Source: Rheinheimera sp. (lineage in GTDB: Bacteria > Pseudomonadota > Gammaproteobacteria > Enterobacterales > Alteromonadaceae). From it: a DNA stretch of 64,000 nucleotides. The stretch's first letter is position 1; the number at the start of each line of letters is the position of its first letter. Shown one piece after another: positions 1 through 64,000 of the stretch. The notes below the pieces were generated by a model that made no database searches, was not told the origin of the DNA, and worked only from the letters and a program-made list of their open reading frames with translations. Location of the stretch: contig NZ_JAUYGV010000007.1 in NCBI RefSeq assembly GCF_030690345.1, positions 248,001-312,000 of the forward strand, read 5' to 3'. The position numbers and the translations under genes are program-made.

Positions 1-1
1 T

Positions 2-1342
2 TTTCGTACCTTGCAGTTGGTGGCTTTGCTGGCAACGGTATTATTGTCTGCAATAGTGATCTACTGGTTAAAAGTGATGGTGCAGCAGCCACTGGAAGAT
101 TTAACTAAAGGTGCACGGCAGGTGGCAATGGGGGATTTTACTCACCGGGTAAATGTTGCGAATAATGATGAGCTAGGGGCATTAGCGCATAGCTTTAATA
201 AAATGAGTGACTCCATCGCATATATGTACGGTAATCTGGAAAAGCGGGTGGAAGAACAAACCGAAGCGCTGCAGCATACTAATACCACTTTGCGCTTTTT
301 ATACAATACGGCTCAGCGTATTAGTGAGCACGCACCTGAGTATGTTGATTTTAATCAGATAGTGTCTGAGTTAAAAACGGTAGTGAAAGTAGACGATCTG
401 GAGCTGTGCCTGTTCACTGAAGAGGGTGATAAACCCTATATGCAGGTGTTGCCGGGAGATAGCAGCGACGACCCTTGTGCGCAGGAAAATTGTGGCGATT
501 GCCTCAGCTTGCCGCAATTGTCGGGTTGCAACAGCAATAGCTACAACTATTTGCTGCACCGTGACAAAAAGAAATATGGCGTATTGGTGGCGCGTATCTC
601 AGAAGGACAACTTGACCGCTGGCAGCAAAAATTGCTGGCTTCGGTGGCCGATCAGCTGGCACTGGCACTGAGTTTAAAGTCAGAGGAAGAGCAGGTTAGG
701 CGCCTTGCCCTGATGCAGGAGCGCACTGTAATTGCCCGTGAGTTACACGATTCATTGGCGCAGGCATTGTCGTACTTAAAAATTCAGGTTACCCGGTTAA
801 ATAAAGCCACACAAAAAGACGATAAAGACACCATTGCCGATGTGTCGGCTGAATTAAAACAGGGTCTGGATACAGCTTATCGTCAGCTGCGCGAACTGCT
901 GACCACCTTCCGGCTGAAAGTAGATGGCGCCGGCCTGCACAGTGCGCTGCAAGCCTCGGTGAAACAGCTCAGCGAACAATCCGGCATGCAGATAAAGCTG
1001 GATTATCAGTTAACCAATATTCCGCTGGCACCGCATGAAGAAATTCACCTGCTGCAAATTATTCGCGAGGCTAGCCAAAATGCAGTGCACCATAGTGGCG
1101 GTAGCGAGATTGTAATCAGTTTGCAGCAGCATAAAGGCGAGTCGATAGTGCTGGCAATAGAAGATAACGGTATTGGCATCCCGCAGTCAGCTGAAAAACT
1201 GAATCACTACGGTTTGGCGATTATGCAGGAGCGTAGTAAACACTTGGGCGGCACAATAGACATCCGGCGGCGCAGCCACGGCGGTACCGGAGTGTATTTC
1301 AATTTTTCTCCGGAATACCTGCAGCACAAACAGCGTGCCTGA
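2..1342 (+). CDS. narX: Nitrate/nitrite sensor histidine kinase NarX (5' end cut by window)
   Basis: Membrane sensor kinase that phosphorylates NarL in response to nitrate or nitrite. The frame is open from base 2, so the periplasmic sensor and first membrane segment lie outside the window. Visible in order: a hydrophobic segment (TM2), a HAMP linker ending near DELGALAHSFN, a central domain with a four-cysteine cluster (PCAQENCGDC...GC) like that in E. coli NarX, a HisKA_3 H-box RELHDSLAQAL with the phospho-accepting His codon at 746-748, and an ATPase domain with N-box EASQNAVHH and G-box DNGIGI. Its partner narL lies 2.4 kb downstream, separated by a small gene and a reverse narK. NarQ is the alternative, but the cysteine cluster favours NarX. 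Confidence 0.93.
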   Translation, partial: FRTLQLVALLATVLLSAIVIYWLKVMVQQPLEDLTKGARQVAMGDFTHRVNVANNDELGALAHSFNKMSDSIAYMYGNLEKRVEEQTEALQHTNTTLRFLYNTAQRISEHAPEYVDFNQIVSELKTVVKVDDLELCLFTEEGDKPYMQVLPGDSSDDPCAQENCGDCLSLPQLSGCNSNSYNYLLHRDKKKYGVLVARISEGQLDRWQQKLLASVADQLALALSLKSEEEQVRRLALMQERTVIARELHDSLAQALSYLKIQVTRLNKATQKDDKDTIADVSAELKQGLDTAYRQLRELLTTFRLKVDGAGLHSALQASVKQLSEQSGMQIKLDYQLTNIPLAPHEEIHLLQIIREASQNAVHHSGGSEIVISLQQHKGESIVLAIEDNGIGIPQSAEKLNHYGLAIMQERSKHLGGTIDIRRRSHGGTGVYFNFSPEYLQHKQRA

Positions 1343-1420
1343 TATTACTTAATGGGTATAGCTTCAACAACGTTGTTGCCACAAGCTAAGGCTATTAACA
1401 GCTTTGGGGAGGGAACTGTG

Positions 1421-1726
1421 ATGTCTGAAGTACAAAAATATAACTTTACCGATTTTAATCAATTGATACAGCTGTGTAAGCAGCACCCTGAAAAGGCGGA
1501 GCTGTTACGGCAGCAGCTTATTGAGCGGCAGAGCAATGATGCGAACAGACGCTCACTGTTGCAGTACCAATTTGTCACCGAGCAACGCTTAAAGCTGCTA
1601 TCGTCTGCAGAAGCAAAGCAGTTATTTATACAGCTGCAACTTGCACAGAATATTCAACGGTTACAAGGATGTTTAACTGAGCTGGAGCAAAGTTGTAAGA
1701 ACGTGAGTAATTTAGTGCAGAAATGA
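1421..1726 (+). CDS. DUF3135-like small protein
   Basis: Soluble 101-residue protein of unknown function. The pattern DFNQLIQLCKQHPEKAELLR followed by an RR-LLQYQF block and a helical C-terminus resembles DUF3135 proteins of Shewanella and Vibrio, which are uncharacterised. The ATG at 1421 was chosen because a strong GGGGAGGG ribosome site lies at 1406-1413; an upstream in-frame ATG at 1352 has no such site. It follows narX by about 80 bases in the same direction and is closed by a hairpin at 1729-1757, so it may be co-transcribed with narX. Family assignment is from memory of the motif pattern. Confidence 0.7.
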   Translation: MSEVQKYNFTDFNQLIQLCKQHPEKAELLRQQLIERQSNDANRRSLLQYQFVTEQRLKLLSSAEAKQLFIQLQLAQNIQRLQGCLTELEQSCKNVSNLVQK

Positions 1727-1728
1727 AC

Positions 1729-1757
1729 AACAAAGGCGCAGTAAATGCGCCTTTGTT
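1729..1757. terminator. Bidirectional terminator between narX unit and narK
   Basis: A perfect 12-bp inverted repeat, AACAAAGGCGCA and TGCGCCTTTGTT, with a 5-base loop. It lies between the convergent DUF3135 gene and narK, and each arm ends in a short T/A run, so it can serve both strands. Confidence 0.8.
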
Positions 1758-1767
1758 TGGTCAGGGG

Positions 1768-3384
1768 TTAAGGATTATAAAACTCGCCGTTTTTTCTCAG
1801 GTAAAAGAACCAGTTAATCAGCAGGCATAAGCCATAGAAAATGGCAAAACCGACCATGGCGTACTCCGGTGTGGCGGCTTTAATTTGCTCGCCCAGTACC
1901 TGCGGTATGTAAAAGGCACCGTAGGCTGCTACCGCTGAGGTCCAACCCAGTACCGGGCCGGCTTGTTCTTTAGGAAATACCACCGCGATGGTGCGGAAGG
2001 TAGAACCATTACCAATACCACTGGCAGCAAATAAGCCCAGAAATATCAGGAAAAAAGGTACGAAGTACTGCTCCGGTGTCGCGCTTTGATAAGCCAGTTG
2101 CATATAGTAAGCGGCTCCCAGTGCACAGAGGATCATCACCACAGAGCAAAGCTGAGTAACAAAGGCACCGCCGAGTTTATCGGCTATCCAGCCACCCACC
2201 GGACGAATCAAAGCGCCAACAAAAGGCGCTATCCAGGCATAGGTTAATGCACTTGGGCCATTCGGGTTGGGTGTGCTATGCGTCATAACGCCATCCACCA
2301 TGATATGGCTGTAGCCAAAAATTACCTGAATGGACAAAGGAAAGGCTGCGGAGAAGCCGATAAAAGAGCCAAAGGTCATTACGTACAACACACTCATTAC
2401 CCAGGTGTGCTTGTTATTAAAAATCTTATACTGCCGCTCCAGGCTGGTACGGATTGCCCCGGGTAAGAGTTTCAATAAGAAAACGGTGGCGAACAATACT
2501 GCTATAAGTACAATTTCTTTCGGGATGCCAAAGCCGGAACCATTAGCCGATGCCGGTAAAATCAGCCATAAACCGGCAACAGAAGTGACAAAACCTATGC
2601 CGAGCATGGCCAGAATAATACTGAAAGATTTCACTGCTGATGGCAGCTTGGGGGTGACTTCTTCAGTGTGGATATTGTTGGTGCCAAACCAGAGTAAAAA
2701 CGCCAGCGGCACTAAGGTAATTAGCCAGGCAAAACCAGCGTTTTGGATCCAGGTTGCCGTGCCGGCAGGAATAACACCGGTTACCGTGCCACTGGCCTTA
2801 GCCAGTACCATAGGATCACCGCCACCCAGCAGAGTAAATACACCATATGACATAAAAATGGGCACCAGAATTTGCACTGTGGTGACACCAAAATTACCCA
2901 GGCCAGCATTTAAACCCAGCGCTAAGCCCTGCTGTTTTTTCGGGAAGAAGAAACTGATGTTGGACATCGACGAGGCAAAATTGCCGCCACCAATACCAGA
3001 TAGCAATGCCATCAGCTGAAACATCCACAGTGGGGTGTCGATACTTTGCAGCGCTAACCCGGTGCCCACTGCCGGTATCATCAGTAGGCTGGTGGTGAGG
3101 AACAGCGTATAGCGCCCACCGCATAAACGCACAAAGAAGCTGGACGGAATACGCAAAGTCGCACCGGTTAAGCCGGCTATAGCGGTAAGGGTAAACAGCT
3201 CGGCGGTGCTGAACGGATAACCAACGTTCAGCATTTGCACCGTAACAATACTCCACAGCATCCAAACACCGAAGCCACACAACAAGCTGGGAATCGAGAT
3301 CCACAGATTGCGGTTGGCAACGCGTTGGCCTGTGGTTTGCCAGAAGTGTTCATCTTCCGGCTGCCACTTTTTCAGGTCTGACAT
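1768..3384 (-). CDS. narK: Nitrate/nitrite transporter NarK (MFS, NNP family)
   Basis: Inner-membrane major facilitator protein of 538 residues that imports nitrate and/or exchanges it for nitrite. Family signs include the nitrate signature in the first half (GGGNFASSMSNISFFFPK, then GLNAGLGNFGV), a second signature in the C-terminal half (GIGNGSTFRTIAVVFPKE followed by AVAAYGAF), RPVGGWIADKLGG, and about twelve hydrophobic segments. The ATG at 3384 (MSDLKKWQPEDEHFW) has CAGGAG ahead of it; an in-frame ATG 22 codons upstream lacks one. It lies between the narX unit and narL but on the opposite strand. A NarL-type 7-2-7 site sits about 115 bases upstream of the start, suggesting nitrate induction. 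Confidence 0.95.
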   Translation of the reverse strand: MSDLKKWQPEDEHFWQTTGQRVANRNLWISIPSLLCGFGVWMLWSIVTVQMLNVGYPFSTAELFTLTAIAGLTGATLRIPSSFFVRLCGGRYTLFLTTSLLMIPAVGTGLALQSIDTPLWMFQLMALLSGIGGGNFASSMSNISFFFPKKQQGLALGLNAGLGNFGVTTVQILVPIFMSYGVFTLLGGGDPMVLAKASGTVTGVIPAGTATWIQNAGFAWLITLVPLAFLLWFGTNNIHTEEVTPKLPSAVKSFSIILAMLGIGFVTSVAGLWLILPASANGSGFGIPKEIVLIAVLFATVFLLKLLPGAIRTSLERQYKIFNNKHTWVMSVLYVMTFGSFIGFSAAFPLSIQVIFGYSHIMVDGVMTHSTPNPNGPSALTYAWIAPFVGALIRPVGGWIADKLGGAFVTQLCSVVMILCALGAAYYMQLAYQSATPEQYFVPFFLIFLGLFAASGIGNGSTFRTIAVVFPKEQAGPVLGWTSAVAAYGAFYIPQVLGEQIKAATPEYAMVGFAIFYGLCLLINWFFYLRKNGEFYNP

Positions 3385-3497
3385 AATAAACTCCTGTGAG
3401 GAACAGCAAACTAGACTGCGGAAACTATGCAGGCCTGGGCTTATTGTCACAATGTATCTTCGGAGTTAGCTGTCAGCGGTGGGGGGATAGTTAGAGG

Positions 3498-3513
3498 TAC
3501 CTATTAAGTGGTA
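3498..3513. promoter_or_regulatory. NarL/NarP 7-2-7 binding site upstream of narK
   Basis: TACCTATTAAGTGGTA matches the NarL/NarP inverted heptamer consensus TACYYMT-N2-AKRRGTA in 13 of 14 defined positions. It lies about 115 bases upstream of the narK start, a plausible activator position. Known consensus; binding here is inferred. Confidence 0.75.
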
Positions 3514-3627
3514 AGTTTTTGGTGTTGAGTTTTTAATATTAAATTGAATCAATTGATTAGCATGTTGTTTCGGGCTTAGGTAGGCAATCATTGACCGCAG
3601 GGCAAAATATACTGATCTGCTATTTAC

Positions 3628-3641
3628 CTGATTTATATCAA
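3628..3641. promoter_or_regulatory. FNR-type box upstream of narL
   Basis: CTGATTTATATCAA matches the FNR consensus TTGAT-N4-ATCAA in 9 of 10 positions. It is centred about 71 bases before the narL start, consistent with oxygen-responsive control of narL (and moeA). Confidence 0.75.
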
Positions 3642-3705
3642 AGTTAGCGGCACCTTGTTATAAGCTAATAGTAACTGTCAGCCAAGTTAACTTCCGGAGT
3701 AAAAA

Positions 3706-4359
3706 ATGTCAGAGCAAAAATCCAGCATTATGCTGGTAGATGATCACCCCTTGCTGCGCAAAGGGCTAACCCAATTGTTGGCGTTGGAGGATGAACTGGA
3801 AGTTATTGCTGAAGCCAGTAATGGTGCTGACGCAGTTAAGTTGGCAGTAGAACTGGATCCGGATTTAATTATTCTCGATTTAAATATGCAAGGTATGGAT
3901 GGCATTGCCACGTTGAAGAAGATGCGTGACGAGGGCGTAACTTCGCGCATAGTGATGCTGACAGTATCTGATGCCGACGAAGATGTGGTTAATGCGATCA
4001 GCAGTGGCGCCGATGGTTACCTGCTTAAAGATGCTGATCCGGAAGTATTGCTGGAGCAGATAAAGCGCGCGCTGAGCGGAAAAATGGTACTCAGTGAAGC
4101 TATTACTCAGGTACTGGCCACGGCGTTACGGCGCCCGGCGGTAAAAACATCGGCTGAGCTTAACAGCTTGACTAACCGCGAACACGAAATTTTAAGTTTT
4201 ATCGCCAAAGGCCTGAGCAATAAGCTGATCGCCCGCGAGCTGAATATCTCAGACGGTACGGTAAAGGTGCATGTAAAACACTTATTGAAAAAGCTTGGTC
4301 TGCGCTCGCGGGTAGAAGCCGCGGTGTGGATGGTAAACCAACAGGGAGCCAAAAGCTGA
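3706..4359 (+). CDS. narL: Nitrate/nitrite response regulator NarL
   Basis: Cytoplasmic two-component regulator of 217 residues, phosphorylated by NarX. An N-terminal receiver domain shows the acidic pair D12-D13, the phospho-acceptor Asp58 in IILDLNM, and the conserved Lys in GYLLKDAD. A C-terminal GerE/LuxR-type helix-turn-helix covers LTNREHEILSFIAKGLSNK through SDGTVKVHVKHLLKKLG. GGAG precedes the ATG. Its stop codon overlaps the moeA start (TGATG), so the two are translationally coupled. NarP is an alternative name for similar proteins; with a NarX neighbour NarL is preferred. Confidence 0.93.
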   Translation: MSEQKSSIMLVDDHPLLRKGLTQLLALEDELEVIAEASNGADAVKLAVELDPDLIILDLNMQGMDGIATLKKMRDEGVTSRIVMLTVSDADEDVVNAISSGADGYLLKDADPEVLLEQIKRALSGKMVLSEAITQVLATALRRPAVKTSAELNSLTNREHEILSFIAKGLSNKLIARELNISDGTVKVHVKHLLKKLGLRSRVEAAVWMVNQQGAKS

Positions 4360-5606
4360 TGCAAGACGCCCGCGTCCCGAAACCAATGCTAAGCGCAGAG
4401 CAGGCGATACTGCAGATGCTCAGCGAGGTGCAATCATTGCAGCAGACCATAACAGTGCCGTTAACTGAAGCACTGGACCGGGTGTTGGCGCAGCCGCTGT
4501 TATCAAACATTAACGTACCCGGCTACGACAATGCTGCTATGGACGGTTATGCACTGCGTGCGGCAGAGGTAACTCCCGGTCAGCCACTAGATGTCGCGGG
4601 TGTAGCGCTGGCTGGTCATGCCTTTACCGATACTGTGCCGTCCGGCAGCTGTGTGCGTATTACCACCGGTGCGGTTATGCCACAGGGGCTGGATACTGTG
4701 GTAATGCAGGAGCAGGTGCAACTTACACAAAGCGATTTGCAGCAACAGATTTTGTGTCAGCTGGTACCAACCGCTGGCGAGCATGTACGCCGTGCCGGCG
4801 AAGATATTGCCAAAGGGGCGCAGGTGTTTGCCGCAGGCCATAAGTTACGCCCGGCAGATCTTGGTTTGCTGGCGTCGTTGGGTTTTGCCAACATAACAGT
4901 AATGCGCCAGCTAAAAGTAGCTATTTTTTCCAGCGGAGATGAGTTAGTGCCACCGGGCCAAAGCCTGCCGGATGGCCATATTTATGACAGCAATCGCTAT
5001 GTTATCGCCGCTATGCTACAGCGTCTCGGCGTTCAGGTGATTGACCTGGGTTTATTGCCGGATGATCCGGCGGCGATAGAGCAGGCGTTTAAACAGGCAA
5101 TGGCCCAGGCTGATGTGCTGCTCACCAGCGCTGGTGTCTCGGTGGGCGATGCCGACTACACGCGGCAGACTCTGCATAAGCTGGGGCAGATTAACTTCTG
5201 GCAGGTAGCGATAAAACCGGGTAAACCCTTTGCTTTTGGCAAGCTGGATAACTGCTGGTTTTTTGGTTTGCCGGGTAACCCGGTGGCTGCCGTGGTAACG
5301 CTGGAGCAATTAGTGCAGCCGGTGCTGCGCAAACTTAGCGGTGAAACTGCAGCTCAGCCAGCAAAATTGCTCAGCGCCGAGTGCGAAGTGCCATTGAAAA
5401 AACAACCCGGCCGGATGGATTACCAGCGCGGCTGGTACTGGCAGGGTGAGGGCGGTTTAAAAGTAAAAACCTTAGGTGCGCAAAGCTCAGGTATGCTTAG
5501 CTCCATTGCCAACGCCAATTGTTATATCGTACTGGCACGTGACAGTAGCAGTTTACCTGCGGGTGAAACGGTAAACATACTGCCGTTTTCTGAGCTGTTA
5601 CGTTAA
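4359..5606 (+). CDS. moeA: Molybdopterin molybdenumtransferase MoeA
   Basis: Inserts molybdate into adenylated molybdopterin, the last general step of Moco synthesis in the cytoplasm. The 415 residues match the usual length (E. coli about 411). Family signs: the N-terminal PGYDNAAMDGYALR block, RITTGAVMPQGLDTVVMQE, the central MoCF-binding part with FSSGDELVPPGQ and DSN, LLTSAGVSVGDADYT, and FGLPGNPVAAVVT. The ATG at 4359 overlaps the narL stop and has GGGAG ahead of it. Coupling to narL is logical because the nitrate reductase that NarL induces needs Moco. Confidence 0.95.
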   Translation: MQDARVPKPMLSAEQAILQMLSEVQSLQQTITVPLTEALDRVLAQPLLSNINVPGYDNAAMDGYALRAAEVTPGQPLDVAGVALAGHAFTDTVPSGSCVRITTGAVMPQGLDTVVMQEQVQLTQSDLQQQILCQLVPTAGEHVRRAGEDIAKGAQVFAAGHKLRPADLGLLASLGFANITVMRQLKVAIFSSGDELVPPGQSLPDGHIYDSNRYVIAAMLQRLGVQVIDLGLLPDDPAAIEQAFKQAMAQADVLLTSAGVSVGDADYTRQTLHKLGQINFWQVAIKPGKPFAFGKLDNCWFFGLPGNPVAAVVTLEQLVQPVLRKLSGETAAQPAKLLSAECEVPLKKQPGRMDYQRGWYWQGEGGLKVKTLGAQSSGMLSSIANANCYIVLARDSSSLPAGETVNILPFSELLR

Positions 5607-5633
5607 TCTCCCTGCAAACGATCTACCTCCTTT

Positions 5634-5653
5634 GTGCTGGCGTAAGCCGGCAC
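5634..5653 (+). other. Short hairpin after moeA
   Basis: GTGCTGGC and GCCGGCAC form an 8-bp stem (one G-U pair) with a GTAA loop just past moeA. No T-run follows, so it may be a processing or weak termination structure. Confidence 0.4.
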
Positions 5654-5657
5654 ATGC

Positions 5658-5671
5658 TTGATCTGTATCAA
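5658..5671. promoter_or_regulatory. Perfect FNR box upstream of the ThDP decarboxylase
   Basis: TTGATCTGTATCAA matches the FNR consensus TTGAT-N4-ATCAA at every defined base. It lies 60-73 bases before the decarboxylase ATG, suggesting anaerobic activation. Confidence 0.85.
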
Positions 5672-5730
5672 AGCTGACAATAGCAATTATCACCAGACTG
5701 CCAGACATAAAAAACAAACTGGAGTGGGTT

Positions 5731-7356
5731 ATGTTATTGGTTGATGCACTGCTGCAAGAGCTGGAGTTGTTTGGTGTTAAACAGCTATTTGGTATTCCCG
5801 GTGATTTTGTTTTGCCGCTGTTTGAACAATTACAACAGCGCAGCAGTTTGCCGTTGTATTATTTAAGCCATGAACCCTCTGCTGTGTTTGCCGCTGATGC
5901 CGCCGCACGCATCAGCAATAAACCAGCTGCAGTGATACTAACGTACGGTGCCGGTGCGTTAAATGCTGTCAACGCTGTGGCACAGGCCTATGTTGAACAT
6001 GTGCCGCTGCTGATTATTGCCGGTTTCCCCAGCCAAAGCGAGCTTGAGCGCGGCTTGCTTATTCACCATCAGGCCAAAAGCGTTGACTCCCAGCGCGATA
6101 TTTATAAAGAAATTACCGCCGCACAGTTTCGTTTAGATAATCCGGCGCGCGCCGGCGAAGATATCCGCATGGCGCTTAAAACAGTGCAAGAACAAAGCCG
6201 GCCGGTGCTGCTGGAAATACCGCGCGATGCCGTGCAATTTAACACCACACCGGCAGGAGACTACCAGCCACCGGCCGTGCCGGAAGATGAGCTGATGCTG
6301 GCAACCGCGCATTTGGCCGAGCGCTTAGCTTACGCCCAGCGCCCGGTTATTCTGGCTGGGGTGGATGTACGCCGCTTTGATGCAGTAGCAGAGCTTGAAG
6401 CGTTGGCCACAAAGTTGAATATCCCCTTTGTCAGCACTCTTATGGGCCGTGCCAGCTTTAACCAACAGCACCCGCTGTATGGCGGTATCTTTCTTGATAA
6501 AACCGATATCCGGCCGACGCAGCTGCTGCGTGATGCTGATTTGATTTTGCAAATTGGCGTAATTAAAACCGACAGCAACTTTGCTGCTCATAGCGAGCTG
6601 TTTCCCGCCAATAAAGTGGTTTGCCTTGATCAAAACCAGCTGACGCTTGGCGTTGCTACCTACCATCAGTTGACAATAAAACCTTTGCTGGCGGCGTTAT
6701 TACAACAGCCTATAGCGCCGTTTAATGACACAAAACTGCCGGAACCTGCAGTATTTACGATGGCGCCGCAGCACCTGACAGCCAGCACTCTGGTACAGCA
6801 GTTGGATAAGTTTCTAACTCAGCGGCAAGACATAGTGCCGCTGATTTCCGATATAGGCGATTGTCTGTTTGCGTCCTTGCATGCCAAACCCAGTTTAATG
6901 TTGGCGCCGGCGTTTTATGCATCAATGGGCTATGCGGTGCCGGCGGCTTTTGGTGTGCAGGCCGTTACCGGCTTACGCCCGGTAGTGTTGGTGGGGGATG
7001 GCGCCTTTTTAATGACCGGGCTCGAGCTTGGCCATTGCGCCCGTTACGGCTTTGCGCCGGTAATTATTGTGTTTAATAACCAGCGCTGGGACATGATAGA
7101 CGCCTTTGCTCCCGGGCTTGCTTGCACCAACTTAAGCAACTGGCATTATGCCGAACTGGCCCGCAGCATGGGTGGTGACGGTGTGCAGGTGTGCAGTCTG
7201 GATGATTTTACTCAAGCATTGCGGCTGGCATTTGATAACAAGCAGCATTTTAGTTTGATTGAAGTCATGTTACCAAAGGGTAGCCGTACGGAGCGTTTAA
7301 CTAACTTTGCCGCTGGTTTTAAAGCCTGCGGCCAGAGTGAGCCGTGTCAGTGCTAA
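5731..7356 (+). CDS. Thiamine-diphosphate-dependent 2-keto acid decarboxylase (pyruvate/indolepyruvate decarboxylase family)
   Basis: Cytoplasmic enzyme of 541 residues that should remove CO2 non-oxidatively from a 2-keto acid to give an aldehyde. The N-terminal domain carries the catalytic Glu in SHEPSAVFAADAA and GAGALNAVNA; the double His of this family is present in LLIHHQAK. The C-terminal domain has the ThDP motif GDGAFLMTGLELGH followed by NNQRWDM. The HH pair separates it from acetolactate synthases and benzoylformate decarboxylases. Substrate (pyruvate, phenylpyruvate or indolepyruvate) cannot be told from the sequence alone. CTGGAG precedes the ATG. A perfect FNR box upstream points to a fermentative or anaerobic role. 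Confidence 0.85.
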   Translation: MLLVDALLQELELFGVKQLFGIPGDFVLPLFEQLQQRSSLPLYYLSHEPSAVFAADAAARISNKPAAVILTYGAGALNAVNAVAQAYVEHVPLLIIAGFPSQSELERGLLIHHQAKSVDSQRDIYKEITAAQFRLDNPARAGEDIRMALKTVQEQSRPVLLEIPRDAVQFNTTPAGDYQPPAVPEDELMLATAHLAERLAYAQRPVILAGVDVRRFDAVAELEALATKLNIPFVSTLMGRASFNQQHPLYGGIFLDKTDIRPTQLLRDADLILQIGVIKTDSNFAAHSELFPANKVVCLDQNQLTLGVATYHQLTIKPLLAALLQQPIAPFNDTKLPEPAVFTMAPQHLTASTLVQQLDKFLTQRQDIVPLISDIGDCLFASLHAKPSLMLAPAFYASMGYAVPAAFGVQAVTGLRPVVLVGDGAFLMTGLELGHCARYGFAPVIIVFNNQRWDMIDAFAPGLACTNLSNWHYAELARSMGGDGVQVCSLDDFTQALRLAFDNKQHFSLIEVMLPKGSRTERLTNFAAGFKACGQSEPCQC

Positions 7357-7462
7357 CGGCCCGGCTTTTGCGGCAGATCAAAGCCAGCGCTCACCACGGC
7401 GTTAGAATAGCCGCCTTTTTCGCTCCTTTTGGCAGCGTTTTATAACGGCAGAGGCAATTGCT

Positions 7463-8773
7463 ATGTTAATACCTGAACTACTCTCTCCGGCAGGCAGTTT
7501 AAAAGCCATGCGCCTGGCCTTTGCTTATGGCGCCGATGCCGTTTATGCCGGCCAGCCACGTTACAGCCTGCGGGTGCGTAATAACGAGTTTGATTTAGCT
7601 GGGCTTGCAACAGGTATCACCGAGGCGCACGCTCTGGGTAAAAAGTTTTATGTGGTGGTGAATATTGCGCCGCATAACAGCAAACTCGTCAGCTTTATTG
7701 CCGATATGGCACCGGTGGTGGCGTTGAAGCCCGACGCATTAATAGTGTCAGACCCTGGCGTGGTGTTTTTACTACGACAGCATTTTCCACAGCTAGCGCT
7801 GCACTTGTCGGTACAGGCCAATACGGTGAACTGGGCCGCGGTAAAGTTCTGGCAAACACAGGGGGTGGAACGGGTCATTTTATCGCGCGAGCTGGCGGTG
7901 GAGGAAATAGCCGAAATTCGTCGCCAGGTGCCGGATATGCAACTGGAAGTATTTGTGCACGGTGCGCTGTGTATGGCGTACTCCGGCCGTTGTTTGTTAT
8001 CCGGCTACATTAATAAACGCGACCCGAACCAGGGCGCCTGTACCAACAGCTGTCGCTGGCCTTATCAGGTGCATGCGGCAGCAGAGGATGAGGTTGGCCA
8101 GTTTAACCCCATTAACACACCGGCATTGCTGGAAGAGCAGGGCCGGCCGGGCGAGCTGATGGCGATAGATGAAGATATACACGGCAGCTATATTCTTAAC
8201 TCAAAAGACTTACGCGCCATTGAGCATGTGCCGGCATTAACGGCTATGGGCGTACATTCGCTGAAAATTGAAGGCCGTACTAAATCGCCGTACTATGTGG
8301 CGCGCACTGCCCAGGTATACCGCCAGGCAATAGATGATGCTGTTGCCGGTAAAGCCTTTAACCCTGACTTACTGGGTGAGCTAAACGGCATGGCCAACCG
8401 CGGCTTTACCGAAGGCTTTTTACGCCGGCATAAACCGCAGGATACACAAAACTATGACACCAGCCATAGCGTAGGGCAGCAGCTGTTAGTCGGTGAGTTT
8501 ATTGCTGAGCAGGATAGCGAAGGCTTTGCCTTGCTGGAGGTAAAAAACCAGTTCGCTGTTGGTGACCGGCTGATGCTGATGACGCCACAAGGCAACCACG
8601 CTTTTACGCTGGCAGCACTGCGCGATAAACAGAATAACGCCATAGTACTGGCGCCGGGCGCCTGTTATCAGTTAAAGGTAAAGCTGCCGGCGCAGCACGA
8701 CTTGCGCTTTGCCATGCTGCTAAAACAACTGGCGCCGGAAGACAACAATTTAGCTATTAGCGCGGTGGGCTGA
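7463..8773 (+). CDS. trhP: tRNA hydroxylation protein TrhP (U32 family, YegQ)
   Basis: Member of the U32 peptidase-like family, 436 residues, close to E. coli YegQ/TrhP, which takes part in prephenate-dependent 5-hydroxyuridine formation at tRNA position 34. Visible: N-terminal ELLSPAGSLKAMRLAFAYGA with GADAVYAG, the U32 signature EVFVHGALCMAYSGRCLLS, further cysteines in ACTNSCRWPY, and the C-terminal small domain. Despite the family name, protease activity is not expected. The next gene, a ferredoxin, begins 2 bases after its stop, so the two form an operon and the ferredoxin may be its electron or cluster partner (inference). Confidence 0.88.
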   Translation: MLIPELLSPAGSLKAMRLAFAYGADAVYAGQPRYSLRVRNNEFDLAGLATGITEAHALGKKFYVVVNIAPHNSKLVSFIADMAPVVALKPDALIVSDPGVVFLLRQHFPQLALHLSVQANTVNWAAVKFWQTQGVERVILSRELAVEEIAEIRRQVPDMQLEVFVHGALCMAYSGRCLLSGYINKRDPNQGACTNSCRWPYQVHAAAEDEVGQFNPINTPALLEEQGRPGELMAIDEDIHGSYILNSKDLRAIEHVPALTAMGVHSLKIEGRTKSPYYVARTAQVYRQAIDDAVAGKAFNPDLLGELNGMANRGFTEGFLRRHKPQDTQNYDTSHSVGQQLLVGEFIAEQDSEGFALLEVKNQFAVGDRLMLMTPQGNHAFTLAALRDKQNNAIVLAPGACYQLKVKLPAQHDLRFAMLLKQLAPEDNNLAISAVG

Positions 8774-8775
8774 TA

Positions 8776-8967
8776 ATGCCTGCCGTCATTGACGTTAGCT
8801 GTATAAATTGTGATATGTGCGTACCGGAGTGCCCGAACGAAGCTATCAGCATGGGCGCAAAACATTATGAGGTTGACCCAACGCTGTGTACCGAGTGCAT
8901 TGGCTACTACGATAAACCCACCTGTATTGCCGTCTGTCCGATAGATTGTATCGGGCTAACTACATAA
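8776..8967 (+). CDS. yfhL: YfhL family 4Fe-4S ferredoxin
   Basis: Small soluble ferredoxin of 63 residues with two cluster-binding motifs: CINCDMCVPECP and CTECIGYYDKPTCIAVCP, the second with the family's extended spacing between Cys 2 and 3. It is shorter than E. coli YfhL (about 86 residues), lacking the C-terminal tail. It sits directly behind trhP, a pairing that suggests supply of electrons or cluster support to the RNA hydroxylation enzyme; in E. coli an iron-sulfur requirement of U32 RNA hydroxylases is known. The gene is convergent with modC. Confidence 0.88.
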   Translation: MPAVIDVSCINCDMCVPECPNEAISMGAKHYEVDPTLCTECIGYYDKPTCIAVCPIDCIGLTT

Positions 8968-8983
8968 GCACTGCTGAATCTTT

Positions 8984-10048
8984 TTAGTCCAACGCTACTG
9001 CTTTTATCTGTGCATATACCGGCTGACCAATTTGCAGGCCCAACCGCTCTAGCGATTGTTTGGTTAGCAGTGCCTGCAGTGGCTGGCCCTCAAGTGTTAG
9101 CTGCACCAAGGTTTCTGCCGGGTGGGGGGCGCTGTTAAAGCCGCTAATACTTACCTGTAACTGATTACTGACCGAGCTTTCGCTAAGCGGCTTTAAGCTT
9201 AGCGCCACATCGCGGGCCAGAATGCGTAGGCGATAAGCAGTTTGCTCTACGCTGGCAGCATGCAGCGGTGCCGGTAGTTGTAATTGCTGTTTGCCAATGC
9301 TGAGTTTCAGCAGGTGCTGTTTGCTGCCGTGGCTTTTGGCGTGCAGTAGTGACATAGCACCGATAGCAGCCAGTTCGGGTTGCAGTAATTGCTGTTGCAG
9401 CGGGCCCTGGCTAACCACGCGGCCCTCATGCATCAGCACCAGATGATCGGCCAGTTTAACCACGTCATCCAGCTGATGGCTAACCAGCAGCATCGGAATA
9501 CCGGTCTGGCTGGCGATACGTTGTAAAAACGGCAAGATCTCGCTGCGGCTTTGTTGATCCAAGGATGCTAAAGGTTCATCCAGCAGCAGCAACTGTGGCT
9601 GACTTAGTAAAGCCCGGCCCAAAGCTACGCGCTGGCGCTGGCCACCGGATAATTGCTCTGGCGCTTGTTGCAGCAACGGTGCAAGCTCCAGTAACTGGAT
9701 AATCTGCTCTGGTTTGAGCTGTATGTCAGTTTGTTTTGCCAGCCGTTTAAAGCCATATAACAGGTTTTGCTCTACCGATAAATGCGGCAATAAGCTGCTT
9801 TCCTGAAATGCCATACCAATGCGGCGCTGATGCACCGGCATAAAGAGGCTGCCTTGCTGCCATACTATGGCGCCACATTGCACTTCAGCACCGGCATGGC
9901 GATCAAGGCCAGCGATAGCCCGCAGCATGGTGGTTTTACCACAGCCGGAGCGGCCAAACAGTGCGGTAATGCCTTGTAGTGGCAGGGTATTATTTAGCTC
10001 TAGCGTAAAAGCACCGCGCTTTACCGTTAGCCCCACGGCTAACATCAT
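8984..10048 (-). CDS. modC: Molybdate ABC transporter ATP-binding protein ModC
   Basis: Cytoplasmic ATPase subunit of the molybdate importer, 354 residues. ABC domain: Walker A GRSGCGKTT, signature LSGGQRQRVALGRALL, Walker B LLLLDEPLASLD, and the H-loop His in LLVSHQLDD. The C-terminal ~70 residues form a TOBE/Mop molybdate-binding domain, typical for ModC and absent from sulfate homologues of this length. The start (ATGATG, first ATG at 10048) overlaps the modB stop by 4 bases. It is the last gene of the nine-gene moa-mod operon. Confidence 0.93.
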   Translation of the reverse strand: MMLAVGLTVKRGAFTLELNNTLPLQGITALFGRSGCGKTTMLRAIAGLDRHAGAEVQCGAIVWQQGSLFMPVHQRRIGMAFQESSLLPHLSVEQNLLYGFKRLAKQTDIQLKPEQIIQLLELAPLLQQAPEQLSGGQRQRVALGRALLSQPQLLLLDEPLASLDQQSRSEILPFLQRIASQTGIPMLLVSHQLDDVVKLADHLVLMHEGRVVSQGPLQQQLLQPELAAIGAMSLLHAKSHGSKQHLLKLSIGKQQLQLPAPLHAASVEQTAYRLRILARDVALSLKPLSESSVSNQLQVSISGFNSAPHPAETLVQLTLEGQPLQALLTKQSLERLGLQIGQPVYAQIKAVALD

Positions 10049-10746
10049 ATCGGTACCTCGCGTTCAAAGCGCCTGTTCAGGCCATAAACAATAAATAGTA
10101 CCATAAAGGCGGTGATTAATAGCCCGAGTGATAGCTGATGTGCTTGAGCGTAATTCATCGCCTCGGTGTGATCGTAAATCAGCACGGAAAGCACCTGGGT
10201 TTCACCGGGAATACTGCCGCCGAGCATTAATATCACGCCAAATTCGCCCAGTGTATGGGCAAAGGTTAGCGTGGCGGCAACGATAAAGCCGCCGCGACAT
10301 AACGGCAGTATCACGCTAAACAGCTGGTCCAGCTTGCCGGCACCTAAGGTCGCGGCTACCTCTAATGGCCTTGGTCCCATACGGCGAAAGCTTTCCAGCA
10401 GCGGCTGTACGGTAAAGGGCAGCGAATAAATGACTGAGCCGATTAAAATGCCGCTAAAGCTAAATGCCAGGTGCGTCAGGCCCAGTTGCTCTAAAGAGCT
10501 GCCGACAGCGCCATGCGGCCCCAGTAGAAGTAATAAATAAAACCCCAGCACCGTTGGCGGTAATACTAATGGTAGCGCCACTATCGCTTGAATAGCGGTG
10601 CGCAATTTGCTGTGGCTAAGCGACAGCCACCACGCCAGCGGCGTACCCAGCAGCAGCAAAATAACTGTTGTGTATAAACACAGCTTTAACGTTAGCCGGA
10701 TGGCTTGCCAGTCTTGCGGGCTAAGTGTGGCGAAAAGCTCCGGCAT
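10045..10746 (-). CDS. modB: Molybdate ABC transporter permease ModB
   Basis: Inner-membrane permease of 233 residues with five to six hydrophobic segments. The EAA loop that docks on ModC is seen as VAATLGAGKLDQLFSVILPL. PLVLPPTVLGFYLL and TLGEFGVILMLGG are typical ModB blocks. Its start overlaps the modA stop by one base (TAATG) and its stop overlaps modC, so translation is coupled through all three. Confidence 0.94.
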   Translation of the reverse strand: MPELFATLSPQDWQAIRLTLKLCLYTTVILLLLGTPLAWWLSLSHSKLRTAIQAIVALPLVLPPTVLGFYLLLLLGPHGAVGSSLEQLGLTHLAFSFSGILIGSVIYSLPFTVQPLLESFRRMGPRPLEVAATLGAGKLDQLFSVILPLCRGGFIVAATLTFAHTLGEFGVILMLGGSIPGETQVLSVLIYDHTEAMNYAQAHQLSLGLLITAFMVLFIVYGLNRRFEREVPI

Positions 10747-11522
10747 TATGGTAACTCCAGCCCGTTTGGCTTTTCAAAACCATAGCGCTGCATAATGGCG
10801 AGCACCTCAGTACGCGCCATAAAGGACGCTAATTGGTGGGCCGTGGTTTTATCGGCGCCATGGCGGGTGATGACATAAGCCTGAGTGAGTGGCTGGTGCA
10901 GCTCTGCGGGAATAAGGTGATAGCCGCGGCTGGACAGTTCCGGAAACCTGGCTAGTGACAGCGCAATAATAGCAATATCGGCACCACCACTTTGTGCCAT
11001 TTGGGCGGTTTGGGCGATATTTTCGCCATACACTAATTTGTGCTCTACTGTTTGCCACAGGCCAGCAGCCTGCAACGCTTCTTTGGCGCGCAGGCCATAA
11101 GGGGCATGAGCGGGCTGGGCAATGGCGAGGCGACGAAACTGCAGTTGTGGCAGTTGTGAAAGTGTAATATCTGACATATTTTGCTGCGGGCTCCACAGCA
11201 CAATACGGCCAAGCGCATACAGCTCAGGTTTAGTTACGGCATGGCCTTCGCTATACAATTGTTCAGGGAATTTAATATCGGCCGAGAAAAACACGTCATA
11301 AGGCGCGCCATGGCGGATTTGCGTGCTGATTTTGCCGCTGGAACCATACACTACATTAATATCAGTGTTAGGTTGCTGTTGGCGGAACAGAGAAATAACT
11401 TCATCTAATGCATAGCGCAGGTCTGACGCTGCAGCGATGGTGAGCTTGTCGCTGGCACTCTTTTCGGTAGCATAGGCCGGGTGCATGCTAATCAGGCAAA
11501 GCAGTAATAAGATGCGGATCAT
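10746..11522 (-). CDS. modA: Molybdate-binding periplasmic protein ModA
   Basis: Periplasmic binding protein of 258 residues that delivers molybdate or tungstate to ModBC. A signal peptide (MIRILLLLCLISMHPAYA) is followed by the ModA block LTIAAASDLRYALDE, VVYGSSGKISTQI and GAPYDVFFSADI; the Ser in AAASDL and the SSGK region are oxyanion ligands in the family. It starts only 3 bases after the moaE stop, which joins the mod genes to the moa operon. That link is unusual, as modABC is commonly separate and ModE-controlled. Confidence 0.93.
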   Translation of the reverse strand: MIRILLLLCLISMHPAYATEKSASDKLTIAAASDLRYALDEVISLFRQQQPNTDINVVYGSSGKISTQIRHGAPYDVFFSADIKFPEQLYSEGHAVTKPELYALGRIVLWSPQQNMSDITLSQLPQLQFRRLAIAQPAHAPYGLRAKEALQAAGLWQTVEHKLVYGENIAQTAQMAQSGGADIAIIALSLARFPELSSRGYHLIPAELHQPLTQAYVITRHGADKTTAHQLASFMARTEVLAIMQRYGFEKPNGLELP

Positions 11523-11525
11523 CGG

Positions 11526-11975
11526 CTACTCCCAGCGCGTCAGCGCTTGCTTGTCGCTTGCTTTGGCCTCTACCCAGTAATCACCTTGCGCGGTGTGCTC
11601 TTTTTTCCAAAATGGTGCGCGGTTTTTCAGGTAATCCATAATAAATTCGCAGGCGGCAAAGGCGACAGCGCGATGCGCGCTGGCAATACCAACAAATACA
11701 ATCTGCTGATGCGGTTTAAGTGTGCCAACCCGGTGAATAATATGCACCGCGCCAAGCTGCCAGCGCTGCTGTGCTTGTTCAGCAATAGCGATAAGGGCCT
11801 GCTCTGTCATGCCGGGGTAGTGCTCCAGCGTCATGCTGTGCAGGGTGTTGTCGCTAAGCTCGCGTACCAGGCCGCTAAAGGTGACGACAGCGCCGCAGCT
11901 GGCATGCTGGCGTAGTTCGTTATATTCACTGGCGACACAGAAATCATCGCTTTGTACTGCAACAAAGATGCTCAT
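11526..11975 (-). CDS. moaE: Molybdopterin synthase catalytic subunit MoaE
   Basis: Large subunit of molybdopterin synthase (149 residues), which transfers sulfur from the MoaD thiocarboxylate to precursor Z. Family signs: GAVVTFSGLVRE near residue 30, LEHYPGMTE, HRVGTL, and the active-site lysine block KNRAPFWKKE. It lies 15 bases after moaD, its obligate partner. Confidence 0.95.
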   Translation of the reverse strand: MSIFVAVQSDDFCVASEYNELRQHASCGAVVTFSGLVRELSDNTLHSMTLEHYPGMTEQALIAIAEQAQQRWQLGAVHIIHRVGTLKPHQQIVFVGIASAHRAVAFAACEFIMDYLKNRAPFWKKEHTAQGDYWVEAKASDKQALTRWE

Positions 11976-11990
11976 ATTAACCGCCGCTTC

Positions 11991-12242
11991 TTAACCACCC
12001 GTTACAGGGGGAAAAAATGCCAGCTCGTCGCCGTCCTGCACGCTGGCCGTTAGCGGTACCAGCTGCTGATTTACGGCGCAAAGCAAATCGGTGCGGCTAA
12101 GTTCCTGCTGCCAGTTATTGCAACGGTTTCTAAGCTGTTCCAGTACGGTGGCAACATTCAATATTTTACCATCGCAACTTAACAGATATTGCTCGCACTC
12201 AAGACGCTCACGCAGGGCGGCGAAAAACAGGATTTTAATCAT
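11991..12242 (-). CDS. moaD: Molybdopterin synthase sulfur carrier MoaD
   Basis: Ubiquitin-fold sulfur carrier of 83 residues. The C-terminus ends FFPPVTGG; the terminal Gly-Gly is adenylated and thiocarboxylated, and is intact. The N-terminus [11 protein letters not shown] is the usual first strand. The ATG overlaps the moaC stop by 4 bases (ATGA). Confidence 0.94.
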
Positions 12243-12754
12243 AACTTAATCTCCGCAAGATAATGCCCCGATTTACCGCCGGTTTTTTCCAGCAGACGGA
12301 TATTGCTGATAGTCATCGCTTTATCTACCGCCTTACACATATCGTAAATGGTTAAGGCTGCAACGGAGGCGGCCGTTAATGCCTCCATCTCCACGCCGGT
12401 GCAGCCGCTAAGCAAACAGCTGGTTTCGATCTGAATTTGGCCTTGCTCGGGCAGCAACTGAAAATCGACCGATACCTTGCTTAGCAGCAGGGGGTGGCAC
12501 AGCGGAATAAGTTCGCTGGTTTTTTTCGCTGCCATAATGCCGGCAATGCGCGCTGTGGCCAGTACATCGCCTTTTTTCAGCAGGGCCTGTTCAATTAACC
12601 GGATCACTTCCGGCGTGGTTTGCACCAGGGCTCCCGCACGGGCCAGCCGGGTAGTTGCTGGTTTGCTGCTGACATCGACCATTGCAGCAGCTCCGTTTTT
12701 ATCTATATGAGTCAAATTCATAGGGCTAAGTTGATCCGGTGCTATTGCTGTCAT
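12239..12754 (-). CDS. moaC: Cyclic pyranopterin monophosphate synthase MoaC
   Basis: Converts the MoaA product into cyclic pyranopterin monophosphate. Family signs: [42 protein letters not shown] split around the active site, and [15 protein letters not shown], with the DMCKAVDK block near the end. Start chosen at 12754 (171 residues) because GGAG lies 8 bases before it and this places the gene just after the moaB stop; a longer reading frame from 12826 would overlap moaB without a ribosome site. Confidence 0.93.
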
Positions 12755-12755
12755 A

Positions 12756-13295
12756 TCAAACTCCGCAGCTTTTCGTTGGGCTGTTTTTAACGTGTGCCAA
12801 AAAATTACAGGGGCCGGTTTGGCCATTTAGCTGTGGTAATATCAGTTGCTGCATTGCCAGCGTACAAGCGCCACCTGAACCAGGCATAGCAAATAGCAGG
12901 GTGCCATTGGCCAGGCCCGCCACCGCACCGGATTGCAGCGCGGCCGAGCCAAGTTCAGCAAAAGACAACTGGCGAAATAGCTCACCAAAACCTGGTACCG
13001 GCGTATCCAACAGCGGAGCCAAGGCTTCAATCGTACAGTTGCCTGCGGCGTAGCCGGTACCACCATTTATCAAGATCACCTGAATATTGCTGCTTGCGAT
13101 CCAATGGCTTAACAATGCGCGCAACGCGTATTTATTGTTAACCAGCAAAGCACGGGCGAAGAATTGATGGCCGGCTTCACGCACCAGATCACATAGCAGA
13201 TCGCCGCTGCTGTCATTCGCGCTGGTGCGGGTGTCTGATACCGTTAAAACAGCGATATTGAGCGGATAAAACCGGCTTAAATCAGGCTTTGGCAT
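12756..13295 (-). CDS. moaB: MoaB-like molybdopterin adenylyltransferase family protein
   Basis: Member of the MoaB/MogA family (179 residues) that adenylates molybdopterin or supports Moco assembly. Visible: [13 protein letters not shown] at the N-terminus and the phosphate-binding [17 protein letters not shown], plus FGELFRQLS and [19 protein letters not shown] normally continues as GTGxxxRD in active MogA; here the following residues are YAAGNCT, so catalytic capacity is uncertain. The start at 13295 has GGGAA ahead and lies inside the end of mobA (14-base overlap). Confidence 0.88.
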
Positions 13296-13848
13296 AAAGT
13301 TTCCCGTTGCTAAATATATCCAAACAACGCTGCCAGTCTTGCGGTGTATTAGCATTTAGCAGCTCACTGGGGGATATCGGCACAGCGATGGCGTTAAGCT
13401 GCGCTAACAGGCTTTTTACCGAGCGCAGGCCTTGATGCAGTTGCGTGGCAATTAGTGTGCTGAGCGCGGCAGTTACCGGTAACAAACAGGGCAAGGGGCT
13501 GTTAGCGAAGTAGCTTGCTGTGCCATCTGCTTTTTGCAGCAAAAGCTTAAGGCTGATAACGTCTAGCCGTGGCGTATCTATTGGCAGCACCAGCAAATGC
13601 GAACTGGTGCAGTGCTTAAGTGCAGCTAAAATGCCAGCCAGCGGACCAAATTGACCCGAAGCATCTTGGATAAAGCCCGGCTTATTGCGGCTAATTAACA
13701 CTTCGCTGGCACCAGCGGCTAACGCGAGTTGCTGCATATGCACCAGTAAGCTCTGGCCATTAAGTTGCAGTAGTGCTTTATCCTGGCCCATGCGGCTGGA
13801 TTGTCCACCGGCTAAAATCAATGCGCTAAATGGCTTACCAGTGCTCAT
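13282..13848 (-). CDS. mobA: Molybdenum cofactor guanylyltransferase MobA
   Basis: Adds GMP to Mo-molybdopterin to make the guanine dinucleotide form used by nitrate reductase and other DMSO-reductase family enzymes. N-terminal nucleotidyltransferase motif LILAGGQSSRMGQDKALL, then FGPLAGILAAL and LLVLPIDTP (metal-binding Asp). About 188 residues from the ATG at 13848. TTG and GTG codons 4 and 3 codons upstream overlap the moaA end and are possible alternatives; the ribosome site (GGTGG) is weak. Confidence 0.92.
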   Translation of the reverse strand: MSTGKPFSALILAGGQSSRMGQDKALLQLNGQSLLVHMQQLALAAGASEVLISRNKPGFIQDASGQFGPLAGILAALKHCTSSHLLVLPIDTPRLDVISLKLLLQKADGTASYFANSPLPCLLPVTAALSTLIATQLHQGLRSVKSLLAQLNAIAVPISPSELLNANTPQDWQRCLDIFSNGKLYAKA

Positions 13849-13849
13849 C

Positions 13850-14824
13850 TTAGCCACCAATCTGGGCTAAATGCCGGGTGCTGCCGCTGTAATCCTGCTG
13901 TAACTGGTGGCTGGCGGCTTTGCCTTGTACGGCCTGTTGTAAAAAGCGCATTACCGGCGCGCTGTCATCGTTTTGCAGCAGGACACGCAGGTCCTGATAG
14001 CTGTCGGTAAACAGGCATAAATACAGCTGACCGGTACTGGATACCCTAAGCCGGTTACAGTCAGCACAAAAGTCTTTGCTGTAGGGCATAATCAGGCCAA
14101 TGCGGCCCTGATAATCGTTGTGCGAATACTCCAACGCCGGGCCATCGGTTTTTGCTTTGGCGTTCAACTGCCAGCCCCGGGCCAGTAACTGCTGCTGAAT
14201 ACCGGCGCCGCTTAAATGCTGACGCTGATAAAAGCCGGCATTGTCACCGGTGCGCATCAGTTCAATAAAGCGCAGCGCAATATCTTGCTGTTTAATAAAC
14301 TGCAGAAAATCCGGCAAGGCCAATGCATTATGCTGCTTTAGCAGTACAGTGTTAATTTTTACCTGTTTAATGCCGATGGCCTTGGCGTGGGCAATGCCGT
14401 CGAGAATATCGGCAAGCTTGTCCTGGCCGGTGACCAGATGAAAGGTGTCGGCATCTAAGCTATCGACACTGACATTTACCGCATCCAACCCCGCTTCCTG
14501 CCAGGCCAGCGCATCGCGTTTTAAGCGATAGCCGTTGGTAGTGAGCGCGACTTTTTCAATACCTGGCACGGCTTTGCAGGTGGCGATAATGTCGGTTAAG
14601 TCTTTACGCAGCGATGGCTCGCCGCCGGTAATACGTACCTTACGGGTGCCGAGTTTGGCAAAGGCGGTGACTAAGCGGCGAATTTCAGTCAGGTTAAGCT
14701 CGCCGCTACGGGAGTCGCAGTCATTACCGTCAGGCAGGCAGTAGCTGCAGCGAAAATTGCAGCTTTCAGTGACAGACAACCGCAAATAACTAAAGCGGCG
14801 CGAATAGGCGTCAGTTAACATCAT
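13850..14824 (-). CDS. moaA: GTP 3',8-cyclase MoaA (radical SAM)
   Basis: First enzyme of Moco synthesis, turning GTP into 3',8-cyclo-GTP. The N-terminal radical-SAM cluster motif is CNFRCSYC; the second C-terminal cluster uses FCADCNRLR and the Cys in LYLCLF. It ends in Gly-Gly, needed for activity in the family. ATGATG at 14824, preceded by GGAAAGG within a structured leader (probable Moco riboswitch). It is the first gene of the moaA-mobA-moaB-moaC-moaD-moaE-modA-modB-modC operon. Confidence 0.96.
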   Translation of the reverse strand: MMLTDAYSRRFSYLRLSVTESCNFRCSYCLPDGNDCDSRSGELNLTEIRRLVTAFAKLGTRKVRITGGEPSLRKDLTDIIATCKAVPGIEKVALTTNGYRLKRDALAWQEAGLDAVNVSVDSLDADTFHLVTGQDKLADILDGIAHAKAIGIKQVKINTVLLKQHNALALPDFLQFIKQQDIALRFIELMRTGDNAGFYQRQHLSGAGIQQQLLARGWQLNAKAKTDGPALEYSHNDYQGRIGLIMPYSKDFCADCNRLRVSSTGQLYLCLFTDSYQDLRVLLQNDDSAPVMRFLQQAVQGKAASHQLQQDYSGSTRHLAQIGG

Positions 14825-14827
14825 TCA

Positions 14828-14945
14828 CCTTTCCAAATAGGGAGGTATGGCCGTTTCCCGCCACACCCGGTGGCGTTATTGCCACGGCATAGCGTTCATC
14901 CCTGACCCCCTTGGGTATTCTTCAGGTTTAGAGCCGGCAGCTCGG
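14828..14945 (-). ncRNA. Probable Moco riboswitch in the moaA leader
   Basis: The moaA leader on the minus strand is GC-rich and strongly foldable. CGCCAC-CGGGT-GTGGCG gives a perfect 6-bp hairpin (about 14856-14872), enclosed by GCCGT/ACGGC; CCTGA/TCAGG encloses a further stem upstream. It ends CTCCCTATTTGGAAAGG, in which GGAAAGG is the moaA ribosome site. Moco-binding RNA leaders (Rfam MOCO_RNA_motif) precede moaA in many gammaproteobacteria and are recalled to end in a similar way. Assignment rests on position, structure and remembered consensus. Confidence 0.68.
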
Positions 14946-15008
14946 TGTTATGGTTAAAGCTTAAAAGGTTTAGGCTGGTATTGTTATTGCCATTAAGGGG
15001 GGAGTGAC

Positions 15009-15024
15009 TACTTATTTGGGGGTA
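15009..15024. promoter_or_regulatory. NarL/NarP 7-2-7 binding site upstream of moaA
   Basis: TACTTATTTGGGGGTA matches TACYYMT-N2-AKRRGTA in 13 of 14 defined positions. It lies about 190 bases before moaA, upstream of the leader, so nitrate-activated NarL could raise Moco and molybdate-uptake gene expression. Confidence 0.7.
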
Positions 15025-15097
15025 ATAGATTGAGATTTGAGTCACACAACCGCCAGATACCCCTGTAATTTGCATGATAGACTCCTATAATTTCAGT

Positions 15098-16339
15098 TCA
15101 TTTGGCGTCAATGACTGGCCGACGTGCAGCTAAACTCAGACTACCCCGAGCGGATGATTCAATATGATCACTCCACCACTGCATCATATCTCTACGGCCT
15201 TTTAAGTAGCCTGCTTTGTTATATGCCCGGCGCACCTGGTTTTTGTCTTCGTGGGCGAGGGCACTCTCTACCAGGTCGCCATAAAAACCTTCTTCGTTCA
15301 ATGTAGTACTGGCTAAGGAACGCATGCCGTGTGCAACCAACCGGTTGGCAAAACCCATTCGCTTTAATGCCATATTGGCTGTTTCTTTGTTGATATGGCT
15401 ATCCTTGTGCCGCACCGAGGGGAAGACATAAAGCTGTTCGCCACTAATAGGCCGCATAAGCTGGAGTAAGGCGATTGCCTGGGACGACAGCGGTACCTGA
15501 TGCGCTCGCCGTTTTTTCATAAATTCTGCCGGTATAGTCCAAAGTGCTTGCTCAAAGTCGACATCTTGCCAACGAACTTTAACAGCTTCGCCAGGCCGAA
15601 CCATGGTATGCAGTTGCCATTCAATCAGGCAGCGGGTAGAAAGTTGAATACTGGCTGTGCTTAATCGCTGCATTAGCTCCGGCAACTCCTCAGGCTTCAG
15701 GGTTTTCATGTTCTCGTTTTTAGGAGTACTGAAAGCGGCTTTAATCCCGCTTAGCCGGTTAAACTCAAGTAAGCCGGTATTGACGCACCAGGTCATCAAT
15801 TCGTTGATGCGCTGGCACAGCCGTGACAGTGTTTCCAGCTTATGTAACTTTTCAAGCGGGCGCAGTATTTCAATAATTTGCTGCGCGCTCAGTTCCTTTA
15901 GCGGCAAATAGCCGGCTTTAGGGAAGACATGTTGCTCGAATGAGCGCTGGATATTAAAAGCATGCCGTGCGCTGATGGCGGAAAACTTTACCTTAAACCA
16001 TTTTTCACAGGCATTCTGAAAAGTGTTTAGCGCATCTGCGGATGCCTGGCTATTTTGCTGTTCCAGCCAACGTTGTGGGTCAACACCTTCCGCTAAAAAT
16101 TGCCGGTATTTGGCTACGGTTTTCCTTGCAGCGGAGAGGCCGATAGCAGGGTAGTTGCCCAGCTTCAGATTGTTACGGTTTTCCAGTAAAGGTCTGAAAT
16201 AATTGAAATACCATGACTTGTTTCCTGCTGCACTAATTCTTAGTAGCAAACCGTCGCCATCGTATAAAGTGTAAGGCTTGCCGGATGGTTTGCTACTACG
16301 AATAACTGTGTCGCTTAAGGGTATGATTTTCTTTGGCAT
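15098..16339 (-). CDS. P4-type tyrosine integrase, element remnant (Int1)
   Basis: Site-specific recombinase of 413 residues. N-terminal DUF4102-type arm-binding domain (PLSDTVIRSSKPSGKPYTLY, DGDGLLLRI), central SAM-like domain, and catalytic domain with Arg in TMVRPGEAVKVRW, HGMRSLASTTLNE (HxxR), and ALAHEDKNQVRRAYNKA (His and the nucleophile Tyr). AGGAGCG precedes the ATG at 16339. It is clearly paralogous to the second integrase at 54348. It lies outside the prophage, between the moaA promoter and the left att copy, with no cargo of its own visible, so it appears stranded from an earlier element that used the same tRNA site. Confidence 0.93.
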   Translation of the reverse strand: MPKKIIPLSDTVIRSSKPSGKPYTLYDGDGLLLRISAAGNKSWYFNYFRPLLENRNNLKLGNYPAIGLSAARKTVAKYRQFLAEGVDPQRWLEQQNSQASADALNTFQNACEKWFKVKFSAISARHAFNIQRSFEQHVFPKAGYLPLKELSAQQIIEILRPLEKLHKLETLSRLCQRINELMTWCVNTGLLEFNRLSGIKAAFSTPKNENMKTLKPEELPELMQRLSTASIQLSTRCLIEWQLHTMVRPGEAVKVRWQDVDFEQALWTIPAEFMKKRRAHQVPLSSQAIALLQLMRPISGEQLYVFPSVRHKDSHINKETANMALKRMGFANRLVAHGMRSLASTTLNEEGFYGDLVESALAHEDKNQVRRAYNKAGYLKGRRDMMQWWSDHIESSARGSLSLAARRPVIDAK

Positions 16340-16361
16340 TTTCGCTCCTAAGCACCCCTTT

Positions 16362-16412
16362 TAGAACCACAGCGTTTTCAGTTTTTGCTCTGTGGTTCTA
16401 TCTGTGGTGCTA
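16362..16412. repeat. Arm-type repeats of Int1 att site
   Basis: TAGAACCACAG (16362-16372) is the exact inverse of CTGTGGTTCTA (16390-16400), and a third near copy CTGTGGTGCTA follows at 16402-16412, 12 bases after the second. The pattern of one inverted and two direct copies lies just upstream of int1, matching in layout the GTAGTATTA copies upstream of int2. Likely arm-type integrase binding sites. Confidence 0.65.
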
Positions 16413-16430
16413 AAAAGCGTAATTCTCTTT

Positions 16431-16518
16431 AGACCGGATAAGACCAGCTAAGACCGAAAATCAGTGCTAAGGCTTGATATTAAAAGGTTTTTTCAGGAGA
16501 GTCAGACCAAATAAGACG
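16431..16518 (+). repeat. Helically phased AGACC repeats near left att
   Basis: AGACC occurs at 16431, 16441 and 16451, exactly 10 bases apart, then AGACC at 16504 and AGACG at 16514, again 10 apart. The set ends 20 bases before the att core. One-turn spacing suggests protein binding along one DNA face, for example integrase or excisionase. Confidence 0.65.
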
Positions 16519-16533
16519 GGGTTGTACTGTCTT

Positions 16534-16556
16534 TTGGCTGCCCCAGCAGGAATCGA
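16534..16556. repeat. Left attachment core (att copy of tRNA-Arg 3' end)
   Basis: A 23-bp sequence starting TTGGCTGCCCCAGCAGG is repeated exactly at 55771-55793, where it is the 3' end of tRNA-Arg(CCU). The bases flanking the two copies differ. This marks the left boundary of the 39-kb prophage. Confidence 0.92.
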
Positions 16557-16599
16557 CGAGCCACTAATTTAGCGGCCTGTGGCAGTTAATCATTAAAGT

Positions 16600-16620
16600 G
16601 TAGTATTAACTGTAGTATTA
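16600..16620 (+). repeat. GTAGTATTA arm sites, left side
   Basis: GTAGTATTA occurs at 16600-16608 and 16612-16620, 12 bases apart, 44 bases inside the left att core. The same word occurs three times beside int2 at the other prophage end, so these are probably the two arms of the phage attP read by Int2. Confidence 0.7.
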
Positions 16621-16638
16621 AAACTCTGTGCTGCAGCA

Positions 16639-16839
16639 TTATGACTGCAGCACTGTCAGATTATTGGCAGCGCGCTGGCGCTGCTGGATCCATTCGTCTA
16701 TTTCTTCCTCTGACCAGGCCACAGAGCGGGGCCCTATCTGAAAGGCTGCCGGCGCGTCACCTTTTGTAACCATGGCGTACCAGGTGGTTTTGCTAACAGG
16801 CACCTTCTTTAAAACGTCGCGTAATCTTATTAACTGCAT
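16639..16839 (-). CDS. AlpA family excisionase/regulator
   Basis: Small DNA-binding protein of 66 residues with the AlpA/MerR-like winged helix: QLIRLRDVLKKVPVSKTTWY, then PRSVAWSEEEIDEWIQQR. AlpA proteins regulate or act as directionality factors for P4-type integrases. It lies 83 bases inside the left att core, at the end of the leftward early operon, while its likely partner Int2 is at the other end of the prophage; the two become neighbours when the phage DNA is circular. Confidence 0.88.
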   Translation of the reverse strand: MQLIRLRDVLKKVPVSKTTWYAMVTKGDAPAAFQIGPRSVAWSEEEIDEWIQQRQRAANNLTVLQS

Positions 16840-16842
16840 TTC

Positions 16843-17301
16843 TCACCCCACATGCGGCAGCAACGGCGGCAGTTTGCCGGTGCGCTGCGCTTCGTTAATT
16901 TCCGGTAACAGGCGCTGGCCAACGGTTTCTCCATCGGGCAATACCAGGTGCGCCATAAACTCTTCGTCGAATGTTGTAATGCCGGCTTCCACAGCTTCCA
17001 GTTTGGCTTTAACCACCAGAGCAAGTGCACGGTACCGTTGCCGGCAAGCTTGGTCCCACTCTTTAAGTGCTGCTGTTTCGCTGCGGTCGCGGCCGGTGTC
17101 AGTAGTCCAGAACTGCTTATCCGTTTTCGCCGGCAGCGGAACGACAATACGAACCTGCCGGCCGCCCATAACGAAACCGACAGCAACGCTGCCAGGCTTT
17201 GTGCCATACATAAACTGGTCGGCGCCGTATTTGGTTAGCGTACGCTCAATTTCCATAACGCTGGCACTGGTGCCTACTGATGTTTTTTCTGCGTAGGCCA
17301 T
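16843..17301 (-). CDS. Conserved phage protein, unknown function
   Basis: Soluble 152-residue protein without an assigned function. The N-terminal pattern (MEIERTLTKYGADQF...GFVMGGRQVRIVVPLP) and the later WDQACRQRYRALALVVKAKLEAVEAG recur in many siphophage early regions as I recall. The start overlaps the stop of the next upstream gene by one base (TAATG), and alpA follows 3 bases later, so it belongs to the leftward early operon. Confidence 0.75.
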   Translation of the reverse strand: MAYAEKTSVGTSASVMEIERTLTKYGADQFMYGTKPGSVAVGFVMGGRQVRIVVPLPAKTDKQFWTTDTGRDRSETAALKEWDQACRQRYRALALVVKAKLEAVEAGITTFDEEFMAHLVLPDGETVGQRLLPEINEAQRTGKLPPLLPHVG

Positions 17302-17849
17302 TAGTTGCCTGCCTTAGCATTGGCTTCGGCCTTTGCAATTAATTGCGCTAGTCTTGGCGTAGTTTCTGGCAGTGGCATCCACAACAGCGGCTTTGCCGCA
17401 TGGTCAAAGCTGCAGCCATTCCAGAAATACCAGCCTGCACTAATCGGCGGGTGATCATCGATACAATGGCCACCTGGCATGTAATGGCCAACTAAGCATC
17501 GGTGTGAAATTCCAGCGCGCTGCTGAACAAGTAGAATAACTTCCCGACCATCCTTAGGTGCTGTGTCCATAAATTCCCACGCATCATCAGGTAAGGGTTT
17601 ACGCGCCTTGTCGCCTACAACTGCCGAAGCAGCTGGAAATACAACCATTTCCTGAAATAGGCTTGGCCGGCACTTATCTTTGCCGCTTATTCGGTTGAAT
17701 AATTTCTCTGTGTTTTCAGCATCGCTGCATGCGATAAAAACATCACCGTAGTTTCTGTGCCTCATAATGGTGCCGATAACTTCGGCGCAGCGTTGCTTTT
17801 TTGGTACCTTGCCATAGTTCATGGGGAAGTCTGCTTGCTTAGCCATCAC
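17301..17849 (-). CDS. Phage early protein with DUF551-like C-terminus
   Basis: 182 residues. The second half matches the DUF551 pattern: WEFMDTAPKDGREVILLV, a GHY stretch, GWYFWNGCSFDHAAKPLLWMPLPE. DUF551 proteins are common in temperate phage early regions; function unknown. The first half (residues 1-85) has no recognised domain. ATGATG start overlapping the upstream stop by four bases. Confidence 0.72.
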   Translation of the reverse strand: MMAKQADFPMNYGKVPKKQRCAEVIGTIMRHRNYGDVFIACSDAENTEKLFNRISGKDKCRPSLFQEMVVFPAASAVVGDKARKPLPDDAWEFMDTAPKDGREVILLVQQRAGISHRCLVGHYMPGGHCIDDHPPISAGWYFWNGCSFDHAAKPLLWMPLPETTPRLAQLIAKAEANAKAGN

Positions 17850-18856
17850 GCACCACCCTTAGCCTGCTGGCGTATTTGTTTAGCATCTTCATCATCCCAA
17901 GCTGGTACAATAACGCCGTAGTTATCTTTAACGTGGTTACGTGCGGTTTGATAAACGTCGTATACATTCAAATCGGCAGGAACAAATCCGCTTAGATGCG
18001 CACCTCTTATTACATCCGCGAAATTCATCACAGCTTTAGCCGAAACCTCAGCATCACGGGCGGCGAGGCATTGGGCGGGATTTTTAAACTCGGCCAATTG
18101 CATTAATCTTGCAAAGTTACGGTCCATTGCCGAAAGATGGCAAGCTTTAACTGCCTCCTGCAACTGCTCAACCTGCGCAGCCAGTTCCGTTACTTTCTTC
18201 TGCGCCGCATAATGGTCCTGATATGCCTGTATTTTCTTATTCTCAGATGCGATAAATTCGCTCGTTAAAACCAAAGGGCTTTCACCGCGCTGGTGCAGCA
18301 TCATGGCGAAGTTGGCTATATCTTCGAATGTTCCAAAATTGGCTTTGTTCAAATGAGCAACTAGCTGGCTGGCTAAAAACTCACCGCTGCAGTTTTCTTT
18401 ATCATCCCAGCCGCTACGGCCTTTTGCTCTGGCTATCGCAAGTTTAAATTTCATAGCAGCGGCAAAGTTGTCAGCAGCAACATCGTCAGGGTGTATTTCT
18501 CTGTCGGCATCCGTCAGCCTGTAGTGGCTTAGGCGCAACTGGATATTTTCGACCAGATCATCAGCGCTTTGGTTTGCCATCAGCGCGCCGTCTAAGCTGG
18601 CGCAGAAGTCGCTGATTTCATCCAGCACACCGGCCAGTTTGTATTTTGCCGTGTCTCGCTCGGCTGTCAGGTCAGCAATGCGCTGGGCCAGTAAATCATT
18701 ACCGGCCGGCACCAAATCCGCCCGCACATACCGCGTGGCATCTACTTCTTTCATGCCTTCGCCTGGTGCTGGGTCTTCGCACCAGATATGGTCGTGGTCG
18801 TCACCAAGCATCGGCACCAGGTATATTTCAGCTGGGTTTTGTTTTTTGTCGATCAT
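17846..18856 (-). CDS. Ea-like early phage protein with coiled-coil segments
   Basis: 336 residues from the ATG at 18856, which has AGGAG ahead of it. Charged coiled-coil stretches (about 55-80 and 215-240) flank a block RSGWDDKENCSGEFLASQLV and FGTFEDIANFAMMLHQRG that recurs in Ea22-like and related early phage proteins. The molecular role is not known. Overlaps the methylase gene by four bases. Confidence 0.65.
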   Translation of the reverse strand: MIDKKQNPAEIYLVPMLGDDHDHIWCEDPAPGEGMKEVDATRYVRADLVPAGNDLLAQRIADLTAERDTAKYKLAGVLDEISDFCASLDGALMANQSADDLVENIQLRLSHYRLTDADREIHPDDVAADNFAAAMKFKLAIARAKGRSGWDDKENCSGEFLASQLVAHLNKANFGTFEDIANFAMMLHQRGESPLVLTSEFIASENKKIQAYQDHYAAQKKVTELAAQVEQLQEAVKACHLSAMDRNFARLMQLAEFKNPAQCLAARDAEVSAKAVMNFADVIRGAHLSGFVPADLNVYDVYQTARNHVKDNYGVIVPAWDDEDAKQIRQQAKGGA

Positions 18857-19704
18857 GCTGCCGCTCCTTCTTTGGCTGCGCATAGCTCTGGCCCCGCTGG
18901 CAGTTGTAAACCATCAGTTGACAACTCAGCCACTGGCAACTCGTAAGCATTATTTACAGGTTCGCCGGGCTCAGCATCATCTGGCCGCTGCTCTAAAGTT
19001 GCGCTTGCGTATTGCTGAGCTAGTTCGGTGGCGCGTTGCTCGACCATGATCGCCAGGCTATGGCTTATTTCTGCTAGCTGGTCGCTGTGTTGATAGTTAA
19101 CCCGTATTTCACCCAGCTTTCCGAACACCTCAGCGAACCACGCTAAGTTCGGGCCGAAGTAAGTGATAACGCTGCCCTTGGTGCAACCTCCGACTTTTTT
19201 ACCATCTGCGCCTACATAGTGGATCCGACCAAATGGGAAGCATTGCGGCTGTTTGAGTAGTGGCATAAACCATGTTTCCGACGAGCTGCAATAAGTGACA
19301 ATTACCGCCTCTTTAACACGGCCAGACTGATACTCTGTCAGCAGCTTGTTTATCCATTCTGTGTTACCTGGTATATCCTCGGTAATGCAGTGGCCGCGCT
19401 GTTTGTCACTTGCCTTGGTGCGTGGTTTGCAGTTTTTCTTTTTGCAATTCGGCTTACATGCCATCTCGCCGCGGTGAAACGGGTGATTCATCCATACACG
19501 GCCGTGCCATTCTTGCTGCAGGCCGTCAGTTTCTTTGGTGTAAATCTGGCTGGCGCCAATCCACTGGTTGGCAAAGTCGCAGCTGGCCGGATCTAAGTCG
19601 ATGCCGCCCATGACTTCACGCGCTGCGTTCGTCCACTCCGGCGGCGTGTAATATTCGAAGCCATCCTCTGCGCTGGTTTGGTTTACTAAGCTGGCGTTGT
19701 TCAT
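18853..19704 (-). CDS. Phage DNA N-6-adenine methyltransferase (Dam, PF05869 type)
   Basis: 283 residues. The start EYYTPPEWTNAAREVMGGID and DPASC form the phage Dam family opening; the catalytic tetrapeptide appears as NHPF in VWMNHPFHRG rather than NPPF. Directly after it is a Cys/His/Lys-rich insertion (ACKPNCKKKNCKPRTK and later HC) that could bind metal. EAVIVTYCSSSETWFMPLLK and GSVITYFGPN complete the fold. Likely protects phage DNA from host restriction or changes host expression. Four-base overlaps on both sides place it in the early operon. Confidence 0.87.
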   Translation of the reverse strand: MNNASLVNQTSAEDGFEYYTPPEWTNAAREVMGGIDLDPASCDFANQWIGASQIYTKETDGLQQEWHGRVWMNHPFHRGEMACKPNCKKKNCKPRTKASDKQRGHCITEDIPGNTEWINKLLTEYQSGRVKEAVIVTYCSSSETWFMPLLKQPQCFPFGRIHYVGADGKKVGGCTKGSVITYFGPNLAWFAEVFGKLGEIRVNYQHSDQLAEISHSLAIMVEQRATELAQQYASATLEQRPDDAEPGEPVNNAYELPVAELSTDGLQLPAGPELCAAKEGAAA

Positions 19705-20603
19705 GCCGCCACCCCAACCACTCCATGAATAGAGGCCATCACCCGGCGCAGTTCTGTGGTTAGCAGATACAAGTCGGCGGTTAGGCGGCCGTATAAATCC
19801 TCGTGGCCCATTTCATCGTTCTGGCAGGTAAGTAGCTCATGCCACTTAATGCCGGTAATGGCGCCATCGTCGGTAATGGTGAAGTCGCACACTTCAGCCT
19901 TGCTCAGCTGTAGCTTGGTTACCAGCTTATCCTGCAGGTGGCTTTGCACTTCGCTGGCGCTTAACAGGTGGTTGGCGAACTGGGCTTTGGCGCCTTCTTC
20001 GTCTGGCGCTTTAAGCAGGGCGTTGTGGCCCAGCGCTAATTCAGCCGGCAGGCTTTGGTTTTGCAGCCACAGCTGCAGCTGGCTATTCAGCTTGTGGTTA
20101 TCCAGCCAGGGCAGCGCGGGCAGGGTGCCGATAGCTTTACGCAGCAGGGCTAAAACATCCTCTGCTTTGCTGGCGCTTGCGGTATCAACAATAATTTGGT
20201 TACCGGCCATATCAATGTAAGCGTGGGTAACGCTGCTGCGGCTGAAAGCGCGGGGCAGCAGACTTAACTGCAGTTCTTCTTTTAGCTGCTGCTTTTCTTT
20301 ACGGCTTAATGGGCGGCCTTTTTCTTGTTCGGCAGCTTCAATTTTCGGCAGCAGTTCTTCGTTAATTACAGCAGCCGGCAGCAGCTTTTCAGTGCGCTTA
20401 ATAGCCACAACCAGTACACCATTTAGCAGCTGCACTACCAGCGGTTTAATGCTGCTATGCAGTGGCTGGCAAAAGCCGGTGCAAACAGATTCCTGCGCGC
20501 TAAGCGGGCGGGCTTTAAATTCTGCCAGTGCGTGCTCCAGCGTTTCGGCGTTAACCTGCAGCGGAGCAGACAGGCGGTATATACGGGCGTTTTTTATGTT
20601 CAT
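19701..20603 (-). CDS. rdgC: RdgC-like recombination-associated protein
   Basis: 300 residues, matching RdgC length. Family signs: IKNARIYRL at the N-terminus, an E-x-LLPRAFS-like block, AYIDMAGNQIIVDTASASKAEDVLALLRKAIG, and the C-terminal part. RdgC forms a DNA-encircling ring that restrains RecA. Prophage copies may influence host recombination or protect phage DNA. The start codon is at 20603 and it overlaps both neighbours slightly, so it is part of the leftward operon. Confidence 0.87.
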   Translation of the reverse strand: MNIKNARIYRLSAPLQVNAETLEHALAEFKARPLSAQESVCTGFCQPLHSSIKPLVVQLLNGVLVVAIKRTEKLLPAAVINEELLPKIEAAEQEKGRPLSRKEKQQLKEELQLSLLPRAFSRSSVTHAYIDMAGNQIIVDTASASKAEDVLALLRKAIGTLPALPWLDNHKLNSQLQLWLQNQSLPAELALGHNALLKAPDEEGAKAQFANHLLSASEVQSHLQDKLVTKLQLSKAEVCDFTITDDGAITGIKWHELLTCQNDEMGHEDLYGRLTADLYLLTTELRRVMASIHGVVGVAA

Positions 20604-20965
20604 AATGTGATACCTGCTGTGTAATCTTTGCTGCTGTCATATGGCATCCAGCGCTTGGTTATTTTCTTGCGGCCTTTTTTGTCTTTGGTTTCGACAGGGG
20701 CCTTGATCATCACCGTTAAACGGCTGGCGCCGCCTTTACTGGCCAAATATATAAACTCGCCGCAGGTGCTGGGCGTGCTGAACTCACCGCTTAGAATTAC
20801 CGGCTTCATTTGCTGCATATACTTTTCAGTGGCCGCGTTTAACGCTTCCTGATACTCAGCAGGTGTAAGCTGGCGCAGACTGTCGCCTTTGCCGGTAGTT
20901 TTCGGGGTTTTCTTGATGGCCATTGCCCGGGCCTTGGCCTGGTTAATGCCGAATACTGCAAACAT
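20600..20965 (-). CDS. Hypothetical early phage protein
   Basis: 121 residues, basic, no recognised domain. An internal ATG at residue 15 (MAIKKTPKTTGKGDS) could be the real start. The middle holds EFIYLASKGGASRLTVMIKA; the tail is Lys-rich. Overlaps rdgC by four bases. Confidence 0.6.
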   Translation of the reverse strand: MFAVFGINQAKARAMAIKKTPKTTGKGDSLRQLTPAEYQEALNAATEKYMQQMKPVILSGEFSTPSTCGEFIYLASKGGASRLTVMIKAPVETKDKKGRKKITKRWMPYDSSKDYTAGITL

Positions 20966-20979
20966 GGTTATGCCTCCGG

Positions 20980-21303
20980 TTAGTGAAATTTGCCGTTAGT
21001 GCAGTGGTAAACCTCGTGGCCCAGCGTTGCCATTTCATAGGCTCTGTTTGGTCGTGGCCGTATAACGAACACTTCGCAAATGTTGTCGTTTGGCGACCAG
21101 AACGCCGCCCCGGATTGGGCCTCGTCCATTTGGAACTTTTTAACGTCCATCACTATGCGATCAAGTTGGTGCTTGTCTTTGGCGTAGTGGATCGTGATCA
21201 GTAGCTGTTGTCCGGAGCGGTCAAATTCAGACGCCGCCAGCCCGCCAACGCAAAACGTGATGCAGGCGCAGATAAATACGATTAATGCAGTTTTTGCTTT
21301 CAT
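20980..21303 (-). CDS. Small exported protein with HExxH motif (putative minimal metallopeptidase)
   Basis: 107 residues. Residues 1-24 form a hydrophobic signal or membrane anchor. The body ends with a zinc-protease-type helix LGHEVYHCTNGKFH: HEVYH at 96-100, Cys101, and a final His107 that could act as third ligand. No larger peptidase domain is present, so it would be an unusually small metalloenzyme acting in the envelope, or a metal-binding protein. Start overlaps the upstream stop (ATGA). I do not recognise a named family. Confidence 0.65.
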   Translation of the reverse strand: MKAKTALIVFICACITFCVGGLAASEFDRSGQQLLITIHYAKDKHQLDRIVMDVKKFQMDEAQSGAAFWSPNDNICEVFVIRPRPNRAYEMATLGHEVYHCTNGKFH

Positions 21304-21662
21304 GGGTTTACCTCACTGTTAACGGCAGACTGGACCAGCTTTAGCCCTGCGGGGCTTAACCAGTAACGGCCTTCATGGCATTGCAGCAGGCCCATTTGGC
21401 GAAGCTCTTCTGCCAGTGCCGCGCCGCGGCCTTTTGGTTTAATGTCGTAAATTTCAAACTGAACAGGGTGAAACGCCATATCGGCAGAATTAAAGCGAAA
21501 AGCGCGGTGCCATTCCCACGCTACATACAGGCCGGCACGCTGTGCGTATGTCATAGTTTCCAGCTTGCTTACCACTTCAAACTCTCCACCAACCAGGCGG
21601 ATAGAAGCCGGTACCGGCGCTGCAGCTTTATGCTGCAATGCAAGGCTTAACGATGTGGTCAT
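21300..21662 (-). CDS. Hypothetical early phage protein, winged-helix-like
   Basis: 120 residues from the ATG at 21662, which has AGGAG seven bases ahead. The C-terminal half (RGAALAEELRQMGLLQCHEGRYWLSPAG split here for brevity) looks like a winged-helix end in which a recognition helix is followed by a strand pair. No named family recognised. Coupled by a 4-base overlap to the HExxH gene. Confidence 0.6.
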   Translation of the reverse strand: MTTSLSLALQHKAAAPVPASIRLVGGEFEVVSKLETMTYAQRAGLYVAWEWHRAFRFNSADMAFHPVQFEIYDIKPKGRGAALAEELRQMGLLQCHEGRYWLSPAGLKLVQSAVNSEVNP

Positions 21663-21784
21663 GGTTTGGCTCCTACTGTGATGGCAGCCACAAACAAAAC
21701 CAGAAAAACAACGCATAGAGCGGCGGTTAACCAGTCAAATGGCCAGCGCTTGGTGATGTTTACGTAGTCTGTTAGTGGTTTCAT
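21659..21784 (-). CDS. Small membrane protein, first gene of the leftward early operon
   Basis: About 41 residues from the ATG at 21784: a short polar head (MKPLTDYVNITKRW) and one transmembrane segment (LTAALCVVFLVLFVAAITV). An upstream in-frame ATG at 21850 would overlap the operator sites and is less likely. Its first position after the operators suggests it is repressed in the lysogen. Function unknown. Confidence 0.5.
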   Translation of the reverse strand: MKPLTDYVNITKRWPFDWLTAALCVVFLVLFVAAITVGAKP

Positions 21785-21798
21785 TAATTGATGCTCAA

Positions 21799-21858
21799 AG
21801 TTCACATATGAACTAATATGTACCAATGGTTCATAAATGTAAAGTACCAAAAGTACAT
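21799..21858. promoter_or_regulatory. Left operator cluster (repressor binding sites)
   Basis: Three palindromic sites lie ahead of the leftward operon: GTTCACATATGAAC (21800-21813), ATGTACCAATGGTTCAT (21818-21834) and GTACCAAAAGTACAT (21844-21858). The core of the last is repeated exactly in the cI-cro interval (25212-25226), as expected for left and right operators of one phage repressor. Confidence 0.7.
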
Positions 21859-21981
21859 ATTTATTTCTTGAGTGTGTTTTTTAGTAGATTTCATGGTCAA
21901 AGGGGGTTACAACAGGAGGGTGGGGAGTTCCGGATATTTCCGCTTTTTGCCGAAGTTTTCCGGCTGTTTCCTATGCAAGCA

Positions 21982-22009
21982 TTGCTTACCACGACTATGC
22001 TGGTATAAT
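21982..22009 (+). promoter_or_regulatory. Promoter of the YafO-like toxin operon with TTCCG repeats upstream
   Basis: TTGCTT, a 16-base spacer and an extended -10 TGGTATAAT. Upstream, TTCCGG (21928), TTTCCG (21937) and TTTTCCGG (21956) repeat and could be an autoregulatory operator. Confidence 0.55.
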
Positions 22010-22059
22010 TCTGGCCCGCCGCCGGAATGCTTTCTGATTGGTTGAGTTGAGGAATTGAA

Positions 22060-22668
22060 ATGATAGTTGCTTTAAAAGATTTTGACGTAAGCTTTCCTGG
22101 TGAAAATGCTCATCAAAGCTTGCTGTTGAATAAAATCATGAAAAAAGTTGCTGATTTCGCAAAATCATCCGTTAAAGTTGATCAGAACCAACAGGCTTTA
22201 GTCAGGCAGGCGGAAGCCATTTGTGAGCTTCATGAACATACCAAGTTAGCTTATAATCAACTTAATAATTATTTTGTTGAAACTATAAGTCGATATAACG
22301 CTGATCCTGATGATTTTGCAGATCAGATGGAACGCTACAGCAATGATAAAATTGTTGAAACCATTGAGTTCTTTAGAGCTAAGTTAATTCAAATGGAACT
22401 TGCGAATACTCCTGTTTTCGAATCATTAGAAAAATTCGAAAAGAAAGCAAAGTTAGTAAGAAATGCCAAAATAAGTAACGCTTTAATAGTTATTAGAAGG
22501 CATAAGGAATTATGGTTTGATCACAACGTAAAAGTTGGTGAAATAATTTCTATTTTGAATCAATTTGTTGAATGTCCTTCGTTCCCTGCAGGGCAGTCTG
22601 TCTTTAGCCGTGATTACATTTCTGCGTTATCCTCATCAGGCGCAAAATTTTTAGAATCTCTGCACTAA
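22060..22668 (+). CDS. Unknown protein, putative partner of the YafO-like toxin
   Basis: 202-residue, mostly helical, charged protein of no family I recognise. The residues DQMERYSNDKIVETIEFFRAK and SLEKFEKKAKLVRNAK suggest long helices. It is AT-rich compared with the neighbouring phage genes, pointing to recent gain. GAGGAAT precedes the ATG. The toxin-like gene begins 9 bases after its stop with a shared promoter upstream, the arrangement of an antitoxin-toxin pair; at 202 residues it would be far larger than YafN (about 97) and has no visible helix-turn-helix. Confidence 0.6.
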   Translation: MIVALKDFDVSFPGENAHQSLLLNKIMKKVADFAKSSVKVDQNQQALVRQAEAICELHEHTKLAYNQLNNYFVETISRYNADPDDFADQMERYSNDKIVETIEFFRAKLIQMELANTPVFESLEKFEKKAKLVRNAKISNALIVIRRHKELWFDHNVKVGEIISILNQFVECPSFPAGQSVFSRDYISALSSSGAKFLESLH

Positions 22669-22677
22669 GGTAGTAGT

Positions 22678-23082
22678 ATGACATGGAAGGTTGAGGTTCT
22701 GCAGGAATCTTTTTCTGCAGTTAACGTAAAATCTGCAGGGTATTTGGTTCAGGCTTTTCGACAGTGGTTGAATAACAATAAACTACACAAAGGTTTTGGG
22801 CGATATGGTCGACTGACAATACCTAAGAGTACAGATGATGTGAACCTATCTAGGGTGCATATTTTTGATGATGAAAAGACAGCTGAATTCGATCAAAAAA
22901 GAACTCCGACATTCCACAGAAAATCTGACGCCTATTTAGTCTATGCAATAAACCCAAATAATCCTGAGCACTACCTTTTATTAGTAGTTATTGACCCAAA
23001 AGCTCATGATAAAGTAAATCAAATTAACTTTGTTATAACCTTGATAGAGTTAGCAAAAAAGAAATTTGGTATTACCTGGTAA
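22678..23082 (+). CDS. YafO-like mRNA interferase toxin (putative)
   Basis: 134 residues. The order of blocks matches YafO (Toxin_YafO): KGFGRYGRLTIPKS against YafO's FGRD block, LSRVHIFDD against its HIH segment, HRKSDAYLVYAI against RTNDEAHLVY, and LLLVVIDPKAHDKV against ILKPEPHK. YafO cleaves mRNA on the ribosome. AT-rich, and convergent with the kinase-partner gene whose stop lies 2 bases away. Assignment is by remembered motif spacing and is moderate. Confidence 0.58.
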   Translation: MTWKVEVLQESFSAVNVKSAGYLVQAFRQWLNNNKLHKGFGRYGRLTIPKSTDDVNLSRVHIFDDEKTAEFDQKRTPTFHRKSDAYLVYAINPNNPEHYLLLVVIDPKAHDKVNQINFVITLIELAKKKFGITW

Positions 23083-23083
23083 A

Positions 23084-23965
23084 TCATGCCGCCTCAGCTG
23101 AAACTATACGCTGGGCTGCTCCCTCTGCTGTGTAGGCGGCCATTACCCTTAGCTGTTGTTTATCGCCAGTTTCTTCCAGTTCAACAAAAGCCTCGTTTAA
23201 CCTGCCTATTTCCCGCTCTGAATAAGCCGGGTCGTTATCTTTTGGCCGGTACAGTATTAATTCATAGCTTTGGCTGCTTTTAAATAACTGCTGTTCGTTG
23301 TATTCGCGCAGGGTTTCTAAGTCCCACAGCTTTGCTTTGGCAGTTTTTACCAAACCGGATATACCATGCCCGGGTATTATGCGGCCAAGCTGCGCAGCTA
23401 AATTGCGACCTACATAGTCGAACCTTGTAACGCCTTTGCTGGTTAGCTTTAACTGGCGGTTAAATGCTACGGCAAGGTTAGGACGCAGCAATGTAGTTGC
23501 TTCGCGTACCATTGTGGCCCAGCGGTCTGTTGCGGGTGAGTCGTCGGCAATGCTGTCGTCTGCTGCGGTAAAATCACTCATAGCTGATAAAAACGCATGG
23601 TTGCGTGCAACTGTTCTTACCATCATGGTTAGATCGGTTACATGGCCGGTGATAATGCTGCCAAGAATTACACCAGGCACTGGTGATTGCCAATCGGTTA
23701 AGTTTTTGTGTTGCGCGGTGAAATTTTTCAAGCTGGATAATGCTACTTCAACCAGATTGAGTAATTTATGTGAGGCTGCACCCAACATACAGGCCGCAGT
23801 TTCGTCTTTAATGGTACGTACAATAACGCTTTGGCCATCTTGGCCTAAAGCTGCAACGCCAACACAAATACGCTCGCCGGAACCAACAATAGGCTCAATA
23901 TAAACAGGGCAAGCTTTGGCGCTGTATTCTGGTAGTGTCGGAAAGTGTTGTTCGCTAATTTGCAT
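23084..23965 (-). CDS. Unknown partner protein of HipA-like kinase
   Basis: 293 residues, no family I can name with confidence. The opening VYIEPIVGSGERICVGVAAL faintly recalls the first strands of DUF3037-type proteins, which sit beside HipA-like kinases in other genomes, but it is much longer. Helical middle and end (YSEREIGRLNEAFVELEETG). Its ATG overlaps the kinase stop by one base (TAATG), so both are made from one transcript, which also carries cI. Role unknown; a kinase substrate, antitoxin or sensor are possible. Confidence 0.6.
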   Translation of the reverse strand: MQISEQHFPTLPEYSAKACPVYIEPIVGSGERICVGVAALGQDGQSVIVRTIKDETAACMLGAASHKLLNLVEVALSSLKNFTAQHKNLTDWQSPVPGVILGSIITGHVTDLTMMVRTVARNHAFLSAMSDFTAADDSIADDSPATDRWATMVREATTLLRPNLAVAFNRQLKLTSKGVTRFDYVGRNLAAQLGRIIPGHGISGLVKTAKAKLWDLETLREYNEQQLFKSSQSYELILYRPKDNDPAYSEREIGRLNEAFVELEETGDKQQLRVMAAYTAEGAAQRIVSAEAA

Positions 23966-24723
23966 TAGAATAGCTCTTGTTGCTCACTGTGCCTGGCAAT
24001 TAGCCCGGGCAAGGCATTTATTCTTGCTACTAACGATATTAGCTTATTTTGCGCTTCTGCAACACAACCTATTTCGGAACACCTTGCCGCTTGCAACACC
24101 TTGGCTGTATCAATTTCTTGATACTTAGGCATTTCTGTCGTCAGTTTCTTTTTTAGCTGAGCTATGCCGAATTCGTTCTGAATACCTTTAACCAGGTTTG
24201 CTAAGATGTTTTCAAATGCAGCTGTAGCGTCTTCCGTTGGTGTTGTTGTCCATAATGCTCTGGCGTGGTCGATAAGATGCCAGTTGTCTCCACCGTCCCA
24301 TAAAAAGTTGCCGGTGTTTCTGTCGGGGTTGGCTATCCATTCATCAAACAGAGCGGCATCGTGCAGCTGGCGCCAATTCGCTAAAGCAGCAATTATTGCA
24401 TGTTGCTGAACTTGATCAGCTAATGACCAGTGCCGTTTAAACGATGGCATATCCGCATCTTCGCTGCCGATAATGTAAGTTGCGTTTAGTAAATTATTTG
24501 GGTCGCGGACAACATAGGTTTGCGTTATCGGCAAGCCTACTGCAGAACCAATAGTAGTGCACAGGCATTCTGCAATTAACTCTTGGTAGCTTACTTCTTT
24601 TATGTACAGCCGCGTGTCACCCGTGTGAGTTAATGCATCACCTAACCAAAGCGGTGAAATATTGCCAAGATCCGATATTTTGCGGGGTGCTGTATAGAGT
24701 GTGGCAAATCCAATTTGTTGCAA
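23965..24723 (-). CDS. HipA-like serine/threonine kinase domain protein
   Basis: 252 residues forming a single kinase fold. Lys42 (LYIKEV) and Glu52 fit the nucleotide-binding pair; the catalytic loop is FDEWIANPDRNTGNF (Asp127 or Asp134, Asn139) and the metal-binding Asp152 lies in LIDHAR. This D-x-DRNxxN...LIDH pattern is that of HipA-like and PI3/4-kinase-like bacterial kinases; it lacks the HipA N-terminal subdomain, as in the HipA_2 group. The start is TTG at 24723 with AAAGGA ahead, 3 bases after the cI stop. It is therefore expressed from the prophage as part of the repressor operon, typical of lysogenic conversion or defence genes. Confidence 0.75.
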   Translation of the reverse strand: MQQIGFATLYTAPRKISDLGNISPLWLGDALTHTGDTRLYIKEVSYQELIAECLCTTIGSAVGLPITQTYVVRDPNNLLNATYIIGSEDADMPSFKRHWSLADQVQQHAIIAALANWRQLHDAALFDEWIANPDRNTGNFLWDGGDNWHLIDHARALWTTTPTEDATAAFENILANLVKGIQNEFGIAQLKKKLTTEMPKYQEIDTAKVLQAARCSEIGCVAEAQNKLISLVARINALPGLIARHSEQQELF

Positions 24724-24726
24724 GGC

Positions 24727-25140
24727 TTAGTCCTTTTTAGCCAGTCTATCTGCTATGGCCTTTAGCAGCTTAATGTCGTCTTCAGTCAGCCTGCCATCTG
24801 CAGCCGCCTCGGCAATTTTTTCTAATTCAATCTGAGTGCGCGGGGTGGCTTTGGTGATCAATTTTTCTAGAGCTAGCGGTGAAGCTTCCGACACCGAAGA
24901 TGCAGAATTATAAGTATTAGTCATCTGGCCATTACCGAACAAAAGCCATTCAGCTCTTACTCCAGTGTGAGAAGCAATACTTTCAACCTTTTCTCTGCGT
25001 GGGACTGACTCTCCATTCAGCCACTTGTTGGCTGCCTTCACAGTTACATGGGTAAATGAGGCCAACCACATTCCTGCGCCATGTCTTTTAACCCCTGCCT
25101 TTTCAACGGCTACTAAGAGTCGATCACTGAAGTCTTTCAT
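24727..25140 (-). CDS. Phage CI-like repressor, HTH only
   Basis: 137 residues. The first ~65 form a helix-turn-helix of CI type (MWLASFTHVTVKAANKWLNG, SVPRREKVESIASHTGV, RAEWLLFGNGQM). The remaining part is a linker and helical C-terminus without the S24 LexA-like peptidase domain, so RecA-driven self-cleavage is not expected. No Shine-Dalgarno sequence is seen ahead of the ATG at 25140, as in leaderless cI transcripts. Divergent from cro, with palindromic operators between; co-transcribed with the kinase pair. Confidence 0.82.
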   Translation of the reverse strand: MKDFSDRLLVAVEKAGVKRHGAGMWLASFTHVTVKAANKWLNGESVPRREKVESIASHTGVRAEWLLFGNGQMTNTYNSASSVSEASPLALEKLITKATPRTQIELEKIAEAAADGRLTEDDIKLLKAIADRLAKKD

Positions 25141-25146
25141 CTAGTA

Positions 25147-25226
25147 ATTCACTATGAACTGATAATTCATTGTGCAATTCACTTGCGGAAAAGTCAGTTC
25201 ATACTTAATATGTACCAAAAGTACAT
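25147..25226. promoter_or_regulatory. cI-cro operator region
   Basis: Contains ATTCACTATGAACT (25147-25160), related to the left operator GTTCACATATGAAC, and a perfect palindrome ATGTACCAAAAGTACAT (25210-25226, arms ATGTAC/GTACAT) whose core recurs at 21844-21858. Divergent promoters for cI and cro are expected here. Confidence 0.7.
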
Positions 25227-25247
25227 TTAAGGTTTTAGATATTACCA

Positions 25248-25523
25248 ATGCAAGAACATGAACATGTGGCATCTGAAATAGCTCTTTCTGTATTGCTTGA
25301 TAACGTGCCAGGCAAAGTTGCTGGTGCAGCAAGAATTTGCAATGTAAGCGTGAGAGCGGTTTACAAGTGGATTTCTCATGGACGCTTGCCAAGAACTGAT
25401 TACACCGGTGAAACCAATTACGCCACAAAGCTTGCTGACGCGACTGGTGGTAAACACTCTGCATCTGAATTCCTTTCATGTAACAAAATTAACTTAAGCA
25501 AAGGATATCCAATTCATGGCTAA
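25248..25523 (+). CDS. Cro-like regulator (YdaS-type HTH)
   Basis: 91 residues. A helix-turn-helix covers VAGAARICNVSVRAVYKWIS with RLPRTDY and YATKLADATGG, the layout of YdaS/Cro-like proteins. First gene of the rightward early operon; would switch off cI and start lytic growth. Ribosome site is weak (AAGG is 16 bases upstream). The end overlaps the next gene by 8 bases. Confidence 0.8.
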   Translation: MQEHEHVASEIALSVLLDNVPGKVAGAARICNVSVRAVYKWISHGRLPRTDYTGETNYATKLADATGGKHSASEFLSCNKINLSKGYPIHG

Positions 25524-26019
25524 GCACACATTAAAAACCGGGGCTTATTCATGCCCGCTTATCGCTGCCCATCAGGTTGGCCATAGCTACGGTGTAGAAA
25601 AGTTTGCCGACGACACTTACCAAAGCCGTGGCGCGATGTACAACAAGTTGAACCCTGATAACGACAGCAACCATTTGTACCTGCGCGATGCCATTTTATT
25701 AACTGAGAAAGCTAATAACGATGCCATTTTAGAAGCTTGGTGTCACCAACGTGGTGGTGTATTTGTGCGTCTGCCTGATGCTGTTGCATGCGATGAAGAG
25801 CTAAGCGATCAGCTGATGCGGGTTAGTGAGGAACTTGGCGCCGCACTGGGTGAAGTGCGTGCGGCCCGTTCTGATGGCGTTATTGACCCTTCAGAGTTTG
25901 AAACAATTAAAACACGGCTGATGAACACCATTACCGAAGCGCTGGCGCTTAAAACGGTAATTAAAGGTCAGGTAAGAGATTTGCCACGCCACCCTTCGGT
26001 GGTTATTGGTAAATCGTAG
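25516..26019 (+). CDS. Phage regulatory protein CII-like (Phage_CP76 family)
   Basis: 167 residues. MYNKLNPDNDSNHLYLRDAI and NNDAILEAWCHQRGGVFV are the hallmark of the CP76/CII family of phage regulators. It stands in the cII position, between cro and the replication genes. Expected to bind DNA and influence the lysis-lysogeny decision. AAAGGA lies ahead of the ATG. Confidence 0.82.
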   Translation: MAKHTLKTGAYSCPLIAAHQVGHSYGVEKFADDTYQSRGAMYNKLNPDNDSNHLYLRDAILLTEKANNDAILEAWCHQRGGVFVRLPDAVACDEELSDQLMRVSEELGAALGEVRAARSDGVIDPSEFETIKTRLMNTITEALALKTVIKGQVRDLPRHPSVVIGKS

Positions 26020-26349
26020 GGCCCGTGGCGGGGTTAACCGCCAAATTAGCAACATAGGTTGTTGTTTTGTCTTGACGCCGTGAAAGAACGGGCTGGCCTT
26101 TGCCTCTGGGGTTCTGGGGGATGCAACAAAGGCCAGCAGCTTAACTGCTTTAGCCTGGTAATTTATCCAGTTACCAGCCTAATGCGGTGAAGCCTGTAGC
26201 CAGGCAGTGTGATAAGCGCGCAAGCGTGTCGTACCGGTTAAGGTGCGTTGGCAGGCATGAAGCTGGCCGGATGGGGGAGTGACCTCAGGCGATTAAGCGC
26301 ACACCCGACGGGGTAGCCAGTGGTAGCGTGCTGGCCGCCGCAGAGTTAA

Positions 26350-26378
26350 TTAAAAGCCCCGGTTGATAAGGCCGGGGC
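26350..26378 (-). terminator. Leftward terminator in the cII-O interval
   Basis: On the minus strand GCCCCGG and CCGGGGC form a 7-bp GC stem followed by CTTTTAATTAA. No gene on this strand needs it, so it probably ends a short leftward RNA. Confidence 0.65.
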
Positions 26379-26461
26379 AGTACAACAGACATTTTAAGGA
26401 CGAATGTCATTTTCAAAGTAGTACAGCTTTTAGCTTGTTGCAATAACAATTTTGCAACAGG

Positions 26462-26491
26462 CAATAAAAAGCCCGCTGGTTCAGAGCGGGC
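26462..26491 (-). terminator. Second leftward terminator in the cII-O interval
   Basis: On the minus strand GCCCGCT and AGCGGGC form a 7-bp stem followed by TTTTTATT. It lies just before the O start and would stop antisense transcription from within O. Confidence 0.65.
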
Positions 26492-26518
26492 CGGTCATTA
26501 ACTTAATATAGGTAAGCC

Positions 26519-27520
26519 ATGACAGCCGCTAATTTAGTTGATTTTAACGCTGTTCGCAACAGGGGGCCGCAGGTGATAGCCGATACTGATGATGGGTATA
26601 CCAGAACGGCTAATGCCATTCAGGATCAACTGTGTAAGGCCGACTTAACCGGCGCCCAGTTTCAGGTGTTAAATGCCATAGTTCGTATTACTTATGGCTA
26701 CAACCAAAAAACCAACCGCATTACCAACACTTACCTGGCAGAGCTAACCGGCGTGTCGGAAAAGGGCGTTCGCCTTTGCCTGGCGGAACTGCACGGCCGC
26801 AATATGATAACGCTGGAAAAAACCGGCCTGATGAAGATTGTGGGCATTAATAAGGTGATCAGCGAGTGGGTAATTACCACCGGTAAAAGTGAAAAACAAA
26901 GTGCTAAAGGTAAGCAAAGCCGGAACAACGGTTCCAATTTAAGGCGGAACAACGGTTCCATTGAGACGGAACAACGGTTACCACAAGACGGAACTATGGT
27001 TCCGGATAAACGGAACTGTAGTTCCAGCACTAAAGACAACTCTAAAAACAACCTACTAAATACAACTTCTAAAGATCTCCCGTCGCCGCCTTCGGCAGAC
27101 GACAAACCCAAGCGCATTGGTGCTGTGGTTGAAAACGGCAAGCAGTGGGGCGAGCAGCAAGACGTTGATACGGTTAACGCCATGCTGACAAGCCTGCAGG
27201 CAACATTGGGTGAGCACTACCGGCCGCCCAACATTACCGCCTGGGCTAACGATATCCGCGTTATGCGACAGCAAGACAGGCGCCAACCTGAACACATTTT
27301 GAAGCTATGGCGGCTGGCGCACAAGGACGAATTCTGGCGCCAGAATATTCAAAGCCCGGCTGCACTGCGCAAGCAGTGGGGCAGGCTGGCAGCGATATAT
27401 CACGGCCAACGCAGCGGCCTGAATAACTCGCAAACCGGCATTAGCCTGGGCGCTAATGGCCAACCAATGACTGCCGCCGATATGGCGCAGCTGGCGCGTG
27501 AACATGGGGGGATCAACTGA
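26519..27520 (+). CDS. Phage replication protein O-like
   Basis: 333 residues. The N-terminal replication protein O winged-helix domain is seen as GYTRTANAIQDQL, GAQFQVLNAIVRITYGYNQK and YLAELTGVSEKGVRLCLAEL. A hydrophilic linker (about 125-175) is encoded by five origin iterons, as in lambda O. The C-terminal part (PPNITAWANDIRVMRQQDRR...) should recruit the helicase loader. Stop overlaps the dnaC start (TGATG). Expected role: bind the iterons and start phage DNA replication. Confidence 0.88.
   Translation: MTAANLVDFNAVRNRGPQVIADTDDGYTRTANAIQDQLCKADLTGAQFQVLNAIVRITYGYNQKTNRITNTYLAELTGVSEKGVRLCLAELHGRNMITLEKTGLMKIVGINKVISEWVITTGKSEKQSAKGKQSRNNGSNLRRNNGSIETEQRLPQDGTMVPDKRNCSSSTKDNSKNNLLNTTSKDLPSPPSADDKPKRIGAVVENGKQWGEQQDVDTVNAMLTSLQATLGEHYRPPNITAWANDIRVMRQQDRRQPEHILKLWRLAHKDEFWRQNIQSPAALRKQWGRLAAIYHGQRSGLNNSQTGISLGANGQPMTAADMAQLAREHGGIN
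26921..27025. repeat. Phage replication origin: five iterons inside O
   Basis: Five copies of a palindromic word based on CGGAACAACGGTTCC start at 26921, 26945, 26967, 26989 and 27011, that is 24, 22, 22 and 22 bases apart. Copies 1 and 2 are identical; 3 to 5 vary in the centre or one arm. Position and spacing match the lambda-type ori within gene O. Confidence 0.87.
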
Positions 27521-28266
27521 TGCTTAAAAACACACTGGCAGCACTACCGAAAAGCATTCTGGACAAAGTAGACCAGCTGGCGCCGCGCAAGGCGTTTGAC
27601 CCACAACATTACAACGAATTTAAGCAGCGCGAAGAGCGTGCGGCATTCCACGGCCAGCAGGCGCAAATAGCGCGTGAACGCAATGAGCGCTTTATACGCA
27701 AGCTAATGGACCGCAGCGGCGTGCAGGATATTTACCTTACCGCCACGCTGGACAACTACCTAATTTGCCATGACGGCCAGCAAGCCGCGGTTGATAAGTG
27801 CCGCCGTTATCTGGCTGAGTTTGGCCAGATATTGGCTAAGCGCAACATGATGTTTTGCGGCACTACCGGCACCGGTAAAAACCATATGGCCAGCGCCATT
27901 TGTAATGCTCTGATTGCCAGTGGCAAAAGCGCGGTAGTGGCCACAGCGCTTGAGTTGCAAATGAAGGTTCGCGCCGCCCGCCGGCACGACAGCCCGTTAA
28001 CCGAAGATAAGGTGATCGGCAGCTTTGCCGGCGTTGATTTGCTGGTGTTGGATGAAATAGAGCTGGGCAGCACGCAGGACTATGACGGCAAGATCATCAA
28101 TACCGTAATTGATAAGCGGGTTACGCAGGGTAAAGGCACTATTTTGCTGAGCAACCTGCCGGCTGAAGAATTAATGGCTCACCTGGGCGAGCGAATTGTT
28201 AGCCGCTTGGTACCGAGTAATTATTTGGTGGAATGCAAGTGGCCGGATTACAGAACGCGCCGGTAA
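27520..28266 (+). CDS. DnaC-like helicase loader ATPase
   Basis: 248 residues. AAA+ ATPase with Walker A GTTGTGKN at 114-121 followed by HMA, Walker B LLVLDEIE near 174-181, and an arginine-finger-type ERIVSRLVPS segment. The K-N-H after the P-loop is the DnaC form. The N-terminal helical part would bind DnaB. It takes the role of lambda P beside O. Confidence 0.9.
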   Translation: MLKNTLAALPKSILDKVDQLAPRKAFDPQHYNEFKQREERAAFHGQQAQIARERNERFIRKLMDRSGVQDIYLTATLDNYLICHDGQQAAVDKCRRYLAEFGQILAKRNMMFCGTTGTGKNHMASAICNALIASGKSAVVATALELQMKVRAARRHDSPLTEDKVIGSFAGVDLLVLDEIELGSTQDYDGKIINTVIDKRVTQGKGTILLSNLPAEELMAHLGERIVSRLVPSNYLVECKWPDYRTRR

Positions 28267-28490
28267 AAGTTGATTACAACCTGTGCAACCGCAGCCGCGA
28301 GGAACAGGACTACGAAGCGGCAAAAACGCTGGCGCACTACTGGCTGCACTTAAAGCCAAACAAACAAATGACCAGGCTGGAAATTACAAAAAGGTTGAAC
28401 CAAATGCAGCCAGCCCAGCGCGAACTGCATCGCAAAGCGCTTAACGATGCGATATCACAACAAAAAGAAGGTAAAACCAATGCCGCATAA
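28233..28490 (+). CDS. Hypothetical phage protein
   Basis: 85 residues, highly charged and helical, no recognised family. Starts within the end of dnaC (34-base overlap). Its basic C-terminal part (MTRLEITKRLNQMQPAQREL) could bind nucleic acid. In the ninR-like region. Confidence 0.5.
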   Translation: MQVAGLQNAPVKVDYNLCNRSREEQDYEAAKTLAHYWLHLKPNKQMTRLEITKRLNQMQPAQRELHRKALNDAISQQKEGKTNAA

Positions 28491-28686
28491 CAACGAAGCC
28501 CAGTTTCATATTAACGAAGCTATTAACCACTTGCGGCTTGCTGCTGGGGTAACGCTAAAGCAAGCACCGGCCGACCCACAAAGCCAGTTCCGCCCTGCTG
28601 AGCTGGCTGGCAATGAACTGATCCTAATTGCTGACCACTTAGAAAACGTGCAGAAGGTGGCCGCACGTACTATTACGCTGAGGTAA
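28480..28686 (+). CDS. Hypothetical phage protein
   Basis: 68 residues from the ATG at 28480, chosen because AAGAAGG lies ahead of it. Helical and acidic; FHINEAINHLRLAAG and ADHLENVQKVAAR suggest two helices. No family recognised. Overlaps the previous gene by 11 bases and leads directly into the recombinase gene. Confidence 0.5.
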   Translation: MPHNNEAQFHINEAINHLRLAAGVTLKQAPADPQSQFRPAELAGNELILIADHLENVQKVAARTITLR

Positions 28687-28688
28687 GC

Positions 28689-29909
28689 ATGCAAAGCATA
28701 GCACTGGTGATGTCTGAAGCTGCTATAAACCGCCACGCTGCTGATGAGGCAGTGGGTGAGCTGCGTGATTACCGGTCAGAGTTGGTGCTGCGCTTTCATA
28801 AAAGCCGTGATAAAGGGACCTGGTATTACGTGAGGTACCAACAGCGGCAAAAGCAGCGGCACCGATTGGGCTACTGGCCGTTACTGAAAACCAAGGATGT
28901 ACAGGCTATGGTGCCGGATCTGGTGAAAAAGCTTGGTACCGGTGCTGAAGTGCAAAGCAGCCAGTTCGTAACGGTTGGGCAGTTGCTGCAATGGTACAAA
29001 AAGCGGGTAGAGCAGGAGACACTTAAAAGCCAGAGCCGCCGCAATGGTGTGGTCAACGTAATTGATAAACACCTGCAACGCCGTTTAGGCACAGTACGTA
29101 TTGCCATGGTGACCAAAGCGGTGATTGATGAAAAGCTGATGCTGCCGCTGCAAAGTGATGGCCTGATGCCCGGCACTATTCGCAACTACTTCGGTGTATT
29201 AAAACGAGCGTTTGCAACAGCGTATGAGCTGGACCTTATCAGCATTGACCCACTGGCCGGCATGAAGTTTGTTGATTACATACAGCGGCGCATTATGGCG
29301 CGTGAAAGCAAGCTGCTTACCTCTGACAGAATTCAGGTGCTTAACGCTGTGCTTGCTTATGAGCCTGCGGCTTTGGTGCTGCAACTGCTTATGCTGATGT
29401 TTGCGCTGCGAATAGGCGAAGCAAGGCAATTGGCCCGTAGCATGGTTCGCTTTGACCGCGGCTTATTGGCAATACCGGCACACATAACCAAAACAGGACA
29501 TGACAACAACCTGCCGTTGACAACTTGGGCCACTGCAGTGCTACAGGCAGTTATTGACAGCTCTGAGTGTGAACACCTGATCACAGTAAAACGCCGGCCA
29601 CTCACTAAAGACCAGGCACAGAAACTATTTCGCACTTCAGTAAACGGCAAGTACCGCTCGCATGACCTGCGCAAAGTGGCCCGTTCTACGTGGGCAGAAA
29701 TGGGGATGGACTATTGGGTATCAGAACGTTTGCTTAACCACCGGCAGAAAGGACAAGACCAGGCATACATAAAAGCTGATGCCTATGAGGTAAAACTGGC
29801 TGCGCTGCAACAGTACCACGACCTGCTTTTCGCTGGTTTTGATGTAGGCACTATGCAGGCATTGATGAATAGCAAGCTGCGCTGTAGCGCCAGTAAAAAT
29901 GCGGCTTAA
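28689..29909 (+). CDS. Third tyrosine recombinase in the replication region
   Basis: 406 residues. Core-binding part FVTVGQLLQWYKKRVEQ and catalytic part with all expected residues: Arg in MFALRIGEARQLA, Lys in ITKTGHDNNLPL, HDLRK, LLNHRQK, and the nucleophile Tyr in QAYIKAD. GAGG precedes the ATG. It is not next to an att site; it lies after the dnaC region and before a RuvC-like nuclease, so it may resolve phage DNA multimers or take part in recombination instead of integration. It is only distantly like the two P4-type integrases. Confidence 0.88.
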   Translation: MQSIALVMSEAAINRHAADEAVGELRDYRSELVLRFHKSRDKGTWYYVRYQQRQKQRHRLGYWPLLKTKDVQAMVPDLVKKLGTGAEVQSSQFVTVGQLLQWYKKRVEQETLKSQSRRNGVVNVIDKHLQRRLGTVRIAMVTKAVIDEKLMLPLQSDGLMPGTIRNYFGVLKRAFATAYELDLISIDPLAGMKFVDYIQRRIMARESKLLTSDRIQVLNAVLAYEPAALVLQLLMLMFALRIGEARQLARSMVRFDRGLLAIPAHITKTGHDNNLPLTTWATAVLQAVIDSSECEHLITVKRRPLTKDQAQKLFRTSVNGKYRSHDLRKVARSTWAEMGMDYWVSERLLNHRQKGQDQAYIKADAYEVKLAALQQYHDLLFAGFDVGTMQALMNSKLRCSASKNAA

Positions 29910-29978
29910 CGTGAAATTGGCACTTTCAGCAAGAGAATGTGTAACTAAACCATCTGAACATTTTAAAAGGGGTTTTTT

Positions 29979-30440
29979 GTGTTAATTATCGGCATTGATC
30001 CAGACCTGATTGCCAGCGGTGTTGCAGTTACAACGCCGGATAAGCGCATTGTTGAAATGCAGCGGGTTAAGTTTTCCCAGCTGGCGGAATACATGCAGCT
30101 GCAGGCTATGAAAGTTGATGGCAGGATCCTGATTAAGCTGGAAGACCCGAATACGATTGCTCCTACATTCCAGCGGCATCGGCCGGCGGCTGTTAACCGG
30201 CAGGCTGTAAGCAATAAAATTAGCCAGAACGTTGGCCAGGTTAAGGCGGTTGCCACGCTGATACTGGAAGTGTTGACTGCCGCCGGTTTTAACGTTCAGC
30301 CCTGTCGACCATTAGTTGGCCTGCACAAAAAGCGCTGCAAAAAGGATGCTGAGTACTTTAATAAACTGACGGGCTGGACTGCACGCAGTAATGAAGATTG
30401 CCGGGATGCGGCGTTAATTGCGTTGTTTGGGGTTTGTTAA
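29979..30440 (+). CDS. RuvC-like Holliday junction resolvase
   Basis: 153 residues. RNase H-like fold with the acidic residues of RuvC: Asp7 in IIGIDPDLIASGVAV, Glu55 in IKLEDPN, and Asp140/Asp143 in NEDCRDAALIAL. Start is GTG at 29979 with AAAGGGG ahead. Would cut branched DNA made in phage replication and recombination before packaging. The next gene starts within its stop codon (TAATG). Confidence 0.82.
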   Translation: MLIIGIDPDLIASGVAVTTPDKRIVEMQRVKFSQLAEYMQLQAMKVDGRILIKLEDPNTIAPTFQRHRPAAVNRQAVSNKISQNVGQVKAVATLILEVLTAAGFNVQPCRPLVGLHKKRCKKDAEYFNKLTGWTARSNEDCRDAALIALFGVC

Positions 30441-30679
30441 TGCAGCAAGAGCTAAGTTGGATGCATGGTGGGCATATATTGCGAAGTGTTCGATTGAAGA
30501 TCGGATTGACGCAAGATGAAGTGTGCTTATTGTCGAATATTGACCGCCGCACTTATCAGCGCTGGGAAAGGAAAAGTACAGAACCTCGATTTAGCATTAC
30601 TCTGCAAATATGTAAGTGTGCTTTTAAGGTTGAGTTGTTAGACGCGTTGTCAATTGCCAAGGAGACACCTGCGCTATGA
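30440..30679 (+). CDS. XRE-family helix-turn-helix regulator
   Basis: 79 residues with a single HTH: ILRSVRLKIGLTQDEVCLLS followed by RRTYQRWERKSTEPRF. Starts at the overlapping TAATG after the RuvC-like gene and overlaps the next gene by four bases. May tune late gene expression; target unknown. Confidence 0.75.
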   Translation: MQQELSWMHGGHILRSVRLKIGLTQDEVCLLSNIDRRTYQRWERKSTEPRFSITLQICKCAFKVELLDALSIAKETPAL

Positions 30680-31026
30680 ATATTCATGATCTTCGTAAAG
30701 AGCTGAAAATGTGGGGTCGCTTTTGGGCTGAAAAAAAAGCTTTGCAAGGCTATGCGAGCAAGTCCGTAACGGCTAGATGCTGTGAGGTTTTACAGACAGG
30801 TATATGGGCGAGCTCAGATAAGCATCTATTCAATCATCAGGCCGACAATATTCATGTTCCATGGTACATTGCCAGAATTGATCGTGCAATTACCAACTTG
30901 CCCGTGCCGCAGCAGTCTGTAATCAACAAACGCTATGTTAGGCAGAAGCTTTTAAGCTCATCTGAAAAAATAGCATTATTGCATGCTGAAACCAATGTGC
31001 TATCAGAGTGTTTTACTAGTTGCTGA
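30676..31026 (+). CDS. Putative antiterminator Q / late regulator
   Basis: 116 residues. The pattern WGRFWAEKKALQGYASKS at the start and VPWYIARIDRAITNLPVPQQ followed by VINKRYVRQK resembles the small Q/ArpU-like late regulators of siphophages. It stands at the end of the rightward early operon, before the lysis and head genes, where Q is expected. Assignment is by position and pattern, moderate. Confidence 0.55.
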   Translation: MNIHDLRKELKMWGRFWAEKKALQGYASKSVTARCCEVLQTGIWASSDKHLFNHQADNIHVPWYIARIDRAITNLPVPQQSVINKRYVRQKLLSSSEKIALLHAETNVLSECFTSC

Positions 31027-31095
31027 AGCTTGAATATTCCAATTATTTAGTGCTAAGTTGTTCTCCTTGTAAGGATTTTCATAAAAGGATTTGAC

Positions 31096-32295
31096 GTGGA
31101 GTTTTTACACCTTATAAGTTACATTGCTGGTGTTTTTATCGTAAGTTTTCTGCTTGTTCAGGTCGGTTACCATTTTTTAATTAAGCGCGCAGCCTCGAAT
31201 TACGACGCTGAGATAGGCAGGAAGCCGGTCTCTATACCTTCACACATCCAAGATGGCAGTATGCAGTCTGTGTATCTGGCACAGCACAGAGAAAGTCACT
31301 TAAGCGAACTGCGAATTACTTATCGCTTCTTTCAGGTTGTGTTTTCAGCGGTGTTAACTGTTTTTGGCGTTTATATTTTAAGCTTTAGAGAAATACCTAT
31401 AGTTCGAGACACAGGCACTTGGGGTGCAATGGGAGATTACATAGGGGGTGTTCTTAATCCGATTTTAGGTTTTTCTTCATTTATTGCACTTTTATACACA
31501 ATTCGATTGCAGTCAAAAGAATTAGCAATGACAAGGGAAGAGTTGGCTAGGTCTGCTGATGCCAGTGAGAAGTCTGGCACAGCTCTGAGTGCTCAGTTGA
31601 GGACGCTTGAAAGACAATCATTTGAAAATACTCTTTTTAAGTTGTTTGATACTGTTGAGCGGAAGTTTACTCAAGTAGAAGTTCGTGAATTCGGTGTTTT
31701 GGCGTATGATTTTATAATAAATGGAAACAGTACCAATAGAGATAGGATGTTTGAAAATCGCATTATCAAATTTAAATTCAGAGACTATGTCGAATATTTG
31801 TCAGGTAGCAGTAAAAAAGCAATGTCAAGTAGTATTCTTGAACTAAGTGACTTCAAATTGAAGCTGGAGCTTGGTTTGAGCTCGAATCAATCGCAGATAA
31901 AAGGTGTGATAGTTCACCCCCGAAATATGGTCGATTCGGTTCATAGCTTTAGTCTAGAGGACTTTGACTTCATTGACTTATATTTATCATTGTTCACATA
32001 TTTAGAAAGCCAGTTATTTCCAGAGGTGTTTCATACATACGTTGATCTGCTTAAATCATGCCTAGATGAAGGGTTTGCATTTTGCATATTGATGAAAATT
32101 CATTGTGAAGGTAAGTATCACCTTAAAGATGTTGTGGAGAAATATGGATTGTTGGAGCAGTTATTAATAGATGAAATGTTTGGTTTTATAAATAATGGGA
32201 GTTATTGTGTTGATGCTATCGAAATATCGGAAAGCGCATATGGTAATAACATTGATTATAGAAGATATAAAGAAGATGGCATAAGGCTTTCCTGA
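31096..32295 (+). CDS. AbiC-like putative phage abortive infection protein
   Basis: 399 residues. Two hydrophobic segments near the N-terminus (residues 5-25 and 75-95), then the putAbiC hallmark GDYIGGVLNPILGFSSFIAL, LYTIRLQSKELAMTREELAR and SFENTLFKLFDTVERK. The C-terminal half has no recognised domain. Distinctly AT-rich against its neighbours, and placed alone between Q and the lysis genes, so it is a moron gained by transfer. GTG start with AAAGGA ahead. Likely blocks other phages in the lysogen; mechanism unknown. Confidence 0.8.
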   Translation: MEFLHLISYIAGVFIVSFLLVQVGYHFLIKRAASNYDAEIGRKPVSIPSHIQDGSMQSVYLAQHRESHLSELRITYRFFQVVFSAVLTVFGVYILSFREIPIVRDTGTWGAMGDYIGGVLNPILGFSSFIALLYTIRLQSKELAMTREELARSADASEKSGTALSAQLRTLERQSFENTLFKLFDTVERKFTQVEVREFGVLAYDFIINGNSTNRDRMFENRIIKFKFRDYVEYLSGSSKKAMSSSILELSDFKLKLELGLSSNQSQIKGVIVHPRNMVDSVHSFSLEDFDFIDLYLSLFTYLESQLFPEVFHTYVDLLKSCLDEGFAFCILMKIHCEGKYHLKDVVEKYGLLEQLLIDEMFGFINNGSYCVDAIEISESAYGNNIDYRRYKEDGIRLS

Positions 32296-32564
32296 GCGGG
32301 GTTAGATTGAGTAATCACCCTATCCAATTAATGCCTTGAAGTAACTTGCAAAAATGCGTTACCACTTAAGTAAACCCACTAGTTCTCAAATTGGATATTT
32401 AAGAAATAATTTCAGCTTTATTTTCATGGAGCGTCATTATTGACGCAGACACTGTGGTTATAAGTCGCTATATTTCACTAAGCTAGCGCGAGTTTTAAGT
32501 TACCCTAATCAACAGCGCACATATACCCCAGCCTTTAGCTGGGGTTTTTTATTGGAGTAAATTC
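32296..32564. other. Intergenic region before the lysis genes
   Basis: AT-rich, no gene seen. Holds a perfect hairpin GCGTCATTATTGACGC (32431-32446) and the terminator at 32526-32550. A late promoter may lie here. Confidence 0.45.
32526..32550 (+). terminator. Terminator ahead of the endolysin gene
   Basis: CCCCAGC, loop CTTTA, GCTGGGG, then six Ts. A strong intrinsic terminator directly before the late operon, a natural target for Q-type antitermination. Confidence 0.82.
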
Positions 32565-32939
32565 ATGGACTGGTCTTATTATCCGAACTTCACCGAGTCA
32601 GAGTTTGCTTGCAAACATACCGGTGAATGCAAGATGCAACCAGCATTCATGGAGCGTCTGCAAACATTGCGTATTGCTTACGGTAAGCCGATGCAAATCA
32701 GTAGTGGCTATCGCTCGCCAAGCCATCCAATCGAAGCCATTAAAACAAAGCCTGGTGTGCATAGTTCAGGCCGCGCATGTGATGTAGTTGTGCGCGGTGC
32801 TGACGCGTTGAAGTTGATAGAGCTTGCAATTAAGCACGGCTTTACTGGTATTGGCGTTAATCAAAAAGGCGCATCACGATTCATACACTTGGATGATCTA
32901 ACGAACGCTGATAGCCGTCCAACTATTTGGAGTTACTAA
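32565..32939 (+). CDS. Endolysin, M15 family L,D/D,D-peptidase
   Basis: 124 residues. Peptidase_M15_3 fold with zinc ligands His66 and Asp73 in HSSGRACDV and His108 in RFIHLD; ISSGYRSPSH is typical. Cuts peptide cross-links of the cell wall. No signal peptide, so a holin is needed. TTGGAG precedes the ATG. Confidence 0.9.
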   Translation: MDWSYYPNFTESEFACKHTGECKMQPAFMERLQTLRIAYGKPMQISSGYRSPSHPIEAIKTKPGVHSSGRACDVVVRGADALKLIELAIKHGFTGIGVNQKGASRFIHLDDLTNADSRPTIWSY

Positions 32940-32940
32940 C

Positions 32941-33339
32941 ATGGCCCTGCATGCACTAATCCCCATTCTTGCGCCAGTGCTTAGCAAGGTTGTTGGCAAC
33001 TTATTTCCCGACCCTGAAGCTAAGGCCAAAGCTGAATCCGAGCTAATGAAAACCTTGCTGCAGCATCAGTCAGAAATTGAAAGCGCAGCTGCCAGCATCA
33101 TCCGAACTGAAGCAGCAAGCTCTCACTGGCTGGCTGCTAACTGGCGTCCGCTGCTTATGCTGGTGTTCGGGGGGTTAATCGTTGCCCGTTGGTTTGGCTT
33201 CGCAGCACCTGACCTGAGTGAAGCTGAGTACATAAAGCTGTGGGACATAGTTGAGTTTGGTATCGGCGGCTATGTCGTCGGCCGCTCAGTTGAAAAGATT
33301 GCGCCGACAATCGCAGGCTCGTTTAAGAAGGTAGGCTAA
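32941..33339 (+). CDS. Holin, 3TM gene-transfer-release type
   Basis: 132 residues. Starts MALHALIPILAPVLSKVVGN, then a charged helix, WLAANWRPLLMLVFGGLIVA and a last hydrophobic segment, the pattern of PF11351 holins. Follows the endolysin by one base. Would open the inner membrane at lysis. Confidence 0.83.
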   Translation: MALHALIPILAPVLSKVVGNLFPDPEAKAKAESELMKTLLQHQSEIESAAASIIRTEAASSHWLAANWRPLLMLVFGGLIVARWFGFAAPDLSEAEYIKLWDIVEFGIGGYVVGRSVEKIAPTIAGSFKKVG

Positions 33340-33647
33340 TGCAGGATCAGCAAATGAAACCTGAAGTGCCAACACAGTGGGGCCCGGATAAGCGAAGCTG
33401 GCACCTCGATAAAACTATTAGTGTTGGCCACCTGGTTAGCACAGTAGTAATAGCTGTGTCGGTATTCAGTTGGGCTATGACGCTGGACAAGCGGGTAGAG
33501 CAAAACGCTCTGGCTATTATCCACTTAAAAGAGCAGCAGGCCGCTGAGCAGAAGCGCATTGAACAGCTGCGAGGTGAGATAAAACAGGACTTGCGGGATA
33601 TAAACCATAAGCTGGACCGGCTGATTGAGAGCCAGAGTAAGCGCTGA
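33339..33647 (+). CDS. Membrane-anchored coiled-coil protein of the lysis cassette
   Basis: 102 residues: one transmembrane segment (VSTVVIAVSVFSWAM, about 32-47) and a long C-terminal coiled coil (about 60-98). This shape fits an inner-membrane spanin or holin accessory; no outer-membrane lipoprotein gene is seen embedded. Overlaps the holin stop by one base and the HNH start by one. Confidence 0.6.
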   Translation: MQDQQMKPEVPTQWGPDKRSWHLDKTISVGHLVSTVVIAVSVFSWAMTLDKRVEQNALAIIHLKEQQAAEQKRIEQLRGEIKQDLRDINHKLDRLIESQSKR

Positions 33648-34012
33648 TGCCTCGCACTAGCAAGCCATGCCGCAAATGCACACGCACCTTGACCCGTGAC
33701 CCTTCAGGATACTGTGAAGCCTGCAAACCAGCTGATGATACTAACTGGTCTGCCTGGCAGCGCCAGCGTGGCAACAGGCATGAACGCGGATATGGCAGTA
33801 ATTGGCAGATTTTACGTGCAGAAATTCTGGACCGCGATGACCATCTTTGCCAGATCTGCATCAAAGGCGGCGTGTACACCAGAGCCACTCACGTTGACCA
33901 TATCAAGCCCAAAGCACAAGGAGGTACCGACGACAGAGGCAACCTGCAAGGGCTCTGTAAACCGTGCCACGATGCGAAGACGGCCACGGAGCGCAGAGGG
34001 GGGGCGGGTTAA
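33647..34012 (+). CDS. HNH endonuclease (packaging-associated)
   Basis: 121 residues. N-terminal zinc-binding cysteines (CRKCT, YCEAC), central CQIC, and the HNH block THVDHIKPKAQGG, NLQGLCKPCHDAKT. Sits directly before the terminase genes as in HK97 gp74 relatives, which aid DNA packaging. Confidence 0.92.
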   Translation: MPRTSKPCRKCTRTLTRDPSGYCEACKPADDTNWSAWQRQRGNRHERGYGSNWQILRAEILDRDDHLCQICIKGGVYTRATHVDHIKPKAQGGTDDRGNLQGLCKPCHDAKTATERRGGAG

Positions 34013-34106
34013 ATCTCTGGGGCATTGCCGCTCTGTACCGCCCATTAAGTCAGATTTTTACACCCGCGAAATTAAAAGTTTAACCCGGCGCGGTGGTTGA
34101 GGTTGT

Positions 34107-34583
34107 ATGTCAGGTACTCAAATCGTTGCAGGCCGCGGGCGTAAACCAAAACCGACGGCCAGAAAACGTGCTGCTGGTAACCCTGGCAAACGTAGGCTTA
34201 ATGATCAGGAACCTGATTTTTCAGTTATCCATTCGGTAGAAGCACCAGAGTGGCTATCTGAAAATGCACGGGTAATGTTCAGGCTGGTTAGTAATGAACT
34301 GTGCCGAGAGCAAGTTCTTACAGCAACCGACCTGCACAACGTTGAAGCTTTCTGCACCAGCTATTCAAACTGGCGACTGGCGCAAGCTGAAATTGATTGC
34401 CGCGGTATAACGGTAGAAGGCGCAATGGGCGGGTTAATAAAAAATCCGGCGGTTACCGTGGCAAATGAATCCCTTCGGCAAATGGTAACGTTCGGCTCGC
34501 TGCTTGGTTTGGATCCTTCAAGCCGAAGCCGGCTAATAGGCGCAGCCAAAAAGCCAGCCGGTAACCAGTTCTCAGAGTTTTAA
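34107..34583 (+). CDS. terS: Terminase small subunit (P27 family)
   Basis: 158 residues. KRAAGNPGKRRLNDQEP and the P27-type middle (LSENARVMFRLVSNELCR, TATDLHNVEAFCTSY) identify Terminase_4. Recognises phage DNA for packaging. The large subunit starts immediately after its stop. Confidence 0.9.
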   Translation: MSGTQIVAGRGRKPKPTARKRAAGNPGKRRLNDQEPDFSVIHSVEAPEWLSENARVMFRLVSNELCREQVLTATDLHNVEAFCTSYSNWRLAQAEIDCRGITVEGAMGGLIKNPAVTVANESLRQMVTFGSLLGLDPSSRSRLIGAAKKPAGNQFSEF

Positions 34584-36311
34584 ATGGCCAAGGTTGAACG
34601 GTACCCGCATGTTAACCGGGCAAGTAAGTATGCCCGTGACATTCTGGCCGGCCGCATACCGGCCTGTAAGTATGTTCGCTTAGCCTGTGAACGCTACCTG
34701 GTCGATCTTGAGCAGCAATCGAAGAAGGTTTTTAAGTACCGTTTCGATAAAGACAAAGCCGAAAGGGCATGCCGCTTTATCGAAAAGTTACCGCACACCA
34801 AAGGCGAATGGGCATTCCGTGGCGAAAAGCTAAAGCTGGAACCCTGGCAAAGCTTCATTGTTGCCAATGCCTTTGGCTGGGTTCGTAAGAAAGGTGGCAA
34901 AAGGCGTTACCGTGAAGTTTACACCGAGGTGCCACGCAAAAACGGCAAGTCGGCAGTCAGTTCTGGCGTTGCGGTTTACACCTTTGCCGCCGACAACGAA
35001 TTTGGCGCCGAAGTTTACTCAGGTGCTACCACTGAGAAACAAGCCTGGGAAGTGTTCAGGCCAGCTAAGTTGATGTGCTCCCGCACGCCGGACCTGTTAG
35101 CGCATTTTGGTATTGAGGTTAACGCCAGCACTATCAGCAAGCCAGCTGATGCCGGCCGGTTAGAGCCGGTGATAGGTAAGCCAGGTGACGGTGCCAGCCC
35201 AAGCTGCGCAATCATCGATGAATATCACGAGCACGATACCAGCGACTTGTACGACACCATGCTTACCGGTATGGGTGCCCGGGCTCAGCCCTTGCTGTGG
35301 ATAATCACCACAGCCGGCGCCAACATCGAAGGTCCGTGTTACGACAAACGCCGCGGCGTTATTGAAATGCTTGAGGGCATAACACCCGACGATGAATTGT
35401 TTGGCATCATATTTACCATCGATGCCGACGACGACTGGACGGATCCTGCGGTACTGCGCAAGGCAAACCCTAATATGGGTGTGTCGGTGCACGAAGATTA
35501 CCTGCTAAGCCAGCAGCAGCGAGCCATTAAAAACGCACGGTTTACCAACACGTTTAAAACCAAGCACCTTAACGTGTGGGTAAGCGCTAAAACCGCATTC
35601 TTTAACCTTGAATCATGGAAGGCCTGCGAGGATAGAACGCTCGATATTGGCAGCTTCGCCGGGCAGGAATGCATTATTGCAAACGACCTGGCCAGCAAGC
35701 TGGACTTAACGGCCATGGTGCCACTGTTCTGGCGCGATATCTGCGGCAAGCGGCATTACTACTGCATAGGCAGCAAGTTCTTTATCCCTTACGACACGGT
35801 TTACAGCAGCGACGATCAGAAGCTGGCACAGCGGTACCAGAAGTGGGCGAACACAGGCAGCATCATCGTTACCGACGGTGCCGAGATTAATTTTAAAGAT
35901 GTGATGGAAGAAATACTTAACTTCCACCGCGAAGCACCCGTGCGCGAAGTGCCGCTGGATCCGCACGGTGCAACAGCACTTGCGCACGACCTTGAGGGCG
36001 AAGGCCTGCTGCCGGTAAACATACCGCAGAACTACACCCACATGAGCGAACCCATGAAAGAACTGGAAGCCGCAATACAAAGCGGCCGGTTCCACCATGA
36101 CGGCAACCCGATACTTACCTGGTGTATCGGTAACGTAGTCGCGCAAGTAACACCCGATGAAAAGATGATGCGCCCGGTTAAAGAAAAGCGGGGCTCAGTA
36201 AACAAAATAGACGGCGCAGTAGCGCTGATAATGGCAATTTCAAGAGCAATGGCCAACGAAGATGGCGGCTTGGATTTCTCAAAACTGAATGTGGAAGACC
36301 TGCTTTTATGA
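34584..36311 (+). CDS. terL: Terminase large subunit
   Basis: 575 residues, PF03354 type. ATPase: [15 protein letters not shown], Walker A-like VPRKNGKS, Walker [12 protein letters not shown] and coupling motif WIITTAG. The C-terminal nuclease domain has Asp residues in [17 protein letters not shown] and KIDGAVA. Drives DNA into the prohead and cuts it. Confidence 0.95.
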
Positions 36312-37549
36312 TGCAATCAATCAAAAAACTTTTCGGGATGTCATCACAGGCACCTGAAAAGCGCAGCGATCCGCTTGAGAACCCGGCAAACCCGCTTTCA
36401 ATGGATGAATTGGCTGATTACCTAACGAACTACAGCCATGTATCTGAAGAATCCGGCATGCGCTTGGCAGCAGTTTACAGCTGCATTTATGTACTGAGTA
36501 GTAATCTCGCCCAGCTACCTCTGCATGTAATGCGCAGAGTAGGCGACACCGTAGAAAAAGCCACAGATCATCCGGCCTACTGGTTATTGCACGACGAACC
36601 AAACGACTATCTGAGCAGCTACGACTGGCGCGAAACCGCGCAGGCCCATGCTGTTGGCTGGGGTAATAGCCTGAGCAAGTTAGTGCGTAACCGTAAAGGC
36701 GAGCTGCAGCAAATAGTCCAGGCCAAAGCCTACGGCAATTCAATAAACACCCTGAGCGGCCGGCTTTACTACGGCTTTAATCACCCCGATGAAGGCATTC
36801 AAACTGTAAGCCACTACGACTGCATTCATATAAAAGCATTTGGCTCTAACCAGCGCTGGGGGAAGAGCCCAATAACACAGCATGCTGAAGCCATTGGCCT
36901 TGGTCTTGCTGCTCAGGGTTACGGGCTGCAGTTCTTTCAGGGTGGCGGTCGGCCAACCGGTATTTTGTCTGCAAAAGGTGCTCTTAACGATAAAACCTTT
37001 GCTAGTTTGTTGGATCTCTGGAAAAAATCAAAAGCACAGCTTCAGCAGGACACTAACAAAACGCTGCTTTTACCTGCTGATCTGGATTACAAAGCAATAA
37101 CCATAGCCCCTAATGATGCGCAGTTTCTTGAAACCCGCAAAATGACCAGAAGCGAAATCGCCGGCATATTCAATGTGCCAGCGCACATGATTAACGATCT
37201 GGAAAAGGCCAGCTTCAGCAACATTACTGAAAGCTCAATTAACTTTGTGCGCTACACAATGATGCCCTACATCATGAAGTGGGAGCAGGAGTTAAACCGC
37301 AAGATATTTACAGCCCAAGAGCGTAAGGCCGGTTACTACGTTAAGTTCAACGTGAAAGGCCTGCTGCGAGCCACACCGAAAGAGCAGGCTGAAATTGTCG
37401 CCTCTGGCATTAATGCCGGTTACCTAAACCGAAACGAAGCCCGCATGCTGGACGACATGAATCCTGTTCAAGGTTTGGACGAATATCTGATCTCTGTAAA
37501 CGCAGCCCAACAAACTGGCAAAACAAACAAAGGTGAAACTGATGAGTGA
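36308..37549 (+). CDS. Portal protein (HK97 family)
   Basis: 413 residues, PF04860. [38 protein letters not shown] and [15 protein letters not shown] are family blocks. Forms the dodecameric DNA gate. Starts inside the terminase stop (ATGATG). Confidence 0.94.
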
Positions 37550-38132
37550 ATATGAGAAGCGCAGCTTTGCCAGCGAGGTTCGCGCACAAAATGAAGAGGG
37601 CCAGCCGGTTAAAATAGTCGGTAACGGCGCCGTATTTAACTCACGCTCTGAAAATTTAGGCGGCTTTCGGGAGATAATCATGCCCGGCGCCTTTGATGAT
37701 GTACTAAATGACGACGTTCGAGCCACATTCAACCACGACCATAACTTTATTCTTGGCCGGTCAAGCTCAGGCACATTGCGGCTGAATATTAATACTGATG
37801 GCTTGGGCTACGAAATTGACGCACCAGAAACACAGACCATCCGTGATCTGGTGTTGGCGCCAATGGCCCGCGGCGATATCAAAGAAAGCTCATTTGGTTT
37901 TCGTGTTGCCAGCGATGGTGACGAGTGGTTGCGCGATGATGAAGGCATTGTTATCCGCAAAATTCACCGCGTTAGCCGCCTGTTCGACATTGGCCCCGTT
38001 GCTTTTCCGGCATATCAGGCTGCGGGTTCTGCCCAGCGTAGTCTGCAACAGTTTATTGACCAGGTTGATCTGCAAAAAGCAATTAATGAACGCGCTTATC
38101 GAGATCGCCTGCTATCCCTTATGAACGTTTAA
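37542..38132 (+). CDS. Prohead protease (HK97 U35 family)
   Basis: 196 residues from ATG 37542, with AAGG ahead. Catalytic His in ATFNHDHNFILGR and Ser in KESSFGFRV, plus VSRLFDIGPVAFPAYQ. Processes the capsid N-terminal scaffold domain. Overlaps the portal end by 8 bases; a terminator follows directly. Confidence 0.93.
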   Translation: MSEYEKRSFASEVRAQNEEGQPVKIVGNGAVFNSRSENLGGFREIIMPGAFDDVLNDDVRATFNHDHNFILGRSSSGTLRLNINTDGLGYEIDAPETQTIRDLVLAPMARGDIKESSFGFRVASDGDEWLRDDEGIVIRKIHRVSRLFDIGPVAFPAYQAAGSAQRSLQQFIDQVDLQKAINERAYRDRLLSLMNV

Positions 38133-38153
38133 CCCGCAAGTGAAACTATCCAG

Positions 38154-38180
38154 CCCGCAGCTTGCGGGTTTTTTTATTTT
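38154..38180 (+). terminator. Terminator between protease and major capsid genes
   Basis: CCCGCA-GCT-TGCGGG followed by TTTTTTTATTTT. Lies inside the head gene cluster and ends just before the capsid ribosome site. Confidence 0.75.
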
Positions 38181-38194
38181 AAAGGAGCATGAAA

Positions 38195-39415
38195 ATGCCA
38201 AAGTTACACGATTTACAGCAAAAGCGTAATGCAATCGCCATGTCTATGCGTCAGCTGAATGAAAAAATTGGCGATAAAACCTGGTCACCAGAGCAGCGCT
38301 CAGAGTGGGACCAGCACAAAGCAAACTTTGACGATGTAGATCAGCAGATCCAGCGTGAAGAGCAGCTGCAAAACATGGAAAGCCGCCACTTCGAAAACAA
38401 CGAAGAACAGCGCGGTAAAGCGAGTAACGATCAGGACGACAAAGCAACGCCTGAAGTGCAGTACCGCTCAGCGTTCAATAGCTTCCTGCGCAATGGTTTC
38501 GGTGGTTTAACTCAGGAAGAACGCTCCATTATGAAGGAGTTCCGTGCCCAGTCTTCTACTGAGCCGGGTAAAGGCGGTGAAACCATCCCAACTGACTTCC
38601 GCGGCCTAATCGTCGACAAGATGAAGGCTTACGGCGGTATAGCCAATATCTGTCAGTTGCTGGAAACAGACAAAGGCAACCCAATGGAATGGGTAATTAC
38701 CGACGGCACTAACGACCTGGGCGACTTGGTAGGCGAAAGCGAAGAAGCTGGCGAAGGTGATGTTGCGTTTAGCATGGGTAATCTGGGTGCTAAAAAGCTT
38801 AGTTCCAAGATCATCCGTGTGCCAAACGAGCTGCTACAAGATAACAGCGTAAACATGGAAGCGTACCTTGCGCTGCGCATTGCCAGCCGTATCGGCCGTA
38901 AAGAAGCGCAGCTTATTGTTCAGGGCTCTGGCGCAGGCACACCACAGCAAAACAAAGGTCTGGCTGTATCAACCACGCTTTCACAGGCGGCGGCGGCAGC
39001 AGCTGCCATCTCAGCGCAGGATTTCTTAAACCTGAAGCATAAAGTGGACCCAGCTTATCGCACCTCTGCGCGTTTTGCGTTTAACGACTCTACGCTGTTA
39101 CTGCTTAAGTCACTGAAAGACCTGCAAGGCCGCCCACTGTGGATGCCATCAATTGCCGGCGTCGCACCGTCAACTATCGACGGTGATCAATACACTATCG
39201 ACCAGGCCATTGCTGATGTCGGCGCCAGTGGTGTGTCAGCGTTTTATGGTGACTTCAGCAAGTTCGTATTGCGCCGCGTGCGCTACATGACACTGAAGCG
39301 TTTGGTAGAGCGCTTCGCAGAGTTTGATCAAACCGCGTTCCTGGCTTTCCACCGTTTCGACACGGTACTGGAAGATACCAGCGCCATCGCCAAGCTGGCA
39401 CACCCAGCCTCTTAA
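38195..39415 (+). CDS. Major capsid protein (HK97 fold)
   Basis: 406 residues from ATG 38195, 7 bases after GGAG; the ATG at 38189 is too close to it. Residues 1 to about 100 are a charged coiled-coil scaffold (delta) domain, cut off by the protease, then FRAQSSTEPGKGGETIPTDF begins the mature coat with PF05065 blocks VIRVPNELLQ-like and ASRIGRKEAQLIVQGSG. Confidence 0.94.
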   Translation: MPKLHDLQQKRNAIAMSMRQLNEKIGDKTWSPEQRSEWDQHKANFDDVDQQIQREEQLQNMESRHFENNEEQRGKASNDQDDKATPEVQYRSAFNSFLRNGFGGLTQEERSIMKEFRAQSSTEPGKGGETIPTDFRGLIVDKMKAYGGIANICQLLETDKGNPMEWVITDGTNDLGDLVGESEEAGEGDVAFSMGNLGAKKLSSKIIRVPNELLQDNSVNMEAYLALRIASRIGRKEAQLIVQGSGAGTPQQNKGLAVSTTLSQAAAAAAAISAQDFLNLKHKVDPAYRTSARFAFNDSTLLLLKSLKDLQGRPLWMPSIAGVAPSTIDGDQYTIDQAIADVGASGVSAFYGDFSKFVLRRVRYMTLKRLVERFAEFDQTAFLAFHRFDTVLEDTSAIAKLAHPAS

Positions 39416-39430
39416 CCAAAGTATGAAACA

Positions 39431-39459
39431 GGCCAGATAAACGCTGGCCTTTTCTATTT
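39431..39459 (+). terminator. Terminator after the major capsid gene
   Basis: GGCCAG, loop ATAAACG, CTGGCC, then TTTTCTATTT. Together with the hairpin before the gene it frames the capsid cistron. Confidence 0.75.
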
Positions 39460-39477
39460 ACTCACTGGAGAAATGTG

Positions 39478-39762
39478 ATGGCAAGACAACAAAAAGCCAA
39501 AACCGAGCCGGCTAAAACTGAACCGGTTTCTGAGTCGACTGACAAAGCTCAAAAGTGTACGGTTGTTATGACAGTTCCAATGGCCGGTATCGGCATTGAT
39601 TGGGCAGTTAATTCAGAACAGCATTTAGCACCGATGTCAGCATATCGCTTGGTTAACGCCGGCAACGCTCGCTATAAGTCACCCGCCGATGCCGAATTAG
39701 CACAAAGTGCCTATGAAGCTGAACAGGCCGCGCCTGAGCCACAACAGGAAGCCACTGAATAA
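39478..39762 (+). CDS. Hypothetical head region protein
   Basis: 94 residues from ATG 39478 (GGAG 7 bases ahead). Charged, low-complexity ends (repeat KTEPAKTEP; AAPEPQQEATE) around a short folded core with MTVPMAGIGIDW. No family recognised; between capsid and connector genes. Overlaps the next start by one base. Confidence 0.6.
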   Translation: MARQQKAKTEPAKTEPVSESTDKAQKCTVVMTVPMAGIGIDWAVNSEQHLAPMSAYRLVNAGNARYKSPADAELAQSAYEAEQAAPEPQQEATE

Positions 39763-40100
39763 TGCTTTCCTTACCCAGCATAAAGCGCCAGTTGCGGTTA
39801 GATGATGCCGATGTTGATGCAGACGTAGAAGCCTATCTTTTAGAGTTGGAAGAGGCCGCCATCGACATGCTGGAGCAGCACCTTAACCGCAAGCTGTATG
39901 AGGATCAGGCTGCTATTGACGCCGATCCAGATGCAACAGTAACCGCACTGGTACTGCCGCCATCTGTTAAGCGCGCCGGCCTTATGTTGGTGTCAGATAT
40001 GTACGAAAACCGCGGGGTTACCAGCTTGCTGTCGCTGAATGATAACCCCGTTTTTGACAAAGCCCTTGGCCCGTACCGGATTTACCCCAATGGCTATTGA
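39762..40100 (+). CDS. Head-tail connector (gp6-like)
   Basis: 112 residues matching Phage_connect_1: IKRQLRLDDADVDADVEAYL, LEEAAIDMLEQHLNRKLY, and LPPSVKRAGLMLVSDMYENR near the end. Forms the ring below the portal. Confidence 0.87.
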   Translation: MLSLPSIKRQLRLDDADVDADVEAYLLELEEAAIDMLEQHLNRKLYEDQAAIDADPDATVTALVLPPSVKRAGLMLVSDMYENRGVTSLLSLNDNPVFDKALGPYRIYPNGY

Positions 40101-40422
40101 AGCAGGCAAAATGCGCCACCGCTGCCAATTGCACCTGGTTAAACGCGACAACCGCGACGCATCCGGCCAAAAAGTTGCAGCATACGAACTGGTGCGCCCG
40201 TTCTGGGCAGAAATTCTCAGCGCCAAGCAAGCCGAAAAGCGCATTGCCAGCGGCAAAGACTACCCAAGCGCAATTACATTTCACTGTCGTTTTATGCCTG
40301 GTGTTGAATTAACTCCCGATCTGGCAGTAATGCACAAAGGCCAGTACTACGACATAAAAGAGGTTGAAAACCCCAGAGCGCTGAACATCGAACTTTACCT
40401 GATAACCGAGCATTCACTATGA
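40090..40422 (+). CDS. Head-tail adaptor (gp7/SPP1 gp16-like)
   Basis: 110 residues from ATG 40090, overlapping the connector end. AGKMRHRCQLHLVKRDNRDA, FWAEI, and KGQYYDIKEVENP are typical of PF05521. Joins connector to tail. Confidence 0.85.
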   Translation: MAIEAGKMRHRCQLHLVKRDNRDASGQKVAAYELVRPFWAEILSAKQAEKRIASGKDYPSAITFHCRFMPGVELTPDLAVMHKGQYYDIKEVENPRALNIELYLITEHSL

Positions 40423-40919
40423 GGGTTACAGGTTTAAACGAGCTAAATAAAGCGCTTGAACAATTGGGTGGCAAGTTCGCCCGCGATGCTGCAAAAAAAG
40501 CACTTAATGATGCAGTGAAGGTGCCGCAAAAAGCTATGCGGCAAGCGTTACCGAGTAAAACAGGCACCGCGAGGCGGAGCATAAAGGTTAAGTCTAAAGT
40601 GCTTGGCAACGGTGTTCCTGTGGCTTACGTCGGGTCATTTGATAAAAAGGCCTGGTATATACGGCTGATAGAGCGCGGAACCAAAGCCACTAAGAGTAAT
40701 GTTTACGAAACACGCAAAGGTGCAAAGCGTGGCTACAAGCCAAAGCGCATGAAGTTTGGTGGCCGTTTTGCCACAGCCAGAAACCACCCGGGTATCCGAG
40801 CCGGAAATTACCTTGAGCAATCTTTCGAGCGAAGCGTATCTGCAACGATAGACGCATTAAAAAAACGCTTACGCGAGCAAATAATAGTGCAAGCATTTAA
40901 AAAGAGCAGAACAACATGA
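40419..40919 (+). CDS. Tail component, HK97 gp10-like
   Basis: 166 residues. GLNELNKALEQLGGKFARDA, KTGTARRSIKV and YIRLIERGTK are HK97 gp10 family blocks; basic C-terminus. Likely tail completion at the head-tail joint. Four-base overlaps with both neighbours. Confidence 0.85.
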   Translation: MRVTGLNELNKALEQLGGKFARDAAKKALNDAVKVPQKAMRQALPSKTGTARRSIKVKSKVLGNGVPVAYVGSFDKKAWYIRLIERGTKATKSNVYETRKGAKRGYKPKRMKFGGRFATARNHPGIRAGNYLEQSFERSVSATIDALKKRLREQIIVQAFKKSRTT

Positions 40920-41323
40920 GTATCGAAGCCGGCATTCGCCAAATTCTTCTCAGTAGTGCAGTTATTACAAACCAGGTGTCCAGCCGCATAACACCGTTAG
41001 AACGCGACACAGACGGCCCATTGCCCGCAATTGTATACATTAGCAGCGAACCAAAAAGAGAAAGAATGCTGGATGGTTCGTTCGAGCCTCTGGCCAGAGT
41101 AACAATTAACTACGAGTGCTGGGGCGGTACTTACATTTCAGCCAAAAACCTTGCTGATGACTGCATCCAGCAACTGGAAAGCTTCAAAGGCGATATCGAA
41201 ATATACGCCGGTAAAACAGTAAACATACTACTTATCAATACTGCGTCAGCAGGTGAAGACAAAGACTTCGACACTCCAACTAATGTGGTTGAGTTTGAAG
41301 CAAGCATAATTTACCAACCCTAA
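40916..41323 (+). CDS. Tail completion protein (DUF3168 type)
   Basis: 135 residues. Opening EAGIRQILLSSAVIT, VSSRITPLERDTDGPLPAIV and later WGGTYISAKNLADDC are typical of DUF3168/gpU-like tail terminators. Confidence 0.8.
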   Translation: MSIEAGIRQILLSSAVITNQVSSRITPLERDTDGPLPAIVYISSEPKRERMLDGSFEPLARVTINYECWGGTYISAKNLADDCIQQLESFKGDIEIYAGKTVNILLINTASAGEDKDFDTPTNVVEFEASIIYQP

Positions 41324-41334
41324 GGAGAACCGCC

Positions 41335-41754
41335 ATGGCCGTTATCGGTGCAGGTACTAAGTTTAAAATTAAAATTGCTCCGGCAGCTGAGTTTATATTG
41401 TTACCAGGTGTTCGCTCAATTGGTGATACTGGTGCAGAGCGCCCGCTGGTGGAAACAACCCCACTGGATAAACTGGATAAAGAATACATCGCTGGTATGA
41501 AAGACGGCGACGAAAAAGACATTGTTTGTAACTATGAAGCAATGGACGCTACGCAAAAAACGTTTCGCGATGCGGCAAGAGCCGGCACCACCATTGAGGT
41601 GGAAATTGAATACCCCAACGCGGTTACAGCAGCCTTTTCTTTAGTACTGCTTAGCTTTCGTGTGCTTAACCCTGAGTCCGAGCAGGCCTTGCAGTTCAGT
41701 ACAAAAACCAAAGTGTCTGGTCCGGTAACGTGGACTGATCCCGTAACTCCATAA
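41335..41754 (+). CDS. Major tail tube protein
   Basis: 139 residues. VETTPLDKLDKEYIAGMKDG and the beta-rich body fit siphophage tail tube proteins. AAGGAG ahead of the ATG. Directly precedes the chaperone pair, as usual. Confidence 0.83.
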   Translation: MAVIGAGTKFKIKIAPAAEFILLPGVRSIGDTGAERPLVETTPLDKLDKEYIAGMKDGDEKDIVCNYEAMDATQKTFRDAARAGTTIEVEIEYPNAVTAAFSLVLLSFRVLNPESEQALQFSTKTKVSGPVTWTDPVTP

Positions 41755-41766
41755 GGCAATAATTTT

Positions 41767-42156
41767 ATGGCTCAAACATCGAAAAAGTCAGTGCTGGCAG
41801 CGGCACTGGCTCACATTGATTTAAAAACTGAAACAGTAACCGTTCCTGAATGGGGCGGCGCTGAAATTGTACTGTCTGAAATGTCCGGTGCAACACGTGG
41901 TGCGTATGAAGCAGCCATTGCCACTATGGGTTTTTACGACCCGGAAACAGGCAAGCCGAACGAAGTTAAATTTCGCCAGTTGTTCCGCCCCGTAGTTGTT
42001 GCCTACTCACTGGCCGACACAGAAGGGCAGCTGCGCGAGGATTTAATTAACCAGCTCGCCGGTAAAAACCCCAAAGCACTTGATCGCCTGTTCGTTGTTG
42101 CTGACCGCCTTAACTTGTTGTCTGGTCAGGCGCATGAGGAAGCCGCAAAAAACTAA
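41767..42156 (+). CDS. Tail assembly chaperone, G-type (pre-frameshift product)
   Basis: 129 residues; acts with the tape measure protein during tail assembly and is absent from the virion. WGGAEIVLSEMSGATRGAYE and the helical end fit the family. The reading frame ends with A AAA AAC TAA, a classic -1 slippery heptamer at 42147-42153 placed right before the stop, so a fraction of ribosomes make the longer GT form. Confidence 0.85.
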   Translation: MAQTSKKSVLAAALAHIDLKTETVTVPEWGGAEIVLSEMSGATRGAYEAAIATMGFYDPETGKPNEVKFRQLFRPVVVAYSLADTEGQLREDLINQLAGKNPKALDRLFVVADRLNLLSGQAHEEAAKN

Positions 42157-42350
42157 AAAAGCAGCCCTATCGTCAGTTTCTGTTTTTACTCGCTACTCAT
42201 TTACACAAAACCGTTCGTGAACTTGAGCAGCAGCTAACCAGTGCTGAGCTTACGGAGTGGGCTGCATACTTTAATTTAAAACCTGACGACACACCGAAAA
42301 TAACTGTTGAAGATGAAATAGCCATGATGAAAGAGGAACTGAGCCGATGA
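41767..42350 (+). CDS. Tail assembly chaperone GT fusion by -1 frameshift
   Basis: Product of slipping at 42147-42153: the zero frame joins the -1 frame that is open from 42138 and ends TGA at 42348-42350. The extension reads LKKQPYRQFLFLLATHLHKT, then VRELEQQLTSAELTEWAAY, then a tail ending EELSR. The SAELTEWAAY block is the hallmark of lambda gpT-like domains. The T part has no start codon of its own. About 194 residues in all. Confidence 0.88.
42147..42153 (+). promoter_or_regulatory. -1 programmed frameshift slippery site
   Basis: AAAAAAC read as A AAA AAC in the zero frame, immediately followed by TAA. It is among the most efficient bacterial -1 sites. Confidence 0.9.
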
Positions 42351-44677
42351 GCAAGGACGTAATTGCCAATCTGGTCGCCAAAATGGAGCTTGAAAGCGCC
42401 CAGTTCCAAAAAGAAATGGCGCGTGTAAACAAGTCTACAGCGGGTTACCAAAAAACGGTTAAAGCTGCTAACGACAGCCAGGGCCGCTTTCGTCAGGAGT
42501 TTGGTAAGTTCACAGATGGCATTGGCAGGGCGCCTGGCCCGCTCGGTGCGCTAACTGGTGGTCTTGGAAACTTAACGAGTAGTTTAGGTATAGCTGGTGG
42601 TGCAGCGCTGGCTGCCGGTGGTGCTTTAGCTGGTTTAACAGCGCTGTATGCCAAGGGTGTTGCTGTTGCTTCTCAGTTTGAACAGAGCCAGTTCCGTATC
42701 GAGGCTCAGTTAAAAGCGAACAACAGTGCCGCCGGCTTAACCAGCCGTGAAATAACCGATCTGGCAGACAGCGTTGCTCGCAACACGCTGGCTAGTGTTG
42801 ATGGTGTTCGCCAGGCAGCCGGCATTTTAATGCAGTTTAAGGCAGTACAGGGAGACACGTTTAAAGAAGCCATAGCGTTGGCCCAAGACATTTCAGCAAT
42901 TTATGGCAATGGTTTGCCGGAAAACATCAAAAAGCTGGGTAAGGTTTTGTCAGACCCTGCCAATGCAATCGGTGAGTTAAAAGAAGTAACAGACGCCTTT
43001 GATGAATCAATGAAGGCCACCATTAAGACTATGGTTGATTCTGGTGATGTGGCCGGTGCGCAGAAACTTATTCTTCAGCAGTTGCGTGACACAGTTGGTG
43101 GCGCCGGTGCTGGTGAGGGGCAGGGATTGGCCGGTGCAGCAGATGGACTTGGCCAGAGCTGGGAGAAGTTTCTTAAAAACATTGGCAATACCGCTCCGGT
43201 AATTGCAGGCACCAGTGCGCTGGACCGCTTATTAACCAAAATCAACGAAATCATCGCGCCAAATGATAAAACCATTGAGGGCTTTCAGCTTGAAGTGGGC
43301 GATATAGATAAACAGATCTCGGATTTAAGGGTAAAGCTTGAAGAGGGAATGGCTGGCCGCAACTACATGGATTTACCCCGCTTGGTTCCATTCGTGTTTG
43401 ACAGAACTGAAGCTGATAATCTGAACGTTGAAATAGCTATCCTGGCAAACCGCCGAGCCGAAATTCAGGCAATATTAACTGCAGAAGAAGAAGCGCAGCG
43501 CCTTGCACGCTCTGCAGCAGAACAAGCCGAGATAAAACGTAGCCAGGATGCTGCCGCTTTAAAAGCTCAAAATGACAAAAAAGCAGCAGACGAAAAGTTA
43601 AAGCGAGACATTAGCAGTTCGCAAGCCACGCTATACCAGTTAGACACTCAGTATGCCAGTGAAGAGCAAAAGCTAAAATTAGCCAGTGATAAACGGCTGG
43701 AGCAAATAAGCAAACTCACGGTATCAGAAGCAGACTTGCAGCGCTTGGGCTATGAAACCATAGCGCAACTGCGGGCAGCATACCAAGCCAAAGAGTTGGC
43801 AGAATATGATGCGCAATCAGCAGCACTAAAGGCAAAAAAAGAGAAAGATCGCGCTGATAATGAAGCGCGGGCACAAGCTGAAGTAGATGCCGCAATAACC
43901 CGGCAAAACAATATCGTAAGTTTTCAGCAGGCCCAAATGCAGTATGTTGCTGATCAGTACAAAACTGATCAGGAATTAATGCAGGAGTACTACGCCAGCC
44001 AAGAGCAGATTGTTCGTGATTATTACGAAAATGTGGGCGGCATTACAGAAGAAGGTGAGGCATTACTGTCTCAAATTAAGCAGCGGGCTCAGCTTGAACA
44101 GCTTAATTTCAATATGCAAAACGCTCAAATGCTGCTTGGTTCGGGGCAGGAGTTATTCGGCAGCCTGGCTGACATGGCCAAAAAGCACAAAGGCGAACAA
44201 AGTGGCCTGTACAAGGCCATGTTTGCTGCCAGTAAAGCTTTTGCCATTGCTCAATCTACCGTGTCAATCGCGCAGGGCATCGCCAATGCTGCGGCCATAC
44301 CATTCCCTGCTAACATACCGGCCATTGCTGCCACTATTTCAGCCACTGCAGGATTAATAGGCCAGATTACCGGCACGCAACTAAGTGGCGCCCGTGCCAA
44401 CGGTGGCCCTGTCGGCCCCAACGGCTGGTACTTAGTGGGTGAACGCGGGCCTGAGCTACTGCGCACCGGCAGCGGAACGGGTAAAGTAACCAGCAATGAA
44501 AACTTACGTGCTGCGCTGCAGGGTGGCGGGCAGGGTGGCCAGCCAGCAAACTTAAACTTTAATTTCACCGGCATGGACAACGACAGCCTTCTTGAAATGC
44601 TTATGGAGAACCGTGGCATTATTGCAGGTATGGTTTCCTCGGCTTTTGAAGATCAGGGAATGAGGCTGGCCGGATAA
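42347..44677 (+). CDS. Tail tape measure protein
   Basis: 776 residues. N-terminal TMP opening MELESAQFQKEMARVNKSTAGYQ-type (split: LESAQFQKEMARVNKST), a Gly/Ala-rich hydrophobic stretch (about 75-105), long alpha-helical middle with coiled coil (about 370-600), and a second hydrophobic part near 655-690. Sets tail length and takes part in DNA injection. Starts inside the chaperone stop (ATGA). Confidence 0.92.
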   Translation: MSKDVIANLVAKMELESAQFQKEMARVNKSTAGYQKTVKAANDSQGRFRQEFGKFTDGIGRAPGPLGALTGGLGNLTSSLGIAGGAALAAGGALAGLTALYAKGVAVASQFEQSQFRIEAQLKANNSAAGLTSREITDLADSVARNTLASVDGVRQAAGILMQFKAVQGDTFKEAIALAQDISAIYGNGLPENIKKLGKVLSDPANAIGELKEVTDAFDESMKATIKTMVDSGDVAGAQKLILQQLRDTVGGAGAGEGQGLAGAADGLGQSWEKFLKNIGNTAPVIAGTSALDRLLTKINEIIAPNDKTIEGFQLEVGDIDKQISDLRVKLEEGMAGRNYMDLPRLVPFVFDRTEADNLNVEIAILANRRAEIQAILTAEEEAQRLARSAAEQAEIKRSQDAAALKAQNDKKAADEKLKRDISSSQATLYQLDTQYASEEQKLKLASDKRLEQISKLTVSEADLQRLGYETIAQLRAAYQAKELAEYDAQSAALKAKKEKDRADNEARAQAEVDAAITRQNNIVSFQQAQMQYVADQYKTDQELMQEYYASQEQIVRDYYENVGGITEEGEALLSQIKQRAQLEQLNFNMQNAQMLLGSGQELFGSLADMAKKHKGEQSGLYKAMFAASKAFAIAQSTVSIAQGIANAAAIPFPANIPAIAATISATAGLIGQITGTQLSGARANGGPVGPNGWYLVGERGPELLRTGSGTGKVTSNENLRAALQGGGQGGQPANLNFNFTGMDNDSLLEMLMENRGIIAGMVSSAFEDQGMRLAG

Positions 44678-44717
44678 ATAGCGTTGTGGTTTAATTGTAG
44701 AAAAATAAGGAAGTTTT

Positions 44718-45083
44718 ATGAAATCTGCAATTAAAGTTATATTAACCATCATCGCGCTGTGCATCATGTTTTCGTCTTACTTGTATTTTGTTGGCGTCCC
44801 TAATTGGGCTGTTGGTATATATCAAGAGTACAAAGCCGAAGGCTATGTTAAGGCTCACTTGAACGATCCCAACGGTGCACTCTTTCGCAATAAAAAAGGT
44901 CCATGCGGAGAGGTTAACGCAAAAAACAAATACGGTGGTTACGAAGGCTTTATTAAATATGTTGCAAATAGCGAAAAAGCCGTCACATTCGAAAGCTCCC
45001 CGATTTTTGAGAAAATATGGAACTTCAGTTGTTTAATGACAGAGCAGGAACGTGCTGCAGAAATCGAAAAGCTTAGAAACTAA
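44718..45083 (+). CDS. Moron behind the tape measure gene: small membrane-anchored protein
   Basis: 121 residues: N-terminal hydrophobic anchor (VILTIIALCIMFSSYLYFVG) and a soluble body with LNDPNGALFRN and CGEVNAKNKYGGYEGFIKYV, a pattern I recall from uncharacterised small envelope proteins. AT-rich, AAGGAAG ahead of the ATG, own terminator behind it. It interrupts the tail operon, the hallmark of a moron. Place and shape recall the HK97 gp15 superinfection exclusion moron, but no sequence link is claimed. Confidence 0.65.
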   Translation: MKSAIKVILTIIALCIMFSSYLYFVGVPNWAVGIYQEYKAEGYVKAHLNDPNGALFRNKKGPCGEVNAKNKYGGYEGFIKYVANSEKAVTFESSPIFEKIWNFSCLMTEQERAAEIEKLRN

Positions 45084-45105
45084 CTCTAATAAATGTTTAC
45101 AACCA

Positions 45106-45128
45106 AACCCGCTACGGCGGGTTTTTTA
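45106..45128 (+). terminator. Terminator of the tail moron
   Basis: AACCCGC, loop TACG, GCGGGTT, followed by TTTTATT. Located between the moron and the next tail gene. Confidence 0.82.
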
Positions 45129-45149
45129 TTGCCTGAAATTTGAGGAATT

Positions 45150-45755
45150 ATGCCCACACTAACCCCGCTGTTCAAAATTCAGGAAGCGACGTTTAAAAGC
45201 AACAGCCCCACTATTGCTACGGAAAGCAAAGCGCTGATCCAGCATGTGCGGCGGGTGCCGGCGCAGCGCTGGGAGTTTACGCTTAAAAGTGTGCCGCTTT
45301 ATCCGGACTATGGCCGCAAGGTCTGGGCGTTTATTACCGCACTTAATGGCCGCTTTGAACCGTTTGAAGTGGTAATCCCGGCTTACAGCCAGCCACAGGG
45401 TGTTGCCAGTGGTTCGCCAACCGTAAGAACTGCTGCCGCTGCCGGTGTAACCAGTGTGGCAATGCAGGGTTTTAGCGGGCCGGTTTCTGGCCAGCTGCTG
45501 GCCGGTGACTATGTTCGCTTTGGTAACCACAGCAAGGTTTACATGGTAACTGCCGACGTAAACAGCAACGTATCAGGCCAGTTAACGCTGCCTATTTACC
45601 CGCAGCTGGCGCGGCCGGTAACGCTGGGTACCCCGCTTATTGTAAATAACGTGCCTTTCACAGTTCGCCAACTGCGAGACATGCAGGAGTTTTCTGTTAG
45701 TGGCCGCGACGGCCGAATTACTGCTTTTGAACTGGACTGCATAGAGGCCCTGTAA
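45150..45755 (+). CDS. Distal tail protein (minor tail, M-like position)
   Basis: 201 residues. The N-terminal part (RRVPAQRWEFTLKSVPLYPD, VWAFITALNGRFEPFEVVIP) looks like distal tail proteins that bridge tape measure and tip. First of the baseplate genes. Ribosome site GAGG. Confidence 0.7.
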   Translation: MPTLTPLFKIQEATFKSNSPTIATESKALIQHVRRVPAQRWEFTLKSVPLYPDYGRKVWAFITALNGRFEPFEVVIPAYSQPQGVASGSPTVRTAAAAGVTSVAMQGFSGPVSGQLLAGDYVRFGNHSKVYMVTADVNSNVSGQLTLPIYPQLARPVTLGTPLIVNNVPFTVRQLRDMQEFSVSGRDGRITAFELDCIEAL

Positions 45756-45758
45756 ACC

Positions 45759-46313
45759 ATGCTGCAACTTACTGCACAAGTCGCTGCTGCAATAGCCGGA
45801 GATCATGACTATTGCCACCTGATCCGGTTGGAGCTGGCAAACAACACTATTATTCGCCTGACAGATGCCGGTTTTGACATTAACTGGAGCAGCCAAACCT
45901 TTGAAGCGAACGGCCTGCTGGTTGGTATGGATGCGCCAAAGTTCACCAGCGATATCCGCGTGGGCGAAATTAGCCTGGCGTTTACCGCCGCCGACCAAAG
46001 CATGGTATCGCTGCTGCTGGGTAACAACCAGATTAACCGCTATGTGTACGTTTACCGTGCATATCTAACAGACCAGGGGGCTGTAATACCAGATCCGATT
46101 TTGCTGCATACCTGGCTAATTACCGGCTTTGATTCATCAGACAGCAAAGGTAGTGCACAGATGACTGTAAGCATGGCCAGCGAGTGGGCCGACTTTGAAA
46201 AGCCCGCCGGCCGCCGCAGTACAGATGCCAGCCAACAACGCATTTACCCGGGCGACAAAGGTATGGAGTTCGCCGGGCAGGTTAAGAAAGACTTAAAATG
46301 GGGCGGTGCTTAA
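45759..46313 (+). CDS. Tail/baseplate hub-type protein (DUF1833/DUF2163-like)
   Basis: 184 residues. YCHLIRLELANNTIIRLTDA, NGLLVGMDAPKFTSDIRVGE and a C-terminus QQRIYPGDKGMEFAGQVKKD ending KWGGA are seen in minor tail proteins of this phage group. Directly followed by the J-like gene. Confidence 0.72.
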   Translation: MLQLTAQVAAAIAGDHDYCHLIRLELANNTIIRLTDAGFDINWSSQTFEANGLLVGMDAPKFTSDIRVGEISLAFTAADQSMVSLLLGNNQINRYVYVYRAYLTDQGAVIPDPILLHTWLITGFDSSDSKGSAQMTVSMASEWADFEKPAGRRSTDASQQRIYPGDKGMEFAGQVKKDLKWGGA

Positions 46314-49300
46314 GTGGGTTTTCTCAGTAAAATATTCAAGCACGTAACCAAAGGGCTTCGCACGATCGTCGGCTGGCTAATACCAACACCTGATCAGCCA
46401 CCAGCTAAAGCGGTAATGGTTGAAAAACAGGGCAGCGATAACTCCATACCTGTAGTTTATGGCACACGCCGCATTGGCGGGATTAAGGTGCACAAGTACG
46501 TTACCGATGCCAGCGGCGGCGCCCAAAACGAGTACTTACATTTAATTGTACCGTTGTGTGAAGGCCCAATCGACAGCATTGCTGAAGTATTCTTTGATGG
46601 CGTGTCTGAAAATGATGCTAAGTGGAATAAAAGCGGCGGTGGTAAATGGTTTACTGTTCAGCGGTTCTTAGGGGAGCCAGACCAGCTGGCGTCGGCCAGT
46701 GCAGTAAGCCAGATCCCGAACTGGACCGTTAACCACCGCTTGCGCGGTATTGCTTACCTGTACATTCGTATACAAATGGACGCAGAGCAAAGCATTTGGC
46801 GCGGTGAGCCGGCCATTACTGCCACTGTAGTGGGCCGCAAAATACTGGATCCACGTTCAGGCCTGACTGAGTACAGTGATAACCCGCCACTGCAGTTGCT
46901 GGATTACTTAACAAACACTGTTTATGGCAAAGGCCTGCCGCTGTCGCGTTTAAATCAGGCCAGCTTTTTACAGGCTGCTGACCTTGCAGACGAGCAGTTA
47001 ATTAGCGACGTTACAATAAATGAAATAACCACAGAGCTATACCACCGGCGCTTTACCAGTAACGCCGTTATTGATACCGGCAGTAGCGTATTCAACAACG
47101 TCAAAAAGCTGCTTTCAGGCATGCGCGGCTTACTGCCTATTGGCTCTGGTTTTATTCGCCTGGCCATTGAAACATCCGGCGAACCGGTATTCCATTTTAG
47201 CCATGGCAGCAGCGAAGCAACAAACCACGCCACCATTACCGGCCCTGTTAAGGCCAAAAGTGGCAGAAAAAGCGATCGGTACAATCGGGTAATTGTGCGG
47301 TTTCCTAACAAGAACACGTCGTTTGAAAACGACGAAATATTTTACCCAGCCGACGAAAACCCGCTGGCGCAGCAGTGGTTGGACGAAGATAACGGCATAC
47401 GCCTTGAGCAAAGCTTTGAATTTGAGACAATCACAAGCAAAGCCGAAGCGTATCAAATGGCCGAGATTATCGCTAAGCGCAGCCGTAACCGTTTGGAATG
47501 CAGCTTTCCCGCATCGCCGGCAGCTATTCAGGTAGAGCCGGGCGATATAGTAAGCGTTACCGACGATACCCGCGGATGGGATGCCAAGCCTTTCCGCGTA
47601 GAGCAGGTAAAACTAGAAGACGATGGCGACTGTGACATAGAGCTGATTGAACATCAGAACGCCATTTACCCGTGGAGCGGTACCAGCTACAGCGAGCGGG
47701 TAGGCGGCACCAACCTTGGTGATCCGGCAAATATACCCGCGCCAACCGGTTTAAGTGTGGCGCCCGACCCAACATTCGCCACAGCAGGCCGGTTAACGTG
47801 GAACTCAGAAAACAACGCATTTATCCGCCGTTTTGATGTGCGGATTCTTTCCGGCTCCACGCTGGTTTATAGCCAGGAGGTTTTAGCACCGGTATTCGCG
47901 GTGCCTTTGCTTGCCGCCGGCACTTATACAATACAGGTTTATGCGGTAAGCACTATTGGCACCCGCAGCGCACCGGCTGCAATAACTTACGCCCTTACTT
48001 CACCCGTAGCACCGCAAAGCATTACTGTTATTGCCAGTAATTTTGAACTGGACTGCCGGCCGCAATTAACCGGCGCCGGCCTTGGCACTCAGTTTGAATT
48101 CGCCATTGTTACCACAGATGTAGTGCGCGGCCGCGGGGCAAACATTGTATTTGCCGGCCTGGTACCCGGTACCGAATACACCGTATTTGCCCGCACGGTT
48201 AACGCGCTGGGCATATCGGCTTGGGCCAGTGTAATAGCTACCACGCTTGCTGATGGTTCGGTAATTGCCGACCTGATAGGTGAAGACATTGCAGCCACAA
48301 TATTTGACGACGTTGTAGCTGAGGTTAACGCCAATCTGCAGCAAACGGTTGATCAGGCATTGGGCGACATACCAACAGAAACCGAGGTGCAGCAACTCAT
48401 TGATGACAGCATAGCCCTGGTTAATGCAGCAGATACCGAAGATCCGCGCGTAGAAGTTCTGCAGAACATACTGGGTGTGGCTAATGAATTTGAGCAGCGT
48501 GTACAAATACGGCAGGTATCATTTGCTATAGCACAAGAAGGCCAGTTACGTGCTGCAGCCATTCTGGAGTTAACCGCAGCTGACCAGGCCATAATTTATC
48601 AAATACAGCAGGTAACAACTGATCTGCAGGGCAATTCTGATGCACTTTCCGTTGTACAGGGCCAGGTTAATAACCCTGCAAATGGTTTAAGCGCTACCTT
48701 TAGCCTGGCTCAACAGGCTAAAACATCGGCCGACGGCACTGCTTTAGCTATTACCGGTTTGCAGTCTCAAGTTAGTGATATAGACGACAACGTAGCGCAG
48801 GCCGAACTTATTTTACAGGCAACGGTTAATGATGTGGGTGAGCTAACGGGGCGCGCTTTTCTTGGCGTAACTACCGTTACCGGTGGTCGTGCGGTAATTA
48901 ACGGTATTGTGGTAGACGGGGCAACAAAAGCACTTGAGTTTCGCGCAGACACACTGCGTTTAACAAATACGGCCGGCGCGGTTCAGTTGTATTGGGATAG
49001 CGGCCGCGGCAAGTTTGTATTTAATGGTGATCTGGTAGGCGCCAACTTTCAAACCGCAATCAGTGGTTATCGCGCAGAAATGGGTACCGGCCCTTACCCG
49101 TTCTGGTACGGCACCGGCACCAAAAACATAGCTAATGCATTATTTACTGTTGATAACGCCGGCAATGTGACACTGCGAAATGCTTCGGTGCAGGGGAAAA
49201 TAGTTACCAGCGAAGGAACCGGCATTCGCGTTGATGTTGGTAATGATGGCACCTATTTAATGTGGGCCGGCAGTGGCACTAAGAATGACGTTAACGGCAT

Positions 49301-49769
49301 ATTTTGGATTAAGGCGAATGGGCAGGGCTTTGTTAAAGGCGACTTCTTCAGTGGGCAAATAATAGAAAGTCAGCTGGGCACTGTTTCAAATGGTAGCAGC
49401 ATTCCTGCCACAGCTACTGCCCCTTCTCATAGCAGTGCCGGCAAGCCAGTCGAAGTATCAGCTTCTGTTTCAGTATATTTCCGCAAAACAGGCAACACGG
49501 CCAGCCAAATTTCTCAGCTAACGCTAACAGTTAAGCGCGGCACAGCAACACTAACAACAGTGCCTTTTGTGGCAACTGGCTTTTTCGAAGCAGAAGACGG
49601 CCAAACGCTTTACACCGGCTTTATGCAAACTGTGGTTGTAGATAGTTCTACATCGGCCGGAAACAGATCATACAGCGCAACAGTCGCAATTACCGGCGGC
49701 GTCACGCCCAGTAGCAACGTTATCGTAAATCTAACCGTTAAAACCTTTGAAAACAAACTTGCGAGCTAA
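46314..49769 (+). CDS. Tail tip attachment protein (J-like)
   Basis: 1151 residues, starting at GTG right after the previous stop. N-terminal hub domains: SIPVVYGTRRIGGIKVHKYV, YLHLIVPLCEGPIDSIAEVF, WRGEPAITATVVGRKI. Middle has fibronectin-like units (about 470-640), then a helical coiled-coil part (about 680-830) and a beta-rich receptor-facing end with the repeat FWYGTGTKN / MWAGSGTKN, each near a new strand set. Central host-recognition protein. Confidence 0.9.
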   Translation: MGFLSKIFKHVTKGLRTIVGWLIPTPDQPPAKAVMVEKQGSDNSIPVVYGTRRIGGIKVHKYVTDASGGAQNEYLHLIVPLCEGPIDSIAEVFFDGVSENDAKWNKSGGGKWFTVQRFLGEPDQLASASAVSQIPNWTVNHRLRGIAYLYIRIQMDAEQSIWRGEPAITATVVGRKILDPRSGLTEYSDNPPLQLLDYLTNTVYGKGLPLSRLNQASFLQAADLADEQLISDVTINEITTELYHRRFTSNAVIDTGSSVFNNVKKLLSGMRGLLPIGSGFIRLAIETSGEPVFHFSHGSSEATNHATITGPVKAKSGRKSDRYNRVIVRFPNKNTSFENDEIFYPADENPLAQQWLDEDNGIRLEQSFEFETITSKAEAYQMAEIIAKRSRNRLECSFPASPAAIQVEPGDIVSVTDDTRGWDAKPFRVEQVKLEDDGDCDIELIEHQNAIYPWSGTSYSERVGGTNLGDPANIPAPTGLSVAPDPTFATAGRLTWNSENNAFIRRFDVRILSGSTLVYSQEVLAPVFAVPLLAAGTYTIQVYAVSTIGTRSAPAAITYALTSPVAPQSITVIASNFELDCRPQLTGAGLGTQFEFAIVTTDVVRGRGANIVFAGLVPGTEYTVFARTVNALGISAWASVIATTLADGSVIADLIGEDIAATIFDDVVAEVNANLQQTVDQALGDIPTETEVQQLIDDSIALVNAADTEDPRVEVLQNILGVANEFEQRVQIRQVSFAIAQEGQLRAAAILELTAADQAIIYQIQQVTTDLQGNSDALSVVQGQVNNPANGLSATFSLAQQAKTSADGTALAITGLQSQVSDIDDNVAQAELILQATVNDVGELTGRAFLGVTTVTGGRAVINGIVVDGATKALEFRADTLRLTNTAGAVQLYWDSGRGKFVFNGDLVGANFQTAISGYRAEMGTGPYPFWYGTGTKNIANALFTVDNAGNVTLRNASVQGKIVTSEGTGIRVDVGNDGTYLMWAGSGTKNDVNGIFWIKANGQGFVKGDFFSGQIIESQLGTVSNGSSIPATATAPSHSSAGKPVEVSASVSVYFRKTGNTASQISQLTLTVKRGTATLTTVPFVATGFFEAEDGQTLYTGFMQTVVVDSSTSAGNRSYSATVAITGGVTPSSNVIVNLTVKTFENKLAS

Positions 49770-49772
49770 TAC

Positions 49773-51230
49773 ATGGCAGCGTTAAATCCTATTAAACCGC
49801 TTTACAGTGCCAGCGCTACTGCAACCAATGGCAGCACAATAATTAATGTTACCGGCAATATCGATTGCAGCTGGCTAAAGCCGGGCTCTATTGTGCAGGT
49901 TGGTACCCGCCAGCTGGTAGACGCCGTAAGCGGTACCGTTCCAGACGGCAGCGGCAACAGTACCATTACCTTACGGCGCCCCTGGGCAGACCCAACTACA
50001 ACAGCACCATTACTGGCTTTTATGAGCTGGGAAGGCCTGGCCGATGCAGTGGTAAAACTAAGGGCACTTGCAGAAGCCAACGAAAGCGCCCTTCAGGGCG
50101 CTTTTTCTTTTATGGGGGCGTGGGATGCTTCACCGGGTGACTTCCCGCCCGCTCCCGCTGAGAACAGCGGTACTCAGATGTATCGAATCAGTGTTGCCGG
50201 CACCATGGGCGGTAGGGCTTACCGTAGTGGTGAGCCTATTTATTACGACCAATTCACCAGCCAGTGGCGCAGCTTTGCAGAACTTGCGAGTTCATACAGT
50301 ACCGGCTTGCTGGCACTCGCTAATGTAGAGGCATGGCGAACAGAGTTGGGGTTAGTGCCAACAACCAGCCCAACAGACACAACAGCGTGGAGGTTGTTAC
50401 AGGTTGGTGATGGTGATTTACAAACAAGAATTTTTTCAACAGGTGCTACGAGTAGTAGCACAGTTCAATATTTTCGCTTAGGCGTAGTTGATGGGTTAAC
50501 CCCCGCTATTGGGGATGCTCTTGCCTGCATTATAACCACAACTGGGTTTTTGGGTAATGCGTCAAGGTCTAGCTATTTTTTGGAAGCTTCTGAGCGAGGC
50601 GGTTCTTTCAAGCTTGATGTATTGCAGCTTAGTTATGGGGCATCCTCCAATCAGGAATTTTTCTATAAAAGCATTGGCACACATAAGTTTGAAATATGGG
50701 TAAAACGACCATCGTTTGATTCAAGTTTTTCAATTTTAGCATTGTCAAGAGCTCGGAATTCAACAACTATTATCGAAAGGGAATTGGTTTTAGAAACCAT
50801 TGAGCCAAGCGGTTTAGTCCAAGCTGCTGTTAGAAAAGTTTTTGACAATAACAACACCCTTGGCACAGTTTCTCAATCTGCGGGGGTTCCTACAGGTGCA
50901 ATTATCCAGCGCGGTAGCAATGCAAATGGTGAGTTTGTGAGGTTTGCCGATGGTACGCAGATTTGCTATGTAAATCACACCAGCGGGTTTTCAACGCCAG
51001 CTGCCTACAGCTCAGGCTTGTATCGCTCAGCAAAAACTATTACTTACCCTGCTAATTTTGTAAGCAACTCTTACGTAACTGGTGGCGGTTGGAGTTCTGA
51101 CAATGCAGCTGAAGGTTGGTCAGTTTTAAGAAACAGCTCATCTTCTACCGGTGTTTTACAGCTGTTTACTCCAACAACTTCTCCGGCGTCAGTTGAAGTA
51201 AGAGCGGCTATTTTTGGTCGTTGGTACTAA
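49773..51230 (+). CDS. Tail fibre protein
   Basis: 485 residues. The conserved N-terminal ~195 residues (WEGLADAVVKLRALAEANES then a carbohydrate-type loop GTQMYRISVAGTMGGRAYRS) match the GC content of the tail genes; after about base 50370 the sequence turns AT-rich and unlike the rest. Ends with a beta-rich tip (GAIIQRGSNANGEFVRFADG). Likely binds the cell surface receptor. Confidence 0.78.
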   Translation: MAALNPIKPLYSASATATNGSTIINVTGNIDCSWLKPGSIVQVGTRQLVDAVSGTVPDGSGNSTITLRRPWADPTTTAPLLAFMSWEGLADAVVKLRALAEANESALQGAFSFMGAWDASPGDFPPAPAENSGTQMYRISVAGTMGGRAYRSGEPIYYDQFTSQWRSFAELASSYSTGLLALANVEAWRTELGLVPTTSPTDTTAWRLLQVGDGDLQTRIFSTGATSSSTVQYFRLGVVDGLTPAIGDALACIITTTGFLGNASRSSYFLEASERGGSFKLDVLQLSYGASSNQEFFYKSIGTHKFEIWVKRPSFDSSFSILALSRARNSTTIIERELVLETIEPSGLVQAAVRKVFDNNNTLGTVSQSAGVPTGAIIQRGSNANGEFVRFADGTQICYVNHTSGFSTPAAYSSGLYRSAKTITYPANFVSNSYVTGGGWSSDNAAEGWSVLRNSSSSTGVLQLFTPTTSPASVEVRAAIFGRWY

Positions 51231-51240
51231 GGAGAATAAA

Positions 51241-51570
51241 GTGAAAATAATATTATCACCACATTCTGTTTTTGAACAAGACACCCCCCCACAGGTTAGA
51301 GGTGAATTAATCACGTATCGGGGAGAAACCTATGATTTATCACAGTTACCGGAAGGTGCAATAGTCGAAGCGGATAGCCCGTTTATTGGTCAAATCACCA
51401 GAATAAACGGCGAAATACACCTGAAGCTGGAATACCGCTATAACACGAATTTAGCAGAGGATAACCAGAGTACCAATTGGTCCGACTACACCTTTAACGT
51501 AACTAACGGACAGTGCCCTGATCCAATAGTTTATAAACCAGTTGCACAGGAGCCTGAAAATGTCGATTAA
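51241..51570 (+). CDS. Hypothetical tail fibre-associated protein
   Basis: 109 residues from GTG 51241, 6 bases after AAGGAG. Contains YRGETYDLSQLPEGAIVEAD and beta-rich ends; similar small proteins accompany tail fibres and may assist folding. AT-rich like the fibre tip, so likely exchanged with it. Confidence 0.62.
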   Translation: MKIILSPHSVFEQDTPPQVRGELITYRGETYDLSQLPEGAIVEADSPFIGQITRINGEIHLKLEYRYNTNLAEDNQSTNWSDYTFNVTNGQCPDPIVYKPVAQEPENVD

Positions 51571-51799
51571 ATGGGATACCATGAAAACTGCCGAACAGCA
51601 GGAAGCTGAGCGGCTGGAGGCTTTAGCACAGCAGGTTAGGGGAGAACGTGATAGCAAGCTGTATAAAACAGATTTTTACATGCTACAAGATGCTCCACCG
51701 GCACCCGCCGGCGTTGCAGAATACCGCCAGGCACTGCGCGACATAACAGAGCAACCCGGCTTCCCTGAGTCAGTGCAGTGGCCAGAGCTATCAACTTAG
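51560..51799 (+). CDS. Tail fibre assembly chaperone (Phage_tail_APC-like)
   Basis: 79 residues from ATG 51560 (GGAG ahead). The C-terminus AEYRQALRDITEQPGFPESV followed by QWPELST is the family's hallmark. Helps fibre trimerisation. Overlaps the previous gene by 11 bases. Confidence 0.82.
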   Translation: MSIKWDTMKTAEQQEAERLEALAQQVRGERDSKLYKTDFYMLQDAPPAPAGVAEYRQALRDITEQPGFPESVQWPELST

Positions 51800-52036
51800 G
51801 CCGCTCGCCATTCGCATTACGAAGTTAACTTTAGCCATAAAGCCTTCACCGGCTTTAGTATTAATACCACCGCTGGCGCACATCATCATCACAATACCCA
51901 CTAAATCTTTCCTGCAGTGAAAGTCGGCATTGGCTGCTAAAGAGTTTATTAATCTTTCAGCCAGTGCCGAGCCGGCGGCACAACTGTTCAGTTCTTCCGG
52001 TTTTAAATTCCACTCAATTTGTATGTTGTTTGACAT
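51791..52036 (-). CDS. Hypothetical small protein
   Basis: 81 residues, opposite strand to the tail genes, overlapping the previous gene end by 9 bases. GAGGTAG sits ahead of the ATG, which supports a real gene. No family recognised; Cys at four places. Placed in the lysogenic-conversion zone. Confidence 0.6.
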   Translation of the reverse strand: MSNNIQIEWNLKPEELNSCAAGSALAERLINSLAANADFHCRKDLVGIVMMMCASGGINTKAGEGFMAKVNFVMRMASGLS

Positions 52037-52363
52037 TCTGCTACCTCGCTTCGTTGACAGGGCGAAGATTAGATCAGCGAGATATCACATTGCAAAGTTC
52101 GGCCAATGATATATTAAAATTCTGAACTCACTTTCGTTCTGCAAAACAGAAAGGTACTCTTAAGGGCTAAGTCATTTCATGAATTTAGCGCGAAATGCTC
52201 CATACGTGACTTTGTAAAACCCAATTTGGGTTTCTAAAATCCATTCTGGACATTTAGCCCCATCTAAACCGCCGACACCTGAAAAAAATCGAATTCCAAA
52301 AAATAATTGGAAAAATCACCAACTAGCGTACATAATACTGTTTATTTATACAGTATCTTATCT
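52037..52363. other. Intergenic region with LexA box
   Basis: AT-rich, no gene seen. Includes the palindrome AAACCCAATTTGGGTTT (52217-52233) and the LexA box at 52336-52355. Divergent promoters for the flanking genes are expected. Confidence 0.55.
52336..52355. promoter_or_regulatory. LexA (SOS) box
   Basis: TACTGTTTATTTATACAGTA has the consensus CTGT-N8-ACAG in perfect form with extended symmetry. It lies 9 bases before the ATG of the 84-residue gene and would repress the SRAP operon until DNA damage. Confidence 0.9.
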
Positions 52364-52618
52364 ATGCCAAGCTGGGTAAGCATGCAGAGGCGTTTGCTGC
52401 ACATGTATAAAGATGGCAAACCAATAAACCTGGTCACGTTTCAGCGTGCAAGAAACGCTGCCAATCTTAATTTCAGGCCTTGGCAGGTAATACATAGCGT
52501 GCCCGGACAAACATTACCATTTTACTGGCACGATTCGTTGGAAAAAATAAAGTCGGCGTTAGAGCAGGGTGGCTACACTTGGGAGTGGTCACCCATTGAA
52601 AACATACTGAGTGAATGA
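52364..52618 (+). CDS. SOS-controlled small protein upstream of SRAP gene
   Basis: 84 residues from ATG 52364, directly after the LexA box. Basic start (MPSWVSMQRRLLHMYKDGKP), then VTFQRARNAANL and PFYWHDSLEKIKSALEQGGY. No named family known to me. It shares the transcript with the SRAP gene, whose start is 2 bases behind its stop, so a joint role in DNA damage handling is likely. Confidence 0.65.
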   Translation: MPSWVSMQRRLLHMYKDGKPINLVTFQRARNAANLNFRPWQVIHSVPGQTLPFYWHDSLEKIKSALEQGGYTWEWSPIENILSE

Positions 52619-52620
52619 TT

Positions 52621-53190
52621 ATGTGCGGTCGTCTTAACGTTACCGATGATCCTTTAATGATTGGCCTGGCCGAAGCGCTGGGTATTCAACTATCAGTGCA
52701 AACAAACATTGACCTTAGGCCAACGCAGGAACTTGCAGCGGTTACGACAGCAGGGCAGTTAAATTGTCGCTGGGGCATTAAGCCGGCATGGTCAGATAAA
52801 TTGCTGATCAATGCCCAAGCAGAAAAAATGGCAACCAGTAGGTTATGGCGACCGGCGTTTAAGCATCAGCGCTGCCTGGTGCCGTGCACCGGTTGGTATG
52901 AATGGCGCACTGAGCAAGACGAGCACAAGCACAAATACCTGTTTACCGGCGCAAACCACAAACCCCTGCTAATGGCAGCACTTTACTGGTCGGCCGGTGT
53001 GTATGACGATAAGCCCACGCTGGTTACGCTAACCACCACGCCAAACCAATACGCGGCACAGTATCACCACCGCATGCCGGTAATTATCCCAACCGATAAC
53101 GCAGACTGGTGGCTAAACGGCAGGGCAGAAGGGCTGGCGCCGCTGCTAATGCCATTTCCAGATAAAGCAATTGTTGCCAGCGCCTCCTGA
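52621..53190 (+). CDS. yedK: SRAP domain protein (YedK/HMCES family)
   Basis: 189 residues. Start set at ATG 52621 because Cys2 must become the N-terminal residue that bonds to abasic sites; an ATG two codons earlier would bury it. Catalytic set visible: Cys2 (MCGR), Asn64 in NAQAEKM, Glu94 in WYEW, His149 in HHRMP. Shields abasic sites in single-stranded DNA. LexA-controlled here, which E. coli yedK is not known to be in such a direct way. Confidence 0.92.
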   Translation: MCGRLNVTDDPLMIGLAEALGIQLSVQTNIDLRPTQELAAVTTAGQLNCRWGIKPAWSDKLLINAQAEKMATSRLWRPAFKHQRCLVPCTGWYEWRTEQDEHKHKYLFTGANHKPLLMAALYWSAGVYDDKPTLVTLTTTPNQYAAQYHHRMPVIIPTDNADWWLNGRAEGLAPLLMPFPDKAIVASAS

Positions 53191-53207
53191 CACTCCGTGA
53201 CAGAGCT

Positions 53208-53606
53208 TTACATTTTGCAAAATTCTACGACTGCGTGTTTAAGTGCTTCTTCACCAGCCATGCCGGCAACCTTTTTAATTGCTTTCGTTAGATTTTCTAA
53301 ACCATGTGACTTTGAAAGTTCAACCTGTACCTGATCACCGCTCGGGGTAAGAACAAGTTCTTTGTCAGTTAATGAAAAGCTACCGCTAGCACCAACTAAT
53401 CCCCAAGTGTTTCGGTTAGAACCGTGATAGACCCTCAGTAATCCTGCTGCCCAAATTTCATCCATATGATATTTGAACTTATGAAATTCTTCGTCCGAGT
53501 CGGAATTTGGGCAAAAGGTTTTAACCAATAAACCTGATGTCACTCCGGCATAGCCAGAAGCCTTAGCCAAATCAAGAATAGATTTCAGGTATTGAGCATC
53601 GATCAT
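53208..53606 (-). CDS. Hypothetical protein with winged-helix-like N-terminus
   Basis: 132 residues, AAGGGA ahead of the ATG. LKSILDLAKASG, VTSGLLVKTFC and YHMDEIWAAGLLRVYHG look like a winged helix; the rest holds strands and a C-terminal helix. Similar in shape to DUF2513-type phage proteins but not assigned. Convergent with the SRAP operon. Confidence 0.6.
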   Translation of the reverse strand: MIDAQYLKSILDLAKASGYAGVTSGLLVKTFCPNSDSDEEFHKFKYHMDEIWAAGLLRVYHGSNRNTWGLVGASGSFSLTDKELVLTPSGDQVQVELSKSHGLENLTKAIKKVAGMAGEEALKHAVVEFCKM

Positions 53607-53721
53607 GAAAGTCCCTTAATTTTATTTGTGTTCCTAATTAAGGATATATAAGTTCATTCTATAGGCAAGCAAGCGTAAAAAATACTTATACAGTACGCCA
53701 ATGTGTTTTTATTAAATTTAC

Positions 53722-53770
53722 TGGTGCGGTCTAGTGGATTCGAACCACCGACCCCCAACAAGTCAAGGTA
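53722..53770 (-). pseudogene. 3' half of tRNA-Val(GAC), fossil att or degenerate tRNA
   Basis: On the minus strand the sequence runs from CCTTGAC (anticodon loop with GAC) through GGTGGTTCGAATCCACT (T arm) and AGACCGCA to an encoded CCA. It matches the 3' half of bacterial tRNA-Val(GAC). The 5' half upstream is not a normal D arm and pairs poorly. A 3' half of a tRNA is what integrases leave as att. Confidence 0.7.
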
Positions 53771-53947
53771 CTGGTTTTCAAAGACGCTGGCCAAAGAGCC
53801 GCAGCAACAGGAGACGTGGGTATTGAAGTTGGAATATGACTGACGCTTAATCCATGCAAAAGAATTTTGGAGCTAATACTTTAATCGACCGTTTAAAATA
53901 ACCGTATGAAAATAATTTAAAAATAAACTGGTCGGATGAGTTGAAGG

Positions 53948-53956
53948 TGCTATAAT
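53948..53956 (+). promoter_or_regulatory. Extended -10 promoter
   Basis: TGCTATAAT, a perfect extended -10 hexamer pair, about 130 bases before the 69-residue gene; no good -35 is seen. Confidence 0.5.
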
Positions 53957-54086
53957 TTGAATTGCAGCTTAGCTGTAAGAACAGGGGCGCGCCAACGCCC
54001 CTTCAGTTAAACATCATGCTGGTGCACGTTGCTATAACCAACGAATGAATAGTAGCGCACCTTGCATAATTTTGCGAGGGCCAAAT

Positions 54087-54296
54087 ATGGCTAAGGTAAT
54101 AAAAGGTTTAGGTAGTGAATCGGGATCTGGAAATGACGCATACAAGGATGGTCGCGGCAGAGTTGTAACGCGGCCAAAAATGGTAAAGGAAGTTGAGCTA
54201 GGAAGGCACCCTGATTACCACATCGTTGAGATTGGTGGGACTAAATATGTCAGGGGCAACCCTGACAGCAACCCAGGCAATAATATAAACGATTAA
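54087..54296 (+). CDS. Small protein, DUF3892-like
   Basis: 69 residues from ATG 54087 with GAGGG ahead. The part PKMVKEVELGRHPDYHIVEI, GGTKYVRGNPDSNPGNN resembles DUF3892 proteins of unknown function. Its own promoter and terminator suggest expression in the lysogen. Confidence 0.6.
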   Translation: MAKVIKGLGSESGSGNDAYKDGRGRVVTRPKMVKEVELGRHPDYHIVEIGGTKYVRGNPDSNPGNNIND

Positions 54297-54300
54297 ACCT

Positions 54301-54324
54301 AGGCACCTCCGGGTGCCTATTCTT
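54301..54324 (+). terminator. Terminator after the DUF3892-like gene
   Basis: AGGCACC, loop TCCG, GGTGCCT, then ATTCTTAT. The reverse strand has fewer Ts, so it mainly serves the + strand. Confidence 0.6.
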
Positions 54325-54347
54325 ATATGACACCTCATAATTCTTCT

Positions 54348-55586
54348 TTAAACAACCTTTAACGTTTTCTTCCCACTTAGCGCCATCTTGCCGGTGGCTG
54401 CTTCTTCGATGTGGTTACTCCACCATTCCATTAACTTGGTCCTGCGCTCAAGGTAAGTTGCCCGGTTATACGCCGACCGCACCTGGTTAGTATCCTGGTG
54501 AGCCAATGCTGCCTCAATAACATCATGATCAAAGCCTTGTTCATTCAGAGTAGTACTGGCCAGCGCGCGTAAACCATGCGATACCAACACTCCGGTGTAA
54601 CCCATACGCTGCAGTGCCCGGTTGGCGGTTTCAGAATGAGTGGGTAAGCCTGGGTTACGGTCTGATGCAAAAATATAGGGAGAACGGCCGGTTATAGGTT
54701 TCATAAATTCCAACAGCGCGGCTGTCTGCTGTGTAAGTGGCACCTGATGCTCGCGCTTCTGCTTCATTCGCTCAGCAGGTATAACCCAGAGCATCTTATC
54801 CAGTTGTATTTCGTCCCAGCGCGCACCGGCGGCTTCTGAAGGCCGCACCATAGTATGCAATTGCCACTCTATAAGGCAGCGTGTCATTATCCGGATCTGC
54901 GCATAGCTTAACGCCTTCATCAGTTCCGGTAACTGTTCTGGTTTTATGGTCGGCATCTTTGTAGCTTTAGCGCTGGCAAACGCCGCTTTAATACCGGCTA
55001 GCGGGTTGTGCTGCAAAATACCTGTATTAACGCACCAGGTCATTAACTCGTTGAGGCGCTGGCACAGCCTTGTAATGGTTTCGCTCTTGCCAGCCGCCTC
55101 CAGCGGCTTCAGCTCTTCAATTACAACCGGAGCTGTCAGTTCGTTAACAGGCCAGCTGCCAAGGGCAGGGAATAAGTGCGTGTCAAAAGACCGGCGAATA
55201 GTAAAAGCATGGCGATCGCTGACATGGGTAAATTTAACGGCAAACCATTTTTCCGCAACGTCAGCCAACGTTGTACTGATCTCGCGCCGGCGTTTGTCGC
55301 TTTGTGCGTCCAGCCACTTTTTTGGATCAATATCTTTTGCCAGCAGTTCGCGGTATTCCACACGCGATTTTCTGGCCGCGGCTAATGAAGTTTCAGGGTA
55401 GCTGCCGATCTTTAAATAATTAGGCGTTTTAACATGCGGTCGGGTGTAGCGAAACAGCCATGATTTGTTGCCGGCGGCAGTGATCCGCAGCTCTAAACCG
55501 TCGCCATCATACAGCGAATAAAGCTTATCTTTCGGCTTTGCAGAGCGCACTTCCGTGTCGCTTAAAGGTGTTGTTTTTCTTGCCAT
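54348..55586 (-). CDS. int: P4-type tyrosine integrase of the prophage (Int2)
   Basis: 412 residues from ATG 55586, aligning with the start of Int1. DUF4102-type N-terminus (PLSDTEVRSAKPKDKLYSLY), then catalytic Arg in TMVRPSEAAGARW, HGLRALASTTLNE, and ALAHQDTNQVRSAYNRA with the Tyr. It ends beside tRNA-Arg(CCU) with the right att core 185 bases behind its start and carries out integration there. Its arm sites are probably GTAGTATTA. Confidence 0.94.
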   Translation of the reverse strand: MARKTTPLSDTEVRSAKPKDKLYSLYDGDGLELRITAAGNKSWLFRYTRPHVKTPNYLKIGSYPETSLAAARKSRVEYRELLAKDIDPKKWLDAQSDKRRREISTTLADVAEKWFAVKFTHVSDRHAFTIRRSFDTHLFPALGSWPVNELTAPVVIEELKPLEAAGKSETITRLCQRLNELMTWCVNTGILQHNPLAGIKAAFASAKATKMPTIKPEQLPELMKALSYAQIRIMTRCLIEWQLHTMVRPSEAAGARWDEIQLDKMLWVIPAERMKQKREHQVPLTQQTAALLEFMKPITGRSPYIFASDRNPGLPTHSETANRALQRMGYTGVLVSHGLRALASTTLNEQGFDHDVIEAALAHQDTNQVRSAYNRATYLERRTKLMEWWSNHIEEAATGKMALSGKKTLKVV

Positions 55587-55597
55587 TTCCCCGCCCA

Positions 55598-55648
55598 TAA
55601 TACTACAACTTTAACACTGCACCGGATGTAGTATTATCCGTAGTATTA
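55598..55648. repeat. GTAGTATTA arm sites, right side
   Basis: TAATACTAC (55598-55606) is the inverse of GTAGTATTA at 55628-55636 and 55640-55648; the two direct copies are 12 bases apart. The same word occurs twice at 16600-16620, on the other side of the prophage. Confidence 0.7.
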
Positions 55649-55665
55649 AAATTACCTGCTCTTAC

Positions 55666-55754
55666 CGAACCATTCTGAACTAAGTTGAACTAACAGATCA
55701 AGTGAGAGTGTTGTATTTACTGGCTTTACTGAACGTAGTAGGACTTTGGTGAAC
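55666..55754 (+). repeat. Helically phased TGAAC repeats near right att
   Basis: CGAAC at 55666, TGAAC at 55676 and 55686, then TGAAC at 55730, AGGAC at 55740 and TGAAC at 55750: all 10 or 20 bases apart within each group. Same layout as the AGACC series beside int1. Confidence 0.65.
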
Positions 55755-55770
55755 CAATTTAAACCTTGGA

Positions 55771-55793
55771 TTGGCTGCCCCAGCAGGAATCGA
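55771..55793. repeat. Right attachment core
   Basis: Exact second copy of the 23-bp sequence at 16534-16556; covers CCA, discriminator, the 3' acceptor strand and part of the T arm of tRNA-Arg(CCU), so the tRNA stays whole after integration. Confidence 0.92.
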
Positions 55794-55846
55794 ACCTGCA
55801 ACTGCCCCTTAGGAGGGGGCCGTTATATCCATTTAACTATGGGGCA
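55772..55846 (-). tRNA. argW: tRNA-Arg(CCU)
   Basis: 75 bases folding as a full cloverleaf on the minus strand: acceptor TGCCCCA/TGGGGCA, D arm GTTA-AATGGATA-TAAC, anticodon stem GCCCC/GGGGC with loop CTCCTAA (anticodon CCT), T arm GCAGG-TTCGATT-CCTGC, discriminator G and encoded CCA. It serves as the integration target for the prophage. The symbol is by analogy with the E. coli argW gene, also a phage target. Confidence 0.95.
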
Positions 55847-55894
55847 ACGGCGCGAAAGTGTAGCAGAGTGCGCCGGTGTTGGGAACCTGAGCCA

Positions 55895-57034
55895 CTAATA
55901 ACCGGTGCTTTTTCGCACACTTACCACATCGCCGGGTTGGATATGCTGTAGCAGTTGCTGCTCTGTGCTGACTGCAGTGGCGTGACGCTCATTAAGCCCG
56001 CTAACCTGCAGCTTAACCGGGCTTTGCAGCAGGCGTTTTACCTGCGGAGTGCCGGGGTTACGCTGTAACTGAAACAGCTGCAGCTCGTCGTCTTGCTGCA
56101 GGCCATGTATTTTGCCCAGTGCCAGTGTGATCTGATTGTTTTTTACCTGTATTACCGTGCTAAGCAGGGGTTCGCATTGCAGTTGTTGCTGTACATCTTC
56201 AGCCACAGCTTGCAACACCTGGTCAATTTTTTGGCCATAGGGCATTTGCCAAAAAGCCTGGCTGTGGCTAAGCGGCGTATTTTTGCGTTTATAAGGCCAG
56301 GAAGCGCTGGTGCGATATTCCTGTTGGTGCACTAAGCTTTGCTCAAATAAATCGTACAGTGTTATTTCTATCGCAAAAAAACGCTCTTTCTGATCTTGTT
56401 GCCAGAAACGGCTGGTAGTTTGCCCCAGCGATAAATCATTGATGCTGGCACTGAGCACATAGCGGTGACCTTCGCTGAATAAGCGCTCGGTATCGGGATA
56501 CACCAGTTGTTGTGGCGTGATACTTTGCGTATAGGTGGTGACCAGTGCTGTTGGGCTGTAATCACGTAAATGATGCTCTAACTGCGTTGTGGCATCTTTA
56601 CCCAATTCAAACAACTGGCCGTAGATGGCATCTTGCCGCGCTTGTAGCTGGACCTGGCCCAGTAACAGAGGCTTGCGGTAGGTATTACCGATACACCCGG
56701 ACAGCTGAGGCTCTATATCTACCCGCACGGTGACGCTGATCACATTACCGCTGCGGCTCTCTGACAGCAGTTGCAGTTGTTTAATTTCGCCGTTACTGAC
56801 CACGCCGAGCTGCTCTGCCTGCAGCACGCCGTTAAGCATTTGCCGGGTGCTGCTGAGACTGGCGCCGGCAAACAGGGCGGCACGCTTTACCGCGTCGTCA
56901 ATAGCAGCTTGTCTGGCAGCTTCGGTATTGCCTTGCTCAATCATGGCCTGGCCGGTGGCTTCATACCAATCTGCGCTCAGGTTAGCACTGAATAGCATAC
57001 AGGCGAGGACACTAAGCTTTAGATGATTATTCAT
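55895..57034 (-). CDS. flgT: Flagellar H-ring protein FlgT
   Basis: 379 residues from ATG 57034 (AAGGGTG ahead). Signal peptide (LKLSVLACMLFSANLSADW), then the FlgT opening YEATGQAMIEQGNTEAARQA, AIDDAVKRAALFAGASLSS, a middle domain, and a C-terminal SH3-like domain (GKIHGLQQDDELQLF, IQPGDVVSV). Forms the H ring that supports the Na+- or H+-driven polar motor in Vibrio-type flagella. Divergent from flgP. Confidence 0.88.
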   Translation of the reverse strand: MNNHLKLSVLACMLFSANLSADWYEATGQAMIEQGNTEAARQAAIDDAVKRAALFAGASLSSTRQMLNGVLQAEQLGVVSNGEIKQLQLLSESRSGNVISVTVRVDIEPQLSGCIGNTYRKPLLLGQVQLQARQDAIYGQLFELGKDATTQLEHHLRDYSPTALVTTYTQSITPQQLVYPDTERLFSEGHRYVLSASINDLSLGQTTSRFWQQDQKERFFAIEITLYDLFEQSLVHQQEYRTSASWPYKRKNTPLSHSQAFWQMPYGQKIDQVLQAVAEDVQQQLQCEPLLSTVIQVKNNQITLALGKIHGLQQDDELQLFQLQRNPGTPQVKRLLQSPVKLQVSGLNERHATAVSTEQQLLQHIQPGDVVSVRKSTGY

Positions 57035-57101
57035 AACACCCTTATTAACAGCTGACACTTTTGTACTTACCGGTGAATAAGCAAAATACATGCCTTAATG
57101 C

Positions 57102-57117
57102 TGGCGTGAATTTTGCT
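57102..57117 (+). promoter_or_regulatory. Sigma-54 promoter of flgP
   Basis: TGGCGTGAATTTTGCT matches TGGCACG-N4-TTGCW with GG and GC at the right spacing and two changes in the middle. It lies 48 bases before flgP and fits FlrA/FlrC-type flagellar control. Confidence 0.75.
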
Positions 57118-57164
57118 ATTACTTTGCCTAACAGTGTCAATTAAAACTCACCCCGGGGATAAAT

Positions 57165-57626
57165 ATGAAGCTCTTGTTGAGTGCCAGTGTAGTTGCGGCC
57201 TTATTGGTTGCAGGTTGTTCACCTTTGTACAACCGCCACGTTGAGTATGCAGATGTTAAGCCGGAAGCCTTTCCGCTGGTGCGTGCGGTAGGCTATGCGC
57301 CAATCAGTGCTCAGTTAGGCGCCAATACCGAACATAAAATGCTGCAAGCGATGAAAGCGTCGAAGCTGGATGCCTATCGTGAGTTAACCGAAATTGTTTA
57401 CGGCCAAAAAATTGACGCCAGTAATCAGCTGCAGAAAATGGTGTTGGCGGATGAAAAACTGTCGGCGTCAGTAAAAGGTGTGATCACCGGCGCCAGGGTA
57501 GTAAAAACCTACGCGGTAGATGACGTCTATATTACTGAGCTGGAGTTGGATTTTGAACAGGTGTATCAGCTGTATCAGAACACCAAACCGAGGCAGACCA
57601 TTAAGAGTGTGCGCTACTATTATTAA
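57165..57626 (+). CDS. flgP: Outer-membrane flagellar lipoprotein FlgP
   Basis: 153 residues with a lipobox LLVAGC (lipidated Cys18) and an LPP20-like body, QAMKASKLDAYRELTEIVYG, ending in a beta strand. Vibrio FlgP is needed for motility and outer-membrane disk formation. Placed between flgT and flgN as in related genomes. flgO is not seen nearby. Confidence 0.85.
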   Translation: MKLLLSASVVAALLVAGCSPLYNRHVEYADVKPEAFPLVRAVGYAPISAQLGANTEHKMLQAMKASKLDAYRELTEIVYGQKIDASNQLQKMVLADEKLSASVKGVITGARVVKTYAVDDVYITELELDFEQVYQLYQNTKPRQTIKSVRYYY

Positions 57627-57667
57627 GGCGGGGGGTACTGAAACCGGACAATTTCAGCTGCGCCGGC

Positions 57668-58102
57668 TCAGGCTTTAATGCCTTTACCTTTGTTTTCTAC
57701 CGCAGGCTTGCCTTTGCTGGTGTAGGTTAAGCCTGACTTACCTCTGCTGGACAGTAATTCGGTTTTAAACCGTGCCAGAGTCAGTTGGCTTTGTTCCAGA
57801 GTTTGTTGGTTAATGTCGTTTTGACGTTTACATTCTTCCAGTTGCAGATCCAGCGCTGCCACTTTTTGCTTAAACCAATCTTGTTGTTTGCACTGTTCCA
57901 GCTCTGCCGCTGCGGCAAGCTCACTATCGGTCTGTTGCAGTTGGCTCAGCATCGCAGATTTAGTCTGGGTAAGTTGTTCCAGCGCAACAATGTCACGGTC
58001 GGCGAGGGCGGCAAGTTCTTGCCGTAACAACAACAGCAACTCATCCAGATGTTGCTGTTGTTGGTTTAACAGGATGATGATGGCACTGGCAGCGTCGGTC
58101 AT
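57668..58102 (-). CDS. flgN: Flagellar export chaperone FlgN
   Basis: 144 residues, almost wholly alpha-helical with coiled-coil Leu/Gln repeats (residues 10-110), ending SGLTYTSKGKP, the FlgN signature. Chaperone for FlgK and FlgL. Starts within the flgM stop (ATGA). Confidence 0.9.
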   Translation of the reverse strand: MTDAASAIIILLNQQQQHLDELLLLLRQELAALADRDIVALEQLTQTKSAMLSQLQQTDSELAAAAELEQCKQQDWFKQKVAALDLQLEECKRQNDINQQTLEQSQLTLARFKTELLSSRGKSGLTYTSKGKPAVENKGKGIKA

Positions 58103-58419
58103 TTTTTACCGAATATTTCGCTTTCAAACTGCACAATACGTCGTGCCAGTTGGTCAACATTAATTTTGTACTTACCTTCAGCAATAGCTTGCTTAATTTT
58201 ATCGACCTTTTCCTGGTCAATACCCGTGCTGTTGCCGGCTTTCTCGGTTAGTTTGGCAAACTGCTGAGCTTGCGGCGTAATAGAGACTGAATCCTGTTTC
58301 TGGTTAGCAGTCTGGCTGGCATTTTGCTGCACAGTAGCCTGCTGACGCTGAACATTTTGTTCAACCTTGTCAGTTTTTACTTGCGGTGTATTTTGCAAGT
58401 TGTTGATATTAATAGCCAT
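58099..58419 (-). CDS. flgM: Anti-sigma-28 factor FlgM
   Basis: 106 residues. Flexible Gln-rich N-terminus, then DSVSITPQAQQFAKL and EKVDKIKQAIAEGKYKINVD followed by QLARRIVQFE, the sigma-28-binding part. Preceded by a near-perfect sigma-28 promoter, the usual feedback arrangement. Confidence 0.94.
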   Translation of the reverse strand: MAININNLQNTPQVKTDKVEQNVQRQQATVQQNASQTANQKQDSVSITPQAQQFAKLTEKAGNSTGIDQEKVDKIKQAIAEGKYKINVDQLARRIVQFESEIFGKK

Positions 58420-58460
58420 GCTCGGACCTCATCACCTTAATACAGTTCCTTATGTTCAGG

Positions 58461-58487
58461 TTAACGGCGTTAAACAGCAAAACTTTA
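58461..58487 (-). promoter_or_regulatory. Sigma-28 (FliA) promoter of flgM
   Basis: On the minus strand TAAAGTTT, an 11-base spacer, GCCGTTAA: 8/8 and 7/8 to the FliA consensus TAAAGTTT-N11-GCCGATAA. It lies 42 bases before the flgM ATG. Confidence 0.85.
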
Positions 58488-58496
58488 GTAAAATAA

Positions 58497-59204
58497 TCAA
58501 AATTTAATACTGACACGGTTTACTGCGGTTACTTCTGCGCTGATCGTTCGTTTGGACTGCCGATTCAGCACGCTGATGGTGTCACCCAGGCTGCCGTCGT
58601 GTTGCGCTATGCCGGTAGCGGCTACCTGTAATCCGTTGTCGCTAACTGATATTGTAACAACATCTCCCTTACAGACAAGGCAAAGATCCTGCAAGGTGAT
58701 AATTTGGCCTAACGACAGCGATTTTTTACTTTTAGCGCCAATAATCAGGCTCTCATCGCTCACCAGGCTACCACGCACAAAACGCCGCTCGCGGCTGTCT
58801 GTTGTCAACATATCGGCGCTGATCAGCGTTCCTGTAGTAATATTTTGTGTCATCACCACAGTGCGGACAATCTCGTCTATTCTTACCGGAACATACAGCA
58901 GCCAGCCTGGCTCAGCACTGCAACGCAGTTGAATAGTATTTTGCCGTTGTGTAATGTCCTGCGACAAACTCAGCTGCGGCGCAGTAACGCAATATTTGTC
59001 GCCAATGCGGTTATCCAGCGGCGTGACGTTAATTTGCAGCTCACCGCTGCTGGCGTCAACCTGTTGTTCCAACCATTGCCCCGCAAGTTCCGTCAGTTGC
59101 GCCGGCGTATAGCTTTGCGGCTCTGCCTGCACAAAGCTATTAAAGCTTAGCAGCGCGACAGTAGCTGTAAGTGTTTGTTTAAATAAATTTTCGTACTTTT
59201 TCAT
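58497..59204 (-). CDS. flgA: Flagellar P-ring assembly protein FlgA
   Basis: 235 residues. Signal peptide with cleavage near VQAEP, then the FlgA N-terminal domain and a C-terminal SAF domain (VVMTQNITTGTLISADML, SLSLGQIITLQDL). Periplasmic chaperone for FlgI. Followed by flgM after 77 bases. Confidence 0.9.
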   Translation of the reverse strand: MKKYENLFKQTLTATVALLSFNSFVQAEPQSYTPAQLTELAGQWLEQQVDASSGELQINVTPLDNRIGDKYCVTAPQLSLSQDITQRQNTIQLRCSAEPGWLLYVPVRIDEIVRTVVMTQNITTGTLISADMLTTDSRERRFVRGSLVSDESLIIGAKSKKSLSLGQIITLQDLCLVCKGDVVTISVSDNGLQVAATGIAQHDGSLGDTISVLNRQSKRTISAEVTAVNRVSIKF

Positions 59205-59335
59205 AAGGTTTCGGCTATGCTTTACGAACCAGGGGTTATAACATAGCGCAGAAAATTGACGCTATATGTAGATAACCGCTTTGTGTCCTGACACTAAGCA
59301 AGAATCGATCCTGAACGTATAAAGAGGAGTTGCCG

Positions 59336-60265
59336 ATGGCGAGTATTTTGGACTCGGTAAACCAGCGCACCCGGTTAGTCGGACAAAACCGGCTGGAGTT
59401 GCTGTTGTTTAAACTGGTTGGCCGCCAGCGCTATGGTATTAATGTGTTTAAGGTACGCGAAGTGCTGCAGTGTCCGCCATTAACCGCTATTCCAAGGCAA
59501 AACAAGTTTGTGCGCGGCATTGCCCATATTCGTGGCCAAACTATTTCTGTGATCGATTTAAGCCTGGCTACCGGTGGTAAGGCTATTGAGAACACCAAAG
59601 ACAGTTTTATTGTTATTGCCGAATACAACCGTTCTGTGCAGGGCTTTTTGGTTAACTCAGTAGAGCGCATTATTAATATCAACTGGGAAGCCATCATGCC
59701 GCCGCCAAAAGGTACCGCCGGTAAACAAAGCTATCTGACAGCGGTAACCGAGATTGACAAAGAACTGGTTGAAATTCTCGACGTGGAAAAGATTCTGGAG
59801 GAGATTTCGCCGTCACCTACTGCTATTACCAAACAGCTGGACACGCAAAGTATTACCGCTGACCTGGGCGACAGGGTTATTCTGATTGCCGATGACTCGG
59901 CAGTAGCGCGCAACCAGGTAAAACGTGCGCTTGAAGTGTTAGGTGTAAAGATGCATTTGGTTAATAATGGCCGCGAAGCGCTGGAGTATCTGCAGCAGGT
60001 AGCAAAAGAGTGCAATGAGTCGGTAACGGAAAAAATCGGCTTATTAATTTCTGATATCGAGATGCCGGAAATGGACGGCTATACCCTGACTGCCGAGATT
60101 AAGCTGGAACCGAAATTAAAGAAATTACACGTGATTTTACATACTTCGCTCAGCGGTGTATTTAATCAGCAGATGGTACAAAAGGTTGGCGCAGATGATT
60201 TTATTGCTAAATTTAATCCGGACGAGCTGGCCGGTTCTGTGGAAAAGTGGCTGCATGCTGATTAA
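59336..60265 (+). CDS. cheV: Chemotaxis protein CheV
   Basis: 309 residues from ATG 59336 (GAGGAG ahead). N-terminal CheW domain (LLLFKLVGRQRYGINVFKVR, VRGIAHIRGQTISVIDLS) joined to a C-terminal receiver domain with phospho-acceptor Asp in LLISDIEMPEMDGY and Lys in DDFIAKFNP. Couples receptors to CheA and adapts signalling. Divergent from flgA. Confidence 0.94.
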   Translation: MASILDSVNQRTRLVGQNRLELLLFKLVGRQRYGINVFKVREVLQCPPLTAIPRQNKFVRGIAHIRGQTISVIDLSLATGGKAIENTKDSFIVIAEYNRSVQGFLVNSVERIININWEAIMPPPKGTAGKQSYLTAVTEIDKELVEILDVEKILEEISPSPTAITKQLDTQSITADLGDRVILIADDSAVARNQVKRALEVLGVKMHLVNNGREALEYLQQVAKECNESVTEKIGLLISDIEMPEMDGYTLTAEIKLEPKLKKLHVILHTSLSGVFNQQMVQKVGADDFIAKFNPDELAGSVEKWLHAD

Positions 60266-60281
60266 TCGTTAAGGATAACCG

Positions 60282-61115
60282 GTGCCGAATAAAGACCTGC
60301 TAGATAAAGAATATGTATTGTTCCGTGATTTTCTGGAGCAACAGTGCGGTATTGTGTTGGGTGAAAACAAACAGTACCTGGTAAAAAGCCGGCTTGGTCC
60401 GCTGATGCAACGTTTTTCTGTCGCGTCACTGTCTGAGCTGGTAAGTAAGACGCTAAGCCCGTTTGAACGTCAGTTAAGATCGGCCGTTATTGATGCCATG
60501 ACGACGAATGAAACCTTATGGTTTCGTGATACCTACCCGTACGAGCTGTTAAAAAAACAAATTTTGCCGGAGCTGGAAAAAACTTGCCGCACCGTCAAAA
60601 TTTGGTCGGCGGCCAGTTCCAGTGGCCAGGAGCCTTACTCTATTGCAATGACCGCGATGGAATACCAGCAAACACGGCCCGGCGCCTTTAGTCTCGGCGT
60701 CAATATACTCGGTACTGATATCTCCAATACTATGCTGGAGCACTGTCAACGCGGTGAATACGACGGCCTGGCGTTGTCGCGCGGTTTGTCGCCGGAGCGT
60801 CGCAGTAAGTTTTTTGAAGACAGCGGCAAAGGCATGATGCGGGTAAAAGATCCGGTGCGTAAAAATGTTAGTTTTCGCCATCTTAACTTGCTGGACAGCT
60901 ACACCTTACTGGGAAAATTCGACATTATTTTTTGCCGCAATGTGCTTATTTACTTCTCTGCTGATGTAAAAGCAAAAATTATCCGCCAATTCGCGCAATC
61001 GCTTAATCCAAAGGGCTATTTATTCCTCGGCGCGTCAGAGTCGCTATCCAGTGTGAACAGTGATTTTGAGATGATCCGCTGTAATCCCGGCATTATTTAC
61101 CGCAAGAAGACATAG
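60282..61115 (+). CDS. cheR: Chemotaxis methyltransferase CheR
   Basis: 277 residues from GTG 60282 with AAGGA ahead. N-terminal helical domain, then SAM-binding IWSAASSSGQEPYSIAM, ILGTDIS, FDIIFCRNVLIYF. Methylates receptor glutamates. Follows cheV by 16 bases, the usual order. Confidence 0.95.
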   Translation: MPNKDLLDKEYVLFRDFLEQQCGIVLGENKQYLVKSRLGPLMQRFSVASLSELVSKTLSPFERQLRSAVIDAMTTNETLWFRDTYPYELLKKQILPELEKTCRTVKIWSAASSSGQEPYSIAMTAMEYQQTRPGAFSLGVNILGTDISNTMLEHCQRGEYDGLALSRGLSPERRSKFFEDSGKGMMRVKDPVRKNVSFRHLNLLDSYTLLGKFDIIFCRNVLIYFSADVKAKIIRQFAQSLNPKGYLFLGASESLSSVNSDFEMIRCNPGIIYRKKT

Positions 61116-61136
61116 TAGTTCCCCATTTTTAATATT

Positions 61137-61152
61137 TGGCCTGAGTTTTGCA
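61137..61152 (+). promoter_or_regulatory. Sigma-54 promoter of flgB operon
   Basis: TGGCCTGAGTTTTGCA fits TGGCACG-N4-TTGCW with correct GG/GC spacing, 38 bases before flgB. Confidence 0.8.
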
Positions 61153-61189
61153 TTTGTTTTGCCATCGGTAATTCAGAGGTGGCAAAAAA

Positions 61190-61591
61190 ATGGCAATCAG
61201 TTTTGAAAAAGCATTTGGTATGCACCCTGAAGCCATGCTGGTTCGTGATCGGCGGGCTCAGGTGTTGGCAGAAAACATCGCTAATGCAGATACGCCAGGC
61301 TATAAAGCAAAAGACGTGGATTTTCAGCAAGCGCTGAATAATGCCAAAGCACGTCAATCCGGCGCTATGGCGCGAACCCACGAAAAGCACTTTCATATTT
61401 CTACCGCCGCACGGCACGAAACCCAATTTCGCAACCCGGATCAACCCGACACCGGTGATGGCAACAGCGTAGACATTCATCGCGAGCGTAACGCCGTGAT
61501 GCAAAACAGTCTGGAATACCAAACCAGTATGAGCTTTCTTAATTCCCGTATCAGTGGCCTGAAAAAAGCCATTACCGGCGGAGGACAATAA
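61190..61591 (+). CDS. flgB: Flagellar basal-body rod protein FlgB
   Basis: 133 residues. Rod opening RRAQVLAENIANADTPGYKA and KDVDFQQAL, and the C-terminal DIHRERNAVMQNSLEYQTS. Proximal rod protein. GAGGTGG precedes the ATG. First gene of the rod-hook operon. Confidence 0.95.
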   Translation: MAISFEKAFGMHPEAMLVRDRRAQVLAENIANADTPGYKAKDVDFQQALNNAKARQSGAMARTHEKHFHISTAARHETQFRNPDQPDTGDGNSVDIHRERNAVMQNSLEYQTSMSFLNSRISGLKKAITGGGQ

Positions 61592-61593
61592 CC

Positions 61594-62019
61594 ATGAGTG
61601 CATTCAATATTTTTGATATCAGTGGCAGTGGCATGACAGCCCAGTCGGTACGGATGAACACCACCGCCAGTAACATTGCCAATGCTAACAGTGTCAGCAG
61701 CAGTGTGGAACAAACCTACCGTGGCCGCCATCCGGTATTTGCCGCTGAGCTGTCAGAAGCCAAAAGGCAACAGGGCGACGCCAGCGTTGGTGTAAAGGTG
61801 TTGGGTATTGTTGAATCTGACGCGCCGTTAAATGTGGAGTACGCGCCAAATCATCCGCTGGCGGATGAAAACGGCTACATCTACAAACCCAATATCAACA
61901 TTATGGAAGAGATGGCCAACATGATGTCGGCCTCGCAGTCTTATGAAACCAACGTGCAAACCGCCGAAGCGGCAAAGCAAATGGTCATGCGCACCTTGCG
62001 CTTAGGCCAGGCAAACTAA
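61594..62019 (+). CDS. flgC: Flagellar basal-body rod protein FlgC
   Basis: 141 residues. SGSGMTAQSVRMNTTASNIA, NANSVSSSVEQTYRGRHPVF, YAPNHPLADENGYIY and NIMEEMANMMSASQSYETNV are standard FlgC blocks. Starts 2 bases after flgB. Confidence 0.95.
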   Translation: MSAFNIFDISGSGMTAQSVRMNTTASNIANANSVSSSVEQTYRGRHPVFAAELSEAKRQQGDASVGVKVLGIVESDAPLNVEYAPNHPLADENGYIYKPNINIMEEMANMMSASQSYETNVQTAEAAKQMVMRTLRLGQAN

Positions 62020-62029
62020 GGGCAGAATC

Positions 62030-62791
62030 ATGACCACTAACGTAAATAACAATACTGCCCTTGACGGCATGTATTGGGATAACAAAGACAAAACACCGGA
62101 GAAAAATAACGGTGCTTTAACGCAGTCAGATTTCTTTGCTTTGCTAACGCAGCAACTGGCGTTTCAGGATCCGACCAAGCCGGTAGAAAACGATCAGATG
62201 ATTGCCCAAATGACCAACTTTACCATGGCCGACGGTATAGGATCTTTGAACGAGAGCTTTAAAGGCTTCGCCGAGAGCATGTCGTCAAACCAGGCGTTGC
62301 AGGCCTCGTCTTTGGTTGGCCGCAGTGTGTTGACACAATCAGATGAAATTGTGTTTACCGGTGAAAGCTTAGCCCGCGGCAATATCGAGTTGGATAAGCC
62401 GGCGACCAGGATGAAAATCAGTATCGAAAATGAAGCTGGCGAGCTGGTACAAACATTCAGTGTAGAAAACCCAAAAGTGGGTAAAAACGAATTTGTTTGG
62501 GATGGTACCCATACCGGCTCCGGCGCGTCATCTGGTGGCAGCAATGCAGAAGGTGATGAGATACCTGCTGATGGCGATGATGAGGAGGTTATCGACAGGG
62601 TAAACGCCGGTGTCTATAAAATTAAAGTAGATGTCAGTTATGCCGACGGCACCAATGCCAGTTTGCCGGTGAATGTCTATACCCCGGTAGGCAGCGTTAG
62701 CATGAACGGTACCGGTGGCGGAATTATGTTAAACCTGATTGGCCTTGGCGCCGTGAAATTAGGTGATGTGTTAGAAGTTTCTTACGGTTAA
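62030..62791 (+). CDS. flgD: Flagellar hook assembly scaffold FlgD
   Basis: 253 residues. FFALLTQQLAFQDPTKPVEN and MIAQMTNFTMADG form the cap domain start; the later FLIP-like and tudor-like domains contain an acidic, Gly/Ser-rich insertion around residues 165-190. Caps the growing hook. Confidence 0.93.
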   Translation: MTTNVNNNTALDGMYWDNKDKTPEKNNGALTQSDFFALLTQQLAFQDPTKPVENDQMIAQMTNFTMADGIGSLNESFKGFAESMSSNQALQASSLVGRSVLTQSDEIVFTGESLARGNIELDKPATRMKISIENEAGELVQTFSVENPKVGKNEFVWDGTHTGSGASSGGSNAEGDEIPADGDDEEVIDRVNAGVYKIKVDVSYADGTNASLPVNVYTPVGSVSMNGTGGGIMLNLIGLGAVKLGDVLEVSYG

Positions 62792-62810
62792 CAGTGAGCT
62801 GAGGTGAATT

Positions 62811-64000
62811 ATGAGTTTTAATATCGCACTAAGCGGCCTTGCCGCAGCACAGAAAGATTTGGATACTACGGCGAATAATATTGCCAACGTTAATACCACC
62901 GGCTTTAAAGAGTCGCGGGCTGAATTTGCCGATGTGTATGCCACATCCATTTTTGCCTCCGGCCGCACTAAAGTAGGTGATGGTGTAACTACCTCTGTGG
63001 TGGCGCAGCAGTTTAGCCAGGGCTCGCTGCAATTTACCAATAACTCGCTGGATATGGCGATTACCGGCGAAGGCTTTTTTGCCTTAACCCCGGATCTGCA
63101 ATCGCGGGATTTAACCTATACCCGGTCCGGTGCGTTTAAATTAAATAAGGACAACTTTATTGTTGATAATAACGGCAACTTTTTGCAGGGCTTTGCCGTT
63201 AACTCGTTGACGGGTGATAACCAATCCGTCAGTTTAAGTACTGCACAGCCGATTACCATACCCACCACTGCTGGTGCGCCAAGGGCAACGAACAATATTT
63301 TTATCAATATGAATTTGGACTCACGACTGGATCCAACAGATGCTTTGCCGTTTGATGCCACTGATTCCGGAACCTATAACAATTCTACTTCTATAACGGT
63401 GTATGACAGCTTGGGTGAGTCTCATACTGCTACCATGTATTTTCGCCGCACAACTACCGTGCCACCGGCAAACTCCGAATGGGAAACCTTTGTGGTATGG
63501 GATGATGTAACTGCAGCGCCGTTCCAGGGAGACAACTTAGTCTTCGATTCAAGCGGTAACCTGGTTTTCACGCCGCCGGCACCGACACTAACAATGCCTT
63601 TTGCTGTACTGAACGACCCGCTAAACGGTTATCTGGATAACGGTGCGCAGTATCAGGCGGATATAGTGGTTAACTTCCGTGACCCGGCGAATACCAAATT
63701 ACCGACGCAAGTTGCCGGGGATTTTGACCCTACCAGCTTAAGCCAGGATGGTACTACAGTCGGTAGCTTAACCGGGGTAGATATTGATGCCTTTGGTCGC
63801 GTGCTGGCCAGTTACAGTAATGGTGATTCGGCTTATCTGGCCCAGGTAGCTATGGTACGTTTTGCTAATGTGCAGGGTTTAAAGCAGGTAGGTAATACGT
63901 CGTGGAAGCAGACTATTACTTCCGGTAAGCCTATCGGCGGCCAGGCCAATACCAATACCTTTGGTGCTATTAATGCCTCGGCACTGGAGCAGTCTAACGT
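62811..64000 (+). CDS. flgE: Flagellar hook protein FlgE (3' end cut by window)
   Basis: 396 codons visible. Starts MSFNIALSGLAAAQKDLDTT with ANNIANVNTTGFKESRAEF; middle has AITGEGFFAL, YTRSGAFKLNKDNFIVD and FLQGFAV. GAGGTGAATT precedes the ATG at 62811. The frame stays open to the window end. Builds the hook; length matches a standard FlgE of 430 or more. Confidence 0.94.
   Translation, partial: MSFNIALSGLAAAQKDLDTTANNIANVNTTGFKESRAEFADVYATSIFASGRTKVGDGVTTSVVAQQFSQGSLQFTNNSLDMAITGEGFFALTPDLQSRDLTYTRSGAFKLNKDNFIVDNNGNFLQGFAVNSLTGDNQSVSLSTAQPITIPTTAGAPRATNNIFINMNLDSRLDPTDALPFDATDSGTYNNSTSITVYDSLGESHTATMYFRRTTTVPPANSEWETFVVWDDVTAAPFQGDNLVFDSSGNLVFTPPAPTLTMPFAVLNDPLNGYLDNGAQYQADIVVNFRDPANTKLPTQVAGDFDPTSLSQDGTTVGSLTGVDIDAFGRVLASYSNGDSAYLAQVAMVRFANVQGLKQVGNTSWKQTITSGKPIGGQANTNTFGAINASALEQSN

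Follow-up and report, generated by a model that had tools for sequence, protein, structure and literature searches.

Persistence is the main context in which HipA-type kinases are known, and in the hipB-hipA gene order an HTH gene stands before the kinase gene. The nearest described relatives of the locus analysed here are anti-phage modules in which a HipA-like kinase is paired with a DUF3037 protein. In the Retron-Sda1 operon, the HipA kinase is required for defence against Bas51, deletion of DUF3037 is toxic, and the retron reverse transcriptase and ncRNA are dispensable; the HipA-DUF3037 pair of this operon carries the PADLOC name PDC-M66 (PMC12548924). The second system, HipAD or DS-6, consists of a HipA-like kinase and a DUF3037/DUF1829 protein, DUF1829 being the second domain of DS-6B. 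There, defence is lost when the kinase is mutated in its active site, and a HipAB-like toxin-antitoxin has been proposed (PMC13092281).

We analysed a pair of genes of this general kind in the window, a DNA stretch of 64,000 nucleotides. The sequence-only reading had presented the pair as a candidate defence or lysogeny module and as the strongest candidate for an undescribed system. The latter description is not supported, since a HipA-like kinase with a DUF3037 partner has already been validated as HipAD/DS-6 and as PDC-M66. The window locus looks like a divergent, phage-rich variant of this recently named kind, with a phrog_21150-type partner. In the literature searched, which lay largely outside the subscription journals, this partner branch was not described.

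The prophage and the layout of the pair

The pair is carried by a prophage of about 39 kb (16534-55793), which was delimited from its direct repeats, the tRNA gene, its ORFs and a replication O gene in the immunity region. It is integrated in tRNA-Arg(CCT) and flanked by 23-bp direct repeats (16534-16556 and 55771-55793), the right copy lying at the 3' end of the tRNA gene. The integrase (54348-55598, minus strand) and the structural genes were assigned from the sequence by eye. A cI-like repressor of 137 residues (24727-25140, minus strand) is the first gene of a putative lysogeny operon. Its Pfam matches to HTH_3 (E 7e-4) and Phage_CI_repr (0.016) are both below the cut-off, and it matches a PHROG transcriptional repressor at 3e-12. 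This gene faces two plus-strand markers of the immunity region, a Cro-like HTH gene in divergent orientation (25248-25523; phrog_35 transcriptional repressor, 3.6e-8) and a CII-like activator (25516-26019; Phage_CP76, 2.1e-22).

The kinase gene (23965-24723, minus strand, 252 residues), which encodes the probable toxic effector, begins with TTG three bases behind the end of the cI-like ORF at 24727, on the same strand. The Shine-Dalgarno motif AAGGA (plus-strand TCCTT, 24731-24735) lies within the end of cI, 7 nt upstream of the start. Since both the motif and the TTG recur in two same-genus relatives (L013 and L034), the TTG start is credible, as had been proposed from the sequence. The partner gene (23084-23965, minus strand, 293 residues), a probable antitoxin or sensor, starts within TAATG (23963-23967), where the kinase stop TAA and the partner ATG have one base, 23965, in common. 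This overlap is present as claimed earlier, and the translational coupling read from it is plausible on that layout. Membership of both genes in the cI operon is likewise inferred from spacing and strand. These features stand, but a scan of 20900-25600 for promoter-like patterns gave three sites (8.4 in shuffled sequences), and between 24.7 and 25.2 kb the minus strand had none.

Comparison with the homologues of Arsukibacterium indicum gave a dN of 0.18 and a dS of 2.05 for the kinase, and a dN of 0.13 and a dS of 1.41 for the partner. The ratio is about 0.09 for each gene; therefore, both are maintained by purifying selection.

Other genes of the region deserve mention in their own right. 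A YafO-like toxin gene (22678-23082, plus strand; Pfam YafO_toxin, 1.4e-16) lies downstream of a 202-residue ORF, a possible antitoxin. The two (22060-23082, plus strand) are convergent with the kinase pair and constitute a possible second toxin-antitoxin-type cargo of the same region. The YafO-like gene is absent from the ORF list at the matching place in A. indicum (L013). Just beyond the left attachment repeat, a tyrosine-integrase-like gene (15098-16339, minus strand), which by eye resembles the prophage integrase, suggests that another element, or what is left of one, adjoins the prophage. A further gene with a Phage_integrase domain (28689-29909, plus strand) lies within the prophage near the replication genes, distant from both attachment repeats.

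The kinase

The window kinase matched Pfam HipA_2 (PF20613) with an E-value of 1.6e-10, above the curated cut-off. The catalytic set, described as complete in the sequence-only reading, was confirmed in an alignment of 70 non-redundant sequences including that of the window: E52, D134, N139 and D152 are each conserved in 70/70, and position 42 is lysine in 66 and arginine in 4. From an alignment to HipA, we take D134 to be the catalytic base and D152 a metal-binding residue. For this reason D134 would be preferable to D152 as the target of a kinase-dead mutation.

The AF2 model of the kinase has a pLDDT of 93.5. It matched CtkA with a Z of 15.4 (rmsd 4.8, 225 aligned), HipA with 13.7 (rmsd 3.6, 202 aligned) and HipT with 12.2, and the solved HipA(D309Q) entry was among its structure matches. 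PI4-kinases and CotH kinases (13.0) are on a par with HipA, and the best row of a Foldseek search was a PI4-kinase. In a profile search of solved structures, the kinase matched PI4-kinases over short active-site stretches (0.02) and HipT-type kinases over longer ones (0.04). Since CtkA, PI4-kinases and CotH kinases match as well, the fold alone cannot single out HipA, and the family assignment is based on Pfam and the sequence models. Among the latter, PADLOC PDC-M66A matched the window kinase weakly (E 0.0023) and 27 of the 33 kinases of this branch. A kinase with an adjacent partner is an arrangement that the branch has in common with PDC-M66 of Retron-Sda1.

The partner and its link to DUF3037

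The partner had been called unrecognised. This was borne out in the family databases, since the window partner gave no match in Pfam (E up to 1), NCBIfam or PADLOC, but it was corrected in two respects. The protein is a member of phrog_21150 (E 1e-47), whose PHROG function entry is unknown, and a comparison of deep profiles, together with a single bridging protein, ties it thinly to DUF3037. Iterated partner models begun from either of two phrog-level groups converged, both recovering an identical set of 97 ORFs, a count that includes copies. In a single hhalign comparison, an 81-sequence partner profile aligned with a 14-sequence DUF3037 profile over 249 columns (probability 79.7, E 1.5e-5). 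The bridging protein, L117, was excluded from both profiles. It was matched from end to end by the partner model (4e-16), over residues 9-52 by the DUF3037 model (whole-protein E 5e-5) and, above the cut-off, by Pfam DUF3037 (1.2e-7). The link is thin because direct scans reached at best 9e-4 (partner model over 14 DUF3037-type members) and 0.01 (DUF3037 model over 81 partners). With small profiles, 8 window-type partners against three DUF3037 groups of 3 to 8 sequences, no link was found (probabilities 1.0, 0.2 and 0.2). Six other partners scanned singly matched no Pfam family, and partner L005 matched DUF3037 below the Pfam cut-off (E 0.0015). PDC-M66B and Pfam DUF3037 each matched 2 of the 40 partners of this branch, in which respect the branch differs from PDC-M66.

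The neighbourhood of DUF3037 itself was also examined. In a class sample of 274 genomes, seven were above the DUF3037 cut-off, and a HipA_2-like kinase adjoined in all seven; an eighth genome, below the cut-off (L021), gave no kinase match. Within the same genus, other HipA_2 kinases are followed by DUF3037-type partners (confirmed by Pfam for L028). DUF1829 had no Pfam match in five DUF3037-type partners.

These results define the relation of the window pair to HipAD/DS-6, with DS-6 compared by description alone. Both comprise two genes, a HipA-related kinase and a partner dissimilar to HipB; the DS-6 partner is of DUF3037 type and that of the window is tied to this type by the distant profile link, and the title of the first HipAD report mentions E. 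coli prophages. In contrast, the window partner falls outside Pfam DUF3037 and within phrog_21150, and the window pair lies behind a repressor gene. Because the partner's DUF3037 test is mixed, with no Pfam match and a thin profile link, we do not class the pair as a member of HipAD.

The AF2 model of the partner is an alpha/beta structure with a pLDDT of 89 and a pTM of 0.61, a value that leaves the domain arrangement uncertain. Its C-terminal domain (144-293) has a PD-(D/E)XK-like fold, the best match being the central domain of ERCC1 (Z 10.3, rmsd 2.7, 109 aligned). This ERCC1/XPF-type match came from VIA-align 2 run on Foldseek's own list, in which Rab GTPases score about 7, and the search covered mainly the C-terminal domain, the N-terminal part (1-143) being barely probed. 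Foldseek with the partner model gave no match below E 0.001, no HipAD/DUF3037 protein was named among the structure matches listed, and the partner profile against solved structures gave no convincing match (prefoldin fragments, E 0.004). The PD-(D/E)XK catalytic set is not conserved: D215, in a helix, is the sole position in 144-293 that is acidic in at least 60% of 70 sequences. The central domain of ERCC1 is catalytically inactive. One may imagine from this fold that the antitoxin is a nucleic-acid sensor with a dead ERCC1/XPF-like nuclease fold, that foreign branched or replicating DNA frees the kinase, and that the locus belongs to a large unnamed phage-borne branch of HipA-kinase systems; we consider this extended reading unlikely. 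If it were true, phages would routinely carry the pair as an exchangeable module behind their repressors, providing each prophage with a DNA-sensing kinase alarm.

Co-inheritance of kinase and partner

The two genes, whose separation in relatives had been named as grounds for doubting the candidate, proved to be conserved together. A viral survey by kinase alignment alone gave 91 stretches with 84 relatives, of which 80 were kept. A partner-family gene follows the kinase in 78/80, and in the remaining two (L057 and L084) the contig end falls inside the kinase gene. Under a strict rule, by which the partner ORF starts between -90 and +150 bases from the kinase stop, the count is 73/80. Four viral loci (L083, L087, L099 and L107) have a longer overlap, probably due to a partner ORF called from an early start. 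Kinase and partner are fused into 584 residues in a single case (L074:5830-7584), which may be a sequencing error. Among 79 non-redundant pairs from all sources, the window left aside, the overlap is 4 bases in 29 and 8 bases in 12. When viral contigs were queried with the window kinase or the window partner as single proteins, nothing usable emerged, and a 13-row partner alignment proved too diverse to scan with. The scan of genome contigs gave one locus, L013; as G660 (L040) has an identical pair region, the two were counted once.

Kinase and partner distances are correlated across 70 non-redundant loci (0.91; maximum 0.11 in 1000 permutations), a figure that indicates co-inheritance and not binding, because the loci share ancestry.

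The pair is rare in genomes. Counting the genome of the window itself, the window partner was found in 3 of 295 genomes of the order and phrog_21150 in 4 of 369 genomes of the class. The repressor occurs in 3 of 31 genomes of the genus, and the pair lies behind it in 3/3.

Genomic setting of the pair

The phage part of the neighbourhood survey called for by the sequence-only reading often placed the pair behind repressors. In 43 of 72 viral loci, copies removed, the kinase is immediately preceded on its own strand by a repressor-type HTH ORF, as against 12 of 465 control ORFs, a contrast that leans high because the HTH model was seeded from kinase-upstream genes and the loci are not independent. 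The controls were the longest non-overlapping ORFs of at least 150 residues on the same contigs, with kinase, partner and HTH ORFs excluded. The other 29 viral loci lack a recognised HTH ORF just upstream. For a Pfam scan of the upstream ORFs, 84 loci with a partner were considered. Six had no upstream ORF, and 65 of the other 78 were used, the 13 omitted being L002, L004-L007, L025, L026, L047, L052, L070, L082, L089 and L108. HTH_3 was found in 44/65, a proportion that leans high because the omitted loci have mostly short upstream ORFs or are near-copies, and Peptidase_S24, a phage repressor domain, in 13/65. The order HTH gene, kinase, partner is seen in Alteromonas phage P24 and in a Marinobacter plasmid-prophage.

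Other copies have a different setting. In Acinetobacter phage qsb1 (L002) the pair lies between tail genes in the late region, after an Arc-like DNA-binding gene. The copies on Rahnella, Photobacterium, Salmonella and Cupriavidus plasmids (L004-L007) have no HTH ORF just upstream, so that four of the five plasmid copies examined lack one, the fifth being the plasmid-prophage. Eight cellular genomes, that of the window included, carry the branch pair; in five of them an HTH ORF immediately precedes it, whereas L012, L025 and L026 have none there. These repressor-free plasmid, late-region and cellular loci are represented by short stretches, and the plasmid gene tables are incomplete. The pair is thus portable cargo that often, not always, fills the slot behind a repressor. 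In Gordonia phage ZiggyZoo, an actinobacterial phage (L008:3137-5422), an immunity repressor is followed by a kinase that fits the kinase model and by a 262-residue protein. This third gene is in the right place but outside the partner model, and was not counted as a relative. The related pair on the Salmonella plasmid (L006:3330-5017; 6.4 kb) is accompanied by blaCTX-M-64, and kinase matches were found on further small enterobacterial plasmids of 3.4-4.7 kb.

The resemblance of an HTH gene directly ahead of a HipA-type kinase to hipB-hipA raises the question whether the locus is a HipBA/HipBST-like set, in which the upstream gene would be a HipB-like antitoxin and not a phage repressor. The kinase fold is indeed common to these systems. 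The window kinase, however, is shorter (252 residues), and the partner has no match to an HTH family. Membership in HipBA was rejected, as the partner has no Pfam match and an alpha/beta model and the upstream HTH gene, facing Cro-like and CII-like genes, belongs to a phage immunity region. Together with the S24 domains upstream of relatives and the plasmid copies without an HTH ORF just upstream, this renders a HipB-like role of the upstream gene very improbable.

The recurrent slot behind the repressor could also mean that the pair regulates lysogeny, in which case the kinase would tune the lysis-lysogeny decision or induction by phosphorylating either the repressor or some host factor. The gene order of ZiggyZoo and the Arc-like gene ahead of the kinase in qsb1 would fit such a role. 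Against it stand the repressor-free pairs on the four plasmids, in the late region of qsb1 and in the three cellular genomes. Moreover, across 55 loci the distance correlation of the kinase with the upstream gene is 0.55, as against 0.92 with the partner, although non-homology among some of the upstream ORFs accounts trivially for part of the difference. We therefore hold a lysogeny regulator to be rather improbable, and the earlier suggestion of a lysogeny module, while consistent with the frequent place behind a repressor, is weakened by the copies without an upstream HTH ORF.

A further explanation is an addiction or maintenance toxin-antitoxin set, whose post-segregational killing would keep prophages and small plasmids stable, with defence secondary or absent. 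The two-gene overlapping layout and the occurrence of the related pair and of kinase matches on small plasmids agree with it, as does the toxicity of DUF3037 deletion in a relative (PMC12548924). Addiction, however, does not require a slot behind a stable repressor, and the relatives that have been validated act in anti-phage defence (PMC12548924, PMC13092281). Addiction as the main role has, in our estimate, a small chance of being correct; the two roles can coexist.

Proposed mode of action

The pair is probably a divergent abortive-infection module like HipAD/PDC-M66, made up of a kinase and its antitoxin and expressed in the lysogen. We liken it to anti-phage modules because of its distant homology to HipAD/PDC-M66, and it should act as the published HipA-DUF3037 relatives do, with expression tied to lysogeny. 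The earlier proposal of a defence candidate is thereby upheld as a likely reading. In the lysogen, one message would presumably encode cI, kinase and partner, and the partner, as a non-HTH antitoxin, would bind and silence the kinase. Upon infection by another phage, the partner might be displaced, sequestered or made to release the kinase. The freed kinase would then phosphorylate an essential host or phage protein, so that growth would halt before the invader matures. By analogy with HipA and HipT, an aminoacyl-tRNA synthetase would be a first guess for the substrate. Expression with cI would imply that the prophage protects its host during dormancy only.

Membrane-based exclusion of the RexAB type was considered and rejected. 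A 19-residue hydropathy mean of 1.6 is the usual threshold for a membrane helix, and the highest means are 1.5 in the kinase and 1.4 in the partner. In addition, the first gene is a HipA_2 kinase, and DUF4747 had no Pfam match in either protein. The resemblance to 933W Stk and to the exclusion systems of lambda, Sbash and CarolAnn lies in lysogen-expressed genes that abort or block superinfection. Stk differs in that it is described as a PKC-family kinase (PMC8008677). CarolAnn 43/44 and Sbash 30/31, which likewise form two-gene sets with a repressor, were rejected as relatives, since these genes encode a membrane protein and a RexA-like protein, and neither paper uses the word kinase in its main text.

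Significance

This branch is under-annotated, because the 2023 PADLOC models reach 27/33 of its kinases but 2/40 of its partners. Within it, the combination of a HipA_2 kinase and a non-HTH partner recurs as cargo directly behind the repressor-type genes of many phages. The pseudo-nuclease-like fold of the partner provides a testable idea of what the partner senses. The slot behind the repressor predicts that the pair would be expressed in the lysogen and would have a role in prophage-mediated immunity.
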